DNA of 64,000 nt, taken from the NCBI RefSeq assembly GCF_003385845.1, contig NZ_QRDJ01000007.1:647380-711379 (forward strand). The letters are read 5' to 3'. This document shows, in pieces, positions 1 to 64,000 of the stretch. The translations under genes were made by a program, and so were the position numbers. The notes under the pieces were generated by a model. That model worked only from the letters and a program-made list of their open reading frames with translations. It was not told the origin of the DNA and did not search any database. How positions within the stretch are numbered: position 1 is the stretch's first letter; the number at the start of each line of letters is the position of its first letter. The stretch is from Kushneria indalinina DSM 14324 (lineage in GTDB: Bacteria; Pseudomonadota; Gammaproteobacteria; Pseudomonadales; Halomonadaceae).

Positions 1-33
1 GGCGCTGTTTTGACGGTCAATTCGTTGGTTAAC

Positions 34-139
34 ATCACACTATTTGTATCACGCCAGGTATGCTTCGGTCGGCCAATCCGCAACAATATGTTCCAGTGTG
101 ATGACATGGCGCTTTAAAATGGGGTCGTCAATCACACTA
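34..139. repeat. Three copies of an 8-bp ATCACACT element upstream of rdgB
   Basis: ATCACACT occurs at 34-41 and 131-138 (both followed by A), and its exact complement AGTGTGAT at 95-102. The middle inverted copy could pair with either outer copy to form alternative stem-loops in the leader, or the set could be operator half-sites. The last copy lies directly before the AGGGGA ribosome-binding site of rdgB. The function is unknown; only the repetition is seen. Confidence 0.4.
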
Positions 140-153
140 GGGGATCATGCCTT

Positions 154-753
154 ATGTCTGCTACACGCTCTCTCGTTGTCGCCAGCAACAATGCCGGCAA
201 GCTGCGGGAGTTCCGCGAGCTGCTGGAACCGCTGGCATGGGAGATCACTTCTCAAGCCGATCACGGTATATCGGCCGCCGAGGAGACCGGCTTGACCTTT
301 GTTGAAAATGCCCTGCTCAAGGCGCGTGCTGCCTGCCTGGGCAGCGGGCTGCCGGCGCTGGCCGATGACTCGGGACTGGCCGTCACCGCGCTGGGCGGTG
401 CGCCCGGCATTTACTCGGCGCGCTACAGCGGCGCTCAGGGTGACGATCAGGCCAACAACGACAGACTGCTCGAGGCGCTTGCCGAGGTGCCCGAGGGTCA
501 GCGTGGCGCGCAATACCATTGCGTGCTTGTTTATATGCGCCATCCCGAGGATCCGGTGCCCATTATTGTTCAGGGCAGCTGGCCGGGAGAAATCCTCTCC
601 CTGCCGCGCGGCGAGGGCGGATTTGGTTACGACCCGCTGTTCTGGGTGCCCGACCAGGGCCTGAGCGTGGCCGAACTCTCTCCCGATCTCAAGAACCGGA
701 TCAGCCATCGCGGTCGTGCACTCACCGCCCTGCTCGAGCAGCTGGAGCGCTGA
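154..753 (+). CDS. rdgB: RdgB/HAM1 non-canonical purine NTP pyrophosphatase
   Basis: The enzyme hydrolyses dITP, ITP and XTP to the monophosphates and pyrophosphate, cleaning the nucleotide pool in the cytoplasm. The 199-residue product has the family signatures in order: the N-terminal ASNNAGKLREF nucleotide loop (residues 10-20), TFVENALLKAR (about 48-58), ALADDSGL with the catalytic and metal Asp pair near 71-72, GAPGIYSARYSG, GEGGFGYDPLF, and the C-terminal KNRISHRGRAL. Length matches the E. coli enzyme (about 197). The ATG is preceded by AGGGGA at 139-144. Its stop codon overlaps the start of hemW (TGATG), so the two are probably translated together, as in other gammaproteobacteria. Confidence 0.95.
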   Translation: MSATRSLVVASNNAGKLREFRELLEPLAWEITSQADHGISAAEETGLTFVENALLKARAACLGSGLPALADDSGLAVTALGGAPGIYSARYSGAQGDDQANNDRLLEALAEVPEGQRGAQYHCVLVYMRHPEDPVPIIVQGSWPGEILSLPRGEGGFGYDPLFWVPDQGLSVAELSPDLKNRISHRGRALTALLEQLER

Positions 754-1928
754 TGCTGTCCCTGCCGCCCCTGGCGCTCTATATCCATGTCCCATGGTGC
801 GTGCGCAAATGTCCCTACTGTGATTTCAATTCCCACACGCTCACGGACGCTCTGCCTGAAACGGCCTATATCGATGCCCTGCTGGCGGATCTTGACGCCG
901 AGATGGCCAATGTCCAGGGCCGGGTGCTGACCTCGATTTTCATCGGCGGCGGCACCCCCAGCCTGGTCAGCGGCGCCGGCTATCAAAGGCTGCTGGCCGG
1001 CATTCGCGAGCGCCTGACACTCGCACCGGATATCGAAATCACGCTGGAAGCCAACCCGGGCACCTTCGAGCGCGAGCGCTTTGCCGATTTTCGCCGCGCC
1101 GGCATCAACCGTCTCTCGGTGGGCGTACAGAGCTTTGACAACGAGGCGCTGGCGCGGCTGGGGCGCATTCATGATGCGGGCGAGGCCGTGCACGCCATTA
1201 CCACCGCGCGCGAGGTCGGCTTTGACGAGGTCAACATCGACCTGATGCACGGCCTGCCGGGCCAGACCATGGCCAGTGCACTGGCGGATATTGACCAGGC
1301 GCTGGCGCTTGAGCCTTCGCATCTGTCCTGGTATCAGCTCACGCTCGAGCCCAATACGGCCTTTTATTCGCGCCCGCCCGAGCTTCCCGAGGAGGACGTG
1401 CTGGCCGATATTCAGGATGCCGGCCAGGCACGCCTTGAGGCGGCCGGTTTTCAGCGCTACGAGATTTCGGCGTGGTCACGCCCCGGCCATGAGGCGCGCC
1501 ATAACCTGAACTACTGGCGCTTTGGCGATTATCTGGGCATTGGCGCCGGCGCGCATGGCAAGATATCCCGGCCGGGCGACCAGGGGCTGGAGATCGAGCG
1601 GCGCTGGAAAACGCGTCAGCCCGAGACCTATCTGGCGCGCCATCATGACCCGCGGGGCTTTATGGCCGGCAGTCGTGTGCTGTCGCGCGATGAAAAGGGG
1701 CTCGAGTTTCTGATGAACGCTTTGCGCCTGAGCGATGGCGTGCCCGGAGAACTCTGGCGGCGTCACACCGGGCTCGACGAGGCGCGTCTGGACGCTCACA
1801 CTAGAGCGCCCATTGCACGCGAACTAATGCTTGAGACGCATGCCCGCATTCAGGCCACCCCGCTGGGGCTCTTGTTTCTCAACGATTTGCTGGCGCTGTG
1901 CGATGATTCGGTTCTGGCCCGCTCATGA
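753..1928 (+). CDS. hemW: HemW-type radical SAM protein (heme chaperone)
   Basis: This 391-residue member of the HemN/HemW family was formerly annotated as oxygen-independent coproporphyrinogen III oxidase-like; HemW proteins bind heme and are thought to deliver it to respiratory enzymes. The radical SAM cluster motif CVRKCPYC gives Cys16, Cys20 and Cys23, followed by a SAM-binding GGGTPS stretch. Length matches E. coli HemW (about 378) rather than the longer HemN. An open frame extends upstream to 519, but that part lies in the rdgB frame shadow; the ATG overlapping the rdgB stop gives the normal N-terminus (LALYIHVPWC). Confidence 0.93.
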   Translation: MLSLPPLALYIHVPWCVRKCPYCDFNSHTLTDALPETAYIDALLADLDAEMANVQGRVLTSIFIGGGTPSLVSGAGYQRLLAGIRERLTLAPDIEITLEANPGTFERERFADFRRAGINRLSVGVQSFDNEALARLGRIHDAGEAVHAITTAREVGFDEVNIDLMHGLPGQTMASALADIDQALALEPSHLSWYQLTLEPNTAFYSRPPELPEEDVLADIQDAGQARLEAAGFQRYEISAWSRPGHEARHNLNYWRFGDYLGIGAGAHGKISRPGDQGLEIERRWKTRQPETYLARHHDPRGFMAGSRVLSRDEKGLEFLMNALRLSDGVPGELWRRHTGLDEARLDAHTRAPIARELMLETHARIQATPLGLLFLNDLLALCDDSVLARS

Positions 1929-1939
1929 CGGGTCACACG

Positions 1940-1990
1940 GCAGGGCAGCAACGGCCCTGCAGGTTCAGGAAGGTCGGGGATATGCCCCGA
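1940..1990 (+). other. Two perfect hairpins between hemW and the OmpA-type lipoprotein gene
   Basis: GCAGGGC (1940-1946) pairs with GCCCTGC (1954-1960), and TCGGGG (1974-1979) pairs with CCCCGA (1985-1990). Neither is followed by a T tract, so they are not standard terminators. They lie in the probable leader of the next gene and end 24 bases before its GTG, so RNA-level control or mRNA stabilisation is possible. Function is inferred only. Confidence 0.4.
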
Positions 1991-2014
1991 ACGGTATTCA
2001 CAGGAGAGCAGGAC

Positions 2015-2680
2015 GTGAAGAAAAGCATCTGGCTGGCAGCACCGCTGGCAATCGTCATGGCCGCCACGGGCTGTACCACGACAAATCCCTATACCAACGA
2101 ACAGCAGACCTCGAGCCTGGCCAAGGGCGCGGGCATCGGCGCGCTGGTCGGTGGCGTGGCCGGTGCCACCAAGAGTGGCAACCATCGTCTGGACAAGACC
2201 CTGATCGGCGCCGCCGTGGGCGTGGCGGCCGGTGGCGGTATCGGCTACTACATGGACGCCCAGGAGGCCAAGCTGCGTCAGGAAATGCAGGGCACGGGCG
2301 TGAGCGTTAACCGCATGGGCGATCAGATTCAGCTCAACATGCCCAGCGCCATCACCTTCGGCAGCGATTCCAGCGAGCTCTCCTCGCAGATTTACACCCC
2401 GCTGGATGGCGTCATCAAGGTGCTCGGCGAGTATCCCGACACGCTGGTCAATATCGCCGGCTACACCGACTCGACCGGTGCGGCGGCCTACAACCAGCGC
2501 CTGTCCGAGCTGCGCGCCCAGTCGGTGGGCAACTACCTGGCCCGCGGTGGGGTCAACTTCAACCGTTTGATCATGCAGGGCTACGGCGCCAGCAACTACG
2601 TGGCCAGCAACGACACGCCCGAAGGCCGGGCGCAGAACCGTCGCGTCACGGTCACGCTGGTCCCCAACGGCAACCAATGA
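2015..2680 (+). CDS. OmpA-family outer-membrane lipoprotein (YiaD-like)
   Basis: The 221-residue product starts MKKSIWLAAPLAIVMAATGC, a signal peptide ending in a lipobox with the acylated Cys at residue 20. A glycine-rich segment follows (about residues 35-80, GAGIGALVGGVAG and similar), a glycine-zipper type membrane segment. The C-terminal half is an OmpA/MotB-like peptidoglycan-binding domain (TFGSDSSEL, IAGYTDSTG, LSELRAQSV, GRAQNRRV). This is the YiaD arrangement, so the protein probably tethers outer membrane and cell wall. The open frame begins at 1925, but the GTG at 2015 is preferred: GGAGAG lies just upstream and the signal peptide begins exactly there. A strong terminator follows. 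Confidence 0.88.
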   Translation: MKKSIWLAAPLAIVMAATGCTTTNPYTNEQQTSSLAKGAGIGALVGGVAGATKSGNHRLDKTLIGAAVGVAAGGGIGYYMDAQEAKLRQEMQGTGVSVNRMGDQIQLNMPSAITFGSDSSELSSQIYTPLDGVIKVLGEYPDTLVNIAGYTDSTGAAAYNQRLSELRAQSVGNYLARGGVNFNRLIMQGYGASNYVASNDTPEGRAQNRRVTVTLVPNGNQ

Positions 2681-2706
2681 TTCGCTGAATCGATCGATTG
2701 TCGGAT

Positions 2707-2742
2707 CGTCGCCGCAGTCCTGTGACTGCGGCGACGTTTTTT
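2707..2742 (+). terminator. Rho-independent terminator after the OmpA-type gene
   Basis: A perfect 13-bp stem (CGTCGCCGCAGTC at 2707-2719 with GACTGCGGCGACG at 2724-2736) with a 4-base loop is followed by six T. The T tract runs almost directly into AAGGAGG, the ribosome-binding site of rlmJ. Confidence 0.9.
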
Positions 2743-2754
2743 CAAGGAGGGAAC

Positions 2755-3603
2755 GTGCTTTCCTATCAACATGCATGGCATGCCGGCAACTTTGCCGACG
2801 TGCACAAGCATCTGGCCCAGTTCGCGCTGATCGAGCGCCTCATGGAAAAGAGCTCGGCCCTGAGCCTGATCGATACGCATGCCGGACGGGGCCACTATCC
2901 GCTACAGGCGCCCGAGACCGCCCGCCTTGGCGAGTACCGCGACGGTGTCCTGCCGCTGTGGCAGGCGAGGGCGCAGCAGGAGGGGCTGCTGGGGTGCTGG
3001 TGTGACGCCCTGAGCACTCTTCAGGAGCATTCAGACACACTGTCGCGCTATCCGGGCTCGCCCTGGTGGTTCGCCCGCGCCATGCGCGCCAATGATCGTC
3101 TGACCCTGTATGAGCTGCATCCCGGCGAGCATCGCCATCTGGAAGACGCCGTGCTCGAGACGCCTCACGTGCGACGGCTCAAGCGCGACGGTCTGGACGC
3201 CCTGGTGCATCAAGTGCCGGTGCGCACGCCGCGGCTGTGCGTGTTGATCGACCCCTCCTATGAGGTGAAGGAAGACTACGAGGCGGTCGCCTCGACGCTT
3301 GCCCAGGTCGTGCGTCAGATGCGCCACGCCATCGTGCTGATCTGGTATCCGCTGCTGGCCGATGGGCGCCATCAGCGCCTGCTCGACGCCATCAGATCCC
3401 ACGGGATTGCCAAGGTGTGGCGCAGCGAGCTGACCCGCCATGACCCCGCTGGTGAGCGGGGGCTCTACGGCTCGGGGCTTTTGCTGCTCAACCCGCCCTG
3501 GCAGCTGGAGACGCAGCTGGATGACGCCTTCAGTGCGCTGGCGACGCTGTATGGTAATGAGGCCGCCCACGTCAGCGACTGGTGGATGCCCGAAAAGCCC
3601 TGA
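2755..3603 (+). CDS. rlmJ: RlmJ, 23S rRNA (adenine2030-N6)-methyltransferase
   Basis: The enzyme methylates A2030 of 23S rRNA using SAM. The 282-residue length matches E. coli RlmJ (280), and the family N-terminus MLSYQHAWHAGNFADVHKH is intact. A SAM-binding segment DTHAGRGHYPL follows near residue 40. The usual catalytic DPPYE motif is here DPSYE, with Ser for the second Pro. The frame is open from 2698, but the GTG at 2755 is chosen because AAGGAGG sits five bases upstream and the conserved N-terminus starts there. Any transcript reading through the preceding terminator would have its hairpin very close to this ribosome-binding site. Confidence 0.92.
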   Translation: MLSYQHAWHAGNFADVHKHLAQFALIERLMEKSSALSLIDTHAGRGHYPLQAPETARLGEYRDGVLPLWQARAQQEGLLGCWCDALSTLQEHSDTLSRYPGSPWWFARAMRANDRLTLYELHPGEHRHLEDAVLETPHVRRLKRDGLDALVHQVPVRTPRLCVLIDPSYEVKEDYEAVASTLAQVVRQMRHAIVLIWYPLLADGRHQRLLDAIRSHGIAKVWRSELTRHDPAGERGLYGSGLLLLNPPWQLETQLDDAFSALATLYGNEAAHVSDWWMPEKP

Positions 3604-3626
3604 TCAGGTCGTGAATCAGGCACACA

Positions 3627-3656
3627 AAAGGCCCGCCATCATGGCGGGCCTTTCGT
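3627..3656. terminator. Bidirectional terminator between rlmJ and pqiC
   Basis: An inverted repeat with core GGCCCGCC/GGCGGGCC is flanked by AAA on the left and TTT on the right, between convergent genes. It could serve both strands. Confidence 0.75.
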
Positions 3657-3707
3657 GTTTTCGGGGCTGTCTGTTTTTGGTTCTGTCTGTTTCAAAGCCT
3701 GGCTGTT

Positions 3708-4412
3708 TCAGGATCCGTCAGTGCCACGGGGCGACCCGGCCGGCGCCGACTGCGTTGATGGCGCCGGCGAGCGGTTCGCCGAGGCATCGGCGCCTGCGTT
3801 GCTGCGCTCCTGGCGCGTGATCTCGGCGGCAATCTGCTCACCCACGCTTTCCCAGCCCTGTGACAGGGTGCGCACCAGCGCCGGATAGCCATCGTCTTCC
3901 AGCGGCCGCTGGAGATCAAAGTGCTGCTGAGTCAGCAGGTTGCCACCGGCATCGCGCAGCTGATACTGCCCGGCCAGCACCGCCAAACCGTCATAGCGGC
4001 CCTGGAATCGTGACAGCGTGACCCGCACGCCGGTGTCGGCGCGATCCCCGGCCAGCGTCTCGCCCAGCACGCGATGATCACTGAGCTGATCCCCCAGCGT
4101 GCGCTGCAGGCTGCGGGTCAGCTGAGCGCTCAGGTTGTCGGCCCACAGGTTGGTCTGCGCCTCGTTCACCTCGATATCGCTGGTCTGATAGACCACGCCC
4201 TGGCCGTCGAGATAGTCCGCCAGGCGTACCGACGACACTGCCACGGTCGGGGCGCTGTCCGGCAGCGAGACGCCCGGTTCGGCGGGCCGCTGATCGGCCA
4301 GCGGCAGCGTATAGCGGTGAAACTCGGTGGCCTGTCCGGCGCAGCCGGCCAAAAGCGCCACCATCACAAGCGCAGCACTGCGATACGAGGCGTGGAGAAG
4401 TTGCTTCATCAT
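3708..4412 (-). CDS. pqiC: PqiC-type outer-membrane lipoprotein
   Basis: This 234-residue lipoprotein of the ABC-type transport auxiliary family (PqiC, DUF330) has a signal peptide ending LLAGC. In E. coli PqiC sits in the outer membrane and docks the PqiB tunnel, so that PqiABC moves lipids between the membranes. After the lipobox come the family features (FHRYTLPLADQ, a VSSVRLADYLDGQGVVY segment, then a C-terminal helix WESVGEQIAAEI). The start overlaps the pqiB stop by four bases, indicating translational coupling. The C-terminal tail beyond about residue 205 is Ser/Pro/Gly-rich and looks disordered. Two adjacent Met codons are possible starts. Confidence 0.87.
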   Translation of the reverse strand: MMKQLLHASYRSAALVMVALLAGCAGQATEFHRYTLPLADQRPAEPGVSLPDSAPTVAVSSVRLADYLDGQGVVYQTSDIEVNEAQTNLWADNLSAQLTRSLQRTLGDQLSDHRVLGETLAGDRADTGVRVTLSRFQGRYDGLAVLAGQYQLRDAGGNLLTQQHFDLQRPLEDDGYPALVRTLSQGWESVGEQIAAEITRQERSNAGADASANRSPAPSTQSAPAGSPRGTDGS

Positions 4413-6055
4413 TGACGGGCCCTCGGTTGCGGATCCTGAATCTCGCCGCGATTAAAGATCAGCGAATTGGGTTTCTCGCTGATGGTGCGCGCCGCCGGCT
4501 GCAGCGAGCGCATCAGCTGTTCAAGACTTCTCAGGGTCGAGGTCAGCTCGCCGTAGGCCGGTGCCTCGCTCGAGTAGCTCGACAGGGTCTGCTCGATGCT
4601 GCGCAGCGTTCGCTGGACGTCGCTGGGCAGGCCACGGGTGCTCTCGTCGTTGAGCACTTCATTGATGCTGCTGGCGGTCTCGTTGAGCTCGTTGATCAGC
4701 GACTCGGAGCTGGCAAGCGTGGCATCCAGACGATCCAGTGACGACTCCACCGGCAGATTGTTGAGCTTGTCGAGCAGACCGGTCACCTTCTGTTCGATCT
4801 GGGCAAAGCTGCCGGGCTCGCTGGGGAACACGGCCACGCCGTTATACTCCTTGATGGTCCGCTCGGACGGTTCGTCGACAAAGTTGGTATCGACAAAGAG
4901 CGCACCGGTAAAGATATTGCCGGTCTTGAGCGAGGCGCGCAGTCCGTTGCCAAACATGGTATTGATGCGGGCCTGCCAGTCCTTGAGCGATTCCTCGTCC
5001 ACCTTCGCCTGCATCCGCTGCGGTTCGATACGAATCAGCACCGGAATGCGGAAGCCCTCGACCTGATTTTCCTGCAGCAGATCAATGCGATAGGGCACGG
5101 TATCCACGGTGCCGATACGCACGCCGCGGTACTCGACCGGCGCACCGCGGGAGAGACCGCGCACGGTGTCATCGATCATCACCACATAGCGCAGATAGTG
5201 GCTGAAGCTGCCCTGCAGGGCGTTTTCTTCATCGCCGTAAAGGGAGAACACCAGATCGCTGTTGTTGCCGATCGGCTCACCCGGCGGAATATCCTCCGGG
5301 ACCCCAAAGGTCACGCCACCGCTGACCAGCGACTCCAGCGAGCCCAGCCCCAGCGAGAAGCCTTCCGAGGTCAGATCGAAATTGATCCCCGAAGCCAGCC
5401 AGAAACGGGTATTGCTGGTGACCAGATCCTCATAGGGCTCCTGAATGAAGAGCTGGTAGTGCACCACCCGATCTTCGGTATCGAATTCGAGATCCTCGAC
5501 CCGCCCGACGGTAAAGCCCTGGAACAGCACCGGGTCGCCGACGTTGAGCGAGCCGGCCGCCGCACTGGTCAGATGCAGACGCAGCCCGCGCGCATCCGGT
5601 GATGCGACCGGCGGCTGCTCGAGCATTTCAAAGCTGTCCTGCTCGTTTTCCGAATGCCCCGGCTGCAGCTGGATGTAGGCACCCGACAGCACGGTGTTGA
5701 GACCGCTGATGCCCTCGCGGCCGATGCGCGGCTTGACCACCCAGAAGCGGGTGTCCTCATTGAGCAGCCGGTCGGTATCGGGGTTCATGCGTGCCTTGAT
5801 CACGGCGTGGGAAGTGTCTTCCGACAGCGATACCGAAGTGACCTCGCCCACGTCCACATTGCGCGCCTTGATCATGGTATTGCCGGCATCGATGCCTTCG
5901 GCATTGTTCATGATCAGCGTGATCTCCGGCCCGCGCGAGGAGAGGGTGTGGTAAAGCATCCAGCCCCCGATCAACAGCGCGATCAGCGGGATCAGCCAGA
6001 CCGGCGAGATGTGTCGATGCTTTTTTCGTTGCGCGGTGGTCTCGGTCTCGCTCAT
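4409..6055 (-). CDS. pqiB: PqiB, MCE-domain intermembrane lipid transport protein
   Basis: The 548-residue protein has a single N-terminal transmembrane helix (about residues 18-36, HISPVWLIPLIALLIGGWML) and three MCE/MlaD repeats: near 45-85 (EGIDAGNTMIKARNVDVGEV), 155-195 (SLNVGDPVLFQGFTVGRV) and 285-325 (LSRGAPVEYRGVRIGTV). A long helical C-terminus (about 410-530) is expected to form the needle-like barrel seen in E. coli PqiB (546 residues). It spans the periplasm between PqiA and PqiC. The start overlaps the stop of pqiA by four bases. Lipid-transport function is from family knowledge. Confidence 0.95.
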   Translation of the reverse strand: MSETETTAQRKKHRHISPVWLIPLIALLIGGWMLYHTLSSRGPEITLIMNNAEGIDAGNTMIKARNVDVGEVTSVSLSEDTSHAVIKARMNPDTDRLLNEDTRFWVVKPRIGREGISGLNTVLSGAYIQLQPGHSENEQDSFEMLEQPPVASPDARGLRLHLTSAAAGSLNVGDPVLFQGFTVGRVEDLEFDTEDRVVHYQLFIQEPYEDLVTSNTRFWLASGINFDLTSEGFSLGLGSLESLVSGGVTFGVPEDIPPGEPIGNNSDLVFSLYGDEENALQGSFSHYLRYVVMIDDTVRGLSRGAPVEYRGVRIGTVDTVPYRIDLLQENQVEGFRIPVLIRIEPQRMQAKVDEESLKDWQARINTMFGNGLRASLKTGNIFTGALFVDTNFVDEPSERTIKEYNGVAVFPSEPGSFAQIEQKVTGLLDKLNNLPVESSLDRLDATLASSESLINELNETASSINEVLNDESTRGLPSDVQRTLRSIEQTLSSYSSEAPAYGELTSTLRSLEQLMRSLQPAARTISEKPNSLIFNRGEIQDPQPRARQ

Positions 6056-7437
6056 TGCCCCGTGTCCTGTGCTTTCCCTGCAACCACCGGCTGAGGGGAT
6101 AATGTAGAAATATCGTTGTTTTCAATGTCCGGATGATCGGCGGCGTCCCAGATCAGGCGCGGATCAAAGCTCATGGCAGCAATCATGGTCAGGATCACCA
6201 CGCCGCCGAAGGCGATAATGCCGGGCTCGGCGGAGACGTGCATCAACACCCCCAGCTGGACCAGCGCCGCCAGCAGGGCGACCACGAACACATCGATCAT
6301 CGACCAGCGGCCGATGAACTCGGTGACCCGGTAAAGCGTCATGCGCACCTCGGGCCGCCAGGGCTGGGGCCGGGCCACCTTGATGCACAGCCAGAACAGC
6401 GCCAGAAGCTTTGCGACCGGGATGACCACGCTGGCCAGAAAGATGATGGCGGCAATGGGGTAGTCGCCATGATCAAGCAGCAACAGCACGCCGCCCATGA
6501 CGGTCTGGGTGGTCGTATCGTTGAGACTCGAGACGGTCATGATTGGCAGGATCATGGCCGGAATATAGAGAATGACGGACACCATCAGCAGTGCCAGGGT
6601 TTTCTGCACGCTGTGACGGTGGCGCATGTGCAGTTTTTCGCCGCAGCGGCGGCAGTAACACGGCTTGTGATGGTAATAGTCGTTGACCGTGCTGCAGACC
6701 GGACAGCCCACCAGCTTCTGCTGCTGCGCGGTGCGACCGGCGCGTGCATGGGCCGGCGGTGCGGGCTCCGGCGCCATGAGATTCCAGAGCCAGTCGCGAT
6801 CCACGCTGCGCGAGAGCAAAAGCATCAGCACCACAAACAGACAGAAGGCCCAGAAGGAGACGCCAAAACCGATGCTGGCCAGCGACAGGATCTTGACCAG
6901 GCTGACCAGCACGCCGATCAGGAACACATCGGCCATCATCCAGTGCTCGATATGGCGCAGGGTGCGCAGCATCAGCATGCCCCGCGGCGGCCGACGGCCC
7001 AGCAAAAAGGCGGCGTGGATGACGATCACCATGCCCAGATAGAGGATGGGCAGCAGCAGCAGCACCATCCACAGCACAATGGCCAGCACGGTGTAGTTGC
7101 CGGTCGACAGGATCGCCATCGCATCGGTCAGGCTGATGGCGCGCTCGATGCCGCGGGCGGAAAAGGAGATAAACGGAAAGGCCAGCGACGTGATCAGCGC
7201 CACCACCGCGGCAATGGCCAGCGCCAGCGCCTGCTGGGCAGGCGCGCGCTTTCGCACCATCAGCTCATGCTGACAGCGCGGGCAGCGCGCGCTTTCCGAG
7301 CACGCCAGTGGCGGCACGGTGCTGACCAGATCGCATTCATGGCAGACCCGCAGGGGCCGTGAAGGCACGGATGGCGTGGTGATGGTGTTCTCCGAATTCG
7401 GCTCGGGATGAGTCAGTCTGAGACAATAGTGTGGCAA
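6052..7437 (-). CDS. pqiA: PqiA, inner-membrane component of the Pqi system
   Basis: The protein has two homologous halves, each with a zinc-ribbon-like pair (CHEC...CPRC, and CPVC...CRRC) followed by four membrane helices, as in E. coli PqiA (417 residues). The 461-residue version begins at a TTG codon without a clear ribosome-binding site. A GTG at codon 24 would give an N-terminus closer to the family (PSRPLRVCHECDL), so the true start is uncertain. First gene of the pqiABC operon, overlapping pqiB by four bases. The system is linked to membrane integrity and, historically, paraquat response. Confidence 0.92.
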   Translation of the reverse strand: MPHYCLRLTHPEPNSENTITTPSVPSRPLRVCHECDLVSTVPPLACSESARCPRCQHELMVRKRAPAQQALALAIAAVVALITSLAFPFISFSARGIERAISLTDAMAILSTGNYTVLAIVLWMVLLLLPILYLGMVIVIHAAFLLGRRPPRGMLMLRTLRHIEHWMMADVFLIGVLVSLVKILSLASIGFGVSFWAFCLFVVLMLLLSRSVDRDWLWNLMAPEPAPPAHARAGRTAQQQKLVGCPVCSTVNDYYHHKPCYCRRCGEKLHMRHRHSVQKTLALLMVSVILYIPAMILPIMTVSSLNDTTTQTVMGGVLLLLDHGDYPIAAIIFLASVVIPVAKLLALFWLCIKVARPQPWRPEVRMTLYRVTEFIGRWSMIDVFVVALLAALVQLGVLMHVSAEPGIIAFGGVVILTMIAAMSFDPRLIWDAADHPDIENNDISTLSPQPVVAGKAQDTGQ

Positions 7438-7627
7438 ATATCGGCCATGACAGGGCGGCCATGAAGTATTCGGGCTCGGAAAACATAGCCGATCCCCGCG
7501 CTCTGGCAGTATCAGGACATCTCTGACATGTCAGGGGCCACGCCTGCCGAGTCGTAATAAACATTCACCAGGGTACGTAAATAGCATCGAGCGCCGGCCA
7601 CGGCAAGCCATCATGTGTTATGGCGGT

Positions 7628-9373
7628 TCAGCCTCGGCTATCGATGGCCACCGGCTGGTGCCAGAGACGGTAATACGCCCCGCCGGGATCTTCGAGCAGC
7701 TGCCCGGGCGCCCCGCGCTCGACGACCCGCCCGGCCTGCATCACGACCACTTCATCGGCCCCGGCAATGGTCGAGAGCCGGTGGGCGACCACGATCATCG
7801 TCACCCGCCCCTTGAGCGCGGCCAGCGCCCGATTGAGACGTGACTCGGTCAGGCTGTCGACGCTGGCGGTGGCCTCATCGAGCAGCAGAATCCGCGGCTG
7901 TCGCAGCAGCGCCCGGGCGAGTGCCAAAAGCTGGCGTTCGCCGGTGGACAGCGTCAGACCCCGCTCGCCCAGCGGTGTCTCGAGCCCGTCGGGCAGCCGG
8001 TCGATCAGCTCGCGCAGCTGGGCCTCATCAATGGCGCGGGCGATGGCGGACTCATCGGCCTCGATGCCCATCAACAGGTTGTCCCGTAGCGTGGTCGAGC
8101 GAATGAAGGGCTCCTGCGGGACGCTGGCCATCACCGTGTTGATGACCGACGGCGCCAGGGTCTCGATGCGCCGCCCATCGAGCAGCAGCTGGCCTTTGGT
8201 GACCGGCTGCAGGCCGCCGAGCAGATCCAGCAGCGTGGACTTGCCGCTGCCGGTGGGGCCGACCAGACCGATGAAGCGGCCCTCGGGAATGTCGAGCGTG
8301 ACATCAACAAGCGTATCGGCCTCGGCGCCATGATGGCGAAACGCCACGGCCTGAAGCCGGTAGTCGGCGGATTGAATCGCCCGGGTATCATCGCCGGCAT
8401 CCGCCTGCGGACGGTTCAGCAGGGAGAGCAGCCGCGTGCCGGCCACGCCCGCCTGCTGAAAGATGTTAAAGCGCTGGGTGATCTCGATCAGCGGCTCGGA
8501 CACGCGCCCAAGCCAGGTCACGAAGGCATAGAGCACGCCGATTTCGGCGCCACCCACCAGCGCATCGGCGCCGTAGCCGATCAGAAGGGCGGCCAGAATG
8601 ATCACGCCGACCAGATCCAGCGCCGAGCGCAACAAAAGCGCCGAGATGCGGATGGTGTGCAGCCGGGCCTGATACTGCGCCACGTTGAGATCGTGATAGC
8701 GCGTGCGAAAGCGCGCGGTCTGATTGAACGCCTGCAGCACGCTCATGCCGCCGATCGCCTCATTGATGCGCGCATTCTGCCCGGCGCGCAGGCGGCGCAC
8801 CTCCATGGCAGCCGGGCCGCTGGCGCGCTGATAGCCCCAGATGATCACGGCGGCGACCGGAATCAGGGTGGCGGCAATCAGCATCAGCTTGAGATCCATC
8901 AGCGCCATGGCGAGGAGAATGCCGATCAACAGCATCAGGTTCTGCAGCACCGTGGCGAGAAACTCGACGTAGAGCTCGCGCAGATCGTCGGTGTCGTTGG
9001 TTACCCGCGCCACCATTTCACCGGTCGGCGTGGCGTCATGGACGTGCTGGGGCAGACGCATGACGTGGCGAAAGACCCGTTGACGCAGGGCGTGCACGGC
9101 GTCCAGCGCGATGCGGGCAAAATAGAGCGTCTGCAGGTAGCGCCCGAGCGCGGCAAGCAGCTGACTGCCGACATACAGCACCAGCAGCACGGTCAGTGGC
9201 TCAACGCGCAGATCGCGCGGCACCAGATAGCTGTCGATATAGTGCTTGGTCAGCCAGGGGCCGAGCACGTCCATGCCGGTGGCGATCAGCAACAGCGCAA
9301 GCGCCAGCAGCACGCGGCGGCGATCATACAGGAGCGGGCGCAGCATCAGCGCCAGCAGGCGGCGATTGATCAT
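7628..9373 (-). CDS. mdlB: ABC exporter half-transporter, MdlB/SmdB-like
   Basis: The 581-residue protein joins an N-terminal six-helix exporter domain (about 1-315) to a nucleotide-binding domain with Walker A GPTGSGKST, signature LSTGERQLLALARALL, Walker B ILLLDEATASVD and the switch His in VAHRLSTI. The signature reads LSTGE instead of LSGGQ, while its Walker B has the catalytic Glu. Its start overlaps the stop of the partner gene by four bases. The pair matches the heterodimeric MdlAB (SmdAB) exporters implicated in multidrug or peptide export. The substrate cannot be told from sequence. Confidence 0.88.
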   Translation of the reverse strand: MINRRLLALMLRPLLYDRRRVLLALALLLIATGMDVLGPWLTKHYIDSYLVPRDLRVEPLTVLLVLYVGSQLLAALGRYLQTLYFARIALDAVHALRQRVFRHVMRLPQHVHDATPTGEMVARVTNDTDDLRELYVEFLATVLQNLMLLIGILLAMALMDLKLMLIAATLIPVAAVIIWGYQRASGPAAMEVRRLRAGQNARINEAIGGMSVLQAFNQTARFRTRYHDLNVAQYQARLHTIRISALLLRSALDLVGVIILAALLIGYGADALVGGAEIGVLYAFVTWLGRVSEPLIEITQRFNIFQQAGVAGTRLLSLLNRPQADAGDDTRAIQSADYRLQAVAFRHHGAEADTLVDVTLDIPEGRFIGLVGPTGSGKSTLLDLLGGLQPVTKGQLLLDGRRIETLAPSVINTVMASVPQEPFIRSTTLRDNLLMGIEADESAIARAIDEAQLRELIDRLPDGLETPLGERGLTLSTGERQLLALARALLRQPRILLLDEATASVDSLTESRLNRALAALKGRVTMIVVAHRLSTIAGADEVVVMQAGRVVERGAPGQLLEDPGGAYYRLWHQPVAIDSRG

Positions 9374-11124
9374 GACGGGAACTCCTCACCGTGAATCTGC
9401 TCACCGCGGATCTGCTGCTCCTGCCACAGGCGGGCGTAGTGCCCGCCCCGGGCCAGCAGCGCCTCGTGTTGACCCTGCTCGACCGCGCGGCCCTGCTCCA
9501 GCACCACGATATGATCGGCGTGGCGCACCGCCGACAGCCGGTGGCTGATGATCAGGCAGGTGCGCTCGCGCTCGGCGTCCAGTGTTTTTAAAAGGGCCTG
9601 TTCGGTGGTCTGGTCCACCGCCGAGAGCGTGTCATCGAGCAGCAGAATGGGGGCAGGGGAGAGCAGGGCACGCGCCAGCGCGACCCGCTGGCGCTGGCCG
9701 CCGGAGAGCGTCACGCCGCGCTCGCCGATGCGGGTCTCAAGCCCCTCGGGAAGACGGTCCAGATCCGGGCCGAAGGCCGCCGCGGTCAGGGCCTGACGGA
9801 TCGCCTCGTCACTGGCATCAGGCACACCCAGTGCCACGTTCTCGCCCAGCGTGGCGGCAAAGAGATACGGGTCCTGGGGCACGTAGGCATACATCGAGCG
9901 CAGCGCGTCCAGCCGGTAGTCGCTCAGGGGCTGCTCTCCCAGCGTCAGCGTGCCGTGCGCCAGTGGATACTGGCGTAGCAGCAGCCGGATCAGGGTGGAC
10001 TTGCCGCTGCCGGTCGCGCCCACGATGCCCACCGTCCGGCCGGGGGCGATCGCCAGTTGAAGATCGGCCAGCGCCGGGGTGTGTGACAGCGGGTAGGTGA
10101 AGGACTCGATCGCCACGTGAATGGCCGGCGAAGGCGCCCTGGTCAGCACGCCTTCATCGCTGATGGTTTCACGCTCGTGGAAGAATTCGGTCAGGCGCCG
10201 TGCGGCGGCCTCGCCGCGCTGAAGGATATTAAGACACCAGCCGAGGGCGAACATCGGCCAGATCAGCTGCACCAGGTACAGCGTGAAGCTGGTCAGCTCG
10301 CCCAGCGTGATGGCGCCGTCGAGATAGCGCCAGCTGCCGGCCACGATGGTGGCCAGCGTCGCGCTGCCCAGCGCCAGAAACACCACCGGGTCGTAGCGCG
10401 CCTCCATGCGCTGTACCTGGTAGTTGGCCCGGGCGTGGGCGTCGGCCCTTTGGTCAAAATCAGCGATCTCGGCCTCGATCAGCGAGTGCTGGCGCAGCAG
10501 TCGCAGCCCGGCGAGCGCCTCCTGGGTGCGGTCGTTGAGATCGGAAAAGCGCGCCAGTGACTGACCGAAATAGCCCTGTACCCGACTGGCGATGCGATAA
10601 AAGCCCCAGGCCATGAAGGGGAAGGGAATCAGCGCGATCAGCGCCAACGGCGCGTCGATGACGATCATCATCATGGCCAGAACCAGCACCAGCGTCAGCG
10701 CCCCGTCAACGCTTGAGAGCACGCCTTCCCCGGCAGCCACCTCCACGGCGTCGATGTCCTGGGTCGAGCGCGCCAGCAGATCGCCGCTGCGCCGCTGCTG
10801 GAAAAAGCCCGGGTCCAGCCGGGTGAGCTTTTCATAGAAGCGATCACGCAGGGCCACGCCCAGCCGGTAGGAGGCGCCAAAGAGCAGCATGCGCCACAGA
10901 TAGCGCAGCACATACATGGCCAGCGCCACGGCCACCAGTACCGCGGCACTGCGCCACAGCCCGGGCATGTCGATACGCCCCTCGTTGAGGGCATCGATGA
11001 TGCGCCCGGCCCACCAGGGCAGCGCCATGTTGAGAAGGCCTACCGCCAGCAGCGCCATAATGGCAAGCAGATAGGCGCGGCGATGGGTCGCCAGAAAATC
11101 GAGCAGCAGTCGGCGTAGCGCCAT
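9370..11124 (-). CDS. mdlA: ABC exporter half-transporter, MdlA/SmdA-like
   Basis: This 584-residue type I exporter half has six N-terminal helices (about 15-310) and a nucleotide-binding domain: Walker A GATGSGKST, a canonical LSGGQRQRVALARALL signature, but Walker B ILLLDDTLSAVD with Asp where the catalytic Glu is expected. Its partner has the catalytic Glu but an altered signature, the asymmetry of heterodimeric exporters with one degenerate ATP site. First gene of the two-gene operon; a 170-bp divergent region separates it from the CDF transporter gene. Confidence 0.88.
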   Translation of the reverse strand: MALRRLLLDFLATHRRAYLLAIMALLAVGLLNMALPWWAGRIIDALNEGRIDMPGLWRSAAVLVAVALAMYVLRYLWRMLLFGASYRLGVALRDRFYEKLTRLDPGFFQQRRSGDLLARSTQDIDAVEVAAGEGVLSSVDGALTLVLVLAMMMIVIDAPLALIALIPFPFMAWGFYRIASRVQGYFGQSLARFSDLNDRTQEALAGLRLLRQHSLIEAEIADFDQRADAHARANYQVQRMEARYDPVVFLALGSATLATIVAGSWRYLDGAITLGELTSFTLYLVQLIWPMFALGWCLNILQRGEAAARRLTEFFHERETISDEGVLTRAPSPAIHVAIESFTYPLSHTPALADLQLAIAPGRTVGIVGATGSGKSTLIRLLLRQYPLAHGTLTLGEQPLSDYRLDALRSMYAYVPQDPYLFAATLGENVALGVPDASDEAIRQALTAAAFGPDLDRLPEGLETRIGERGVTLSGGQRQRVALARALLSPAPILLLDDTLSAVDQTTEQALLKTLDAERERTCLIISHRLSAVRHADHIVVLEQGRAVEQGQHEALLARGGHYARLWQEQQIRGEQIHGEEFPS

Positions 11125-11294
11125 GAGCGTTGGGTCGGATCAGATAAGGTGAAAAGGATGCGGGACGTCGAGGGCAGTGTAACAAAGGGACACGTCTTCA
11201 GCCGGTTTATCCGCTCCCTGCGCGGTGGAATTCACGTTGTCCGCTTATCCAGCGACGATTACGCTATGGCGCTCAACACCGTGAGGATAGGATC

Positions 11295-12185
11295 GTGTCG
11301 ACCACGATGAAAATTGCCTGGGCCAGTCTGCTGGTGGGCTTCGCCGTACTCGGCCTCAAGACGCTGGCGTATGCGCTGACCGGTTCCGTGGCGCTGCTCT
11401 CCGATGCGCTGGAGAGTCTGGTCAACGTGGTCACGGCGGTAGCAGCGCTGATTGCCATTCGCGTCGCGGCCATGCCGGCCGATGACAACCACCCCTACGG
11501 GCATCACAAGGCCGAGTTTTTCAGCGCTGTGCTGGAAGGCGTGATGATCATCATCGCCGCCCTACTGATTCTGCGCGAGGCCATCACCGGACTCATGAAC
11601 CCGCAGCCGCTCGAGCTGCCGTTGATGGGCATCGTCATCAGTTTGATTGCCACCGTGATCAACGCCGTCTGGTCGCGCGTGCTGATCCGGGTCGGCACGC
11701 GCGAACGCTCACCGGCGCTGGTCGCCGACGGTCGCCATCTCTTTACCGATGTGGTCACCTCGGCCGGCGTTATCGTGGGCGTGGTGCTGGCGATGAGCAC
11801 CGGCTGGTGGCTGCTGGACCCGCTGGTGGCGATTATCGTGGCCGTCAACATCCTGTGGTCCGGCGCCAAGGTGATCCGGGAATCCCTGAGCGGGCTGATG
11901 GATGAGGCGGTCTCGCCCGAGACGATGGCACTGATTCACCGCGTGATCGCCTCGACCGGCGAGGGCGCCGTCGAGGCCCACGATGTGCGCACCCGCCATG
12001 CCGGTCGCGCCACGTTTATCGACTTTCACCTCGTGGTGCCGGGAGACACCACCGTGTTTCACGCCCACGAGATCTGCGATCGCATCGAAACCGGGCTGCG
12101 CCAGGCGCTGGGGGATGTGCGCATCACCATTCACGTTGAGCCCGAGCACAAGGTCGAACCGATCGCCGACATCGTCTTTGATTGA
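11295..12185 (+). CDS. Cation diffusion facilitator family transporter
   Basis: The 296-residue protein has six predicted membrane helices followed by a cytoplasmic ferredoxin-like domain (about 205-290). The metal-site helix in TM2 reads SDALESLVN, and TM5 carries DGRHLFTDV with the His-xxx-Asp pair. A His-rich stretch (HPYGHHKAEFF) lies at the TM2-TM3 loop, as in most CDF proteins. It is expected to export a divalent cation such as Zn, Fe, Mn or Co in exchange for protons; the TM2 site with Asn belongs to a common but less characterised subgroup, so the metal is not predicted. GTG start with AGGAT upstream; an ATG four codons later is the alternative. Confidence 0.9.
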   Translation: MSTTMKIAWASLLVGFAVLGLKTLAYALTGSVALLSDALESLVNVVTAVAALIAIRVAAMPADDNHPYGHHKAEFFSAVLEGVMIIIAALLILREAITGLMNPQPLELPLMGIVISLIATVINAVWSRVLIRVGTRERSPALVADGRHLFTDVVTSAGVIVGVVLAMSTGWWLLDPLVAIIVAVNILWSGAKVIRESLSGLMDEAVSPETMALIHRVIASTGEGAVEAHDVRTRHAGRATFIDFHLVVPGDTTVFHAHEICDRIETGLRQALGDVRITIHVEPEHKVEPIADIVFD

Positions 12186-12214
12186 GCCGGTATTGGGGTG
12201 ATCGACTCGCCCGC

Positions 12215-13297
12215 TTACGGCACGCGATGCAGCCACGCCTCATCCTGAAACTTCGACTCGGCCAGCGCCTGGGCCGCACTCAACTCGTCAGGGCGGACAT
12301 CATCGGCGGTGAGCGTAAAGCGCGCGCCAAAGGAGGCCGCCATGCGCTCGATGATGGCCTCGCGCGACAGGCCGGTCTGGCTTCGCAGCGGATCGACCCG
12401 CTTGCCGGCGCTGGCCGTGCCCTTGTCGGAGAGCTTTTCGCGCCCGATGCGCAGCACCCGGGTCAGGCGCTCGGCGTCGATGTCGTAGGCCATGGTGACG
12501 TGGTGCAAAACGGCGCCGTCCAGACGCTTCTGGGCGGCGCCGGCAATCTTGCCACCTTCCGAGGTAATGTCATTGATCGGCACGTACCACGCCCTGATGC
12601 CCATATCGCCCAGCGCCTGAATCACCCAGTCATCGAGAAAGGCGTAGCTCTCCACGAATGACAGCCCCTGTACCAGGCTTTCCGGCACGATCAGCGACCA
12701 GGTGATGGTGTTGCCCGGCTCGACGAACATCGCCCCGCCGCCGCTGATGCGCCGCATGACCTCCACCCCGAGCTCACCGGCGGCTGTCGTATCGACTTCG
12801 TTGGCCAGCGACTGAAAGCTGCCGATGATCACGGCCGGCCGATCCCACTCCCAGACCCGCAGGGTGGGGCCGCGTCGGCCGGCAGCGACTTCCCGGGTGA
12901 GTACCTCATCAAGGGCCATGTGCAGCGCCGGGGCCTCAGGGGCGCGATGGATCAGGCTGAAGGCGTGCTCGCCCCAGTCGGAGGCTCTTGAAAGCGCCCG
13001 GCGGATGACGGTCGCCACTGCCGGGGCGGAAAGACCCACCATGACGGTGCCTTCCGGCAGTGCCCGTCGAACGCGCTCGGTCAGCTCTTCGGCGCTGGCG
13101 GCCACGCTTGCGCCCACCAGCGCCTGGTTGATGGCCTCCAGCGCGTCGTCGGGTTCGAGAAAGAAATCACCCGACAGGCGCACCGAGGCGAGCCGGTCAT
13201 TGTCGGTGGTGATGTCGGCCACCAGCAGCTTGCCGCCGGGGACCTTGTATTCGCCGTGGCACGATTCGTATTCACCGTGGCATGAATCTACGACCAT
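12215..13297 (-). CDS. Lipoate-protein ligase family protein with N-terminal accessory domain
   Basis: The protein attaches lipoate, or a related acyl group, to lipoyl domains. The order is unusual relative to E. coli LplA: a small accessory domain (HGEYKVPGGKLLVADI...) occupies about residues 1-100, and the catalytic BPL/LplA/LipB domain follows (RRISGGGAMFVEPGNT near 185-200, then GGKIAGAAQKR with the adenylate-binding Lys). The first 20 residues contain a duplicated SCHGEY element from a 21-bp tandem repeat; family members normally have only one HGEYK near the start. The precise acyl substrate is not resolved. Convergent with the CDF gene. Confidence 0.85.
   Translation of the reverse strand: MVVDSCHGEYESCHGEYKVPGGKLLVADITTDNDRLASVRLSGDFFLEPDDALEAINQALVGASVAASAEELTERVRRALPEGTVMVGLSAPAVATVIRRALSRASDWGEHAFSLIHRAPEAPALHMALDEVLTREVAAGRRGPTLRVWEWDRPAVIIGSFQSLANEVDTTAAGELGVEVMRRISGGGAMFVEPGNTITWSLIVPESLVQGLSFVESYAFLDDWVIQALGDMGIRAWYVPINDITSEGGKIAGAAQKRLDGAVLHHVTMAYDIDAERLTRVLRIGREKLSDKGTASAGKRVDPLRSQTGLSREAIIERMAASFGARFTLTADDVRPDELSAAQALAESKFQDEAWLHRVP
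13247..13288 (-). repeat. 21-bp tandem duplication at the start of the lipoate ligase gene
   Basis: The units at 13247-13267 and 13268-13288 match at 18 of 21 positions. In frame they encode two copies of acidic-SCHGEY directly before KVPGGK. The length is a multiple of three, so the reading frame is kept. Confidence 0.85.
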
Positions 13298-13463
13298 AGT
13301 CTAAAATCCGGGTCCGATTTGATGTCTGGAAGTATAGCCGGTAGCCCATGGTGTGCCGCTACCGGTGTTCCTGATGCCCTGTCCCATACACCGATGTTCG
13401 ATGGCATGCGCCCTTTCGGGCGGATGCGATGGAGATCGTTTTTTTCTTAATGCGCGAGGCGTC

Positions 13464-14633
13464 ATGGTTCGTCACTCCCATCCCCTGCTTGTTCTTCTGG
13501 CGCTGGCGACCGGTGGCTTTGCCATCGGTACGACCGAGTTTGCCACCATGAGTCTGCTGCCCTTTATTCAGCATGACATGCAGATCGACCCCTCCACGGC
13601 CAGTCATATCATCAGCGCCTATGCGCTGGGCGTGGTCATCGGCGCGCCGGTGATTACCGTACTGGCGGCGCGTATCGATCGCAAATGGCTGCTGCTGACC
13701 CTCATGACCCTGTTTGCGCTCGGCAACGCCCTGAGTGCGCTGGCGCCGGATTACGGCTCGCTGGTGCTGTTCCGGTTTCTCAGCGGTCTGCCGCACGGCG
13801 CCTATTTCGGGCTGGCGGCATTGATGGCGGCCTCGGTCGTCGCCAGCGGCAAGCGCACGCGCGCCATTGGCATGGTCATGCTGGGGCTGACGGTGGCCAC
13901 CATTATCGGCGTGCCGATGGCCACCTGGCTGGGCAATGCGGTGGGCTGGCGCTGGGGGTACTGGCTGGTCACGGCACTGGCCATTCTGACGGTGGTCATG
14001 ATCGCCCTGTTTGCGCCCAGAACGGGCGTGGCCAGCGAGCGCAGCGCCAAGGGGGAGCTGCGGGCGCTGAAAAACGGGGCCGTGCTGCTGACGCTGGCCA
14101 TTGGCGCCGTCGGATTTGGCGGCATGTTCTCGGTCTATACCTATCTGACCTCAACGCTGGACCATGTGACGCAGATGTCGTCGGCCACCATTCCGCTGGT
14201 GCTGGCCGTCTTCGGTCTTGGCATGACGATCGGCAACGTCGTCGTACCGCGCTTTGCCGACCGTGCCCTGATGCCCACGGCCGCCGGACTCCTGATCTGG
14301 AGTGCGGTGGCACTCGGTGCCTTCCCGCTGGTGGCGGGCAATCCGTGGCTGGTCGCCATTGATGTGTTCTGCATCGGCATTGGCGGCGCGCTGGGCACCG
14401 TCCTGCAGACCCGACTGATGGACGTGGCCGGTGAGGCGCAGAACATGGCCGCCGCCCTCAATCACGTGGCCTTCAACATGGCCAATGCCCTCGGCCCCTG
14501 GCTTGCCGGCCTGGCGCTGGCGCTGGGCTTCGGCTTTCGCTCGACCGGCGTGGTGGGGTGTCTGCTGGCGCTGGGCGGGCTTGTCATCTGGGTGCTGGCC
14601 CGGCGTCAGGAAAAACGAACGCGCCCGGCCTGA
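13464..14633 (+). CDS. MFS efflux transporter, AraJ/PbuE type
   Basis: This 389-residue protein has twelve predicted membrane helices. The opening motif ATGGFAIGTTEFATMSLLP, then SAYALGVVIGAPV and FRFLSGLPHGAYFGLAAL, are the signatures of the AraJ/sugar-efflux/purine-efflux (DHA1) group of proton antiporters. The open frame extends upstream to 13353, but the ATG at 13464 gives the standard N-terminus and has GAGG nearby. Substrate unknown. It runs convergently into the PhzF gene with only 11 bp between the stops. Confidence 0.88.
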   Translation: MVRHSHPLLVLLALATGGFAIGTTEFATMSLLPFIQHDMQIDPSTASHIISAYALGVVIGAPVITVLAARIDRKWLLLTLMTLFALGNALSALAPDYGSLVLFRFLSGLPHGAYFGLAALMAASVVASGKRTRAIGMVMLGLTVATIIGVPMATWLGNAVGWRWGYWLVTALAILTVVMIALFAPRTGVASERSAKGELRALKNGAVLLTLAIGAVGFGGMFSVYTYLTSTLDHVTQMSSATIPLVLAVFGLGMTIGNVVVPRFADRALMPTAAGLLIWSAVALGAFPLVAGNPWLVAIDVFCIGIGGALGTVLQTRLMDVAGEAQNMAAALNHVAFNMANALGPWLAGLALALGFGFRSTGVVGCLLALGGLVIWVLARRQEKRTRPA

Positions 14634-14644
14634 GCGGTCGCGTT

Positions 14645-15541
14645 CTAGAGTCGAAGCCGTCCTTCGCCGATGACCACGGCCATGCCGCCCACGTGGATGG
14701 CCGTCACCGCCTCGCCGCTCTTGTCGACCAGCACCCCGATACGGCTGGGGCGGCCCATCTCGATGCCCTGAACAATGGTGTATTCCAGCGTGCCGGTCTC
14801 TGATGACTGCAGCGCCAGATGGCCGGCCAGCGGCGCGGCGGCGCTGCCGGTGGCCGGGTCCTCTGTTACCTGATCAGTGATGCACAGCTTGCGTGCCCGA
14901 ACGCTGTGGTCACCTTCCTCTACGTACATGTAGACATTGACGCCATGCTCGCCTCCCAGCGCTTCCGACAGCTGCGACGGACGGACCCGCACATCGGTCA
15001 GTGCCTCGATGGAGGTGAGAGCGATCAGGTGAAAGGGCGAGCCGCAGGCGAAACCGACCACCGGGTCAGCAATCACGGCTTCCACGGAGAGCCCCAGCAG
15101 GTGTGCGGCGCTCGCGCGCGACAGTGGGCTGGGCTCGATGCTCAGGGGATTGGGCGTACTGAGCCAGGCGTGGGCGCCATCAAATCGGATCGGTACCTCG
15201 CCGGCGGGCACCTGCAGCTTCAGGGGCAGCTGATCGTCATGCCAGCCGATCTCGCGCAGAAGCCAGGCCGCACCAATGGTGGGATGTCCGGCAAACGCCA
15301 GCTCCTGATGCGGGGTAAAGATGCGCAGATCAAAAATGCCCGGCATGGGCGTTGCGGCGATAAAGACCGTCTCCGACAGATTGAGCTCGCGGGCAATACG
15401 CTGCATGGCGCTGGTGCCCAGGGCGCCGGCTTCAGGGAACACGGCCAGCGGGTTGCCCTGAAAGGGGGTATCGGTGAAGACATCGAGCAACAGGTAGTCG
15501 AGAAAGGGTTCTCGCGGATCAATCACACTCTCAAGCGGCAT
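14645..15541 (-). CDS. PhzF-family isomerase/epimerase-like protein
   Basis: The 298-residue protein has the two-lobed diaminopimelate-epimerase fold of PhzF enzymes. The N-terminus LLDVFTDTPFQGNPLAVF and the catalytic Glu in ELNLSETVFI (about residue 50) are present, as are FAGHPTIGAAWLL and, in the second lobe, TEDPATGSAAAPLAGHL. Members range from phenazine biosynthesis to unknown small-molecule isomerases; there are no phenazine genes nearby, so a general metabolic isomerase is more likely. The specific reaction is not predicted. Confidence 0.85.
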   Translation of the reverse strand: MPLESVIDPREPFLDYLLLDVFTDTPFQGNPLAVFPEAGALGTSAMQRIARELNLSETVFIAATPMPGIFDLRIFTPHQELAFAGHPTIGAAWLLREIGWHDDQLPLKLQVPAGEVPIRFDGAHAWLSTPNPLSIEPSPLSRASAAHLLGLSVEAVIADPVVGFACGSPFHLIALTSIEALTDVRVRPSQLSEALGGEHGVNVYMYVEEGDHSVRARKLCITDQVTEDPATGSAAAPLAGHLALQSSETGTLEYTIVQGIEMGRPSRIGVLVDKSGEAVTAIHVGGMAVVIGEGRLRL

Positions 15542-15652
15542 AACGGCTCTCTTGTATGAACGTAGGCCAACACCGCAGGGGGCATGGTGTTGTCATGCTG
15601 GTGAAAAGGCGGTCGGCGTCTCGTGCCGACCGCGCTGTTGTGGCGGCGGAAC

Positions 15653-17014
15653 CTACTTGCCAATACAGAAGCTGCCAAATATCTCGCCGAGCAGCTCATC
15701 GGCAGTGAACTCGCCGGTGATCTCGCCCAGTGACTCCTGGGCGGTGCGCAGGTCTTCAGCCAGCAGTTCACCGGCCCCGGCGCCGGAGAGTTGATCCGCG
15801 CCGTGGGTGAGCGCCTGGCCGGCGCGGTCCAGCGCGTCCAGGTGGCGGCGACGGGCGGAAAAGCGCCCCTCGCTGGTCGACTGATAGCCCATCACCGCCT
15901 TCAGATGCGCCTTGAGATGATCCACGCCGGTGCCGGTGGTGGCGGAGAGGCGGATCACCGGCGGGGTGGTGGCAAGGCTCGGCTCGCCGGTTTCGCCGCT
16001 CTCATCGATCTTGTTGCGCACCAGGGTGAGCTTTGACGGGTCGGGCAGGCGCTCGACGAACTCGGGCCAGATCGCCATCGGGTCGAGCTCGCCGCTGTCG
16101 CGACTGTCGACCATCAGCAGTACCCGGTCGGCTTTCTCGATTTCCGCCCAGGCACGCTGCACGCCGATTTTTTCGACCGCATCCGGCGTGTCGCGAAGAC
16201 CGGCGGTGTCGATGATGTGCAGCGGCATGCCGTCCAGATGGATGTGCTCGCGCAGCACATCCCGGGTGGTGCCGGCGATATCGGTGACGATCGCGGTCTC
16301 CTGCTCGGTCAGCGCGTTCAAAAGGCTCGACTTGCCGGCATTGGGCCGCCCGGCGATCACTACGCTCATGCCCTCGCGCATCAGCGCGCCCTGGGCGGCG
16401 CTGGCGCGCACATCCGCCAGGCTTGTGCGAACGTTTGATAGCATTTCGGCCACCCGACCGTCACCGAGAAAGTCGATCTCCTCCTCGGGAAAGTCGATGG
16501 CGGCCTCGACAAAGATGCGCAGCTCGATGAGCTGCTGGACCAGCGCCTGCACCCGGGTCGAAAACTCGCCCTGCAGCGAGTGCAGAGCGTTTTCGGCCGC
16601 CGCGCGGGAGCTGGCCTCGATCAGATCGGCAATCGCCTCGGCCTGGGCCAGATCGAGCTTGTCGTTTAAAAAGGCGCGCTCTGAGAACTCACCGGGTCGT
16701 GCCAGACGGGCGCCGAGTGCCACGGTGCGCTCCAGCAGCCAGTCCATGATGACCGGGCCGCCGTGGCCCTGCAGTTCCAGCACGTCCTCGCCGGTAAAGG
16801 AGTTGGGCCCCGGAAACCACAGGGCGATGCCTTCATCAAGCACCTGACCATCGGCGCCCAGAAAGGGGCCGTAGTGGGCGCGACGGGGTTCGGGATCAAA
16901 GCCGAGCATGGCGCGGGCGATGTCGGCGGTTCTGGCGCCGGACAGGCGAATGATGCCGACGCCGCCACGACCGGGCGGGGTGGCCAGCGCACTGATGGTG
17001 TCCTGGTCGAGCAT
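15653..17014 (-). CDS. mnmE: MnmE, tRNA uridine-5-carboxymethylaminomethyl GTPase
   Basis: With MnmG this enzyme modifies U34 of tRNAs decoding two-codon boxes. The 453-residue product starts [20 protein letters not shown], with a folate-binding N-domain (1-118), a helical domain carrying an inserted GTPase (G1 [13 protein letters not shown]2 [10 protein letters not shown]3 DTAGLR, G4 NKID), and the C-terminal CIGK whose Cys is conserved. Length equals E. coli MnmE (454). The open frame runs 54 codons further upstream, but this N-terminus is the family one. In most gammaproteobacteria mnmE is directly downstream of yidC; here about 7 kb and six other genes lie between. Confidence 0.95.
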
Positions 17015-17174
17015 GAGTGTTCCGATGAGGGTAAGCAGCCGGTAAAAGCGGCCGTGGAATGAGATGGCACCGATTGTCAGCGCTGGGACCAAACGCTGCA
17101 AGCGCCGGTCAACCGGCCCTGTCGTTGCTATAGTGGTTCGCAGACTATCAATATCGTTGTATACGGGAGCTTCC

Positions 17175-17807
17175 ATGAGCGATCAGTTTCACTTTTACGA
17201 GCCGCGCAAGGGCCATGGCCTGCCGCATGATCCCTTCAAGTCGATCATCGCGCCGCGCCCGATCGGCTGGGTCTCGTCACAAAACGATGAGGGACGGCTC
17301 AATCTGGCGCCCTACAGCTTCTTCAACGCCTTTTGCGCCGCGCCGCCGATCATCGGCTTTGCCAGCGCCGGCTGGAAGGACAGCGTGGCCAACATCGAGG
17401 CGACCGGGGAGTTCTGCTGGCATCTGGTCACCCGTGCGCTGGCCGAGAAAATGAACACCTCGAGCGCCAGCGTGGGCAATGAGGTCGACGAGTTTGCCCT
17501 GGCCGGGCTGACGCCGGCGGCGTCCAGCGTGGTGAAGGTGCCGCGAGTGCTGGAGGCGCCGGTGTCGTTCGAGTGTCGCCTGACCCAGCTGATTCAGCTC
17601 GAATCCGCCGACGGCGAAAAGCTCGACAACTGGCTGGTACTGGGCGAGGTGGTCGGCGTGCATATCGACAAGCACATGCTGAGTGAGGGCATCTATCAGA
17701 CCGCCGCTGCCGAGCCGATCATGCGTGCCGGCGGGCCGGCGACCTACTACACCATCAATGATGACGTGCGCTTCGAGATGGAACGCCCGGACGACTCGGG
17801 TCAATAA
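17175..17807 (+). CDS. Flavin reductase (FMN-binding split-barrel) family protein
   Basis: The 210-residue protein is of the flavin reductase-like/DIM6-NTAB group: [17 protein letters not shown] (about residues 20-36) and [20 protein letters not shown] give the FMN-binding split barrel, and a [13 protein letters not shown] segment precedes the C-terminal strand. Such proteins reduce flavin or carry tightly bound FMN for reductive steps; the substrate is unknown. ATG with GGGAGC upstream; the longer frame from 17064 overlaps the region upstream of mnmE and is rejected. Followed by a strong terminator. Confidence 0.85.
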
Positions 17808-17823
17808 AGCATCGGCAAAACGC

Positions 17824-17853
17824 AAAAAGGCCGGCAATCGCCGGCCCTTTTTA
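17824..17853. terminator. Bidirectional terminator between flavin reductase and pgm
   Basis: Stem GGCCGGC (17829-17835) / GCCGGCC (17840-17846) with a 4-base loop, five A before and a T run after. It is placed between convergent genes. Confidence 0.85.
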
Positions 17854-17887
17854 TCTTCTCGCCCTTTTATCCTGTCGACAGGGGCGA

Positions 17888-19552
17888 TCAGCCCTTGAGC
17901 ACGCCGTCTACCAGCGCCTTGGCTTCTTCCTGGATGCGCTTCAGGTGGTCTTCGCCTTCAAAGCTTTCGGCGTAGATCTTGTAGACATCCTCGGTGCCGG
18001 AGGGGCGGGCGGCGAACCAGCCAGCCTCGGTTTCCACCTTGAGCCCGCCAATGGCCGCACTGTTGCCGGGCGCTTCGGTGAGCTTGCGGGTGATGGCGTG
18101 ACCGGCCAGCTCGGAGGCCGTGACCTGCTCTGGGGAGAGCTTGCCAAGGCGGGCCTTCTGGTCGCGGTCGGCGGGGGCATCGACGCGGGCATAGACCGGG
18201 GCGCCAAAGCGCTCGGTCAGCGCCTGATACAGCTCGCCCGGGTCCTTGCCGGTTACGGCGGTCATTTCCGCGGCCAGCAGGCCGAGAATGATGCCGTCCT
18301 TGTCGGTCGACCAGGGCTTGCCATCAAAGGTCAAAAACGAGGCGCCGGCGGATTCTTCACCGCCAAAGCCGAGGCTGCCGTCCATCAGGCCGTCCACAAA
18401 CCACTTGAAGCCCACCGGCACTTCGACCACGGTCTTGCCGATGCCCTCGGCGACGCGATCGATCATCGAGGAGGACACCAGTGTCTTGCCGATCGCGGCG
18501 CTGTCGCTCCACTGCGGGCGATGGGTGAAGAGATACTCGATCGCCACCGCCAGATAGTGGTTGGGGTTCAAAAGCCCGGTCGAGCGGGCGACGATGCCGT
18601 GACGGTCATGGTCGGTGTCGCAGGCAAAGGAGACGTCAAAGCGGTTCTTGTTCTCGATCAGCCCGGCCATGGCGTGCGGCGAGGAGCAGTCCATGCGGAT
18701 CTTGCCGTCCCAGTCCAGCCGCATGAAACGAAAGGTCGGGTCCACGGTGGTGGAGATCACTTCCAGCGGCAGCTGATAACGCTCGGCGATGCGCGTCCAG
18801 TAGTGCACGCCGGCCCCGCCCAGCGGGTCAACGCCGAAGGTCAGTCCCGAGTCACGGATCGCGGCCATGTCGATGACCTTTTCAAGGCCCGAGACGTAGC
18901 TGTCGATGAAATCAAAGCGCTGCGTGGTGGACGCTTCGAGCGCCTCGGCATAGCTGACGCGCTTCACACCCTCGAGATTTTTGGAGAGCAGCTCGTTGGC
19001 GCGCTCCTGAATCCATTTGGTGATATTGGTATCGGCCGGGCCACCATTGGTGGGGTTGTACTTGAAGCCGCCGTCCACCGGGGGATTGTGCGACGGCGTG
19101 ATCACGATGCCATCGGCCAGATCGCGGTCACGATCGCGGTTGTGGTTGAGAATGGCGTTGGACAGCGCCGGCGTCGGCGTATAGCCCGGCTCGCCGCCTG
19201 TCTCTTCACAGCCGGCGTCGATGCGGGTTTCAACGCCGTTGGCAGCCAGCACTTCGAGCGCCGAGACAAAGGCCGGCTCGGACAGCGCATGCGTGTCCAT
19301 GCCGATAAACAGCGGTCCGGTGATGCCCTGCTCATGGCGATAGTCACAGATCGCCTGGGTGGTGGCCAGGATGTGCCACTCATTGAAGCTGGTTTTCAGC
19401 GATGAGCCGCGATGGCCGGAGGTCCCGAAGGCCACCTGCTGGGCGGGATCCGACACGTCGGGACGCTCGCTGTAGTAGCGCGACACCAGACGCGGCAGAT
19501 GGGCGAGGCGTTGCTCGTCGGGCTGCTGCCCTGCATGGGGATCGATGCTCAT
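17888..19552 (-). CDS. pgm: Phosphoglucomutase (alpha-D-glucose-specific)
   Basis: The enzyme interconverts glucose-1-phosphate and glucose-6-phosphate, linking glycolysis to UDP-glucose, glycogen or trehalose, and envelope sugars. The 554-residue product matches E. coli Pgm (546). Landmarks are [11 protein letters not shown] near residue 42, the phosphoserine loop [10 protein letters not shown] (about 150), the metal site DTDHDRHG (about 310), GEESAGASF (sugar binding) and the C-terminal phosphate-binding [15 protein letters not shown]. All expected catalytic elements are present. Single-gene unit, divergent from the aldo/keto reductase gene. Confidence 0.95.
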
Positions 19553-19742
19553 CTCTTCATCCTTTGAGAAGCGTGGCGACAGAATCTATGCGCCATTCTA
19601 GCAGGCACGGCGGCGTTGCCTCTGTGCCTTTTTGTGATGTCATTCGCACCGGCTTCCAGGGCCTCGATGTAACGGACAGGGTTCGCCCTGGCCGGGGTCG
19701 ATGACCTATAAAGAGAGCTGACCCCTTTTTCGGGAACGCACC

Positions 19743-20666
19743 ATGCCGCTATCGATACCGCGACGTCGTTTTCTCATCGGCCTGACCGCGACCGGGCTGG
19801 CGGCCCGCTGGCCGCAGGCCTTCGCCGGACGTGATGAGGCTCCGATTACCCGCTCGATTCCCTCCACCGGAGAGGCGTTGCCGGTGATCGGCATGGGCAC
19901 CTGGCGCACCTTCAACGTCGGTACCGACCCGGAGCTGCTCGATCAGCGCGCGGAGATTCTCGAGCTCTTTTTCCAGCGCGGCGGCAGGGTAGTTGATGCC
20001 TCACCCATGTATGGCTCCGCCGAAGAAGCGGTGGGGGAACTGATTGAGCGTCTGGACCGCCGGGACGATCTGTTTGCCGCCACCAAGGTGTGGACGCGTG
20101 ATGAGACCGAGACCCGAGAAGCGGTGGCACGTTCCGAGGCGCTCTGGGGCGTGGCGCGCTTTGACCTGATGCAGATCCACAATCTGCTGGGCTGGGAAGG
20201 GCATCTGGCCACGCTCAAGGAGATGAAGGCGGCGGGCCGGCTGCGCTATATCGGTGTGACCACCTCCCACGGCCGGCGCCACGACGAGCTTGAGCGGATC
20301 ATGACGCGCGAGCCGCTGGATTTTGTGCAGCTGACCTACAACATCGCCGATCGCGAGGCGGAGGAGCGGCTGCTGCCGCTGGCCCGCGAGCGCGGGATTG
20401 CGGTGATCGCCAACCGCCCCTTTCAGGGCGGCCAATTGTTTGATCGCGTTGGGTCGCAGCCGCTGCCGGCCTGGGCCGGGGAGGTAGGTGCCGAGAGCTG
20501 GGCCGGGTTCTTTCTCAAGTTCATCGTGTCGCACCCGGCCATGACCTGCGCCATTCCGGCCACCACGCAGGTGGCCCACATGCGCGAGAACATGGGTGCG
20601 CTTTACGGTCGTCTGCCCGATGAGACGCAGCGCCAGCGCATGATTGACCACGTTCAGGGGTTATAA
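19743..20666 (+). CDS. Tat-exported aldo/keto reductase
   Basis: The N-terminus MPLSIPRRRFLIGLTATGLA carries a twin-arginine motif (RRRFLIG) and hydrophobic stretch, so the 307-residue protein should be exported folded to the periplasm. The mature part is an aldo/keto reductase barrel: catalytic Asp/Tyr in VDASPMYGSAEEAVG (about residues 84-98), Lys in AATKVWT and a His in MQIHNLLGW. A periplasmic NADPH-dependent enzyme would be surprising; cofactor may be loaded before export. It lies four bases before the membrane-protein gene, suggesting an operon. Confidence 0.85.
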   Translation: MPLSIPRRRFLIGLTATGLAARWPQAFAGRDEAPITRSIPSTGEALPVIGMGTWRTFNVGTDPELLDQRAEILELFFQRGGRVVDASPMYGSAEEAVGELIERLDRRDDLFAATKVWTRDETETREAVARSEALWGVARFDLMQIHNLLGWEGHLATLKEMKAAGRLRYIGVTTSHGRRHDELERIMTREPLDFVQLTYNIADREAEERLLPLARERGIAVIANRPFQGGQLFDRVGSQPLPAWAGEVGAESWAGFFLKFIVSHPAMTCAIPATTQVAHMRENMGALYGRLPDETQRQRMIDHVQGL

Positions 20667-20669
20667 CGA

Positions 20670-21308
20670 ATGGACTATGCGCTGGGTGATTTTTTGATGT
20701 TCACGCCCGAGGTCTATCTACGTCTTTTTGAGCGGACCAATGACGCGCTCGGGTCGTGGCTCTGGGCGGTGGTGGCCGTGCTGCTGGCGGTGCCCGTGCT
20801 GCTGTATCAACCCCTGTCATGGGGCAGGCGGCTGGTGCCGGTCGTGATGGCGGCCGGCTGGGGACTGACGGCGGCGCTGTTCATGATGCGGTTTTATGCC
20901 CCCATCAACTGGCCGGTCGGCCCCTTCGGCTGGGTCTTTGCGCTGCAGGCCGGGCTGCTGATGCTGATCGCCCTGCGGGCACCGCCGGCCCGGGTGGGCC
21001 TGATCGCACTCGCCGGCTGGGGCGTTGTACTGCTGGTGCTGTCATGGGTGACGGTACATGAAACGGGTACATGGCGCTCAGTGGCGCTGCCCGGCGTGAC
21101 GCCGGACATGACCGCCGCCGCCACGGCAGTGCTTGCCATGGCCTGGCCGCGCCGCTGGCGGTGGGGGCTGCTGGTCATTCCGCTGCTGTGGTGTGCCTTC
21201 AGCGCGCTGGTGCACTGGGCCCTGGGGCTGTGGTGGCTTCTCGCCGTGCCGGTGGCGGGGCTTTGCATGGTGCTGACAGCGCTGGCATGGCCGGACCGAC
21301 AGCGCTGA
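20670..21308 (+). CDS. Hypothetical multi-pass membrane protein
   Basis: The 212-residue product has six or seven hydrophobic helices, with few charged residues between them. The stretch around residues 70-95 (FYAPINWPVGPFGWVFALQAG) resembles DUF6064-type proteins, but I hold this only as a possibility. It starts four bases after the aldo/keto reductase stop, so it is probably cotranscribed with it. Function unknown; it could anchor or serve the exported reductase. Confidence 0.7.
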   Translation: MDYALGDFLMFTPEVYLRLFERTNDALGSWLWAVVAVLLAVPVLLYQPLSWGRRLVPVVMAAGWGLTAALFMMRFYAPINWPVGPFGWVFALQAGLLMLIALRAPPARVGLIALAGWGVVLLVLSWVTVHETGTWRSVALPGVTPDMTAAATAVLAMAWPRRWRWGLLVIPLLWCAFSALVHWALGLWWLLAVPVAGLCMVLTALAWPDRQR

Positions 21309-21413
21309 TGCCGCAGGTCGACCAGAGGGCACACCGGGCAGGGAGAAAGCCCCGGCTTTGCTACGCTGGAGGTCTGATCCCGATTTCCTTTTACGGCGCT
21401 GTCTGGAGCCACC

Positions 21414-22817
21414 ATGTCACAGTCCTGTCCTGATCGTGAGCACGCCCTCGCCCTTGCGCTTAAAACGTGGCATTCGGGGGCCTACACCGAGGATCTCGCG
21501 CGCCGTATCGCCTATCGCACCGTCAGTCAGAACCCTGACTGTCGCGAGACGCTGGGCCGCTATCTGGATGATGAGATAGCGCCGCTGCTGGCGCGGCTGG
21601 GATTTACCTGTCACTCGCTCGATAACCCACAGCCGGAAGGACCACCGCTTTTGATGGGACATCGGCTGGAGTCGCCGGATCTACCGACACTGCTGATCTA
21701 CGGCCACGGCGATGTGACGCCGGGGCAGGACGATCAGTGGCAGGAAGGCCTCACGCCCTGGCAGCTGACGATGCAGGAGGGCCGACTCTACGGGCGCGGC
21801 GTGGCGGACAACAAGGGCCAGCACGGCATCAATCTGGCAGCGCTGGAGACGGTCATCCAGGCGCGGGAGGGCCGGCTGGGATTCAATCTGAAGATCATTT
21901 TCGAGATGGGGGAAGAGGTCGGCTCGCCGGGACTTGAAGCGGCCTGTCGCCAACATGGCGATGCCCTGTCGGCGGATCTCTTCCTGGCCTCGGATGGCCC
22001 CCGGATTCGCCACGATATGCCGACCCTGTTTCTCGGCTCGCGCGGCATGTATCGATTCAGACTGACGCTGGAGACCGGCAACGGCAACCGTCATTCCGGC
22101 AACTGGGGCGGCGTGATTACCAATCCGGCATGGGTCATGACACATGCGCTGAGCACGCTGGTATCAAAACAGGGCGTTCTCCGGGCGGACTGTCTGCGGG
22201 CGCCCGATATGCCGGCCTCGGTTCGCGCGCTGGTGCGCGATCTGCCGGTGGGTGGGCAGGGCGGTGATCCTGCCATCAATGCCGACTGGGGCGAACCGGG
22301 AATGACGTTTGGTGAGAAGCTTTACGGGGCCAATACGTTCGAAATACTGGGACTGTCGAGCGGCTCGACCGAGCAGCCGATGGCGGCCATTCCGAGCCGG
22401 GCAGAGGCCGTCTGCCAGCTGCGCTTTGTGGAGGGTACGGCCTGGCAGACGCTGGGCGACAGGCTGCGCGCGCATCTGGACGAGCATGGCTTTGAAGCGG
22501 TGACGCTTACGTCAGAGGGCGGCTACACTGCCACCCGGCTCGACCCCGACCACCCTTGGGTCGGCTTCGTACAGGATTCGATGCAGCAGAGCCTGGGCGA
22601 GACGGTCCATCTATTGCCCAATCTCGGCGGCACGATCCCCAACCACTGTTTTGCCGATGTGCTGGGCCTGCCGACCGTGTGGGTGCCGCACTCCTATCCC
22701 TCCTGTCAGCAGCATGCCCCCAACGAGCATCTGCCTGAATACATCGTGACGCAGGGCCTTGTCGGCATGGCCGGCATCTTCTGGGATCTGGGCAAGTGGG
22801 CGCGAACGCCGCAATAG
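21414..22817 (+). CDS. M20-family metallopeptidase (dipeptidase/deacylase type)
   Basis: The 467-residue protein carries the M20 metal ligands in order: GHGDVTP (first His and Asp, about residue 100), GRGVADNKGQHG with the bridging Asp (about 130), EMGEEVGSPGL with the catalytic Glu pair (about 167), LASDGPR (Asp), and a late His in GTIPNHCF. A dimerisation lid domain sits between about residues 200 and 350. No signal peptide, so cytoplasmic. Likely hydrolyses dipeptides or N-acyl amino acids; the substrate is not predictable. Confidence 0.85.
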   Translation: MSQSCPDREHALALALKTWHSGAYTEDLARRIAYRTVSQNPDCRETLGRYLDDEIAPLLARLGFTCHSLDNPQPEGPPLLMGHRLESPDLPTLLIYGHGDVTPGQDDQWQEGLTPWQLTMQEGRLYGRGVADNKGQHGINLAALETVIQAREGRLGFNLKIIFEMGEEVGSPGLEAACRQHGDALSADLFLASDGPRIRHDMPTLFLGSRGMYRFRLTLETGNGNRHSGNWGGVITNPAWVMTHALSTLVSKQGVLRADCLRAPDMPASVRALVRDLPVGGQGGDPAINADWGEPGMTFGEKLYGANTFEILGLSSGSTEQPMAAIPSRAEAVCQLRFVEGTAWQTLGDRLRAHLDEHGFEAVTLTSEGGYTATRLDPDHPWVGFVQDSMQQSLGETVHLLPNLGGTIPNHCFADVLGLPTVWVPHSYPSCQQHAPNEHLPEYIVTQGLVGMAGIFWDLGKWARTPQ

Positions 22818-22836
22818 CCGGCATCACCGCCCGCGC

Positions 22837-23805
22837 TTATTGATACTCGCTGTGCGCCAGCGGGGTCTGCACGCCCGGCGCCATCTGCTGGCGCCACTGT
22901 TCACGACAAAAGCGAAAGCGCTCGGCCGGCCGGCCGCCGGTGGTGGTGTCGACAGCACCAGTGGGCACGACCAGCCCGGTGCGATCCAGCGCGCGACGAA
23001 AGTTCTGCTTGTGCAGGCGACAGCCGATGATCGCCTCGATGGTCAGCTGTAGCTGGGAGAGGGTGAAGTGCTCGGGCAGCAGATCAAAGATGACCGGGCG
23101 GTAGCGCAGCTTGCCGCGCAAACGATCCATGGCGGTGGCGAGAATGCGCCGGTGATCGGACATCAGGGGCTGACCGGGCAGGGTGGTGACGATCTCGGTG
23201 TTGTCGTGACGCTGTGCCTCGGGCGCAAGCCCGGCTTCATACAACAGCTCGAAACGCTCCAGTACCCGGGTATCCACCCAGCGCGCGCCGGCCAGGCCGA
23301 AGGCCAGCTGGACTCGCTGGCGGCGCGCCTCCCGATGCGCCTGGTCAACGCCGGCATCGACCCAGCGTGACAATGCCGGGGCGATGGTCATGTCGATCAT
23401 CGCCGGACGCCCATGGCGGTAATCCTCCCACGGGAAATGGTCATACCAGCTGCCCCAGACGGCGTGCTCGTCGAGCAGTGTCTGCTGATGCGATACCAGT
23501 CCCAGATGGCCGATGGAGATATGACGGGTGATCTCCTGATCCGGCATGTCCGGTTCGAGACGGCCCTGATCGCCAAAGGTGTAGAGCTGCTCGACGTAGT
23601 CCAGCGCCAGGCCGGTCTGCCGGGCGACCCGATCACGCAGGCCCAGCTCGAAGGTGCGATGATGCCGGGGGTTAAAATCGCCGGCCGGCAGCATCGGCGC
23701 GCGGCAGCGATCATCGGGGCAGGTGAGCAATACGGTGGGGGTCGCCGACTCCATGGCAATGACGACGGCAGAGAGTTCGATGGCAATGACAGCGCTGTCT
23801 GGCAT
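22837..23805 (-). CDS. NrtR-like NAD-metabolism regulator (Nudix domain plus winged helix)
   Basis: The 322-residue form begins MPDSAVIAIELSAVVIAMES and has an N-terminal Nudix-like domain (about 1-150; FELGLRDRVARQTGL replaces the usual Nudix box, suggesting ligand sensing rather than hydrolysis). A C-terminal winged-helix-like region follows, HFTLSQLQLTIEAIIGCRLHKQNFRRAL, typical of NrtR/NAD-regulator proteins that sense ADP-ribose. No NAD-biosynthesis gene is adjacent here. The frame is open from a GTG at 23865; the ATG was chosen for its family-like N-terminus, but no strong ribosome-binding site decides it. Confidence 0.7.
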   Translation of the reverse strand: MPDSAVIAIELSAVVIAMESATPTVLLTCPDDRCRAPMLPAGDFNPRHHRTFELGLRDRVARQTGLALDYVEQLYTFGDQGRLEPDMPDQEITRHISIGHLGLVSHQQTLLDEHAVWGSWYDHFPWEDYRHGRPAMIDMTIAPALSRWVDAGVDQAHREARRQRVQLAFGLAGARWVDTRVLERFELLYEAGLAPEAQRHDNTEIVTTLPGQPLMSDHRRILATAMDRLRGKLRYRPVIFDLLPEHFTLSQLQLTIEAIIGCRLHKQNFRRALDRTGLVVPTGAVDTTTGGRPAERFRFCREQWRQQMAPGVQTPLAHSEYQ

Positions 23806-23891
23806 GGTGACGGCCCGGGGTATTTCGTAATCGGCAGAGGATGCGGCAGGGCGACATTGTGTCACAACCCGGGCCCGGGTGGCGGATAAAG

Positions 23892-23920
23892 AAAAACCCC
23901 TGCACAGGCAGGGGTTTTAA
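23892..23920 (-). terminator. Terminator downstream of yidC
   Basis: AAACCCCTGC pairs with GCAGGGGTTT around the loop ACAG, with T-rich ends on both strands. It lies 20 bases after the yidC stop, so it ends the rpmH-rnpA-yidC transcript. Confidence 0.85.
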
Positions 23921-23942
23921 CAGGGCCGGAATAATGCTCGCG

Positions 23943-25670
23943 CTAGGCGGCATTTTCCTTTTCCTTTTCCTTTTCCTTTTCCTTGTCGCCATCACCCTTT
24001 TCGATGCGCCTGGTGATGTAGTACTGCTGCGCGATCGAGAGCAGGTTGTTGGTAATCCAGTAGACCACCAGACCTGCCGGGAACCACAGGAAGAAGAAGG
24101 TGAAGACGATCGGCAGCATCTTCATGATCTTCGCCTGCGTGGGGTCCGGCGGTGTCGGGTTGAGCTGCTGCTGCAGGAACATGGTCAGACCCATGATGAT
24201 CGGCAGGATGAAGTAGGGATCCTGTGCTGACAGGTCATGAATCCAGAGCATGAAGGGCGCGTGGCGCAGCTCGATCGACTCCATCAGCATCCAGTACAGC
24301 GCGATGAACACCGGCATCTGGATCACGATGGGCAGACAGCCCCCCAGAGGATTGATCTTCTCCTTCTGGTAGAACTTCATCATCTCCTGCGACATCTTCT
24401 GGCGATCGTCGCCGTGCTGCTCCTTGATGCGCTGCATCTCGGGGCCCATCTTGCGCATCTTGGCCATCGACTTGTAGGCGGTGGCAGAGAGCGGGAAGAG
24501 GACGGCCTTGACCAGTACGGTCAGCAGGATGATCGAGAAGCCCCAGTTGCCAATCAGCGCATGGATATGCGTGAGCAGCCAGAACAGCGGGTTGGCCAGA
24601 AACCACAGCCAGCCGAAATCGACGGTCAGCTGCAGGTGCGGCGCGACGGCTTCAAGACGCTCGTGCTCCTTGGGACCGACATAAAGCGTGGCAGACAGAT
24701 CGCCGTTCTGACCCGGCGCCACGGTCTGGCTGGCGCTGGCAAAGGCCGCCACGTTGCGTCCGCGCTGGTCGACATCGGCGTAATACAGGTTCTGCTGATC
24801 CTGATTGGGCGCCCAGGCGGTGGTGAAGTAGTGCTGAATGATCGCCACCCAGCCGCCGCGGACATCCGTGTTGTTGAACTTGCCGTCCTGGATGTCGCCA
24901 AAGCCCACCTTCTGGTAGTGCTCGTCCGGCGAAGAGAAGGCCGCACCCAGATAGGCGTGCATGCCCACACCGGCGCCGCTGGTCGGGTCATCGCTGTTGT
25001 CACGGGCCAGCTGGCCGATAAAGCGGGCGTTGACCGGCGTCTGCGAAGCGTTGTCGATCAGGTAGTTGACCTTCACGGCGTAGCTGTCGCGCTCGAAGGT
25101 GAAGCGCTTGATGATGTTGACGCCGTTGACGGTCGCGCTCATGTCAACCTGCAGCGACTGCTGGTCATCTCCCAGCTGGTAGCTGGTCTGCTCGGGGCTG
25201 AAGGTGATTCGGCCCTGATGGCCTTCCATCTGTAGCCCGGAGCGCGCGATATAGCTGCGGCGCTGATCGTCGGAGAGCAGAACAAAGGGGGCATCGGAGT
25301 CAAGACGCTGGAGATGCTTCGGCAGGGCGGCATAGACAATATCACCACCGCGCGGGTCAATACGCAGGTCAAGGGCGTCGGTGCGAACGCTGATCAGGCG
25401 GGTATTCTGAGCATTGGCATCGCTGGTATTGCTGGCACTGTCAGTGTCGCCGGGCATATCGCCGGAATCAGGCGCACTGGCGCGTTCACTGGCGGCCTCG
25501 GGGGCATCGAGCGACTGCTCACCGGGTTCAACGTCACTGCTTTGCTGGGTAAGGGCAGGAGGCGCTTCATCCGGTCGGTCGTTTTGCCCGTGATCATTGC
25601 TCCATTGAATGATCATCAGATAGGCAAGTACGGCCAGCGGGATGACAAAAAGAAGTCGTTTCAGATCCAT
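23943..25670 (-). CDS. yidC: YidC membrane protein insertase
   Basis: The 575-residue product inserts proteins into the inner membrane with or without SecYEG. An N-terminal helix (about 4-22) is followed by a low-complexity acidic linker (30-95) and the periplasmic beta-sandwich domain (about 95-345). The conserved five-helix core follows (WGFSIILLTVLVKAVLFPLS, NPLGGCLPIVIQMPVFIALYW, and so on). The C-terminal tail is unusual: Lys-Glu repeats encoded by five perfect copies of a hexanucleotide. Downstream of rnpA with a 78-bp gap that has no room for yidD. Confidence 0.96.
   Translation of the reverse strand: MDLKRLLFVIPLAVLAYLMIIQWSNDHGQNDRPDEAPPALTQQSSDVEPGEQSLDAPEAASERASAPDSGDMPGDTDSASNTSDANAQNTRLISVRTDALDLRIDPRGGDIVYAALPKHLQRLDSDAPFVLLSDDQRRSYIARSGLQMEGHQGRITFSPEQTSYQLGDDQQSLQVDMSATVNGVNIIKRFTFERDSYAVKVNYLIDNASQTPVNARFIGQLARDNSDDPTSGAGVGMHAYLGAAFSSPDEHYQKVGFGDIQDGKFNNTDVRGGWVAIIQHYFTTAWAPNQDQQNLYYADVDQRGRNVAAFASASQTVAPGQNGDLSATLYVGPKEHERLEAVAPHLQLTVDFGWLWFLANPLFWLLTHIHALIGNWGFSIILLTVLVKAVLFPLSATAYKSMAKMRKMGPEMQRIKEQHGDDRQKMSQEMMKFYQKEKINPLGGCLPIVIQMPVFIALYWMLMESIELRHAPFMLWIHDLSAQDPYFILPIIMGLTMFLQQQLNPTPPDPTQAKIMKMLPIVFTFFFLWFPAGLVVYWITNNLLSIAQQYYITRRIEKGDGDKEKEKEKEKENAA
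23953..23982 (-). repeat. Hexanucleotide microsatellite in the yidC C-terminus
   Basis: Five perfect tandem copies of TTTTCC on the plus strand (GGAAAA on the coding strand) encode alternating Lys and Glu just before the final Asn-Ala-Ala. Slippage would change the tail by two residues per unit without a frameshift. Confidence 0.95.
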
Positions 25671-25748
25671 TGGGATTGCCCGGTGGGAAAATGTCGACGC
25701 GGCGCAAGAAAACGACGGGTCGCACTCGACGGTTCGTCGCGCCTCGTA

Positions 25749-26126
25749 TTATTGCTGATGCTCCGACTGACGTTTGACGTCCTTTTCAAGGCGTCGCCAC
25801 ATGCCGTGAAGCTGTCTGGCCAGTGTCTGCGAGTCGATCTCGTGTACGCCCTTGCGTGACAGCACGACGATGTCCACACCCGGCAGCCACTGCTGGCGCA
25901 GTCGCACCGATTCTCGAGTCAAGCGCTTGAGACGGTTGCGATCCACGGCTCGGCGCACGTTCTTCTTGCTGAACACCAGTCCCACACGAACGTGACCGAG
26001 ATCGTTGGGGGTGGCGAGTGCCAGAAGACCCTTGCCGTGAATCCTGAAACTGGCATGTTCGAAAACATGACGGTATTCCCCGGCGGTCAGGATTCGAAGA
26101 CCGCGGGGAAATCCCTGAGTGGTCAT
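25749..26126 (-). CDS. rnpA: RnpA, protein component of ribonuclease P
   Basis: A small basic protein (125 residues; E. coli 119) that assists the RNase P RNA in maturing tRNA 5' ends. The family RNR motif region is present as KKNVRRAVDRNRLKRLTRESVR (about 54-75). The N-terminus reads FPRGLRILTAGEYRHVFEH, the usual position of the Phe-rich central-cleft region. It lies 25 bases after rpmH, so cotranscription is expected. Its downstream end normally overlaps yidD, which is missing here. Confidence 0.93.
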   Translation of the reverse strand: MTTQGFPRGLRILTAGEYRHVFEHASFRIHGKGLLALATPNDLGHVRVGLVFSKKNVRRAVDRNRLKRLTRESVRLRQQWLPGVDIVVLSRKGVHEIDSQTLARQLHGMWRRLEKDVKRQSEHQQ

Positions 26127-26151
26127 GAGCTCCGCTGATCCCTTGAGAGGA

Positions 26152-26286
26152 TCAGGCGCTCAGGCGCTTGCGGCCCTTGGCGCGGCGGCGCGAGATGACC
26201 TGGCGGCCGTTCTTGGTGGCCATGCGAGCGCGGAAGCCGTGGTTACGCTTGCGCTTGAGCACGCTGGGCTGAAAAGTACGTTTCAT
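26152..26286 (-). CDS. rpmH: Ribosomal protein bL34
   Basis: The 44-residue, highly basic protein of the 50S subunit begins [20 protein letters not shown] and ends [12 protein letters not shown], matching bL34 end to end. The surrounding open frame starts further upstream, but only this part is the gene. First gene of the rpmH-rnpA-yidC unit, transcribed away from the DnaA-box region. Confidence 0.96.
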
Positions 26287-26401
26287 GGTTGCGATTCCCG
26301 AATTGAGACTTGAGTGATCGGTGACACCGATGCCCTCAAAATCGAGGCGCACGGGGGTCAAGAGCCGGGATTCTAGAGAATTCAACGAGGACGTGCAATT
26401 T

Positions 26402-26555
26402 TTATCCACGCACGAAAAGGACAGCGCTGTGCATAACTTTGTGCACAAGCTGCGCACTTCATTTCCGGAAGGCCATCCATGCGACCCGGAGAGGCCCGGG
26501 TGACGGGGATAAGGTTATCCACAGGCCGTCTGAAGTCCCAACCCGGTGTGGATAA
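26402..26555. other. DnaA-box cluster in the rpmH-dnaA intergenic region (candidate oriC)
   Basis: The 330-bp gap between rpmH and dnaA holds five DnaA-box-like 9-mers: TTATCCACG at 26402, TTATGCACA on the minus strand at 26428-26436, TTGTGCACA at 26439, a perfect TTATCCACA at 26515-26523, and another perfect copy on the minus strand at 26547-26555. This location holds the origin in pseudomonads and relatives. It may also be the site of dnaA autoregulation. No strongly AT-rich unwinding element is obvious beyond short A/T runs near 26395-26405 (AATTTTTATCC), so replication initiation here is likely rather than shown. Confidence 0.75.
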
Positions 26556-26616
26556 CCCGTTCCACGAGCGTTACACTACCGCCCCATTTGCACGACTCAC
26601 CATCAAGAGGTCGCGT

Positions 26617-28167
26617 GTGTCCATCGCTCTCTGGCAGCAATGTCTCGACTATTTACAGGATGAATTGAGCTCTCAGCAGTTCAATACCTGGATCCGTCCC
26701 CTGCAGGCCGAAAGCGGTTCCAGTGACCACGAACTCTCCCTGCTGGCCCCCAATCGCTTCGTGCGTGACTGGGTCAATGACAAGTATTTAAAGCGCATCA
26801 ACGAGCTGATGCGCGAGCTGGCCCAGGGCCGGCCGCCCAAGGTGTCGCTGGATATCGGCAGCCGCCGTACGGTGTCCAACCCCGTATCGCGTCCGGCGAC
26901 CGACAGCGAACCTGCGACCGGCCAGGCGCAAAACAATAGCGGTGATCATGGCCAGGCGGCCTGGTCTTCAGGCGTGACACGTTCCTCGACGCGTGCGCCC
27001 ATGCCGCCTTCGCCACCCACGTCGCCGCGCGGCGACTATCAGGACGAGCGCGAGATCCCTGCTGCGCCGCCCTCCGGCAATACCACCGGCGGGCGTCGCA
27101 GTGACAGCGGCGAACGTCAGGTGCAGGTCGAAGGCAGCATTCGCCACCAGAGCGGGCTCAACCCGGGATTTACCTTTGAAACCTTCGTCGAGGGTAAATC
27201 CAACCAGCTGGCGCGGGCCGCCTCGCGCCAGGTCGCCGAGAACCCGGGCGGTGCCTATAACCCGCTGTTCCTTTATGGCGGTGTGGGTCTGGGTAAAACC
27301 CACCTGATGCACGCGGTCGGCAACCATCTGGCCGGGCTGCGCGACAACGCTCGGGTGGTCTATCTGCACTCCGAGCGCTTCGTGGCCGACATGGTCAAGG
27401 CGCTGCAGCTCAACGCCATCAACGACTTCAAGCGCTTTTATCGCAGCGTCGATGCGCTGCTGATCGATGACATCCAGTTCTTTGCCGGCAAGGAGCGCTC
27501 CCAGGAGGAGTTCTTCCACACCTTTAATGCGCTGCTGGAAGGCGGTCAGCAGATGATTCTGACCTCGGACCGCTACCCCAAGGAGATCAGCGGCGTCGAA
27601 GAGCGTCTGAAATCGCGCTTTGGCTGGGGCCTGACGGTGGCGATCGAGCCGCCGGAGCTTGAGACCCGCGTGGCGATTCTGATGAAAAAGGCCGAGCAGG
27701 CGAAGGCCGATCTGCCCCATGACGCGGCGTTTTTCATCGCCCAGAAGATCCGCTCCAACGTGCGTGAGCTCGAAGGCGCACTCAAGAAGGTGATCGCGGA
27801 TTCCCACTTCATGGGGCAGCCGATCAACCAGGAGTTCATCCGCGAATCGCTCAAGGATCTGCTGGCGCTGCAGGACAAGCAGGTGGGCGTGGACAACATC
27901 CAGCGCACCGTCGCCGAGTACTACAAGATCAAGGTGGCCGATCTACACTCCAAGCGCCGTTCGCGCTCGGTGGCCCGCCCGCGGCAGGTCGCCATGGCGC
28001 TGGCCAAGGAGCTGACCAACCACAGCCTGCCGGAAATCGGCGATGCCTTCGGCGGGCGTGACCACACCACGGTGCTGCACGCCTGTCGCAAGGTGGTGGA
28101 ACTGCGCGAAGAGAACTCCGATATCCGCGAGGACTACAAGAACCTGCTGCGTCTTTTGACCAGCTGA
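26617..28167 (+). CDS. dnaA: DnaA, chromosomal replication initiator
   Basis: The 516-residue protein (E. coli 467) begins [20 protein letters not shown], domain I for DnaB loading. A long Pro/Ser/Gly-rich domain II follows (about 85-180), which accounts for the extra length. The AAA+ domain has Walker [10 protein letters not shown] (about 223) and Walker [10 protein letters not shown] (about 285). Domain IV ends with the DNA-binding signature [15 protein letters not shown]. The GTG start has AAGAGG upstream and gives the family N-terminus; the frame from 26479 overlaps DnaA boxes and is rejected. First gene of dnaA-dnaN-recF-gyrB. Confidence 0.97.
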
Positions 28168-28264
28168 TGGTGGCCCGAGCGATCGACACCGTACGCGCAC
28201 CATCAGTGGTGACCGACATGACAACACTGTGGCCGCAACAAGAGCCTGAAAAGAGTGGAGCCCC

Positions 28265-29368
28265 ATGAAATTTTCCATTTCGCGTGAAGCCCTGCTGCGC
28301 CCGCTGACGCTGGTGGCCGGGGTGGTGGAGCGCCGTCAGACCCTGCCGGTGCTCTCCAACGTTTTATTGACGGTCAGCGATGATGAACTGTCACTGACCG
28401 GCACCGATCTCGAAGTCGAACTGATCGGTCGCGTAGCACCCTCGAGCATCGAGGAGAGCGGCTCGGTAACCGTCCCGGCGCGCAAGCTGATGGACATCTG
28501 CAAGTCGCTGCCCGATCAGTCCGAGATCACTCTGGCCATCGAGGAGGGCCGAGCGCTGCTGCGCTCCGGGCGCTCGCGCTTTACGCTCTCGACCCTGCCG
28601 GCGGCTGAATTTCCCAATATCGATGAAGGTCAGGGCAGTACCGAACTCACCCTGCCGCGACGCACGCTCAAGCAGCTCATCGATGCCACCGGCTTTGCGA
28701 TGGCGCAGCAGGACGTGCGCTATTACCTCAACGGCATGCTGATTGAGCTGCGCGATCATCTGGTGCGCACCGTGGCCACCGACGGTCACCGTCTGGCCGT
28801 ATGCTCACGCAGTGCCGATATCGCCCTTGAGGAACCCCAGCGTCTGATCCTGCCGCGCAAGGGCGTGGTCGAGCTCTCGCGTTTGCTCGATGACAGCGAC
28901 GAGCCGGTCACGCTGATGCTCGGCGCCAGCCATCTGCGCGTACGCACCGGCGCCTACACCTTTACCTCGCGGCTGGTGGACGGCAAGTTCCCCGACTACG
29001 AGCGGGTCATCCCCAAGGGCGGCGACAAGCAGATTCTGGCCGAACGCGGCGAGCTGCGTAAGGTGCTCTCGCGAACCGCCATTCTCTCCAACGAGAAGTA
29101 TCGCGGCGTGCGGCTCAATCTGGAAGCGGGCAATCTGCGGGTGCTGGCCAACAACCCCGAGCAGGAAGAGGCCGAAGAGAACGTGGCGATCGACTACAGC
29201 GGCAGCGCGCTGGAGATCGGTTTCAACGTTGGCTATCTGATCGATGTGCTCAGCGTGCTGGACACCGATCAGGTCCAGCTGACGCTGTCCGACCCCAACA
29301 GCAGTGCGCTGCTGGAAGCGCCCGGCGGCGGCGATGCCATGTACGTTGTCATGCCGATGCGGCTCTGA
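28265..29368 (+). CDS. dnaN: DNA polymerase III beta sliding clamp
   Basis: The 367-residue product (E. coli 366) is the ring-shaped processivity clamp. It starts MKFSISREALLRPLTLVAGVVERRQTLPVLSN and ends with YVVMPMRL, the conserved C-terminal strand that helps form the partner-binding pocket. The three-fold domain repeat fits the length. It lies 97 bases after dnaA, preceded by a weak GTGGAG ribosome-binding site. Confidence 0.97.
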   Translation: MKFSISREALLRPLTLVAGVVERRQTLPVLSNVLLTVSDDELSLTGTDLEVELIGRVAPSSIEESGSVTVPARKLMDICKSLPDQSEITLAIEEGRALLRSGRSRFTLSTLPAAEFPNIDEGQGSTELTLPRRTLKQLIDATGFAMAQQDVRYYLNGMLIELRDHLVRTVATDGHRLAVCSRSADIALEEPQRLILPRKGVVELSRLLDDSDEPVTLMLGASHLRVRTGAYTFTSRLVDGKFPDYERVIPKGGDKQILAERGELRKVLSRTAILSNEKYRGVRLNLEAGNLRVLANNPEQEEAEENVAIDYSGSALEIGFNVGYLIDVLSVLDTDQVQLTLSDPNSSALLEAPGGGDAMYVVMPMRL

Positions 29369-29396
29369 TCCTCCTGCCAGCTCGTCTGTCACAACA

Positions 29397-29418
29397 GCGC
29401 CCGGCATTGGCCGGGCGC
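29397..29418 (+). other. Perfect GC-rich hairpin between dnaN and recF
   Basis: GCGCCCGGC (29397-29405) pairs with GCCGGGCGC (29410-29418) around ATTG. There is no T tract, so full termination is unlikely. It ends 19 bases before the recF start and might lower recF expression or mark an mRNA processing end. Confidence 0.5.
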
Positions 29419-29437
29419 GCGTCCCCTTCGGATCGCC

Positions 29438-32967
<3,530 letters not shown>

Positions 32968-32991
32968 TCCGGTCAAGTCTTCGCCTCATCC

Positions 32992-33018
32992 AACCGGAGC
33001 CTCGTGCTCCGGTTTTTT
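32992..33018 (+). terminator. Terminator after gyrB
   Basis: AACCGGAGC pairs with GCTCCGGTT around a 5-base loop, followed by six T. It closes the dnaA-dnaN-recF-gyrB unit. Confidence 0.9.
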
Positions 33019-33063
33019 ATGCCCCGGGTTGTCTGCCGGTCATGCCCTCGGAGTGATGCCCTG

Positions 33064-33300
33064 ATGCTCGACAGTGTTGGACCCCTGGCCGGACAGTTTT
33101 TCGGTTTCGTCTCGCTGCTGCTCTATCTGCTGGCCTTTGCCAGCCGGCGTGACGAGCGGCTGATGGTGATCCTGGTTCTCGCCAACGTGACGTTTGCGCT
33201 GCAGTTTGCCTTTCTGGGCAGCTGGACGGCCGCGACGCTGTCGCTGGTGGTGATCCTGCGCATTGCGCTGGCCCGGCGCTATCCGCAGGCGTTCGAGTAA
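33064..33300 (+). CDS. Short YgjV-like inner-membrane protein
   Basis: The 78-residue product has three hydrophobic helices and matches, as far as I can judge by eye, only the N-terminal half of the YgjV family (GFVSLLLYLLAFASRRDERL, then FAFLGSWTAATLSLVVILRIALARR). E. coli YgjV is about twice as long, so this is either a natural half-length version or a truncation. The last 22 bases overlap the convergent gene on the other strand. An ATG at 33064 is preferred over the TTG-type start at 33004, which falls inside the terminator region. Function unknown. Confidence 0.65.
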   Translation: MLDSVGPLAGQFFGFVSLLLYLLAFASRRDERLMVILVLANVTFALQFAFLGSWTAATLSLVVILRIALARRYPQAFE

Positions 33301-33707
33301 CCGGTTACCTCGATAAACCACTTTGGTGCCATGCGGCCAAAATCGCGGCGCACGTTGGTTTTAAGGGCCGCCTTCGAGTCCAGCACCACACACTCTCCCG
33401 CCTCGCGTACGAACACCACCCAGTGCCAGAAGGGCACGCCGTCGATTTGTCGCCACTTGATCGCCAGCAGAGCTCGATCCGGCAGGTCCTCCCAGCCGGT
33501 AAAGGGCTGCTCGTCGCTGGAAGCCTCGATGTCCAGATCGGCCAGCAGGTGCCTGACGTAGGCTGTCTGTGACCACAGCGAATGATCACCGGCAAAAATG
33601 CCAAGCGCGGCGGCCCGGGCTCGCGCCGTCTCATAATCAAGGCCTGCCAGCGCGGCGCAGGCGGCGATGCCGCAGCCGGTGGGTTCTTTTTGAATAACGG
33701 GCGTCAT
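33279..33707 (-). CDS. C39-like cysteine peptidase-fold protein
   Basis: The 142-residue protein has a papain/C39-like layout: catalytic Cys in TGCGIAACAALAG (about residue 12), catalytic His in FWHWVVFV (about 95) and Asp in VVLDSKA (about 108). There is no signal peptide and no ABC transporter, so it is not a classical bacteriocin-leader peptidase; it resembles the stand-alone C39-like domains found in many proteobacteria. Divergent from the MerR gene and convergent, with a 22-bp overlap, with the YgjV-like gene. Activity is inferred from the triad only. Confidence 0.7.
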   Translation of the reverse strand: MTPVIQKEPTGCGIAACAALAGLDYETARARAAALGIFAGDHSLWSQTAYVRHLLADLDIEASSDEQPFTGWEDLPDRALLAIKWRQIDGVPFWHWVVFVREAGECVVLDSKAALKTNVRRDFGRMAPKWFIEVTGYSNACG

Positions 33708-33722
33708 GGATAATCCTTTTGC

Positions 33723-33753
33723 TTGACCTGGAGTGCGCTCCAGGCCGTAACCT
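33723..33753 (+). promoter_or_regulatory. MerR-type promoter with 19-bp spacer and palindromic operator
   Basis: The -35 TTGACC (33723-33728) and -10 TAACCT (33748-33753) are 19 bp apart, the overlong spacing typical of MerR-regulated promoters. The spacer region holds the perfect inverted repeat CTGGAG-TGCG-CTCCAG (33728-33743). The promoter faces the MerR gene 30 bases downstream, so autoregulation of the merR-like/CMD operon is expected. Confidence 0.85.
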
Positions 33754-33782
33754 CTTTTTTGGCTTCAGCACTGGAGGGATGC

Positions 33783-34154
33783 ATGAAGATTGGAGAACTG
33801 GCCAGACGCTCGGGGCGTTCGACCCATACGCTGCGCTACTACGAGCGCATTGGTCTTCTGCCGCCGCCCCGGCGGGATGGCTCGGGTCAGCGCGACTATG
33901 ACGCCAGCATACTGGTATGGCTGGCTTTTCTGGAGCGCCTGCGCGCCACCGGCATGCCGATTCGTGAAATGCTCGATTACGCCGCTCTGCGCGCCCGCGG
34001 TGTGGAGACTGCGCAAACGCGCTGTAATCTGCTTGAGGCGCATCGTGAGCGGGTTCGCGAGCACATGTGTCTTTTGCAGGCATCGCTTGAAGTGCTGGAT
34101 ACCAAAATCGAAGGCTACCACGCCACCCTGCATGAGGAGACATCAAGGATATGA
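33783..34154 (+). CDS. MerR-family transcriptional regulator
   Basis: The 123-residue protein begins MKIGELARRSGRSTHTLRYYERIGLLPPPRR, the MerR winged-helix signature, followed by a dimerisation coiled coil (about 80-118, CNLLEAHRERVREHMCLLQAS). There is no metal-binding Cys pair at the C-terminus, so a metal sensor is less likely; it resembles the group that controls oxidoreductases or aldehyde/quinone responses. The ATG at 33783 has GGAGGG upstream. The stop overlaps the next gene by four bases. The operator in its own promoter fits MerR-type untwisting activation. Confidence 0.9.
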   Translation: MKIGELARRSGRSTHTLRYYERIGLLPPPRRDGSGQRDYDASILVWLAFLERLRATGMPIREMLDYAALRARGVETAQTRCNLLEAHRERVREHMCLLQASLEVLDTKIEGYHATLHEETSRI

Positions 34155-34558
34155 GCCAACCCCATGAGAGCGACAGACTGATTCGCGGACGTCAGGCCCT
34201 GGCTGCCATTGATGGCGAGGCAGGAGAGAAGGTCATAAGCGCACTGGCCGATATTGCGCCCGATTTTGCGACTTATCTGCTGGAGTTTCCGTTTGGCGAT
34301 ATCTACTCGCGTCCCGGGCTTGATCTGCGCAGTCGTGAAACGGCCACTATCGCGGCACTGACGGCCATGGGCACGGCGCCGGCTCAGCTGAAGGTCCATA
34401 TCGAGGCTGGCCTGAATGTCGGGCTCAGCCGAGAGGAAATTGTTGAAATCATTATGCAGATGGCGGTGTATGCCGGATTCCCGGCTGCGCTCAACGGACT
34501 TTTTGTTGCCAGGGAGGCGTTCACCGCTCGTGAGGGCAACGCCGAGACAAGTACCTAA
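34151..34558 (+). CDS. Carboxymuconolactone decarboxylase-family protein
   Basis: The 135-residue all-helical protein carries the CMD signature region (RETATIAALTAMGTAPAQLKVHIEAGLNVGLSREEIVEIIMQMAVYAGFPAALNGL). The AhpD Cys-x-x-Cys pair is absent, so it is not a peroxidase adaptor and is nearer to the gamma-carboxymuconolactone decarboxylase group. Cotranscribed with the MerR regulator through an ATGA overlap, so its expression probably responds to the MerR ligand. Its TAA stop interlocks with the TAG of the convergent nuclease gene. Confidence 0.85.
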   Translation: MSQPHESDRLIRGRQALAAIDGEAGEKVISALADIAPDFATYLLEFPFGDIYSRPGLDLRSRETATIAALTAMGTAPAQLKVHIEAGLNVGLSREEIVEIIMQMAVYAGFPAALNGLFVAREAFTAREGNAETST

Positions 34559-35310
34559 AAAAGCTGCCCCTGTTCGGGCCGTGCCGGCAGACCCCGCCGG
34601 GCATACTCGGCCTCGAGCGAGGCGAGCACGTCGATATTGCCGCCGCGCCAGCCGTTCAGTGCCCTGACCAGTGCATCGTCATCGAGGGACTCGATCGTGT
34701 GACCGCGCGCCGGGCCAAAGCGCAGGCGCATACCGGGCACCGGCTGGCCGGTGGTGGCCCAGTCGAGAAAGCCGGCAAAGTCGGTAAAACCAAAGCGGGC
34801 CATCAACGGCGGGATCAGGGCGGCGGTCATGCGTACATCACCCAGCGCGTCGTGGGCGTTGAGGGGCGCCTCACCGGTCAGCGCCTGGTAGGTGCTGGCA
34901 AGCGAGGCGCTTTCAAGGCCGTCGCGCTTTTTGAGCCGATAGGCCGGCAGGAAAAGGTCCAGGCTGCGCCTGGGACGCAGCCCCAGGCGGTGAGCGATCA
35001 CGTTGTCAAAGCTGGTGTTGCTAAAGCCGATGACCAGCGCGTCAAAGCCCTGACGCGCCGCGGCCTGATAGACCTCCGGCACGGCGCGGCGATAGTCGGG
35101 GCAGTCGGCGACATCCTCATCACGCAGACCGTGCACGCGAGTGGTGGCCGATGCGATCGGCCCGCCCGGATGATAGTTGGCGTAGGACTGCCACCGGCGA
35201 TAAAAGGCGCCGTCATTGCCCAGTATGCCGCTCAGTACGGCCAGCTGCACCACGCCGCAGTGTCGGGCGCTGCCGCCGGCGGTTTCAAAGTCGTGAATCA
35301 GCGCACGCAT
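34555..35310 (-). CDS. DEDDh exonuclease resembling the exonuclease domain of ExoI (SbcB)
   Basis: The 251-residue protein has all DEDDh residues: HDFET (motif I, about residues 6-10), GFSNTSFDN (motif II, about 95), and NAHDALGDVR (motif III, His and Asp, about 150). Spacing and the segments VHGLRDEDV, LDLFLPAYRLKKRDGL and LASTYQALTG resemble the catalytic domain of exonuclease I, but the SH3-like and helical C-terminal domains of full ExoI (about 475 residues) are missing. It would degrade single-stranded DNA or RNA 3' to 5'. The start overlaps the arginase-family gene by 13 bases, suggesting one operon. Confidence 0.8.
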   Translation of the reverse strand: MRALIHDFETAGGSARHCGVVQLAVLSGILGNDGAFYRRWQSYANYHPGGPIASATTRVHGLRDEDVADCPDYRRAVPEVYQAAARQGFDALVIGFSNTSFDNVIAHRLGLRPRRSLDLFLPAYRLKKRDGLESASLASTYQALTGEAPLNAHDALGDVRMTAALIPPLMARFGFTDFAGFLDWATTGQPVPGMRLRFGPARGHTIESLDDDALVRALNGWRGGNIDVLASLEAEYARRGLPARPEQGQLF

Positions 35311-36161
35311 GGCGTCTCATCAGACAAAAGCCGTCGGGCCAGCGGCATCAGTATCTCCACCAGCACCGTCAGATCCGCCGGTTCCGTGGCGTTCGGCCAT
35401 CGGGCTTCCAGCTCGGCGACTTCCATGCCGACGACGTCTTCCTCGGCTAGGGCGGCCATCAGCTCGGCCAGACATTCCGTGGCAAGGCCGCCGTCGATCT
35501 GGTGGTCGCTGGGTACCACGCCGGGCTGGAGCACGTCGCAGTCGAGGTGGATATAGACCGGGCGGCCGTTGATGGCACGTTGCAGCGCCTCGACGTCGAG
35601 CTGTGCCGGGGGCAGATGAAGCAGGCGTTTGTCATCGATGAGTGCCTGCTCGGCGGGGTCGAGCTGGTGGGCGCCGGCCAGAATGACCTGAGCCAGCGAC
35701 AGATCACTGCCCAGACCGCTGTCCCACAGCCCGGCGGCGCCGGCAATCACCATGCCACCGAGATAGCCGGATTCGGAGGTCTCCGGCGTGTTGAGATCGC
35801 CATGGGCATCGAACCAGACGATGCAGGCCTCGGGGTGCTGCCGGGCGATCACCGGCAGGGTGGCCAGCGCGCCGGCGCAGCGGCTCATGGTCAAAACGGG
35901 ACGCTTGCCTGCCGACAGCGTCTTCTCCAGGTATCGTCCCAGCGACACGAAATCGGGCGTGACGGCCTCGAGCATCTGCTGCCAGCTGCCCGACAGCGCC
36001 TGACCCGGCGCCCCCAGCGTCTGCAGGGGAATCCCGAGAACGGCCGCCAGACGCTGCGCCAGGGCGAGGGCGCCGGTCATGCCGTGAGGATTGCGGCCGC
36101 CACAGTTGCCCTGAAAACAGATCAGCGGCGGCGGGGCGGTCGAAGGGGACGGCTGCACCAT
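35298..36161 (-). CDS. Arginase/agmatinase-fold protein with altered metal site
   Basis: The 287-residue protein keeps the ureohydrolase motifs VWFDAHGDLNTPETS (about 115-129) and HLDCDVLQPGVVP (about 205-217). In place of the first metal motif (usually GGDHS or GGDC) it has MSRCAGALATLP near residue 92. The first Mn-ligand His is therefore replaced, probably by Cys, and the neighbouring Gly-Asp is lost. It may bind one metal, use another guanidino compound, or be inactive. Arginase-like overall, but I would not call it arginase. Upstream partner of the ExoI-like gene. Confidence 0.75.
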   Translation of the reverse strand: MVQPSPSTAPPPLICFQGNCGGRNPHGMTGALALAQRLAAVLGIPLQTLGAPGQALSGSWQQMLEAVTPDFVSLGRYLEKTLSAGKRPVLTMSRCAGALATLPVIARQHPEACIVWFDAHGDLNTPETSESGYLGGMVIAGAAGLWDSGLGSDLSLAQVILAGAHQLDPAEQALIDDKRLLHLPPAQLDVEALQRAINGRPVYIHLDCDVLQPGVVPSDHQIDGGLATECLAELMAALAEEDVVGMEVAELEARWPNATEPADLTVLVEILMPLARRLLSDETPCVR

Positions 36162-36218
36162 GAGATCTCCTTGTCAGAGGGAAGGGCCTGATCATGCCAC
36201 GGCGTCTACACAATCACA

Positions 36219-37658
36219 TCAGCGCGTGGTCATAAAGGCGCGAATGCCTTCGGCCAGCTGACGCCCGAGGCGTTCCAGCGTCTCGCCCTCGACCATGCCG
36301 ACGCCCAGCACCAGGCCGCGACGTGGATCATCGGCGGCGCAGACCGGGCTGAGCGGCTTGACCACCAGTCGGTAGTGATTGAGCAGATAGCGCGCCAGCC
36401 GCACGTCATCGATCTCCGGGGCGAGCGTTACGCACAGCGTGATGGTGCCGGCCGGGGGCGAAATCTCGACCACGCCCGGAAGTCCCGTCAGCAGGTCATG
36501 CAGGGTCTGCTGGCGCAGCAGATACTCGCGGTTGATGCGCCGACACCAGCGGTCCAGATCGCCATCGGCCATGAACTGCGCCAGTACCGCCTGATCGAGC
36601 ATGCGCCCTTCGCGAAAGATCTCGCTGCGCAATCGATTGATGGCCCCGCTCAGCGCCCGGGGCACGACCAGATACCCCAGCCGCAGTCCCGGAAACATCA
36701 GCTTGGAGAACGAGCCGGCCAGAATGGAGCGACCGTCATCGGGGCAGAAGAGCAGCGCTCGGTGACGGCTATCAAAGAACTCGTAGTCGTCCTCGATGAT
36801 GAGCTCCGGCGCCAGTCGCTCGACCAGTGCGCGCTTGTCCTCGATCGGCATGGGCACGCTCAGGGGGTAGTGGCGCGCACCGGTCAGGTAGAGAAGGCGC
36901 GGTGCGCGCGCCGCTGACGGCGGGTCGCGATAGCCCGCACCGGGCTGCCAGGGGCACTGATCGATGCCCAGCCCCGCGGCCTGAAAGACGTTACGCGCGC
37001 CCCAGTAGCAGGGCGAATCCATGACCACGCGCTCGCCGTGATCGGCGAATGCCAGCGCGCACAGCTCCAGACCGTGATGGGTGCCATCGGTAATGATGAT
37101 CTGTTCCAGGGCGCACTCGATGCCGCGCCCGCGGCGAAGAAAGTCGGCGATCTCACGCTTGAGCGGCCCGTAGCCGCCGCTGGAGTAGGACAGCAGCAGG
37201 GCATTGTGCGGCACGGTCAGGGTGGCGTAGAGCGTGCGCCAGCGCCGCATGGGAAAGCGGGCAATATCGGGGATGCCCGGTACGAAGGCGCCGCTCTGGA
37301 TCGGGCTGGCACCGCTGGTGCTCAGAATCTGTCGGGCCCGGTGTGACAACGCCACCGGCGGTGCTGACGCCTGTGGTGTCGATGTGCTCGGGCGCCGGCT
37401 CCAGCTGCCGCGGCCGTGCTGGGTCGTCAGCAGATGCTGTGACTGCAAAAGCTCGATGACGCCGGCCAGGGTATTGCGTGCCACGCCCAGGCGCTGGCAG
37501 ATATGGCGGTGGGCCGGCAGGCGCTGGCCGTCGACCCACTGCAGCTCGATCAGACCAGTCAGGGCCTGCTCCAGACGCACCTGCTTGCTCAGCCGGTCGG
37601 GCTGGCGCTGCCAGGCCGCTTCAATATCGCTCAGAGCCTCTTCGGCAGATCGCTGCAT
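36219..37658 (-). CDS. gabR: MocR/GabR-family regulator (winged helix fused to aminotransferase)
   Basis: The 479-residue product has a GntR-type winged helix (about 18-85, RLPAHRHICQRLGVARNTLAGVIELL) followed by an inactive-type class I aminotransferase domain with PLP features: TDGTHHGLELCALAF, LIIEDDYEFFDS, and the PLP Lys in AGSFSKLMFPGLRLGY. It is divergent from a permease-gabD-gabT cluster, so a GabR role (activation by GABA-PLP) is strongly suggested. The frame is open to 37763; an ATG at 37697 is an alternative start. The start chosen gives the family length and leaves about 200 bp of regulatory DNA. Confidence 0.85.
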   Translation of the reverse strand: MQRSAEEALSDIEAAWQRQPDRLSKQVRLEQALTGLIELQWVDGQRLPAHRHICQRLGVARNTLAGVIELLQSQHLLTTQHGRGSWSRRPSTSTPQASAPPVALSHRARQILSTSGASPIQSGAFVPGIPDIARFPMRRWRTLYATLTVPHNALLLSYSSGGYGPLKREIADFLRRGRGIECALEQIIITDGTHHGLELCALAFADHGERVVMDSPCYWGARNVFQAAGLGIDQCPWQPGAGYRDPPSAARAPRLLYLTGARHYPLSVPMPIEDKRALVERLAPELIIEDDYEFFDSRHRALLFCPDDGRSILAGSFSKLMFPGLRLGYLVVPRALSGAINRLRSEIFREGRMLDQAVLAQFMADGDLDRWCRRINREYLLRQQTLHDLLTGLPGVVEISPPAGTITLCVTLAPEIDDVRLARYLLNHYRLVVKPLSPVCAADDPRRGLVLGVGMVEGETLERLGRQLAEGIRAFMTTR

Positions 37659-37716
37659 GACGCTTGTCCGGGCAGGGTGGCGGGCGTGAGGGGCCATTAT
37701 GGTGGCGGCGTCGCGC

Positions 37717-37769
37717 AGTGGTCTACCTGAACACACAAGTGGTTCACGTACCGGATGCGCCACAGTGGT
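37717..37769. promoter_or_regulatory. Candidate GabR operator: three AGTGGT direct repeats
   Basis: AGTGGT occurs at 37717-37722, 37738-37743 and 37764-37769, all in the same orientation, spaced 21 and 26 bp, in the divergent region between the MocR-type regulator and the GABA genes. MocR/GabR proteins bind direct repeats (ATACCA in Bacillus subtilis), so these are plausible sites. The first pair is spaced two helical turns apart. Binding is inferred. Confidence 0.5.
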
Positions 37770-37857
37770 AGCGTGTGATCAGGAGCAACAACAAGGCATC
37801 AATGCCGAACAGACACTCCCATCGCCCTGAATGATCATAACAATGACGGAATAATCC

Positions 37858-39279
37858 ATGCAGAGCACCACAAAACCACGCGAACTGGTACGCGTTCTGG
37901 CCCGCACTGACGTGCTGGCCCTGGCCTTTGGCGCCATGATCGGCTGGGGCTGGATCGTTCTGACCGGCGGCGCGATTCTCGACGCCGGCAGCCTCGGCGC
38001 CATCATCGCCTTCATCATCGGCGGCATTGCCGTGCTGCTGGTAGGTCTGACCTACGCCGAACTGGCCTCGGCCATGCCCAAGGTGGGCGGTGAGCACGTC
38101 TACAGCTACCGCGCGCTGGGCCATTTTGCCTCCTTTATCTGTACCTGGAGCATCGTGCTGGGCTATGTGAGCGTGGTGTCGTTTGAAGCCGTCGCCCTGC
38201 CCACCGTGGTCGAGCAGCTCTTTCCAGGCTATGACGTGGGCCATCTCTGGACGGTGGCCGGCTGGGACGTCAAGGCCAGCTGGGTCGCCGTGGGCGTGAT
38301 CGGCTCGCTGATCATGATGGCGATCAACTATGTCGGCATCACCACCGCGGCACTGATCCAGAAGCTGGTGACCGGCCTGATTCTGGTGGTCGGTGTGCTC
38401 TTCATTACCGGGGCGCTGTTTACCGGTGAAGTGGCCAACATGACGCCGCTTTTCAACCATGAATCCAGCGGCGGCTTTGCCGGCGGCATCATGGCGGTGC
38501 TGGTGATGGTGCCCTTTTTGTTCGTGGGCTTTGACGTCATCCCCCAGGCGGCCGAGGAGATCGATCTGCCCTATCGCGACATCGGCAAGGTGCTGATTGC
38601 CTCGGTACTGATGGCGGTCGCCTGGTATGCGCTGATTGTGCTCGGTACCAGCCTGATGCTGGATCAGCCGGCGCTTGAGGGCAGCTCGCTGTCGGTACCG
38701 GACGCCATGGGCGCGGTCATGGGCAGCGTCTGGGGCAGCAAGCTGATGGTGCTGGCGGGCATTGCGGGCATCATCACCAGCTGGAACGCCTTTTATATCG
38801 GCGGGTCGCGGGCGATCTACGCGCTGGCGCACTCCGGCATGCTGCCGGCCTTTCTGGGCAAACTGCATCCGAAGTACAAGACGCCCACCAACGCCATCAT
38901 CATGATCGGGCTGTTGTCGACGATTGCGCCCTTCATGGGGCGCCCGGCCATGGTGTGGCTGGTGGATGCCGGCGGTCTTGGCATCGTGATCGCCTATCTG
39001 TTCGTGGCGCTGTCGTTTCTGGTACTGCGAAAGCGCGAACCCGACATGGACCGCCCTTTCAAGGTGGGTAACGGTCGAGTGGTCGGCGCGCTGGCGGTGG
39101 CGCTGTCGCTTGGCATGGCCTGTCTGTATTTGCCGGGCAGCCCCTCGGCCCTGACCGGCATCGAGTGGGGCGTATTTGGCGGCTGGATGGTGCTGGGGCT
39201 TGCGATGTATCTCTTTGCGCTCAATCGCTACGGGCGCGCTTTCAGCGACCGGGTCATGCAAAACGTTTATGACCGCTGA
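37858..39279 (+). CDS. APC-family amino acid permease, probably for GABA or a related amine
   Basis: The 473-residue protein has twelve predicted helices, with the APC sodium-site-like opening DVLALAFGAMIGWGWIVLTGG and the family region YAELASAMPKVGGEHVYSYRALG. It is the first gene of a run with gabD and gabT, 23 bases before gabD, so uptake of GABA, putrescine or a similar compound is likely. Specificity rests on context only. The divergent MocR-type regulator should control it. Confidence 0.85.
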   Translation: MQSTTKPRELVRVLARTDVLALAFGAMIGWGWIVLTGGAILDAGSLGAIIAFIIGGIAVLLVGLTYAELASAMPKVGGEHVYSYRALGHFASFICTWSIVLGYVSVVSFEAVALPTVVEQLFPGYDVGHLWTVAGWDVKASWVAVGVIGSLIMMAINYVGITTAALIQKLVTGLILVVGVLFITGALFTGEVANMTPLFNHESSGGFAGGIMAVLVMVPFLFVGFDVIPQAAEEIDLPYRDIGKVLIASVLMAVAWYALIVLGTSLMLDQPALEGSSLSVPDAMGAVMGSVWGSKLMVLAGIAGIITSWNAFYIGGSRAIYALAHSGMLPAFLGKLHPKYKTPTNAIIMIGLLSTIAPFMGRPAMVWLVDAGGLGIVIAYLFVALSFLVLRKREPDMDRPFKVGNGRVVGALAVALSLGMACLYLPGSPSALTGIEWGVFGGWMVLGLAMYLFALNRYGRAFSDRVMQNVYDR

Positions 39280-39302
39280 CATCACATCCATGAGGGAGAC
39301 AC

Positions 39303-40751
39303 ATGTTTGACATCGAATTCAAAAGCCAGCGCGCCGCGGCACTGATCGGCGAGCGCTGGGTCGAAGGCGACCGGCAGTTTGCGGTCAATAACCCGGCCAC
39401 CGGGGAACTGATTGCCCTCGTGGCCGATCTGGGCGCCGAGGAAACCCGTGAGGCCGTCGCCGCCGCCGACACGGCAATGGCCGACTGGCGCCGCGTGCCG
39501 GCGAAGGAGCGCTCGCGTCTGCTGCGCCGCTGGTTTGATCTGGTGGTGGAACACACCGATCAACTGGCGCGGTTGATGACGCTGGAACAGGGCAAGCCGC
39601 TGGCGGAGTCCCGCGGGGAGGTCGGCTACGGCGCCTCGTTTATCGAGTTCTACGCCGAAGAGGCCAAGCGCATTGCCGGGGAAACCCTGCCGGGACACGG
39701 CGCGGACAAGCGCATTCTGGTGGTGCGCGAGCCGATCGGCGTGGTCGCCGCCATTACGCCTTGGAACTTCCCGCTGGCGATGATCACCCGCAAATGCGCC
39801 CCGGCACTGGCCGCCGGCTGTACGGTGGTGATCAAGCCCGCCGAGGCCACGCCGCTGACCGCACTGGCACTGGCCGCGCTGGCGCTGGAGGCCGGTATAC
39901 CGGCAGGGGCCATCAATGTAGTCACCGCCAAAAGCCCTGCCGCGGTGGGCGAGGTGCTCACCACCGACCCGCGGGTGCGCAAGGTCTCGTTTACCGGCTC
40001 CACGCCGGTGGGCAAGAAGCTTCTGGCGCAGTGCGCCTCCACGGTCAAAAAGACCGCCATGGAGCTGGGCGGCAACGCCCCCTTTATCGTCTTCGATGAC
40101 GCCGATGTCGATGCCGCCGTTGAGGGCGCGATCGCCTCGAAATACCGCAACGCCGGCCAGACCTGCGTGTGCACCAACCGCTTTCTGGTCCAGTCCGGCG
40201 TGTATGACGCCTTTGTCGAGAAACTCGCCGAGCGCGTACGCCAGCTCAAGGTCGGCAACGGTCAGGAAGAAGGCATCAACATCGGGCCGCTGATCAATCA
40301 GGCCGCGGTCGACAAGGTCAGCGCGCACGTTGCTGACGCCCTCGACAAGGGCGCTCGACTGGTAGAGGGTGGTCAGACGCACGCGCTGGGGCACTCGTTT
40401 TATGAACCGACCGTGCTGGCGGATGTGACACCGGACATGGCCGTGGCTCATGAGGAGACCTTCGGGCCATTGGCGGCGGTGTTTCGTTTCGACCAGGATG
40501 ATCAGGCCATTGCGATGGCCAACGATACGCCCTTTGGCCTGGCGGCCTACTTCTACGCCCGCGACTACAAGCGCATCTGGCATGTGATGGAGGCGCTGGA
40601 GTACGGCATGGTGGCCGTCAACGAAGGGTTGTTGTCGACCGAGCTGGCCCCCTTTGGCGGGATCAAGGAGTCCGGACTGGGTCGAGAGGGTTCGCACCAT
40701 GGACTGGAGGAGTTTACCGAGCTCAAGTATGTCTGTCTTGGCGGGCTGTAA
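39303..40751 (+). CDS. gabD: Succinate-semialdehyde dehydrogenase
   Basis: This 482-residue aldehyde dehydrogenase oxidises succinate semialdehyde to succinate, the second step of GABA catabolism. Landmarks are ITPWNFPLAM (about 152), the cofactor loop FTGSTPVGKKLL, the general-base Glu in MELGGNAPF (about 256) and the nucleophile Cys in NAGQTCVCTNR (about 290). The length and residues near the cofactor fit the GabD type (E. coli 482). GGGAG precedes the ATG. Cotranscribed between the permease and gabT. Confidence 0.93.
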   Translation: MFDIEFKSQRAAALIGERWVEGDRQFAVNNPATGELIALVADLGAEETREAVAAADTAMADWRRVPAKERSRLLRRWFDLVVEHTDQLARLMTLEQGKPLAESRGEVGYGASFIEFYAEEAKRIAGETLPGHGADKRILVVREPIGVVAAITPWNFPLAMITRKCAPALAAGCTVVIKPAEATPLTALALAALALEAGIPAGAINVVTAKSPAAVGEVLTTDPRVRKVSFTGSTPVGKKLLAQCASTVKKTAMELGGNAPFIVFDDADVDAAVEGAIASKYRNAGQTCVCTNRFLVQSGVYDAFVEKLAERVRQLKVGNGQEEGINIGPLINQAAVDKVSAHVADALDKGARLVEGGQTHALGHSFYEPTVLADVTPDMAVAHEETFGPLAAVFRFDQDDQAIAMANDTPFGLAAYFYARDYKRIWHVMEALEYGMVAVNEGLLSTELAPFGGIKESGLGREGSHHGLEEFTELKYVCLGGL

Positions 40752-40777
40752 TCGCTGCACATCAAAGGAGACTGCAG

Positions 40778-42055
40778 ATGAACAACAATGAACTCAACGA
40801 GCTGAAAAAGCGCTACGTGGCCAACGGCGCGGCAAGCCCTGATACCCACTTTGCCGACCACGCCGAAAATGCCGAGCTGTGGGACGCCGATGGCAAGCGC
40901 TTTATCGACTTTGCCGGCGGCATCGGCGTGCTCAACATCGGCCACCGCCATCCGAAGGTGGTCGAGGCGGTCAAGGCACAGCTCGACAAGGTGATGCACA
41001 CCTGCCAGACCGTCATGCCCTATGAAGGCTACGTGAAGGTGGCCGAAAAACTCAGCCACATCACGCCGGTACGCGGGCACGCCAAGGTGATGCTGGCCAA
41101 CTCCGGTGCCGAGGCGCTGGAAAACGCCGTCAAGGTTGCCCGTGCCGCGACCGGTCGCTCCAGCGTGATCTGCTTCACCGGCGGCTATCACGGTCGTACC
41201 TTCATGACCATGGCGATGAACGGCAAGGTCGCGCCGTATCGCACCGACTTCGGCCCCATGCCCGGACAGGTCTACCGCGCGCCCTATCCGGTCGAATCGA
41301 TCGGCGTCAGCGAGGAAGAGGCGCTGCGCGGGCTGAAGATGACCTTCAAGACCGATGCCAACCCAAAGGATACCGCGGCGATCGTCATCGAGCCGGTGCT
41401 GGGCGAAGGGGGCTTTCACGCGGCCTCACCGAGCTTCATGAAGGCCCTGCGCGAGATCTGTGACGAGCACGGCATCCTGCTGATCGTTGACGAAGTGCAG
41501 TCCGGCTTTGGTCGTACCGGCAAGATGTTTGCCATCGAGCACACCGGTGTGGAGCCCGACATCATGACCATGGCCAAGAGCATGGGCGATGGCATGCCGA
41601 TCTCGGCGGTGGTGGGCACCGACAGCGTGATGGACGCCTCCGGCGGCAATTCGCTGGGGGGCACCTATACCGGCAGCCCGGTCTCGTGTGCCGCCGTACT
41701 GGCCGTGCTGGATGTCTTCGAGGAGGAAAACATTCTCGAGAAAAGCCGCGCACTGGGCGACAAGCTCGGCGAACGCTTCCAGACGCTGGAGCGCTCGTTT
41801 GACTGCGTGCGCAATTCGCGTCACCTGGGCGCCATGGCGGCGTTTGATCTGGTCCGCGCCGACGGCGAGCCGGATGCCGAGCTGGCCGGCAAACTGTGCA
41901 AGACGGCGCGCGAGCGCGGCCTGATCCTGCTCTCCTGCGGGCTCTACGCCAACACGATCCGCTTTTTGATGCCGGTCACCATCAGCGATGAGGTGCTCGG
42001 TGAAGGGATGGATCTGATCGAGTCCATGCTCGGTGAGATGAGCGGTCAGTCATAA
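40778..42055 (+). CDS. gabT: 4-aminobutyrate aminotransferase
   Basis: This 425-residue class III PLP aminotransferase (E. coli GabT 426) converts GABA and 2-oxoglutarate into succinate semialdehyde and glutamate. PLP-site motifs are NSGAEALENAVKVARAATGR (about 108), the Asp in LLIVDEVQSGFGRTGKMF (about 240) and the Schiff-base Lys in MTMAKSMGDGMP (about 267). Completes the GABA shunt with gabD and is followed by a strong terminator. Confidence 0.94.
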   Translation: MNNNELNELKKRYVANGAASPDTHFADHAENAELWDADGKRFIDFAGGIGVLNIGHRHPKVVEAVKAQLDKVMHTCQTVMPYEGYVKVAEKLSHITPVRGHAKVMLANSGAEALENAVKVARAATGRSSVICFTGGYHGRTFMTMAMNGKVAPYRTDFGPMPGQVYRAPYPVESIGVSEEEALRGLKMTFKTDANPKDTAAIVIEPVLGEGGFHAASPSFMKALREICDEHGILLIVDEVQSGFGRTGKMFAIEHTGVEPDIMTMAKSMGDGMPISAVVGTDSVMDASGGNSLGGTYTGSPVSCAAVLAVLDVFEEENILEKSRALGDKLGERFQTLERSFDCVRNSRHLGAMAAFDLVRADGEPDAELAGKLCKTARERGLILLSCGLYANTIRFLMPVTISDEVLGEGMDLIESMLGEMSGQS

Positions 42056-42090
42056 GCAGCTCGTGTGCCGGTGACCGCCGCGTCTGACAC

Positions 42091-42121
42091 AAAAGGCCCC
42101 GCCATTGGCGGGGCCTTTTTT
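42091..42121. terminator. Terminator after gabT
   Basis: AAAAGGCCCCGCC and GGCGGGGCC flank a 3-base loop, with six T following. The A run on the other arm lets it also serve the convergent ribokinase gene. Confidence 0.9.
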
Positions 42122-42148
42122 ATGCCACGAGCAGGTCTCGATCGCGGA

Positions 42149-43099
42149 TTACGGCTGGCGCGCGGCAATCTGCAAAAAGGTTTCGACTTCCTCAATCGTG
42201 GGGATGCCGGTGGCGGCCCCGGCGCGCTGTACGGCAAGCGCGGCGGCGGCGGTGGCGCGCTCAAGGCAGGTCGAGGCGTCACAGCCTGCCTGCACGGCGG
42301 CCATGTAATAGCCAATGAAGGTATCGCCGGCGCCGGTGGTGTCCACGGCCTGCACCGGACGGGCCGGCTGATACAGGGGCTCATTGCGCTCGCCGTCGAT
42401 GCGCCAGGCCCCTTCCGAGCCGAGCGTGAGCACGATGTCGGTGTTCGGCAGGGCCTGCTGTAGCGCCTGGATCAGGGTGTTGGCGTTGCTCTCTTCCGGC
42501 AGCTCGACCAGTGCGGCCGCCTCGCCGCGATTGACGAACAACAGCGACAGTTCACTCAGCGCCAGCTCACGAATGGCGGGCGTCATCGGCGCCGGATTGA
42601 AGGCGACCTTCAGCCCCCGGCCCAGCGCCTGACGGATCACATCCTCGATATCGTTGCACTCGTTTTGCAGCAGCAACCAGCCCTCGCTGTCGGCACCGTC
42701 GATCAATGCCCTGATGCGCTCCTTGCTGAAGCTCTGATTGGTGCCGCCAAACAGCACGATGGCGTTTTCGCCGTCGTCATCGACCTGGATCACGGTGTGA
42801 CCGCTCGAGCCCTCAAGCAGGGTCACATCATCGATATCGGCCCCGGCGTCTTTCAGCGTCGCAAGCGCCCACTCGTCGGCCTGGCCCAGCTGGGCCCAGT
42901 GGGCGACCCGGCCGCCGGCACGCGCCAGCGCGATGGTCTGGTTGGCACCCTTGCCCCCCAGCACGATCTGATAATCAGTGCTGGAGAGCGTCTCGCCCGG
43001 GCGCACCAGGTGCGGCACGCGGTAGACATGGTCGATGTTGATCGACCCGTAGTTGTAGACGGTGGCACTTCCGGATGCCGATAGGTTCGATGCTGACAT
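42149..43099 (-). CDS. Ribokinase-type PfkB sugar kinase
   Basis: The 316-residue protein begins, after a short variable tail, with NYGSINIDHVYRVPHLVRPGE, then has the sugar-binding GGKGANQTIALARAGG and the catalytic DTTGAGDTFIGYY with its general-base Asp (about residue 255). These fit RbsK (E. coli 309), but other PfkB kinases share them and no ribose transporter is nearby, so the sugar is not fixed. The ATG at 43099 has GAGGG upstream and was chosen over one seven codons earlier. Confidence 0.83.
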   Translation of the reverse strand: MSASNLSASGSATVYNYGSINIDHVYRVPHLVRPGETLSSTDYQIVLGGKGANQTIALARAGGRVAHWAQLGQADEWALATLKDAGADIDDVTLLEGSSGHTVIQVDDDGENAIVLFGGTNQSFSKERIRALIDGADSEGWLLLQNECNDIEDVIRQALGRGLKVAFNPAPMTPAIRELALSELSLLFVNRGEAAALVELPEESNANTLIQALQQALPNTDIVLTLGSEGAWRIDGERNEPLYQPARPVQAVDTTGAGDTFIGYYMAAVQAGCDASTCLERATAAAALAVQRAGAATGIPTIEEVETFLQIAARQP

Positions 43100-43172
43100 G
43101 ACGCCCTCGCTGATTGGCAATGCGGTGATAGCAATGATTTGGCGTGATCATCGAACAGATGGGGCCCATTGT

Positions 43173-43226
43173 CGATTCAGGGCAGACTGACGATCCAGGA
43201 CAGACTGACGATTCAGGGCAGATCAA
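43173..43226. repeat. Three tandem 18-bp repeats over the end of the pirin gene
   Basis: Units at 43173-43190, 43191-43208 and 43209-43226 share CGATTCAGGGCAGACTGA; the second differs at two positions and the third in its last bases. The third unit contains the pirin stop codon, so the array looks like outward duplication of the gene's end into the space before the ribokinase gene. Confidence 0.85.
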
Positions 43227-43911
43227 ACACCAGTACTTCAGCGTCACGACCATGGGCGAGTGTGATCCGTGCTTCGTCTTCCAGCATCAGGGCATCGCCG
43301 CTTGCAAGGTTCTGGCCGTTAACCTCCAGCGCGCCGCGAATGAGATGCACGTAGCCGCGCCGGCCGGGGGCGAGCTCATGGGTCAGGGCGGTCTCGCCGT
43401 CCAGGATCGTGGCGTAAATGAAGGCATCCTGCTCGATGCGCAGCGAGTCTTCCCGACCGTCGGGGGAAATGATCAGACACAGCCGGTCGCGTTTTGAATC
43501 AGACGGGAAGTCGGCCTCGCTGTAGCGCGGGGAAAGCCCCGTCTCACGTGGGAAGAGCCAGACCTGCAGAAAGTGCACCGGCGCATGCGCGCTGTGATTG
43601 AACTCGCTGTGCTCCACGCCGGTACCGGTGGTCATCAGTTGCACACGCCCCTGGCCAATGCTGGAACCGTTGCCCAGGGTGTCGCGGTGCGCCAGCTCAC
43701 CGGCGAGCACGTAGGAAAAGATCTCCATGTCGCGATGGCCGTGCTGGCCAAAGCCGCCGCCGGGGGCGACACGGTCTTCATTGATCACCCGCAGGGGGCC
43801 AAACTGGACATGGCTTGGGTCGACATAGCCGGCAAAGGAGAAGGAGTGGTAGCTCTCGAGCCAGCCGTGATCGGCGTGGCCGCGCTCACTGCCGGGGCGA
43901 AGGGTCAGCAT
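43213..43911 (-). CDS. Pirin-family bicupin protein (YhhW-like)
   Basis: The 232-residue protein has an N-terminal cupin with the metal ligands in FGQHGHRDMEIFSYVL (two His) and TGTGVEHSEFNHS (His and Glu), and a second, metal-free cupin at about 140-232. The E. coli relative YhhW has quercetin 2,3-dioxygenase activity in vitro; the true substrate is unknown. Sequence after the stop holds two further copies of the 18-bp unit that contains the stop codon. Confidence 0.88.
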   Translation of the reverse strand: MLTLRPGSERGHADHGWLESYHSFSFAGYVDPSHVQFGPLRVINEDRVAPGGGFGQHGHRDMEIFSYVLAGELAHRDTLGNGSSIGQGRVQLMTTGTGVEHSEFNHSAHAPVHFLQVWLFPRETGLSPRYSEADFPSDSKRDRLCLIISPDGREDSLRIEQDAFIYATILDGETALTHELAPGRRGYVHLIRGALEVNGQNLASGDALMLEDEARITLAHGRDAEVLVFDLP

Positions 43912-44111
43912 GACAAAAACTCCAAAAAAGAGAGAATCGGAAATGCGTCACAGCATCGGCTTCGACTTCCTGCAGGGCAACTGCAGAAAATAAGCGATAA
44001 CGTTCGATCCAATCGAATGGAACCGTTCTGAAGTTCGAGGCGGTCGCATTCTCCGATGCCGGGACAGGCGGGCAGTTATCCCGTGTTTCAGATCACTGCC
44101 CGACAGACGTC

Positions 44112-44963
44112 TTATTCCTTCGCGCTGGATTTTTTGGCGTTGCCGTCCTCCTTTTTCGTAGTTTGCGCGCGATTGTCGTCCTCCAGCAGATCGGCTACCG
44201 AATCGAGAATCTCCTTGGGACGATACGGATAACGCTCGACCTCGGACCGGTCGGCAATGCCGGTCAGGACCAGTACGGTATGAAGCCCGGCCTCGATGCC
44301 TGCCACCACGTCGGTATCCATGCGATCACCGATCATGCCGGTGCGCAGGGAGTGGGCGCCCAGCTTGTTGAGTGCCGAACGAAACATCATCGGGTTGGGC
44401 TTGCCCACGACATAGGGCTCGCGTTTGGTCGCGCTGGTGATCAGCGCCGCTACGGCACCGGTCGCCGGCAGTGGGCCTTCCTGGCTGGGGCTGGTCACAT
44501 CCGGATTGGTGACGATAAAGCGGGCGCCGTCGTTGATCAGTCGAATGGCGCGGGTAATCGCCTCAAACGAGTAGGTGCGGGTCTCGCCCAGTACCACGTA
44601 GTCCGGGTCGGTGTCGGTCATGACAAAGCCGGCTTCATGCATGGCGGTGGTAATGCCGGCCTCACCGATGACAAAGGCAGAGCCCCCGGGCGATTGATCC
44701 TTCAAAAAGGCCGCGGTCGCCAGCGCCGAGGTCCACAGCTGCTCCTCGGGCACGTCGATGCCGCTGCGCGCCAGCCGGGCGCTGAGGTCGCGCGGGGTAT
44801 AGATCGAATTGTTGGTCAGTACCAGAAAGGGCTTTTGCTTCTCCCGCCACTGGTTGATCAGCTCGGCCGCCCCGGGAATGGCCTTGTTCTCGTGCACCAG
44901 CACGCCATCCATGTCGGTCAGCCAGCAATCGACGTCGCGTTCTACCTTCTTGCCTGTCGTCAC
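44112..44963 (-). CDS. HAD-IIA hydrolase, NagD-like phosphatase
   Basis: The 283-residue protein has HAD motif I DMDGVLVHE (about 17-25), motif II VLTNNSIYTP (about 48), and motif III/IV KPNPMMF...GDRMDTDVVAG (about 205-235), with the class IIA cap between. NagD-type enzymes dephosphorylate UMP, GMP and sugar phosphates. The C-terminal tail after about 265 is rich in Lys/Asp/Glu and appears disordered. A 398-bp AT-rich gap separates its start from the divergent glycosyltransferase gene. Confidence 0.88.
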   Translation of the reverse strand: MTTGKKVERDVDCWLTDMDGVLVHENKAIPGAAELINQWREKQKPFLVLTNNSIYTPRDLSARLARSGIDVPEEQLWTSALATAAFLKDQSPGGSAFVIGEAGITTAMHEAGFVMTDTDPDYVVLGETRTYSFEAITRAIRLINDGARFIVTNPDVTSPSQEGPLPATGAVAALITSATKREPYVVGKPNPMMFRSALNKLGAHSLRTGMIGDRMDTDVVAGIEAGLHTVLVLTGIADRSEVERYPYRPKEILDSVADLLEDDNRAQTTKKEDGNAKKSSAKE

Positions 44964-45118
44964 AATTCGTCCCCCGTTTTGGTGATGAAGTTCAGCATAG
45001 CGTTAGATAGCGCGTTGTGTCTTTTCTACCACCGGGCCTTTGGCCGGTTACCAGCGATGAGAGATGACCGAAGTCATGGTGAAGGCGTTGAAAGATCAAT
45101 GCGCTCGGCCCCGCTTTT

Positions 45119-45320
45119 GTTTAAAAACATTGTTTTAAAAAGACTTTCATAAGGAAGATTAACGTCATTTTTAATTCAGATTTTCATTTAATTTTTTCTT
45201 CATGATTCAGGGGGCTTTTTTAAAAAATACGGCTTGAATATCGGAACCGGCGCCTGTCACTGTGGTCTTTTAATGTTGTTAAATGACAGTCAAACGATTT
45301 AATAAATCATTAATGGTTGC
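45119..45320. other. AT-rich segment within the gap upstream of the GT9 gene
   Basis: The 44964-45361 gap contains no gene that I can support. Its middle is markedly AT-rich compared with the rest of the window (T runs near 45180-45230, paired TTGTTTAAAAAC and TTGTTTTAAAAAG near 45117-45141). It includes the 13-bp palindrome GATTTA-A-TAAATC at 45296-45308. Such composition suits xenogeneic-silencer binding or a recent acquisition next to surface-polysaccharide genes. Confidence 0.6.
45276..45303 (+). promoter_or_regulatory. Candidate sigma70 promoter for the GT9 glycosyltransferase
   Basis: TTGTTA (45276-45281) and TTTAAT (45298-45303) are separated by 16 bp; the -10 matches consensus at five of six positions. 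The palindrome GATTTA-A-TAAATC overlaps the -10 and could be an operator. Confidence 0.45.
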
Positions 45321-45361
45321 GAGAGGTTTTCTCGCCACGGCCGCCCTGACCCGGTGATTTG

Positions 45362-46519
45362 ATGTCTCTGAAAACAGCGATTCGAACCAACACATTTCTC
45401 AAGACAACAGCGCAGAAAGTCGAAAAAATCGCCCGGCGTGGCGTGACCTTTCTCATTACGAAATATCTGCGAAAAAACAGGGCGGTCGAGGTTGAAAGCC
45501 TGCACGGACCATTGAAGATACTGCTGGTGCGGCCCAACTATCGCATCGGCAATGCCCTGATCATGTCGCCCATCATCGAGACGTTTCGCCAGCGCTTTCC
45601 CGACGCGCAGATCGACCTTCTCACGACAGACAATACCCGGACGCTGTTTCGCCATCAGGGCGTGGATCATGTTCTGACCCTGTCGCGCGATGCCATTGTG
45701 CGCCCGTGGCGCTTTCCGGCCATGCTCCGGCGTCTGCGTCGGGAGCAATACGACCTGGCCGTGCAGGCCGGGCCCAGCTCGCTGACCGGGCTGATCTTCG
45801 TGCGCTGTATCAAAAGCCGCTACACCATGGGCAAGGGCAAGCGCGACCAGCGCTGGTTCGATATCGAGGTCAGCGGCGACCAGCGTCACGCTTACGACAT
45901 GCCGCAGATGTTTGCCCGCGCCCTGGACACGTCCTGTCGTGACCGCCCGCTGATGCTATTGAGCAGCGGTGAGCGCAGCATCGGGCGCGGTGAGCTGGAA
46001 GAGCTGGGTATCGATTTTGATGACGCCGGCCGGGCGGCGCCCTTTGTGGCGCTGTTTGTGGGCGGGCATCTCGACAAGCGCCTGCCCCTGAGCTTCTGGC
46101 AGGAGAGCATCGACGCACTGGAGTCGGCCGGCCAGCGCTATGTGGTGTTTGTCGGGCCCGAGGAGCTGCGCCACGCCCCGGCTCTCGAGCAACAGATGGC
46201 CGATAGTCGATACGGTGCGCTCTGCCGTCCCCGGCCACTGCGCATCTTTGCCGCCATGCTGCACCACGCCCGCCACCTGATCAGCCCCGACTCCGGCCCG
46301 CTGCATATCGGTGCGGCGCTGGATGTGCCGGTCATGGCGCTGGTGCAAAAGCGCAAGTCGCTGAAGTTTGCCCCGCGCGGGCCGCTGGATATCGTGCTGT
46401 GGCAGCCGGACGCCGGGCGACTGCTGGAGGCCGTGACCCGGCCCGAGCAGTTCCAGGGGCGGCGTGATATTGAGGCGGTTGTCCCTGACCCGACCCCGGA
46501 GATGGCGTTGACGTCATAA
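45362..46519 (+). CDS. Glycosyltransferase family 9 (heptosyltransferase-like)
   Basis: The 385-residue protein has the GT9 layout: LKILLVRPNYRIGNALIMSPII at about 50-71 (N-domain) and, in the C-domain, HLISPDSGPLHIGAALDVPVMAL (about 300-322), the nucleotide-sugar binding motif of heptosyltransferases. It probably adds a sugar to lipopolysaccharide core at the cytoplasmic face of the inner membrane. The first 45 residues are basic and not family-typical. No other LPS genes are nearby, so it looks like an isolated, possibly acquired, surface gene. Confidence 0.83.
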   Translation: MSLKTAIRTNTFLKTTAQKVEKIARRGVTFLITKYLRKNRAVEVESLHGPLKILLVRPNYRIGNALIMSPIIETFRQRFPDAQIDLLTTDNTRTLFRHQGVDHVLTLSRDAIVRPWRFPAMLRRLRREQYDLAVQAGPSSLTGLIFVRCIKSRYTMGKGKRDQRWFDIEVSGDQRHAYDMPQMFARALDTSCRDRPLMLLSSGERSIGRGELEELGIDFDDAGRAAPFVALFVGGHLDKRLPLSFWQESIDALESAGQRYVVFVGPEELRHAPALEQQMADSRYGALCRPRPLRIFAAMLHHARHLISPDSGPLHIGAALDVPVMALVQKRKSLKFAPRGPLDIVLWQPDAGRLLEAVTRPEQFQGRRDIEAVVPDPTPEMALTS

Positions 46520-46567
46520 CGGTTGACGCATAACGACAGCGACCGCGGCAGGCGCCTTCCGGGTGGA

Positions 46568-47470
46568 TCATTCGGCCTGGGAGGCCGCCGCGACCCGGCG
46601 GCTTCGCGACCTGTGCAGCCCCAGCCAGCCGTTGACGAGCAGCGTGACCAGGGTGAGCAGGCCGCCGTAGAGGGTCGCCTCCGGGGGCTCTTCGCCGAGC
46701 AGCCACCAGACCCACAGCGTGCCCAGGATCGCCTCGACCAGATAAAACAGCGCCACCTCGGCGGAGGGCAGATAGCGGGTGGCGTTGTTGATCAGTGCCG
46801 TGGCCAGCGGCATCTGCACCAGCCCCATGAGGGCAAGCACGGCGTAGCTCTGGGTGTCCAGCGCCAGCGGCGTTGCCATGGGCCAGGCAAGGAGGGCCGT
46901 GATGATGCCACCGCCGGCGATCAGGGGCAGTCGATCCAGTACAGGGTAGCGCCGCAGCAGTGTCAGATTGGCGCCAACTGCCATCGCGGCCCCCAGCGCG
47001 TAGAGATCGCCCAGCAGGCCGTCGCCGGTCAGTGACCCGGCGAAGACGATGATCAGCCCCAGCATGGCCAGACCGATCGCCACCCAGGTTCTTGCCGCGA
47101 CGCGTTCCTGCAGGAACAGACGGGTAAAAATGGCCGCAAACAGCGGCGCCGTACTCAGAATCACCACCACATTGGCCACACGGGTGTGCATCACCGCCAT
47201 CACGAACAGCAGGGAGATGGCGGCCAGCAGTCCGGCAGAAATGAGCGAGGCGCCGCGATGGGCGTTGAGCGTCGCCAGCCGGCGGCGCTGACAGTAGAAA
47301 AGCCCCATGACAAGTGCCATGAAAGCCCCGCGCCAGAACGCGATGTTCCAGCCGTTGGTGGCCGCCAGTCGCACTAGCAGACTATCGAAGCTCAAAATGA
47401 CGATGCCGAGCGTGGCCAGCGTCAGACCGCGTGAGTGAAGGGCGGCGGCATCACTTGAGGTGGCTGCCAT
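46568..47470 (-). CDS. DMT-superfamily (EamA) transporter
   Basis: The 300-residue protein has ten predicted helices in two EamA repeats (first about 15-145, second about 160-290). Examples of the repeat motifs are LLVRLAATNGWNIAFWRGAFMAL and ALFYLVEAILGTLWVWWLLGEEP. Members export metabolites or amino acids; substrate unknown. Convergent with the GT9 gene. It lies 183 bp downstream of the molybdoenzyme genes on the same strand; no terminator was recognised between. Confidence 0.85.
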   Translation of the reverse strand: MAATSSDAAALHSRGLTLATLGIVILSFDSLLVRLAATNGWNIAFWRGAFMALVMGLFYCQRRRLATLNAHRGASLISAGLLAAISLLFVMAVMHTRVANVVVILSTAPLFAAIFTRLFLQERVAARTWVAIGLAMLGLIIVFAGSLTGDGLLGDLYALGAAMAVGANLTLLRRYPVLDRLPLIAGGGIITALLAWPMATPLALDTQSYAVLALMGLVQMPLATALINNATRYLPSAEVALFYLVEAILGTLWVWWLLGEEPPEATLYGGLLTLVTLLVNGWLGLHRSRSRRVAAASQAE

Positions 47471-47653
47471 GTCGGACTCTCCTCAACGACAGTGACCGGG
47501 CTGGCGCCCGGGCTGTCGTGTCTCTGGGGTGGGGGCGTGACCCGAACGACCCGGGCTCCCGTCATCCTGACCCGGCAGCAACCAGTGCCCTGTTCCCGTT
47601 GCGCCATTGGGGAGGGCAGGGGCGACGCTCCTGGCCCGTCGAGCATTCGGGCG

Positions 47654-50266
47654 CTAAACGCGGCGCAGGCTGCAGACCGTGTCGAACCAGGCCTGGTTGC
47701 CGATCAGGGGTTCGGGATTGATCGGCTGCAGGGCGTTAACGTTAATGCCGTTGCCGCGCCCGCCCAGGCGTTTGTCCCACCACAGATGATCGCGCAGGTC
47801 ATCGCGCTCGGGCGCCGGCGCGTAGCCCTTGTAGCCCAGCGCGGCCTCACGCTCGCGCGGGCCCTGGCGGGCCATGGCCGCCCGTCCCGAGACGACGTAC
47901 CCCAGGCTGTTGGAGATCGCGACCACGCGGGGGTGAATGCCCTCGGTAACCACCACGTGCACCTGCTGGCTGCCGACCGGCTGGCCGGTATCGCGCCAGG
48001 CCCGGTCGCCCCGGTCGCTGCTGCGCGGGCGATAGGTGGTCAGCTCGACCCGGTCGCCCGTGACAATTCCCAATCGCTTTGCGGTGCGCGGATTGATCCA
48101 CATCGGGTTGTCGTGAACGATCTCGGTCAGATACTTCTGGTTGGCCGTGCGCCCCTGGGTGTGCACGTTCCATTTGAAACTGGTCAGGATGAAGCGGTCC
48201 TCCGGCAGATCCACATGGGCCGGCACCGGCAGATAGCCCGGCAGCCCGTCGTGATAAATGCCCTGATCCCGGGCCACTTTGGTGATTTCCGGACTGTGGA
48301 TCTCAAAGCGCCTCGAGAGCGTCCCGAACCCGCGAACGGCGCGCGGCGTCCCGTGATCATCGATCATCAGCCCGATAACCTGCGCCCGGCCCTGAGCGTC
48401 GCGCTGATAGATCTGTCCGCTTTCGTCATCGATGTGCGCGTCGGCAATCGCCGCCTCGCTCAGGGGGCGACGATGCGCCTCGTAGTTTTTGGGCACATCA
48501 TCGACGAAGGCGCCGTGGCGCTTCATCCATTCGAAGCCGTCGGCCTCCTCACCGGCAGGGATATGGCGACACTGATGGCGCACGAAGGCCTCATGATCGC
48601 CAAATTCGAAATAGCGCGCCTGATTCGGCCCCAGACGGCGGCCGATATCAAAGAGTACATCGGCGTAGCTGCGTGCCTCGCCCGGCGGGGTCACCATGGG
48701 CTGGCGCAGGGTGACAAAGTGGCGAAGCTCGGGGCTGCTGCGGGTCTCAAGTCCCCAGCGCTCCAGATAGGTGGCATCCGGCAAAATGAGGTCGGCGTAG
48801 TGGGCCATCTCGGAATAGACCACGTCCGAGCAGACGTGAAAGGGGATCAGCGACTCATCCTTGAGCACATCCACAGTGGTGGTGCGCCCCTCCGGCCAGT
48901 TCATGGGCGAGCCAAGGGTGTAGGAGAGATAGACATCCACCGTCGCACGGCCCTGGCGGATGTACTCATACACGATCTGACCGACCTTCATCTTCTGCCA
49001 GCGGTTGGCCAGCGGCCACTCCGGCGGGTCTTCCAGATCGGTTCTGACCGTGGGTTCTGGCGGTACGGGCTCGGGCTGGGGATAGCGCTCGGCGCGCAGC
49101 TTCTCTTCCATGCCGTAGCAATAGCCGCCCGGGCGGCCCACGGAGCCGACCAGCGCGTTGAGCATGACCACGGCGCGCTCGGCGTTCATGCCGTTGTAGT
49201 GCGAGCCGGTGCCGCGATTGGTAAAGGCCACCGCTGCCGGGCGCTCGCGGGCAAAGGCCAGTGCCACGCGCTCGATGTCAGCGGCGGCAAGCCCGGATTC
49301 GGCTTCGGCCCACTCGGGCGTGTAATCCCTTAAAAAGTCGGTGATTTCGTCAACCGAGAGATTGACGAAATGGGTCACGAACTCCCGGTCGAACTCGCCC
49401 TCGCGCATGATGACGTGCGCCAGGGCCAGCGCCACGGCGCCCTCGGTGCCGGGGAAGGGCGCAAACCACTCGTCGCTGCGTCCGGCGGTGTTGGACAACC
49501 GCACATCGAAGGTCACCAGCGTCGCGCCGTGATCAAAGCGGGCCTTGATGACGCGCTTGACCAGATGCAGCCCGCCCTGGTGGGCTTCGTAGAAGTTGGA
49601 ACCGAAATTGAGAAAGTAGCGACAGCGCTCGGCGTCGATCGACTCCCAGTCGGTGTCGCCCAGGCTCACGTAGTTGGCGCCGCGCTTGCTCGAGGAGCAC
49701 AGCGAGCGGTGGTTGAGCTGAACCGGCGAGCCGATGGCACCCAGAAAGCGTTTGATTTCGGTATTGATCCGCGAGCGCCCGGCATGGAGCACGACGCGCT
49801 CGGGGTGGCCGGCATCAATGCTTTGTTGAATGCGCCCGGCGATCTCGTCACAGGCTTCCTCCCAGCTGATGCGCTGCCACAGCCCCTCACCCCGCGCCCC
49901 TGCTCGCTTGAGCGGATACACCAGACGCTCGGGATAGTCATTGATGGTGGGCCCGCTTTGACCCTTGGCGCAGGTCATGTGGCTGCCCATGTTGGGATCC
50001 AGTGGGTTGCCGCGGATTTTGACCACCCGGTTATCAATGACAAACCCCTCGATGCCGCACACGCTCGAGCAGTTGAGACACACGCTTTTGACGCTTTTGG
50101 CCTGGCTATAATCGTTTTTCACCTTGCGGGCCGGGGAGGGCACCATCAGGGCGCCGCCGACGGCAGCCGCACCGAGGGCGCCACCCACGCCCAGATAGAT
50201 GTATTCGCCTTTTTTAAGACCGGCCAGGGCGGCAATGCCCGCCTTGATAAAGGATCGTCGTTTCAT
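47654..50266 (-). CDS. Tat-exported molybdopterin oxidoreductase, PhsA/TtrA/SoeA-like catalytic subunit
   Basis: The 870-residue protein of the DMSO-reductase superfamily has a Tat-type N-terminus (MKRRSFIKAG), then a hydrophobic Gly/Ala segment (about 24-42). A [4Fe-4S] site follows (Cys63, Cys66, Cys70, Cys99), with the probable molybdenum-ligating Cys190 in NHRSLCSSSKRG. The C-terminal molydopterin-dinucleotide domain contains FKWNVHTQGRTANQ. With its iron-sulfur partner it should transfer electrons to or from a sulfur, selenium or arsenic oxyanion. An internal Met 36 codons into the open frame is chosen because the Tat motif starts there. Confidence 0.85.
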   Translation of the reverse strand: MKRRSFIKAGIAALAGLKKGEYIYLGVGGALGAAAVGGALMVPSPARKVKNDYSQAKSVKSVCLNCSSVCGIEGFVIDNRVVKIRGNPLDPNMGSHMTCAKGQSGPTINDYPERLVYPLKRAGARGEGLWQRISWEEACDEIAGRIQQSIDAGHPERVVLHAGRSRINTEIKRFLGAIGSPVQLNHRSLCSSSKRGANYVSLGDTDWESIDAERCRYFLNFGSNFYEAHQGGLHLVKRVIKARFDHGATLVTFDVRLSNTAGRSDEWFAPFPGTEGAVALALAHVIMREGEFDREFVTHFVNLSVDEITDFLRDYTPEWAEAESGLAAADIERVALAFARERPAAVAFTNRGTGSHYNGMNAERAVVMLNALVGSVGRPGGYCYGMEEKLRAERYPQPEPVPPEPTVRTDLEDPPEWPLANRWQKMKVGQIVYEYIRQGRATVDVYLSYTLGSPMNWPEGRTTTVDVLKDESLIPFHVCSDVVYSEMAHYADLILPDATYLERWGLETRSSPELRHFVTLRQPMVTPPGEARSYADVLFDIGRRLGPNQARYFEFGDHEAFVRHQCRHIPAGEEADGFEWMKRHGAFVDDVPKNYEAHRRPLSEAAIADAHIDDESGQIYQRDAQGRAQVIGLMIDDHGTPRAVRGFGTLSRRFEIHSPEITKVARDQGIYHDGLPGYLPVPAHVDLPEDRFILTSFKWNVHTQGRTANQKYLTEIVHDNPMWINPRTAKRLGIVTGDRVELTTYRPRSSDRGDRAWRDTGQPVGSQQVHVVVTEGIHPRVVAISNSLGYVVSGRAAMARQGPREREAALGYKGYAPAPERDDLRDHLWWDKRLGGRGNGINVNALQPINPEPLIGNQAWFDTVCSLRRV

Positions 50267-50315
50267 GCAGGCACCGTATTGTCCACCAGAGGGAGCATCC
50301 TGAAGGGAAAGCGCA

Positions 50316-50969
50316 TCAGCGCTCGGCCCACCGATCGATTTCGTAATCCAGCGGGTCGTGCGGCCGGCCATCGGGCAGCCGGTCCACGGCGGCCTGCGGC
50401 ACCACCGTGCCGATACCGCGGTAGCGCACCTGTGGCTGTGTACCGCGCTCGACGCGCAGGCCGTTTAGTTCGCTGTCGTAGCGCTGATAAAAGCGTGACA
50501 CCGGACTCTGATCGTCGTTGATGTCACCAAAGATCAGCACGTCGGCCGGACAGGCTTCCACGCAGGCCGGTGCCATCGACTGCTCAAGGCGGTGGCTGCA
50601 GAAGTCACACTTGTTGGCAATGCCCTGTACCGGGTCGATATGCAGCGCGCCGTAGGGGCAGGCGCCGATGCAGGATTCCCACTTGTCGCAGGTATCCGGG
50701 TCGATGTGCACGATGCCGTCATCGCTTCGCCTGATCGCCCCCGACGGACACGCCGTCATGCAGGGGGCATCGGCACACTGCATGCACAGGGTGGGCAGAA
50801 AGCTGCGCCGGGTGGCGGGGAAGGCGCCGTGGTCGTGATAGAGCACCCGGGTGCGAAACACGCCCAGCTCGATATCGTTTTCGACCTTGCAGGCGACCGA
50901 GCAGGCGTGACAGCCGATACAGCGCTCAAGGTCGACGGCCATCTGCCAGTGGGGGGAGGATGTGGTCAT
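50316..50969 (-). CDS. Four-cluster ferredoxin subunit of the molybdoenzyme
   Basis: This 217-residue protein of the DmsB/NrfC/PhsB type carries four clusters. Cys groups are 17/20/23/27, 62/65/70/74, 94/100/104 with Trp97 in the second position, and 121/124/136/140. The Trp substitution, as in NarH, predicts a [3Fe-4S] cluster at that site. It lacks a Tat signal, so co-export with the catalytic subunit is likely. It is the upstream gene of the pair; no NrfD/DmsC-type membrane anchor gene is adjacent. Confidence 0.9.
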   Translation of the reverse strand: MTTSSPHWQMAVDLERCIGCHACSVACKVENDIELGVFRTRVLYHDHGAFPATRRSFLPTLCMQCADAPCMTACPSGAIRRSDDGIVHIDPDTCDKWESCIGACPYGALHIDPVQGIANKCDFCSHRLEQSMAPACVEACPADVLIFGDINDDQSPVSRFYQRYDSELNGLRVERGTQPQVRYRGIGTVVPQAAVDRLPDGRPHDPLDYEIDRWAER

Positions 50970-51136
50970 TGACGTTTACCTGTCGCAAGACTTTTAAAAA
51001 ACGCGGGATGAAAATCTTACAAAGAGTCGATGCTAAAACAGTAAATCTTAATGTAAAGACCTGTATCCATGGAGGTGGCTGTTGCCGGTCCACGTGTGCT
51101 GCGACAATAAAGGATCATTACCGTCAGGAGAGTCTC

Positions 51137-51571
51137 ATGACCGAGTCCGTATCTGCCGCGCTTTCCGATGATCTGCGTGCGCAGCTCATCGCCGTACGCG
51201 ATAACGCCTATGCGCCCTACTCCAATCACCCGGTGGGGGCGCTTGTCATCAGCGAAAGCGGTACGGCCTACACCGGCTGCAATGTGGAAAGTGCCAACTA
51301 CAAGGGCCTTTGTGCCGAAGCCGGTGCCATTGCCGCGCTGGTGGCTGCCGGTGAGCGCGAGATCAGAACCATCCATGTCATTGGCCCGGGCGATGGACTT
51401 TGCACCCCGTGCGGCGACTGTCGCCAGCGCATTCGCGAATTCGCCACGTCCGACACCGTGATCGTGGTGGTCAATGGTGAAGGCCGCCCGCTCAAGCGTT
51501 ATGACATGGCGTCCCTGCTGCCGGATTCCTTTGGTCCGGAAAATCTCGGTAAAACCTCACGGATGGGGTGA
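51137..51571 (+). CDS. cdd: Cytidine deaminase
   Basis: The 144-residue homotetrameric-type enzyme deaminates cytidine and deoxycytidine for pyrimidine salvage. Zinc site and catalysis are given by NVESANYKGLCAEAGAI (Cys and the proton-shuttling Glu, about residues 46-62) and the Cys pair in CTPCGDCRQ (about 95). ATG at 51137 with CAGGAGAG upstream; the in-frame extension to 50960 overlaps the space before the oxidoreductase genes and has no family similarity. Length agrees with Bacillus-type Cdd (136) and not the longer E. coli enzyme (294). Confidence 0.93.
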   Translation: MTESVSAALSDDLRAQLIAVRDNAYAPYSNHPVGALVISESGTAYTGCNVESANYKGLCAEAGAIAALVAAGEREIRTIHVIGPGDGLCTPCGDCRQRIREFATSDTVIVVVNGEGRPLKRYDMASLLPDSFGPENLGKTSRMG

Positions 51572-51635
51572 AAACGCCACGTCCCGTTTCTTTGAGGCAG
51601 GGTCGGGAAAGGCACTGGCGGTTAAAAACACAGTG

Positions 51636-51643
51636 TTGTACAA
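51636..51643. promoter_or_regulatory. TTGTACAA palindrome about 110 bp upstream of the next promoter
   Basis: An exact 8-bp palindrome sharing TGTACAAG with the larger palindrome at 51749-51771. It may be an upstream binding site for the same regulator. Position resembles the upstream GacA sites of rsmY/rsmZ promoters, but the sequence does not match the GacA consensus. Confidence 0.35.
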
Positions 51644-51746
51644 GTTGCGAGAAATATGGGTCACCCTGAGGTGAATGTTCTTCAAAATGTCATACAAAAT
51701 CCTGCAAAAACGCTTTCCTGGCCCGGCTTTAACGTTTACAAAAAAT

Positions 51747-51771
51747 TATAATGTACAAGGCTTGTACATTA
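51747..51771 (+). promoter_or_regulatory. TATAAT promoter element overlapped by a near-perfect 23-bp palindrome
   Basis: TATAAT (51747-51752) is a consensus -10. No good -35 lies at standard spacing, which suits an activator-dependent promoter. The arms TAATGTACAAG and CTTGTACATTA (51749-51771) flank one central G, an 11-bp perfect inverted repeat over the -10 and probable start. A dimeric regulator is strongly suggested; which one is not known. Transcription would start near 51759 and run into the hairpin array. Confidence 0.65.
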
Positions 51772-51800
51772 CCCGGCGCTATGCCAGAGTGTGTCTACAC

Positions 51801-51957
51801 GGTCAGCACGGACGCTGACCCGGGATCAACAGGGACGTTGATCAGTACGGCGAGGAACGCCACGGCAGGGATTGCCGCAGACATCGGCCAGGATGGCCAA
51901 AGGCAAGGATTGCCAACCATATCGCCCAGGACGGGCGGTAACATTACCAGGGAAGGA
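51801..51957 (+). ncRNA. Array of seven AGGA-loop hairpins: CsrA/RsmA-binding RNA, sponge-like leader
   Basis: Seven successive stem-loops carry the CsrA core in the loop. They are GGTCAGC/GCTGACC with loop ACGGAC (51801-51820); GATCAAC/GTTGATC, AGGGAC (51824-51843); GGCG/CGCC, AGGAA (51849-51861); CGGC/GCCG enclosing AGGGAT (51863-51877); GGCC/GGCC, AGGAT (51886-51898); GGCA/TGCC, AGGAT (51902-51914); and CGCCC/GGGCG, AGGAC (51923-51937). AGGGA and AAGGA follow unpaired at 51949-51957 and form the Shine-Dalgarno of the next gene. Repeated GGA hairpin loops define the CsrB/CsrC/RsmY/RsmZ RNAs that titrate CsrA/RsmA. No terminator lies between array and gene, so it is probably a 5' leader or dual-function transcript. 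The structure is read by eye. Confidence 0.8.
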
Positions 51958-51965
51958 ACCGAGTC

Positions 51966-52217
51966 ATGACACATCACATCTCCTGCACTCGCTGTGGTCA
52001 CGATCAACAGACGCCGATGGATACCTGCAACGAGTGGGACGAGATTTCCTGCTCCGAGTGTGGCGAGTTTCTGGATACGGTGGGTCACTGGAACGATCTG
52101 CATTCGCCGTCCTTTGCCATGCAGACACTGAACAAGTCCAGGACGCTGACCCTCATGATGGCCCGCGAGAGCCGCCCCATCAACGATCAGCAAATCGGCC
52201 AGCGCGTTTCTGCCTGA
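51966..52217 (+). CDS. Small zinc-ribbon-like protein downstream of the CsrA-type array
   Basis: The 83-residue product starts MTHHISCTRCGHDQQTPMD and has two Cys-x-x-Cys pairs (Cys7/Cys10 and Cys29/Cys32) with Cys21 between, suggesting a zinc ribbon in the first 40 residues. The rest is polar and ends without a recognised domain. I do not recognise a family. The Shine-Dalgarno (GGAAGGA) is itself a CsrA-type GGA site, and seven GGA hairpins lie just upstream, so translation is likely controlled by CsrA/RsmA. A clear terminator follows its stop by 28 bases. Real coding is supported by the ribosome-binding site, the ordered Cys pairs and the terminator. Confidence 0.75.
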   Translation: MTHHISCTRCGHDQQTPMDTCNEWDEISCSECGEFLDTVGHWNDLHSPSFAMQTLNKSRTLTLMMARESRPINDQQIGQRVSA

Positions 52218-52244
52218 TCGGCGGCAAGTACCGCAGACATTTCG

Positions 52245-52273
52245 AAATGCCGCCCCTTGAGGCGGCATTTTTA
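52245..52273 (+). terminator. Terminator after the zinc-ribbon gene
   Basis: AAATGCCGCC (52245-52254) pairs perfectly with GGCGGCATTT (52261-52270) around a 6-base loop and is followed by further T. It bounds the transcript that begins near the palindrome at 51.75 kb. Confidence 0.9.
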
Positions 52274-52325
52274 TGTCCCTGTTCTGGTACTTACAGGGTC
52301 CCGATCGCCGTATTGACCAGACCCG

Positions 52326-52353
52326 AAACGCCCGGCCATGCGCCGGGCGTTTT
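52326..52353. terminator. Bidirectional terminator between zinc-ribbon and MAPEG genes
   Basis: AAACGCCCGGC (52326-52336) pairs with GCCGGGCGTTT (52342-52352) with a 5-base loop; short T runs occur on both strands. It probably terminates the MAPEG transcript from the other side. Confidence 0.75.
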
Positions 52354-52388
52354 GCTGAGGCCTCGGTCATTAACACCGCGGACGTGCT

Positions 52389-52781
52389 CTAGAAGATGAC
52401 CGCCAGTATCACCATCACGAGTCCGAGCAGGCTGAGGCCCCAGACCATCGAGCGCACGTAGGGAATGCCCATGGCGTACAGGGGAACGTACGCAATACGA
52501 GCCAGGAAATAGAGCCAGGCGCCCCAGCCGGTTAACGCTCCTTCCTGATGACCCACGTGCGCTATCAGAATGGCACCGATAAACAGGGGCAGGGTTTCAA
52601 ACAGGTTTTTCTGGGCGCGAAACAGCCGCGCCGTCACCACGCCCATCGGTGGGCCTTCCTTGTCGCGCGGGCCCGCATTGTAATCAATGCCGGTTTCGCG
52701 ATTGCGATACATCGCAGGCAGCAGGATCTGGACGATGGCAAGCACCAGCGTCCAGCCCAACAGATACAGTTCCATGCTCAT
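52389..52781 (-). CDS. MAPEG-family membrane protein
   Basis: The 130-residue protein has four predicted helices and the MAPEG pattern: ARLFRAQKNLFETLPLFIGAILIAHV (about 51-76), then WLYFLARIAYVPLYAMGIPYVRS (about 89-111). Members include microsomal glutathione transferases; bacterial ones may handle lipid peroxides or xenobiotics, which is not shown here. The first ATG is chosen because GGGAG lies eight bases before it. Confidence 0.85.
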   Translation of the reverse strand: MSMELYLLGWTLVLAIVQILLPAMYRNRETGIDYNAGPRDKEGPPMGVVTARLFRAQKNLFETLPLFIGAILIAHVGHQEGALTGWGAWLYFLARIAYVPLYAMGIPYVRSMVWGLSLLGLVMVILAVIF

Positions 52782-53034
52782 GGGCAGCTCCCGGAGTGAT
52801 CAGGATGATAATCTCTTCTTCAGCGTAGCAGGCCGCTGACATTGAAGTGTTGTCATGGCGAGCAGCCTCGTGATGCTTTTATCAGATTTAAAGAATATGG
52901 TGTCCGGCCATGCCTCATGCTTACTATTCAGGGGGTGACGCCGGGAGAGGGTGAGCAGGGTCATATGGCATGAACGCTACGGGCCAGGTACTGACGGCAA
53001 CGGCCTCGAACAACAATGTTTTCAAGGAGGAATC

Positions 53035-53457
53035 ATGACCGACATTACGGAAAGGGCAGGTGGCTGCCTGTGCGGCCAGGTGCGATTTACGGTGCGTCAT
53101 GGTGGTGAGGTGCATGTCTGCCACTGTTCGCTGTGCCGCAAGGCGACGGGGGGGCCCATGCTGGGCGTGATCTGTGACGGCGAGCCGGTCTTTGACGAGG
53201 CCTCGCCGGTGGGCATCTATCACTCTTCCGATCAGGGCGAGCGCGGCTTCTGCCTGCGCTGCGGCAGCCAGCTCTATTTTCGCCACACCCCTGACAACGC
53301 CTATGCGTTCACGGCCGGCACCTTTGATGACCAGTCCTGTATGGTGATGACCGAAGAGATCTACATGACGGACAAGCCCGGCTTTTATGATTTCGCCAAC
53401 GAGACACGGCGCTATTCACAGGACGTGGACAGCGACCCGGTGCCACGCCAGGGGTAG
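53035..53457 (+). CDS. GFA-family (CENP-V/GFA domain) zinc protein
   Basis: The 140-residue protein has the GFA zinc ligands GGCLCGQVRF (about 9-18), VCHCSLCRKATGG (about 28-40) and FCLRCGSQLYF (about 72-82). The family was named for glutathione-dependent formaldehyde activation, but most members are uncharacterised. ATG at 53035 with AAGGAGG eight bases upstream; the longer frame is rejected. Its stop codon directly abuts that of the convergent dehydrogenase gene. Confidence 0.88.
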   Translation: MTDITERAGGCLCGQVRFTVRHGGEVHVCHCSLCRKATGGPMLGVICDGEPVFDEASPVGIYHSSDQGERGFCLRCGSQLYFRHTPDNAYAFTAGTFDDQSCMVMTEEIYMTDKPGFYDFANETRRYSQDVDSDPVPRQG

Positions 53458-54408
53458 TCACAGCCGTCGAATCGGCGTGCCCGCAAGCCAGGCCTCGATG
53501 TTCTCGATCGCCTGACCAAACCAGGTGCGATAGTTGGTATCACTGACGTAACCCAGATGCGGGGTGGCCAGCACATTGGGCAGTCGGCGCAGGGGATGAT
53601 CGAGGGGCAGCGGCTCCTGCTCGAAGACATCCAGCCCCGCGCCGGCGATTTGACCTGCCTCGAGCGCCTCGACCAGCGCGTTCTGGTCGACAATCGCGGC
53701 GCGCGAGGTATTGATCAAAAGTGACGCGGGCGACATCCACGCCAGCGCCTGTCGATCGATCAGATGACGAGTGCGCGCGCTCAGCACCAGATGGATCGAG
53801 ACGATATCGCTTTCGCTCAGCAGCGCCCGTTTCGACTCGGCAAGCGTCACGCCGGCCTCGGCGCAGCGCGTCGGCGTCAGGTGTTCACTCCAGGCCAACA
53901 CCTCCATATCGAAGGCCTTCGCGATGCGCGCGATGCGCGTGCCGATCTTTCCGAGTCCCACAATCCCCAGCGTGCGCCCGGCCAGCGTCATGCCCACTGT
54001 GCTCTGCCATGGACCATTGGTGGTGAGATGGTGATGTTCCGTCGTCACATGGCGCGCCAGCCCCAGCATCAGCGCCCAGGCAAGTTCTGTGGGCGGTGCC
54101 GGATGGCTGTCGGTGCCGCACACCGTAATGCCCTGCTCGCGGGCGGTTTCGATATCGATGGCCGCATTGCGCATTCCCGAGGTGATCAGCAGTTTCAGCT
54201 GCGTCAGGCGCGACAGGAGGGAGGCCGGGAAGGGCGTACGCTCACGCATGATGACGATGACATCAAAGGAGTGCAGCCGCTCGACCAGGGCGTCTTCGTC
54301 GTCAAGGTGATCGTGAAAGGGCGTGATCGCGACACGCCCTTCAAGGCGCGACCAGTCGGCCATGGCGAGGGCCGCATGCTGATAGTCATCAAGGATAGCG
54401 CAACGCAT
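53458..54408 (-). CDS. D-2-hydroxyacid dehydrogenase family protein
   Basis: The 316-residue NAD(P)-dependent oxidoreductase has the Rossmann glycine motif GIVGLGKIGTRIARI (about 148-162), catalytic Arg in VLSARTRHL (about 215), Glu in DVFEQEPLPLDHP (about 260) and His in TPHLGYVS (about 285). The N-terminus MRCAILDDYQHAAL is typical of a subgroup often annotated as phosphoglycerate or hydroxyacid dehydrogenase. All three catalytic residues are present. The true substrate is unknown. Confidence 0.88.
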   Translation of the reverse strand: MRCAILDDYQHAALAMADWSRLEGRVAITPFHDHLDDEDALVERLHSFDVIVIMRERTPFPASLLSRLTQLKLLITSGMRNAAIDIETAREQGITVCGTDSHPAPPTELAWALMLGLARHVTTEHHHLTTNGPWQSTVGMTLAGRTLGIVGLGKIGTRIARIAKAFDMEVLAWSEHLTPTRCAEAGVTLAESKRALLSESDIVSIHLVLSARTRHLIDRQALAWMSPASLLINTSRAAIVDQNALVEALEAGQIAGAGLDVFEQEPLPLDHPLRRLPNVLATPHLGYVSDTNYRTWFGQAIENIEAWLAGTPIRRL

Positions 54409-54444
54409 TTCGTGACCCTCCCGGGCTGATGGCCTGGCGATTGC

Positions 54445-54888
54445 CTACTGACGCGCGCGGCGCATCGGCATGTTATCGACGGTATCGAAGAGCTGGCGCG
54501 GGTCGACAAAGCCCTCCTGCTGGACCTTCTTGCCACCATCCTTGCCGATGAGCACCGTGGTCAGCGGCCCGTGGGCGTTCAGGTCCAGTGAGGAGAGCAG
54601 GGCGCCGGTTTCGGCGGCCGTCAGGGGCTGGCCCTCTTTCATGCCGTCGCCGTTTTCGACGGTGTAGAGCACCATCTCCCGGTCGTTGAAGGCGCCACGC
54701 TGCGTCTCGATAATGCCGCGCATGCGCTCATAGTCGCTGTTGTCGGTACTCGGTGTCACCATGACCAGCGGGCGGGACTGCCACTTGTCGGCCAGCAGCG
54801 GGTTGGCGGCCGGGTTGCTCTCGCCGGCCTGTGCGCCGCCGTCTGTCAATCCGGCGGCCAAAAGCGCCGGTATGAGCCAGTGTTTCAT
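54445..54888 (-). CDS. Secreted DUF4174 protein
   Basis: The 147-residue protein begins MKHWLIPALLAAGLTDGGAQA, a signal peptide, so it is periplasmic or secreted. The mature part has the DUF4174 pattern: KWQSRPLVMVTPSTDNSDY, REMVLYTVENGDG, PLTTVLIGKDGGKKVQQEGFVD and a final DTVDNMPMRR. This is a thioredoxin-like fold without a Cys pair. Function unknown. The ATG at 54888 has GGGAGCAG upstream; a start ten codons earlier lacks the clean signal peptide. Confidence 0.82.
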   Translation of the reverse strand: MKHWLIPALLAAGLTDGGAQAGESNPAANPLLADKWQSRPLVMVTPSTDNSDYERMRGIIETQRGAFNDREMVLYTVENGDGMKEGQPLTAAETGALLSSLDLNAHGPLTTVLIGKDGGKKVQQEGFVDPRQLFDTVDNMPMRRARQ

Positions 54889-54985
54889 GATCTGCTCCCT
54901 GGTCAGACTGTCTTTCATGCTTTCCCAGCATAGCCTTTGACATGATGATCATCACCACACCCTGCTTAATACCGAGAGGTTTCTC

Positions 54986-55954
54986 ATGCAGCTGCGCTTT
55001 CTGGGCACCTCGGCCGGCATGCCGACCCGAACCCGCCATGTCAGCGCACTGGCGCTCACGTTTGAGGGGCAGCGACGCTGGATACTCATCGACTGTGGTG
55101 AAGGCACCCAGTATCAATTGATGCACACGCCCCTGAGCGTGGCGCGCCTCGACGCCGTATTGATTACCCATATCCACGGTGATCACTGCTACGGCCTGCC
55201 GGGGCTTTTGGCCAGCGCGTCGATGGCCGGGCGTCGGGCTGCGATGACCATCGTGGGGCCACCGGCGGTGCGCGACTATCTCGAGGCGGTGAAGGCCGCC
55301 ACCGGACTGCAGCTCGGTTTTGAGCTGATTCACGTTGATGCGGCCACGCTGGTAAATGAGCCATTGACGCTGACTGATCTTGCCGTGCGCGCCACACGGC
55401 TCTCCCACGGCGTTGAGTGTTACGCCTACGCCTTTGATGAGCGCCATGTCGAGGCCTCGCTGGACACCGCTCGGCTGGCGGCCGAAGGCGTGCCACCGGG
55501 TCTGATCTGGGGGCAGCTTCAGCGTGGCGAGACGGTGATCGATGATCAGGGGCGATACCTCTGCGGCGCCGACTATCGCCTGTCCCCACGCACCCCGCGG
55601 CGACTGGTGGTGGCCGGCGACAACGATACGCCCGCTCTTCTGACAGACATCTGTCAGGGGGCGGACGCGCTGGTCCATGAGGCGACCTATACCGAGGCGG
55701 TGGTCAAGCGGCTGGGCACGGACAATGGCCACAGCAGCGCCGCGCGCATTGCGGCCTTTGCCGAAAGGGCGGGGCCTGGCGCGCTGATCCTGACGCATTT
55801 CAGCCCGCGCTACGCCAGCCGCCCCGGCGGGGCGCATCACATCGACGAGATCGAACACGAGGCGCGCGCCCACTTTACCGGCACGCTGATGCTGGCCGAG
55901 GATCTGGCTGTTTATGAGCTGTCGCGCGATCACACGCTGCAGCGATGTGAATGA
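54986..55954 (+). CDS. rnz: Ribonuclease Z
   Basis: This 322-residue metallo-beta-lactamase-fold nuclease matures tRNA 3' ends or turns over RNA. It has the N-terminal MQLRFLGTSAGMPTRTRH, then IDCGEGTQYQL, the zinc motif ITHIHGDHCYGLPGL (about 61-75), AHDATYTEAV-like VHEATYTE and the C-terminal LILTHFSPRY. The catalytic His and Asp are intact. The 71 bp after it lead to ubiX with no terminator recognised. Confidence 0.94.
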   Translation: MQLRFLGTSAGMPTRTRHVSALALTFEGQRRWILIDCGEGTQYQLMHTPLSVARLDAVLITHIHGDHCYGLPGLLASASMAGRRAAMTIVGPPAVRDYLEAVKAATGLQLGFELIHVDAATLVNEPLTLTDLAVRATRLSHGVECYAYAFDERHVEASLDTARLAAEGVPPGLIWGQLQRGETVIDDQGRYLCGADYRLSPRTPRRLVVAGDNDTPALLTDICQGADALVHEATYTEAVVKRLGTDNGHSSAARIAAFAERAGPGALILTHFSPRYASRPGGAHHIDEIEHEARAHFTGTLMLAEDLAVYELSRDHTLQRCE

Positions 55955-56025
55955 CGCCGCGCCCGGCTACAATGGGCACTCACGCGTTTTCTAATGACGC
56001 TCTTTCATGACCCCAGGGAGCCCTG

Positions 56026-56619
56026 ATGACCCGCCGCCGTCTGATCATTGCCATTACCGGTGCGACCGGCTTTGTGTACGGCGCTCGCGCCCTGGAACTG
56101 CTCAGGCCGCTGGATATCGAGACCCATCTGGTGGTCTCCAAGTCTGCCGAGCTGACCCGGCGCTACGAGACCGGCATCAGCCGCGAGCAACTGTTCGAGA
56201 TGGCCGATGAGGTTCACCCGGTCGGCGATATCGGCGCTTCACTGGCCTCCGGCTCCTTTCGCACGCTGGGTATGCTGGTGGCGCCCTGCTCGGTGAAGAC
56301 CATGTCGGAAATCGCCGCCGGCACCACCACCAATCTGGTCTCGCGCGCCGCCGATGTGGTGCTCAAGGAGCGCCGTCGACTGGTGCTGATGCTGCGGGAA
56401 ACGCCGCTGCATCTGGGGCATCTGCGCACCATGACCACCCTGACCGAGATGGGCGCCATCCTGTTTCCGCCGGTGCCGGCCTTCTATGCCCGGCCGGCCA
56501 CGCTCGAGGAGATGGTCGATCACAGCGTGGCGCGCGCCCTTGATCTGTTCGATATCGAGATCGACGGCATGCCGCGCTGGGGAGAAAACCTCCATCCGCC
56601 GGGTAAAGCCCCGGCGTAA
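56026..56619 (+). CDS. ubiX: UbiX flavin prenyltransferase
   Basis: The 197-residue enzyme makes prenylated FMN, the cofactor of UbiD decarboxylases in ubiquinone synthesis. It has IIAITGATGFVYGARALELL at the N-terminus (FMN binding), SFRTLGMLVAPCSVKTMSEIAAG (about 82-104), and RRRLVLMLRETPLHLGHL (about 119-136). Length agrees with E. coli UbiX (189). CAGGGAGCCC precedes the ATG. Same strand as rnz. Confidence 0.94.
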   Translation: MTRRRLIIAITGATGFVYGARALELLRPLDIETHLVVSKSAELTRRYETGISREQLFEMADEVHPVGDIGASLASGSFRTLGMLVAPCSVKTMSEIAAGTTTNLVSRAADVVLKERRRLVLMLRETPLHLGHLRTMTTLTEMGAILFPPVPAFYARPATLEEMVDHSVARALDLFDIEIDGMPRWGENLHPPGKAPA

Positions 56620-56690
56620 CGGTCTATGCTGGAAGCATGCCGCCTCGCCAGACAGGCCGGGCCCGTGACCCCATCTGCAGGGAGTTGCCC

Positions 56691-57257
56691 ATGACATCGT
56701 TTCTTCCATCCGGTCTGCTGGCAGGCGCTGTACTATTGCTGGCGGGCTGTGCCGGCAGTGGCGGTCACGCTCAAACGCCTGATCGCAGCGGCACCCGGGC
56801 GTTGCCGGTCGCCGGTGATCTGGCCAGCATTCGCTACGATGTCGGCCCCTGTCACGGTGACTGCCCGGTCTATTCCATCGAGGTACTTCCCGACGGCACC
56901 ACCACCTTCATCGGTCGGCAGCACACGCAGGTTTACGGCCGGCAGGCGCGCCAGAACGGCGAGCAAGCGTTCACCCAGCTGCGCCGCACGCTCGCGCCCT
57001 GGCAACCGGTCATGAATCAGCAGCGCGAATCCACCGGCTGTGGCCCGCGTATCACGGACATGTCGCACTACACCGTCACCTGGACCGGACGCGACGGACG
57101 CCAGGCACGACTTCTGCACGATGGTGGCTGTCGCTCGGCCAGTGCGCTGTCGCTGACGCGCCTGTTCGATGAAGAAATTCCGGACGCGCTGGGGGTGGCG
57201 AGCTGGGTCGGCACGCCCTCGATGGCACCGCTGTCCGGCCGGCCACGTCATCACTGA
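56691..57257 (+). CDS. DUF6438-like lipoprotein
   Basis: The 188-residue protein has a signal peptide and lipobox LLLAGC (Cys about 20). The mature part has [22 protein letters not shown] near residues 50-71, the Cys-x3-Cys-Pro-x-Tyr pattern of DUF6438, with two later Cys ([10 protein letters not shown] and DGGCRSAS) that could form disulfides. Function unknown; outer-membrane location expected because residue +2 after the Cys is not Asp. ATG at 56691 with AGGGAG upstream; the upstream frame overlaps ubiX's end region and is not used. Confidence 0.8.
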
Positions 57258-57267
57258 TGCAAGACTG

Positions 57268-57402
57268 ATGCGAAAGAAGTCCGACCTGCCGACCAAAACC
57301 TGTCCGGTGTGCAGCCGACCCTTTACGTGGCGCAAGAAATGGGCGCGCAACTGGGACTCGGTAACCTACTGCTCCGAGCGCTGTCGGCGCTCGAAGACAT
57401 GA
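57268..57402 (+). CDS. DUF2256 small zinc-binding-like protein
   Basis: The 44-residue product, [20 protein letters not shown] and onward, has CPVC and, near the end, YCSERCRR, with [10 protein letters not shown] between. This matches DUF2256 proteins, tiny zinc-ribbon-like polypeptides of unknown function often near photolyase-type genes; none is seen here. It begins 11 bases after the lipoprotein stop and may be coexpressed. No strong ribosome-binding site is seen. Confidence 0.75.
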
Positions 57403-57503
57403 GACGGTGATCAAGGTCATGACACTGTTATCAATGCGTCATCGTGATGACATCCAGGCTCGCCATGCTGCGCCTAACAGCTGCCATTCACGGTCACGGA
57501 GTA

Positions 57504-57707
57504 ATGCTCATGCTGGGTCTGACGTCACAGGAAATGGAAAGACTGGTACAGCGCGATATTCATCCGGTCTGCGTTGACGGCAGCGACTGCCTGGTCAGGA
57601 TGCATGGCCGGGTCCTTCGCTGTACCCCGCACGATCTGCACCGGCTGGCGGCGCCCACTCTGCGAGAGCGCATGCGCGGCCAGATCAATCGGCTCTCAAG
57701 GGCCTGA
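57504..57707 (+). CDS. Small hypothetical protein
   Basis: A 67-residue product starting MLMLGLTSQEMERLVQRDIH. The ATG has CACGGAGTA upstream. It contains several basic residues near the end (RERMRGQINRLSRA) and resembles no family I recognise. The downstream 57708-57928 stretch has no supported gene. Coding is plausible but weakly supported; an upstream start at 57444 is possible. Confidence 0.45.
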   Translation: MLMLGLTSQEMERLVQRDIHPVCVDGSDCLVRMHGRVLRCTPHDLHRLAAPTLRERMRGQINRLSRA

Positions 57708-57928
57708 TCATCCCCCGATCCTTCCTCGATCAAAACCGGCGCCGGTACGTATCTGGCGCGGTTTCCTGCCTCAAGAAGCCGCTGGATTAAAAAGCGCAAA
57801 TTCCTAGCTAACAATATGAACATACGTTATAGAAGTTTAAAGTAGCGGCCGATATGCCTGTCATAGCATTAGTTGTTCCTTAACAATTTGCTGTCAGTCA
57901 GCGCTCGCGACTTCTGGTATTTCCTCCC

Positions 57929-59518
57929 ATGCGAACCAAAGGTTATCTCCTGCGCCAGGGGCTTACGCTCTTTGCTGCGACACTTGTGACCCTCTTTCTG
58001 ATTGCTCTGGTCTGGGTATTCTGGCTGGAAGCCCATGTCTTTCGGTTCATGAACTGGGGCACGCCTCCGGATCTTGATAACGCCTCGCGCTGGCGCTTTA
58101 TTCTGACCTGTACCGCTTTCGCTGCCATTGCCATGGTGATACCGGGTCTTTTATCCCTGCGACTGACCTGGCGCCTGCGTCATCGCTACCGACAGCTGTT
58201 GGCCGCCCGGGCGCGCAGCAATCATCTGGCCCAGCAGGATGCCCTGACCGGCCTGATGAACCGCCCCTGGTTCATGGCCCGGCTGCATGCCCGGCTGGAC
58301 CCACAGCTGGAGCAGACCGCACTGCTGGTTATCGATATCAATGCCTTTCAGGCCATTAACGACGCCTACGGCAACACGGCCGGGGACTACGCCCTGCGCC
58401 GTATTGCCGGGCGGCTGAACAGTGTCCGGGCCGTGGGTGACCCGTTACTGGGGCGCCCGGGGGGGGACGAGTTCGTGGTCGCCCTGACCGGCGCGCTGAG
58501 TCCACGGGACCTTCTCGATCAGGCACAGGCGCTGCTTCGCCAGGTGCAGCAGCCACTGGTCTGCGGCAGTGGGCGCGTGACGCTGGAAGCCACGATCGGC
58601 ATTGCCATTGCGCCACTGCATGCCACCTCGGCGGATCGGCTGCTCGCCGCGGCCTACGGCGCCATGCATGACGCCAGAAACAGGGGCGAGCGGATATTGA
58701 TTCAGGAAAGCTGCCTGTCACAGGCGCAGCAGGAGGATGCCGGGCGCGCGCAGCGCCTGCGCCAGGCGCTGGATCATGGCGAGATCGTGCCCTTTTATCA
58801 GCCGGTGGTGTCCCTTTCGAACCGAGAGACGGTGGGCGTCGAGATTCTGGCCCGCTGGCAGCATCCCGAGCGCGGTCTGGTCCCGCCCGATGAGTTCATC
58901 CCGCTGATCGAATCGCTGGGCCTGATGCCGGAAATGACCCGCTGTCTTCTGGACACTGCGATGCGTGATAGCCGCCAATGGCCCGGCGCGTGCTTTCTCG
59001 CGGTCAATATCACGGCCTCCTATCTGGAAGATGAAAGCTTTACGGCGCAGATGGCCGCACTGCTTGAAGCGCATGCGTTTCCGGCCGAGCGTCTTGAAGT
59101 CGAGATTACCGAAAACGTGCTGATCGAGCGCCTGGACGTCGTCCAGCAGAACCTGAGTCGTCTGCACGAGATGGGCGTGCACGTGTCGCTGGATGACTTC
59201 GGGACCGGCTATTCGGGGCTTTACCACCTCGCCCGACTGGATATCGACAAGCTCAAGATCGACCGCTCCTTTTTCGATGCCGAAGAGATCCGCCAGGATA
59301 ATCTGGTCCGTTTGATGATCGCCATGGGTCGCTCGCTGGGCATGGCGGTCGTGGCCGAGGGCATCGAAGAGGAGCGGCTGGCCGCGCGTCTGGCGCAGCA
59401 GGGTTGCCATTTCGGGCAGGGCTATCTCTTCGGCCGACCAATGCCGGCGTCGGCGCTGCATGACAGCCTTGTCAGTTCGACCAGTGCCCCTCTGGCCGCC
59501 TCGAATCTGCCAGGCTGA
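57929..59518 (+). CDS. Membrane GGDEF-EAL cyclic-di-GMP protein
   Basis: The 529-residue protein has two N-terminal membrane helices (about 12-32 and 54-75) bracketing a short periplasmic loop, a GGDEF domain (about 95-260) with intact RPGGDEF, and an EAL domain (about 275-515). In the EAL domain the signature motif reads EILARW, and the other phosphodiesterase residues appear present (VNIT, EITENVL, LDDFGTGYSG, LKIDRSFF, EGIEEE, QGYLFGRP). Both synthesis and hydrolysis of c-di-GMP are possible. The small periplasmic loop offers little room for a sensor domain. The surrounding genes give no pathway. Confidence 0.92.
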   Translation: MRTKGYLLRQGLTLFAATLVTLFLIALVWVFWLEAHVFRFMNWGTPPDLDNASRWRFILTCTAFAAIAMVIPGLLSLRLTWRLRHRYRQLLAARARSNHLAQQDALTGLMNRPWFMARLHARLDPQLEQTALLVIDINAFQAINDAYGNTAGDYALRRIAGRLNSVRAVGDPLLGRPGGDEFVVALTGALSPRDLLDQAQALLRQVQQPLVCGSGRVTLEATIGIAIAPLHATSADRLLAAAYGAMHDARNRGERILIQESCLSQAQQEDAGRAQRLRQALDHGEIVPFYQPVVSLSNRETVGVEILARWQHPERGLVPPDEFIPLIESLGLMPEMTRCLLDTAMRDSRQWPGACFLAVNITASYLEDESFTAQMAALLEAHAFPAERLEVEITENVLIERLDVVQQNLSRLHEMGVHVSLDDFGTGYSGLYHLARLDIDKLKIDRSFFDAEEIRQDNLVRLMIAMGRSLGMAVVAEGIEEERLAARLAQQGCHFGQGYLFGRPMPASALHDSLVSSTSAPLAASNLPG

Positions 59519-59544
59519 AGGCATTCCCCATTCAGGAGATGCCC

Positions 59545-60474
59545 ATGACTGCCCCGAAAAGTGACCGCCCCGGTCTTCGCGACATGCGCCGTCTGGTGGA
59601 TCCGCCCGCCACGGCGCTGGCCGAGCCGCCCACGGCCCGGGCCGCCACGGTGGACGAGCTGGCCGAGCGCGACGGTTATGACGCCAACTTTCTGGCCGAC
59701 ATGGCGGTGGCATTGCCCGTGCCGACAAACGCGCTGGCCGAGGACGTCACGCCGGTGCCCGGGCGCGAGGATGGCCGGCTCGATTACACCCACTTTTCGC
59801 TGGTGATGTCGCGCAGCCGCAAGCTCGCCCTGTTCACCGCCGTCAATATCGACGGCAGTGCGCTGGTCAGCATCAGCCGCGGCAGTGATCACTGGCGGTA
59901 TGACCCGCGCATCGATCGCGACCTGCAGGCCGGCCCCGACCTCTACAGCCGCAACCCGCTGGACCGCGGCCATCTGGTGCGTCGCACCGCGCCCAACTGG
60001 GGCGAGAACGCTCAGCAGGCCAATGACGACACCTTTTATTTCACCAACGCCACGCCGCAGCTGGCGGGGTTCAACCAGCAGACCTGGCTGGGCCTTGAAG
60101 ACTACCTGCTGGACAACGCCCGCGCCGACCGTCAGCGCATCACGGTCTTCTCCGGGCCCATTTTTGATCCGGATGATCGCGTCTACCGCGGCATTCAGAT
60201 CCCCGAGGCTTACTGGAAGGTGGTGGCCTTCATGGGGGATGACGGTCGGCCCTCGGCAACGGCCTACATGATCGAACAGGGTGACGGGCTGGATCAGCTC
60301 GGCTTCATGTTCGGCCAGTACCGCACCTACCAGCGCAGCATCGCGCGTATCGAGGCGCTGACCGGGCTGGATTTTGGTGATCTGAGCGAGTTTGACGGCT
60401 TCACCAACGAGGAGCGCGACACCGGCGTGCGCATCGAGACCGAGATACGCGGGCCGGAAGATATTCGGGTATAA
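59545..60474 (+). CDS. DNA/RNA non-specific endonuclease (NUC1/EndoG-type)
   Basis: The 309-residue protein carries the beta-beta-alpha metal signature DRGHLVRR (about 150, catalytic His) with upstream SRNPL and downstream TFYFTNATPQLAGFNQQTW containing the metal-ligand Asn. No signal peptide is evident; the first 45 residues are polar and Pro/Ala-rich, so it seems cytoplasmic or exported by another route. The start with six bases to GGAG was preferred over an ATG two codons earlier. No immunity gene is obvious; the AraC gene follows. Confidence 0.85.
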   Translation: MTAPKSDRPGLRDMRRLVDPPATALAEPPTARAATVDELAERDGYDANFLADMAVALPVPTNALAEDVTPVPGREDGRLDYTHFSLVMSRSRKLALFTAVNIDGSALVSISRGSDHWRYDPRIDRDLQAGPDLYSRNPLDRGHLVRRTAPNWGENAQQANDDTFYFTNATPQLAGFNQQTWLGLEDYLLDNARADRQRITVFSGPIFDPDDRVYRGIQIPEAYWKVVAFMGDDGRPSATAYMIEQGDGLDQLGFMFGQYRTYQRSIARIEALTGLDFGDLSEFDGFTNEERDTGVRIETEIRGPEDIRV

Positions 60475-60506
60475 CGGATGCCGGACCAGCACTCGGATAA
60501 ACCCTG

Positions 60507-61376
60507 ATGGCACGTACCTCTCACCACATGCAGTTCTGGCGTCACCCGGATCTGCCGTGGCTGGAAGCGCGTCTGACCCGTGACGCCCGGGCGGTGCGCT
60601 ACGCCCGCCATAGTCATGACACCCTGTCGCTGGGGGTTGTGTTGGAAGGGCAGAGCCACTACGAGTCCTGTCATGACAGGCGCGAGCATGTCATGCCGGT
60701 ATCAAAAGGCAGCGTGGTGGCGATGAATCCGGGCGAGGTGCACGCCTGTAATCCGCGTGATGACACCCCTTGGTCCTATCTGATGCTCTATATCGACCCG
60801 CAGTGGCTGGCAACGCGCCAGCGTGGCGGTCAGGGGGGCTTTCAACCGCTGGCCCGGCGCGTCAGTCGCGACCCGACCCTCTACCAGGCGCTCTCGGCCC
60901 TGGCCATTCGACTGTTTGACTCGGACGGCTCGCAGGCGCCCGGAGAGATCGAGCCCGTAATCGGGCGGGCCCTCGATGTGCTGGGAACGGTGCCACCCAT
61001 CGAGATTAATGAGAGTGCGGCCACGGCGCGGGCCGCGGCGTTCATTCGCGAGCACTGTCTCTCGCCGGTGAGTCTCGAGCAGGTGGCCCGCGTCGCCGGG
61101 TGTTCGCGGTTCACCCTGATCCGTGGCTTTCGGCGCGATTACGGCATTACGCCTCACGCCTTTCTGATCGACTGTCGCATCCGCTGCGGCCAGCGCGCGC
61201 TCAAACGCGGCGAGAATATCGCCGAGACCGCGCTGGTCTGCCGCTTTGCCGATCAGGCGCATTTTCAGCGTACCTTCAAGCGTGTCACAGCGGCCACGCC
61301 CGAGCAGTACCGCCGCTCGACATCAGCCCCATGGCCAGCGCACTGGCCACCAGCAGTGCCGCCATCGCTCGATTGA
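60507..61376 (+). CDS. AraC-family transcriptional regulator
   Basis: The 289-residue protein has an N-terminal cupin-type sensing domain (HSHDTLSLGVVLEGQ with SVVAMNPGEVHACNP) and a C-terminal double helix-turn-helix: VSLEQVARVAGCSRFTLIRGFRRDYGITPHAFLIDCRI and ENIAETALVCRFADQAHFQRTFKRVTAATPEQYR. The last 20 residues extend past the normal domain end. That extension overlaps the convergent LysE gene by 92 bp. The usual target of such regulators with a LysE neighbour is the exporter itself, which is convergent here. Confidence 0.9.
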   Translation: MARTSHHMQFWRHPDLPWLEARLTRDARAVRYARHSHDTLSLGVVLEGQSHYESCHDRREHVMPVSKGSVVAMNPGEVHACNPRDDTPWSYLMLYIDPQWLATRQRGGQGGFQPLARRVSRDPTLYQALSALAIRLFDSDGSQAPGEIEPVIGRALDVLGTVPPIEINESAATARAAAFIREHCLSPVSLEQVARVAGCSRFTLIRGFRRDYGITPHAFLIDCRIRCGQRALKRGENIAETALVCRFADQAHFQRTFKRVTAATPEQYRRSTSAPWPAHWPPAVPPSLD

Positions 61377-61905
61377 GCCGACGCAGGTGCCGTGGTTGGG
61401 TCAATCGTGCGCCCAGCCAGTGCCCCATGGCCGCCCAGGCACTGATGCTGGCATAGCAGAGAATGAAAAAAATGGCGGTCAGCGCCACCATCTGAACGCC
61501 ATCCCGGGTATAGGCACTGACGGCTGCGGCGGAGGCCACCCACGCCTTGGGATTGAGCCACTGCATCAGCGCGCCCTGATAAAACGAGGGCGCCGCAACG
61601 GGCGTGGCGTTTACCTCCTTTCCCGAAGCCCTGACCAGCATCGCGGCCATATAGAGCAGAAAGGCCACGCCTGCCCAGCGCAGGAGCTCACCGGCCAGGG
61701 GCACGTGCAGAAACAGGGACTGAAGCCCCACCCCGACCAGCACCAGCAGCAGAGTGAAGCCGACGCTGGCACCCGTGATATGACGCAGACTTCGTCTAAA
61801 GCCGTGATTGAGCCCGGTACTCAGCGCCACGATGTTGACCGGGCCGGGGGTAAGCGAGGCGGCCAGCGCAAAGGCGGCCATGGAGAAAAGCAGGGCAGGG
61901 GACAA
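61285..61905 (-). CDS. LysE/RhtB-family amino acid exporter
   Basis: The 206-residue protein has six predicted helices and the LysE motifs AFALAASLTPGPVNIVALSTGL (about 10-31), RHITGASVGFTLLLVLVGVGL, and ALMQWLNPKAWV (about 112-123). It exports amino acids or derivatives; substrate unknown. Its C-terminal 92 bases overlap the AraC gene on the other strand. The C-terminus after SALAMGL is polar and short. Confidence 0.88.
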   Translation of the reverse strand: MSPALLFSMAAFALAASLTPGPVNIVALSTGLNHGFRRSLRHITGASVGFTLLLVLVGVGLQSLFLHVPLAGELLRWAGVAFLLYMAAMLVRASGKEVNATPVAAPSFYQGALMQWLNPKAWVASAAAVSAYTRDGVQMVALTAIFFILCYASISAWAAMGHWLGARLTQPRHLRRLNRAMAALLVASALAMGLMSSGGTARAWPL

Positions 61906-61997
61906 GGCTGAGCCTCCGGCGTAAATGGTGCCTGAAGCCTGCCGGGCGTCGGAGGCGATGTATTGAACAATATTGCCTGCTGTTCGCCGCTGATGGT

Positions 61998-62981
61998 CTA
62001 CCGTGCGTGGTATCGAGTGCGATAAAGCTCAAGCACCAGCGCGATTCTGGCCTTCACCGGCGAAAGCTCTGCCATGACCGAAAAATCGGCATCGGGGGCT
62101 GGCAGCAGTCGCCCTTCGTCACAGCGTGCGGCCACGCGCACCTCAATGCCGCTCTCATGAGCGCGCTGGGCGGCCTGCTCGAGATTGCGATGCAGACTAC
62201 CGTTGCCCGTCGCGCCCAGCACGAGGCCTTCCACCGGGGCGGCGACGCCGCTTTGACGTTCCCGCACCAGCGTATCGATCAACGCGCCGCTGGCACCGGC
62301 ATGACTGAGCACGATCTCGACGCGGGGCCAGTGTTCGGCATCCGGCAGGGCGTTCTGGTCGCTGCTCTCCGGGCGTGGCCAGGGGCGCAGCTGGCGTACC
62401 GTACCTTCCTCCACGTAACCGATGGGGCCGCTGTCACCGGAGGCAAATGCGTTCAGGCGATAGGGATGCGTCTTGCGAACCGCTATCGCGCCGTGAATCT
62501 CGCCGGCACAGACCACCGTCACACCCGTTGCCTCAGATGTTGCCGCAACGACCAGCGCGTCGCGCAGATTTTGCGGCCCGTCCGGCATCAGGGCAGTCGA
62601 TGGGCGCATGGCGCAGGCCAGTACAATGGGTCTGGTCGATGACAGCACCGAGTGCAGGAAAAACGCCGTCTCCTCGGCGGTGTCGGTGCCGTGCGTGATC
62701 ACCAGACCTGCGACATCCTCGTGGGCCAGCCAGTACTCGCAGCGTTCATGCAGCGCCTGCCAGGTCGCGGTGTCCATGTCCTTGCTGTCGAGCTGAGCGA
62801 CCTGCTCGGCGTGCAGGGCAAAGCCTTCGGGGGCGGCAATGCCGCCGAGCAGGTCGTCGACCGACACCGTGCCGGCGGTATAGCCAAGGTTGGCGCCGGC
62901 CTGCGGGGAGGAACCGGCAATGGTGCCGCCGGTGCCGAGCACGACGATGCGACGCGCCTGGCCGGATGAGGGGTGTGTCAT
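61998..62981 (-). CDS. Type I/II asparaginase-family protein
   Basis: The 327-residue enzyme hydrolyses asparagine to aspartate and ammonia. It has the first catalytic Thr in VVLGTGGTIAGSS (about residue 20), the second Thr with Asp in ITHGTDTAEETAFFL (about 95), and the region LACAMRPSTALMPDGPQNL. No signal peptide, so cytoplasmic. The start with GGAGCAGAG upstream gives the family N-terminus; an open frame of 47 more codons is rejected. Divergent from the dehydratase gene, with 270 bp between. Confidence 0.88.
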   Translation of the reverse strand: MTHPSSGQARRIVVLGTGGTIAGSSPQAGANLGYTAGTVSVDDLLGGIAAPEGFALHAEQVAQLDSKDMDTATWQALHERCEYWLAHEDVAGLVITHGTDTAEETAFFLHSVLSSTRPIVLACAMRPSTALMPDGPQNLRDALVVAATSEATGVTVVCAGEIHGAIAVRKTHPYRLNAFASGDSGPIGYVEEGTVRQLRPWPRPESSDQNALPDAEHWPRVEIVLSHAGASGALIDTLVRERQSGVAAPVEGLVLGATGNGSLHRNLEQAAQRAHESGIEVRVAARCDEGRLLPAPDADFSVMAELSPVKARIALVLELYRTRYHAR

Positions 62982-63251
62982 GATCTCTGCTCCGTAATGA
63001 CCAGCCATGAAAGGGAGGGCGGGGTCGATGCTGCTGTCAGGCGGCAATGCCCTGTCTCTGGACCTGATGCCGCCGGGAAGGTCTTGCGAGTCGATCTCGA
63101 CCCTGAATGTGGCATCATGCATTGTCCGATATCGCTGAGACCCCGCGGGCGGCGTCGATATTATCCACGATAAGCTTTAGATGACAGTCGCGCTGACAAG
63201 GCGCGGATATCCATTTTTGCGGCCCGGCTGCTCGATCAGGAGAGACGTCCC

Positions 63252-64000
63252 ATGAACCATTTACCTACCTTCGATGATGTGGTGGCCGCATCAGAGCGCA
63301 TCCAGGGCCATGCCCACCGCACGCCGGTGATGACCTCGCGCACCCTGGATGAGGCCATGGGCGCGCAGGTGTTTTTCAAATGCGAGAACTTTCAGCGCAT
63401 GGGCGCCTTCAAGTTCCGGGGCGCCTTCAATGCACTCTCACGGTTCAGCCCCGAGCAGAAGCAGGCCGGGGTCGTGGCGTTCTCTTCCGGCAACCATGCC
63501 CAGGCCATTGCGCTGTCCGCCAGGCTTCAGGGCATTCCGGCGACCATCGTCATGCCCGAGGACGCGCCGGCCGCCAAGGTGGCCGCGACCCAGGGCTATG
63601 GCGCTGACGTGGTGTTCTATGACCGCTACACCGAAGATCGTGAGCAGATTGGCCGCGATCTTGCCGAAAAGCATGGCCTGACCCTGATTCCGCCCTATGA
63701 CCACTTCGATGTGATCAGCGGGCAGGGCACGGCCGCGAAGGAGCTTTTCGAGGACGTCGGCACGCTGGATGTGCTGTTCGTGTGCCTGGGCGGCGGTGGC
63801 CTGCTCTCCGGCAGCGCGCTGGCAGCCCGGGCCCTGTCGCCGGCGTGCAAAATCTATGGCGTCGAGCCCGAGGCGGGCAATGACGGGCAGCAATCGTTTC
63901 GCAGCGGTCAGATCGTTCATATCGATACCCCCAAAACCATCGCCGATGGCGCGCAGACCCAGCATCTGGGCCAGCTCACCTTTCCGATCATTCAGCGCGA
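63252..64000 (+). CDS. Serine/threonine or hydroxyaspartate dehydratase, partial (window edge)
   Basis: The PLP-dependent dehydratase is cut at the end of the window after 249 codons. It begins MNHLPTFDDVVAASERIQGH and has the Schiff-base Lys in MGAFKFRGAFNAL (about residue 54), the substrate loop SSGNHAQAIAL, and the PLP-phosphate glycine loop CLGGGGLLSG (about 178). The closest type seems to be threo-3-hydroxyaspartate ammonia-lyase/serine racemase rather than biosynthetic IlvA, but this is a judgement from motifs. AGGAGAG precedes the ATG. Confidence 0.85.
   Translation, partial: MNHLPTFDDVVAASERIQGHAHRTPVMTSRTLDEAMGAQVFFKCENFQRMGAFKFRGAFNALSRFSPEQKQAGVVAFSSGNHAQAIALSARLQGIPATIVMPEDAPAAKVAATQGYGADVVFYDRYTEDREQIGRDLAEKHGLTLIPPYDHFDVISGQGTAAKELFEDVGTLDVLFVCLGGGGLLSGSALAARALSPACKIYGVEPEAGNDGQQSFRSGQIVHIDTPKTIADGAQTQHLGQLTFPIIQR

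Follow-up and report, generated by a model that had tools for sequence, protein, structure and literature searches.

A Row of GGA-Loop Hairpins as a Putative CsrA/RsmA-Type Leader of a Zinc-Ribbon mRNA in Kushneria and Related Halomonadaceae

Introduction

Multi-site CsrA leaders and a few mRNAs that serve as CsrA sponges are already known. The SELEX consensus of CsrA is given in PMC7652899 as RUACARGGAUGU, with the GGA preferred in hairpin loops; the same source describes two RNA-binding surfaces on the CsrA dimer and names L4 and R44 as RNA-contact residues. A spacing of 18 nt between sites is called optimal for CsrA in PMC4894983, which also provides the precedents for sponge mRNAs, namely the Campylobacter jejuni flaA leader and the Salmonella fimAICDHF leader. 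In a review table the entry for the Csr sRNA of Halomonas anticariensis reads unknown (PMC7366521), so the Csr circuit of the Halomonadaceae looks little studied.

Here we describe a locus of Kushneria indalinina DSM 14324 found in a 64,000-nucleotide stretch of DNA (contig NZ_QRDJ01000007.1, positions 647,380 to 711,379; hereafter the window), where a row of GGA-loop hairpins precedes a small zinc-ribbon gene. The original prediction for this locus was a CsrA sponge-like array that serves as an mRNA leader. At the level of sequence, conservation, stems with compensatory changes between genera, the specificity for GGA and a GGA-containing Shine-Dalgarno sequence give good support to the CsrA/RsmA-type leader, while the sponge half of the prediction is no more than plausible.

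Results

The Array of GGA-Loop Hairpins

Seven consecutive stem-loops with GGA in the loop, GGA cores spaced about 15-23 nt and two further GGA in the Shine-Dalgarno sequence had been predicted, and all of them were recovered. A hairpin scan as well as the minimum free energy (MFE) and centroid folds placed seven such hairpins on the + strand of the window at 51801-51940 (Table 1); their loop GGA are spaced 23, 21, 15, 22, 16, and 22 nt apart, and the last of them lies 22 nt from the first of the two Shine-Dalgarno GGA. A tenth GGA (51823) is at the foot of hairpin 2, outside any loop. When the leader was folded from 51799 to 51990, all seven hairpins appeared in the MFE and the centroid structures with their GGA unpaired rather than in stems (-68.5 kcal/mol, z -3.1), and only 1 of 200 shuffles was as stable. 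The seven hairpins are also present in the MFE structure of the whole 517-nt mRNA, the total folding energy of which is not unusual (z -1.06). The loops resemble the SELEX consensus of CsrA (PMC7652899).

On the + strand of the window, 121 GGA hairpins were counted without overlap; their density peaks at seven per 160 nt in the array, and that of the other strand at three per 160 nt. In 60 dinucleotide shuffles of the + strand, no 160-nt stretch had more than four such hairpins, and shuffling the array itself 5000 times gave at most three. As the shuffles never reached seven, chance is excluded as the origin of the array.

Table 1. Features of the zinc-ribbon locus; positions are those of the window, except for the tandem array of L002.
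Feature	Position	Strand	Remarks
Perfect 11-bp dyad TAATGTACAAG-G-CTTGTACATTA	51749-51771		Inverted repeat overlapping the -35
Predicted promoter TTGTAC-N17-[TGC]CAGAGT	51762-51790	+	Promoter-score rule; extended -10; TTGTAC at 51762, TGC-CAGAGT at 51782-51790, 17 nt between
Putative transcription start	51797-51801	+	7-11 nt downstream of the -10
Hairpin 1	51801-51820	+	Loop ACGGAC, GGA start 51810; 7/7 pairs invariant in six Kushneria
Hairpin 2	51824-51843	+	Loop AGGGAC, GGA start 51833; one pair changed on both sides in the Kushneria alignment
Hairpin 3	51849-51861	+	Loop AGGAA, GGA start 51854
Hairpin 4	51863-51877	+	Loop GGGAU (alternatively GGA and one extra pair), GGA start 51869
Hairpin 5	51886-51898	+	A-U closes GGA (CAGGAUG), GGA start 51891; unchanged in six Kushneria
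Hairpin 6	51902-51914	+	A-U closes GGA (AAGGAUU), GGA start 51907
Hairpin 7	51920-51940	+	Loop AGGAC, GGA start 51929; GGA equally far from the start codon in 39/61 loci, stems compensatory
Shine-Dalgarno AGGGAAGGAA	51949-51958	+	Two GGA, at 51951 and 51955
83-aa zinc-ribbon protein gene	51966-52217	+	Two CxxC motifs; dN << dS
Predicted intrinsic terminator	52245-52272	+	10-pair stem and short T run, 3' of the gene
Tandem array of L002	1869-2141	Reverse strand of the locus (leader)	23-nt unit repeated 11.9 times

Promoter, Putative Operator and Terminator

The dyad that overlaps the predicted -35 is probably the operator of some regulator. The perfect form TGTACAAN3TTGTACA occurs once in the genome, one more site is found at two mismatches, and the array is absent from the second dyad-like site of this genome (L120). 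Dyad-like half-sites before the -35 are also found at other Kushneria loci and at part of the Salinicola loci. A second TTGTACAAG was noticed between cdd and the array (51636-51644), where it is visible in the Kushneria loci L002 and L004 too, and is perhaps an additional site of the dyad regulator. Judged by the distance from the -10, the RNA would begin with hairpin 1.

The prediction of no terminator between the array and the gene, and of one after the gene, agrees with what was found. A simple scan, which is insensitive and also misses the terminator at 52245-52272, found no terminator-like site between the array and the ORF. The stem behind the gene recurs at +30 past the stop codon in 7/7 of the closest Kushneria orthologues (L001-L007). 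Among the 20 loci scanned, nine show a post-gene terminator within the stretch examined and 11 do not.

Conservation Within Kushneria

We aligned six Kushneria sequences, excluding L002 for its tandem expansion and the most diverged L008, L009, and L011. The mean pairwise difference was 0.081 in stems, 0.056 in loops and 0.365 in linkers, and in the ORF the synonymous sites differed by 0.387 and the non-synonymous sites by 0.030. Given that stems and loops are conserved while the linkers drift like silent sites, the hairpins are held by selection. Hairpin 1, the most distant from the ORF, is among the best conserved (0.027), and hairpins 7 (0.123) and 2 (0.114) are the most variable of the seven, partly through compensatory change. 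Single-base indels within the array disrupt the reading frames among close relatives.

In this alignment 95.4% of the stem cells are paired, which 6 of 500 shuffles reach, and slid versions of the stem alignment pair 15-38% of the cells. Changes on both sides were found in two pairs, a number that 328 of 500 shuffles match; the covariation score was reached in 6 of 500. Thus, the predicted covariation of the stems is weak inside Kushneria alone, but it was borne out across genera by the SD-proximal hairpin described below.

A Cassette Shared by Kushneria, Salinicola and Larsenimonas

A predicted promoter (TTGTAC-N17-TGC-CANNNT), the array, a GGA Shine-Dalgarno sequence and the zinc-ribbon ORF together make up a cassette specific to a lineage, namely Kushneria, Salinicola, and Larsenimonas. 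We examined 61 loci, 30 from the first family search and 31 fetched later. The promoter-score rule (at least 8) is satisfied in 49 of them; these and L002, which was added by hand, form a set of 50 leaders, from which the 11 loci that fail the rule were excluded. The array usually starts 5-15 nt past the -10, and 30-60 nt past it in a few loci.

The 50 leaders contain 173 non-overlapping GGA hairpins, whereas shuffles predict 17.8 (z 39.8). When all 64 triplets are ranked for leader hairpins, GGA comes first, followed by AGG, which overlaps GGA. At least two GGA hairpins are found in 45/50 leaders, and none in 5/50. All 50 leaders have GGA at the Shine-Dalgarno sequence, and in 33/50 this GGA is inside a hairpin loop (shuffled-flank mean 15.4, maximum 27 in 300 runs); the corresponding number for the Kushneria loci is 0/10.

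A GGA is present at -39 to -30 of the start codon in 39/61 loci, which represent 34 distinct sequences, and an A precedes it in 26 of the 34. In this SD-proximal hairpin, 155 of 204 inner cells pair; when the arms were exchanged between loci in 2000 shuffles, 117 paired on average and never more than 133. The 22/61 loci that lack GGA at -39 to -30 were excluded from this test, and the rows were chosen for GGA and not for pairing, except that the best-pairing GGA was taken at loci with more than one. The alignment of related Halomonadaceae agrees with the expectation of conserved loop GGA and stems, the stems being compensatory across genera.

The family search gave up to five loci per Salinicola genome. 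In 18 Salinicola genomes, the promoter search returned 35 sites that match exactly and another 15 that differ at one position. All of the 33 exact copies examined lead, within 180 nt, into two to five GGA hairpins, and 32 of the 33 into a zinc-ribbon ORF of 63-101 residues; this count leaves out the exact sites G123:C104:44632 and G125:C1:2935050 as well as the one-mismatch sites.

Two Salinicola loci retain the promoter and GGA hairpins without the zinc-ribbon ORF. The promoter of L155 is exact, only a 19-codon frame follows the Shine-Dalgarno sequence, and the leader model R1 matches it at 18.6 bits. The promoter of L144 has one mismatch, its first hairpin contains a mismatch, and R1 gave no match there; L149, a relative of L144, retains the ORF. 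L144 and L155 may be either ORF-free RNAs or decaying copies. At the opposite end of the size range is L002, from a one-contig Kushneria genome, where hairpins 1 and 2 have been expanded into the tandem array of Table 1. Its leader has 30 GGA in 401 nt, in which eight non-overlapping hairpins were counted, and the majority of the repeats lack a clean hairpin fold.

The Zinc-Ribbon Gene

A dN of 0.031-0.042 vs. a dS of 0.50-0.62 in comparisons of the window gene with three Kushneria orthologues indicates clear purifying selection on the predicted ORF, so the locus is first of all an mRNA. Profile searches with the window protein gave sub-threshold zinc-ribbon matches and no family above the cut-off, and 13/14 relatives (members of A2) weakly match NCBIfam NF047912, the ECs_2282 zinc-binding family (best E 2.5e-5). 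AlphaFold performed poorly on the single sequence (pLDDT 48.5); with 22 sequences the mean pLDDT was 77.7 and the pTM 0.48, and the model consists of four short strands followed by two helices. When this model was compared with the PDB by Foldseek, nothing matched at E <=0.001; the non-significant resemblances include small zinc ribbons, such as archaeal ribosomal zinc ribbons and LysW. That the protein might have an RNA-related role is a guess.

The protein has matches in all 10 Kushneria genomes searched, in 31/121 genomes and 7/24 genera family-wide, and in 2/369 genomes of a class-wide sample, both Kushneria. In genera other than Kushneria, Salinicola, and Larsenimonas, the weak matches that were inspected have few or no GGA hairpins. 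The shorter Kushneria relatives L070 and L072 fail the promoter rule; by eye, their Shine-Dalgarno sequences apparently lie between short complementary arms.

CsrA and Stand-Alone RNA Candidates

Counting the csrA paralogues, as had been proposed, gave a single csrA in this genome; the gene is present in 61/61 family genomes searched, and the protein carries L4 and R44. The proposed survey for other sponge RNAs was also positive, as stand-alone Rsm-type candidates were found in Kushneria, Salinicola (L163), and Larsenimonas, with further ones in other genera; some of L036-L041, L078, and L080 are of this kind. The Kushneria candidates (L112, L113, and L115; 3/3 genomes inspected), which were identified by position, GGA motifs and terminator, adjoin fdxA. 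That of the genome studied here (L112 3763-3965, C1:168362-168564) is a candidate RsmZ-like RNA between eno and fdxA; its 205 nt include seven GGA, a terminator and, at the upstream end, a dyad GATCAGCAATGCTGATC. By eye, the interval from eno to fdxA at a Larsenimonas locus (L038, turned, 555-1812) appears to hold about three RsmZ-like units in tandem. Another GGA-hairpin array is found in Salinicola acroporae (G027) at about 411-552 of L164, where the zinc-ribbon promoter was not seen. L176, from another genus of the family, is a candidate stand-alone CsrB-like RNA with many GGA and a terminator. Among the neighbouring genes, the cytidine deaminase (cdd) and the MAPEG neighbour were checked, while the names eno, fdxA, mutS, rpoS, and ilvE are our assumptions, in part made by eye from the sequences.

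The Rfam comparison that had been proposed gave only a sub-threshold match. At gathering scores no match was found in the window, but CsrB matches the array partially (18.5 bits, E 0.0058; gathering score 71) and L002 at 24.3 bits. Rfam did not recognise the Kushneria candidate L112 either, and is therefore insensitive here. Over the family genomes, the CsrB, RsmZ, and RsmY models matched above the cut-off in 0/61, 0/61, and 0/39, respectively, and weakly (E <=10) in 3, 47, and 39 genomes, respectively, many of the RsmY matches spanning just the final 24-30 model positions. Four of six inspected loci with RsmY matches (L077, L079, L081, and L082) were rejected, as they have no GGA hairpin, and L075, with four GGA hairpins beside csrA, was dropped because it overlies a long ORF, which we take to be mutS. 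No GacA box, the consensus of which we take to be TGTAAG-N6-CTTACA (GacA/UvrY), was found near the array with up to three mismatches, nor at the RsmZ-like candidate locus of the same genome. As that candidate also fails both, the Rfam score and the GacA box weigh little.

Under strict filters, R1 has one match place in its own genome. It also matches L176 (22.6 bits, E 6.8e-4) and L175 (E 1.6e-4), the latter rejected as a relative of the array because the stretch looks coding; since R1 matches a stand-alone candidate and a coding-looking stretch, it is not specific at this level. The Kushneria candidates L112, L113, and L115 and the Larsenimonas locus L038 gave no match to R1 above chance.

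Discussion

The Array as a Probable CsrA-Bound Leader

We consider it likely that the array is a multi-dimer mRNA leader bound by CsrA/RsmA, through which translation of the zinc-ribbon protein would be controlled, and probably repressed, with a steep response. The features that mark a CsrA-regulated leader are found here: a CsrA with L4 and R44, a Shine-Dalgarno GGA with an upstream site, and constraint on loops and stems. Loop spacings of 15-23 nt and the 22 nt to the Shine-Dalgarno GGA fit bridging dimers that end at the ribosome site, which favours CsrA-controlled translation. In the mechanism proposed, the locus would give rise to a short monocistronic mRNA, the leader of which is a row of CsrA (RsmA) hairpins from the transcription start to the ribosome-binding site. 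CsrA dimers would bridge adjacent GGA loops and the GGA-containing Shine-Dalgarno sequence, so that the zinc-ribbon protein would stay untranslated when free CsrA is high; once CsrA drops, for example when stand-alone Rsm RNAs go up, the leader would be freed and the protein made. As each transcript has some nine sites, enough for about four dimers, a steep response would be expected, and because each copy of the mRNA would occupy CsrA, strong activity of its own promoter might make it a secondary sponge. The sequences establish the array and its conservation, the GGA specificity, the architecture of the cassette, the selected ORF and a CsrA with L4 and R44, whereas binding by CsrA, the position of the start, repression as the direction, a steep response and a sponge side effect are what we infer. 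The sign of the control is not fixed by the sequence because CsrA can also activate.

Several observations point against the leader. The Shine-Dalgarno sequence is outside hairpins in Kushneria (0/10), and hairpin 7, which is adjacent to it, is the least conserved (0.123). Moreover, few pairs vary in the six Kushneria sequences, 5/50 leaders have no GGA hairpin and 11/61 loci depart from the promoter rule.

Alternative Explanations

In a dual-function sponge mRNA, the leader would mainly sequester CsrA in trans under its own promoter and regulator, with the ORF as a passenger or second output, which we regard as possible, if doubtful. Such a function would be consistent with the constraint on all seven hairpins, including those distant from the Shine-Dalgarno sequence, with the 11.9-copy expansion in one Kushneria, with up to five loci per Salinicola genome and with the retention of promoter and hairpins without the ORF in L144 and L155, and the flaA and fimAICDHF leaders are precedents. 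The clear purifying selection on the ORF argues against it, as do the retention of the Shine-Dalgarno GGA in 50/50 leaders, which fits a target, and the stand-alone Rsm-type candidates of Kushneria, Salinicola, and Larsenimonas; because Kushneria and Salinicola carry such candidates, the array is probably not the sole sponge. Moreover, most L002 repeats lack clean hairpins, and the mismatched first hairpin of L144, which R1 does not match, is as in decay. Still, the array could plausibly act as a sponge in trans, and a CsrA-controlled leader and a sponge role are compatible, not mutually exclusive. It is a tentative and rather unlikely proposal that Kushneria, Salinicola, and Larsenimonas evolved a family of mRNA-borne CsrA sponges, in which a dedicated promoter and regulator would drive the transcript and its array would silence its own zinc-ribbon ORF and drain cellular CsrA, with its size tuned by tandem duplication (12 copies in one species), several gene copies per genome and some loci free of the ORF. 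It is improbable that the array is an independent sponge sRNA of CsrB/RsmZ type whose transcription merely reads through into the downstream gene. The hairpin design is alike, CsrB matches the array and L002 partially, and R1 matches the stand-alone CsrB-like candidate of another genus; however, the Rfam score is far under the gathering score of 71, no terminator was seen before the gene while one lies past it in 7/7 of the closest orthologues, promoter, array and ORF co-occur, and the matches of R1 to L112, L113, and L115 are at chance level. That no GacA box lies within three mismatches also speaks against it, with little weight.

The GGA loops might instead be Shine-Dalgarno-like decoys, standby sites or sites of another protein, even of the zinc-ribbon protein in an autoregulatory loop. 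The AGGA loops are similar to Shine-Dalgarno cores, zinc ribbons can bind RNA, and the non-significant structural likeness to archaeal ribosomal zinc ribbons and LysW would be consistent with another protein. Against this, which makes it quite improbable in our judgement, A precedes GGA in 26 of 34 sequences, in loops, as CsrA prefers, and csrA is present in 61/61 family genomes. Finally, the array could be coding sequence in which the hairpins are incidental, as the mechanical ORF list includes a 72-codon ORF on the + strand (51751-51969) and an antisense ORF. This is scarcely conceivable and is refuted for practical purposes, because single-base indels break the frames among close relatives and conservation follows stems and loops, not codons.

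Significance

The series of arrays with two to seven hairpins, together with the 12-copy expansion and the two ORF-less copies, may provide a natural dose series in which to ask at what point a target of CsrA turns into a sponge for it. A family of sponge mRNAs, if real, would offer a natural path from a regulated mRNA to a sponge sRNA, or the reverse. A search of the open literature on Csr and on CsrA leaders or sponges in Halomonadaceae, Kushneria, and Salinicola, to which subscription journals were mostly outside the scope, did not find the cassette described in titles or abstract openings. To our knowledge, no gene family has been described with a CsrB-like array that extends from the presumed RNA start to the ribosome site.

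Comparison With Known Systems

Like CsrB, CsrC, RsmY, and RsmZ (Rfam RF00018, RF00084, RF00195, and RF00166, respectively, the number of CsrC being our assumption), the array is a row of short GGA-loop hairpins. In contrast to those RNAs, it belongs to a coding transcript in which no terminator was seen before the ORF, its Rfam score is sub-threshold and its promoter dyad is a different one. Of the marks of a CsrB/RsmZ sponge sRNA, the repeated GGA-loop hairpins are present, while a stand-alone RNA with its own terminator, an Rfam match at the gathering score and a GacA box are absent. Thus, with its coding transcript, an Rfam score under the cut-off and no GacA box, the array is not a member of the CsrB/RsmZ family. 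The stand-alone candidates of the Halomonadaceae (L036, L039, L080, L112, L163, and L176) also have several GGA, in the same or related genomes, but end in terminators and have no ORF, unlike the array mRNA.

Among mRNAs, the pgaABCD leader of E. coli, with six CsrA sites (PMC7652899), is likewise a long multi-site leader that represses its downstream gene. Here, in contrast, there are seven GGA hairpins 15-23 nt apart, which extend from the presumed RNA start to the Shine-Dalgarno sequence with its two GGA, and the same design is repeated across a family of paralogous genes. The C. jejuni flaA mRNA (PMC4894983) is likewise a leader that has been proposed as both target and titrator of CsrA, although it probably binds only one CsrA dimer according to the same source, whereas the site count of the array would allow up to about four, and its titration is hypothetical. 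By analogy, the array may work like a hybrid of the two, in which multi-site repression of the pgaABCD type would be combined, possibly, with titration of the flaA type.
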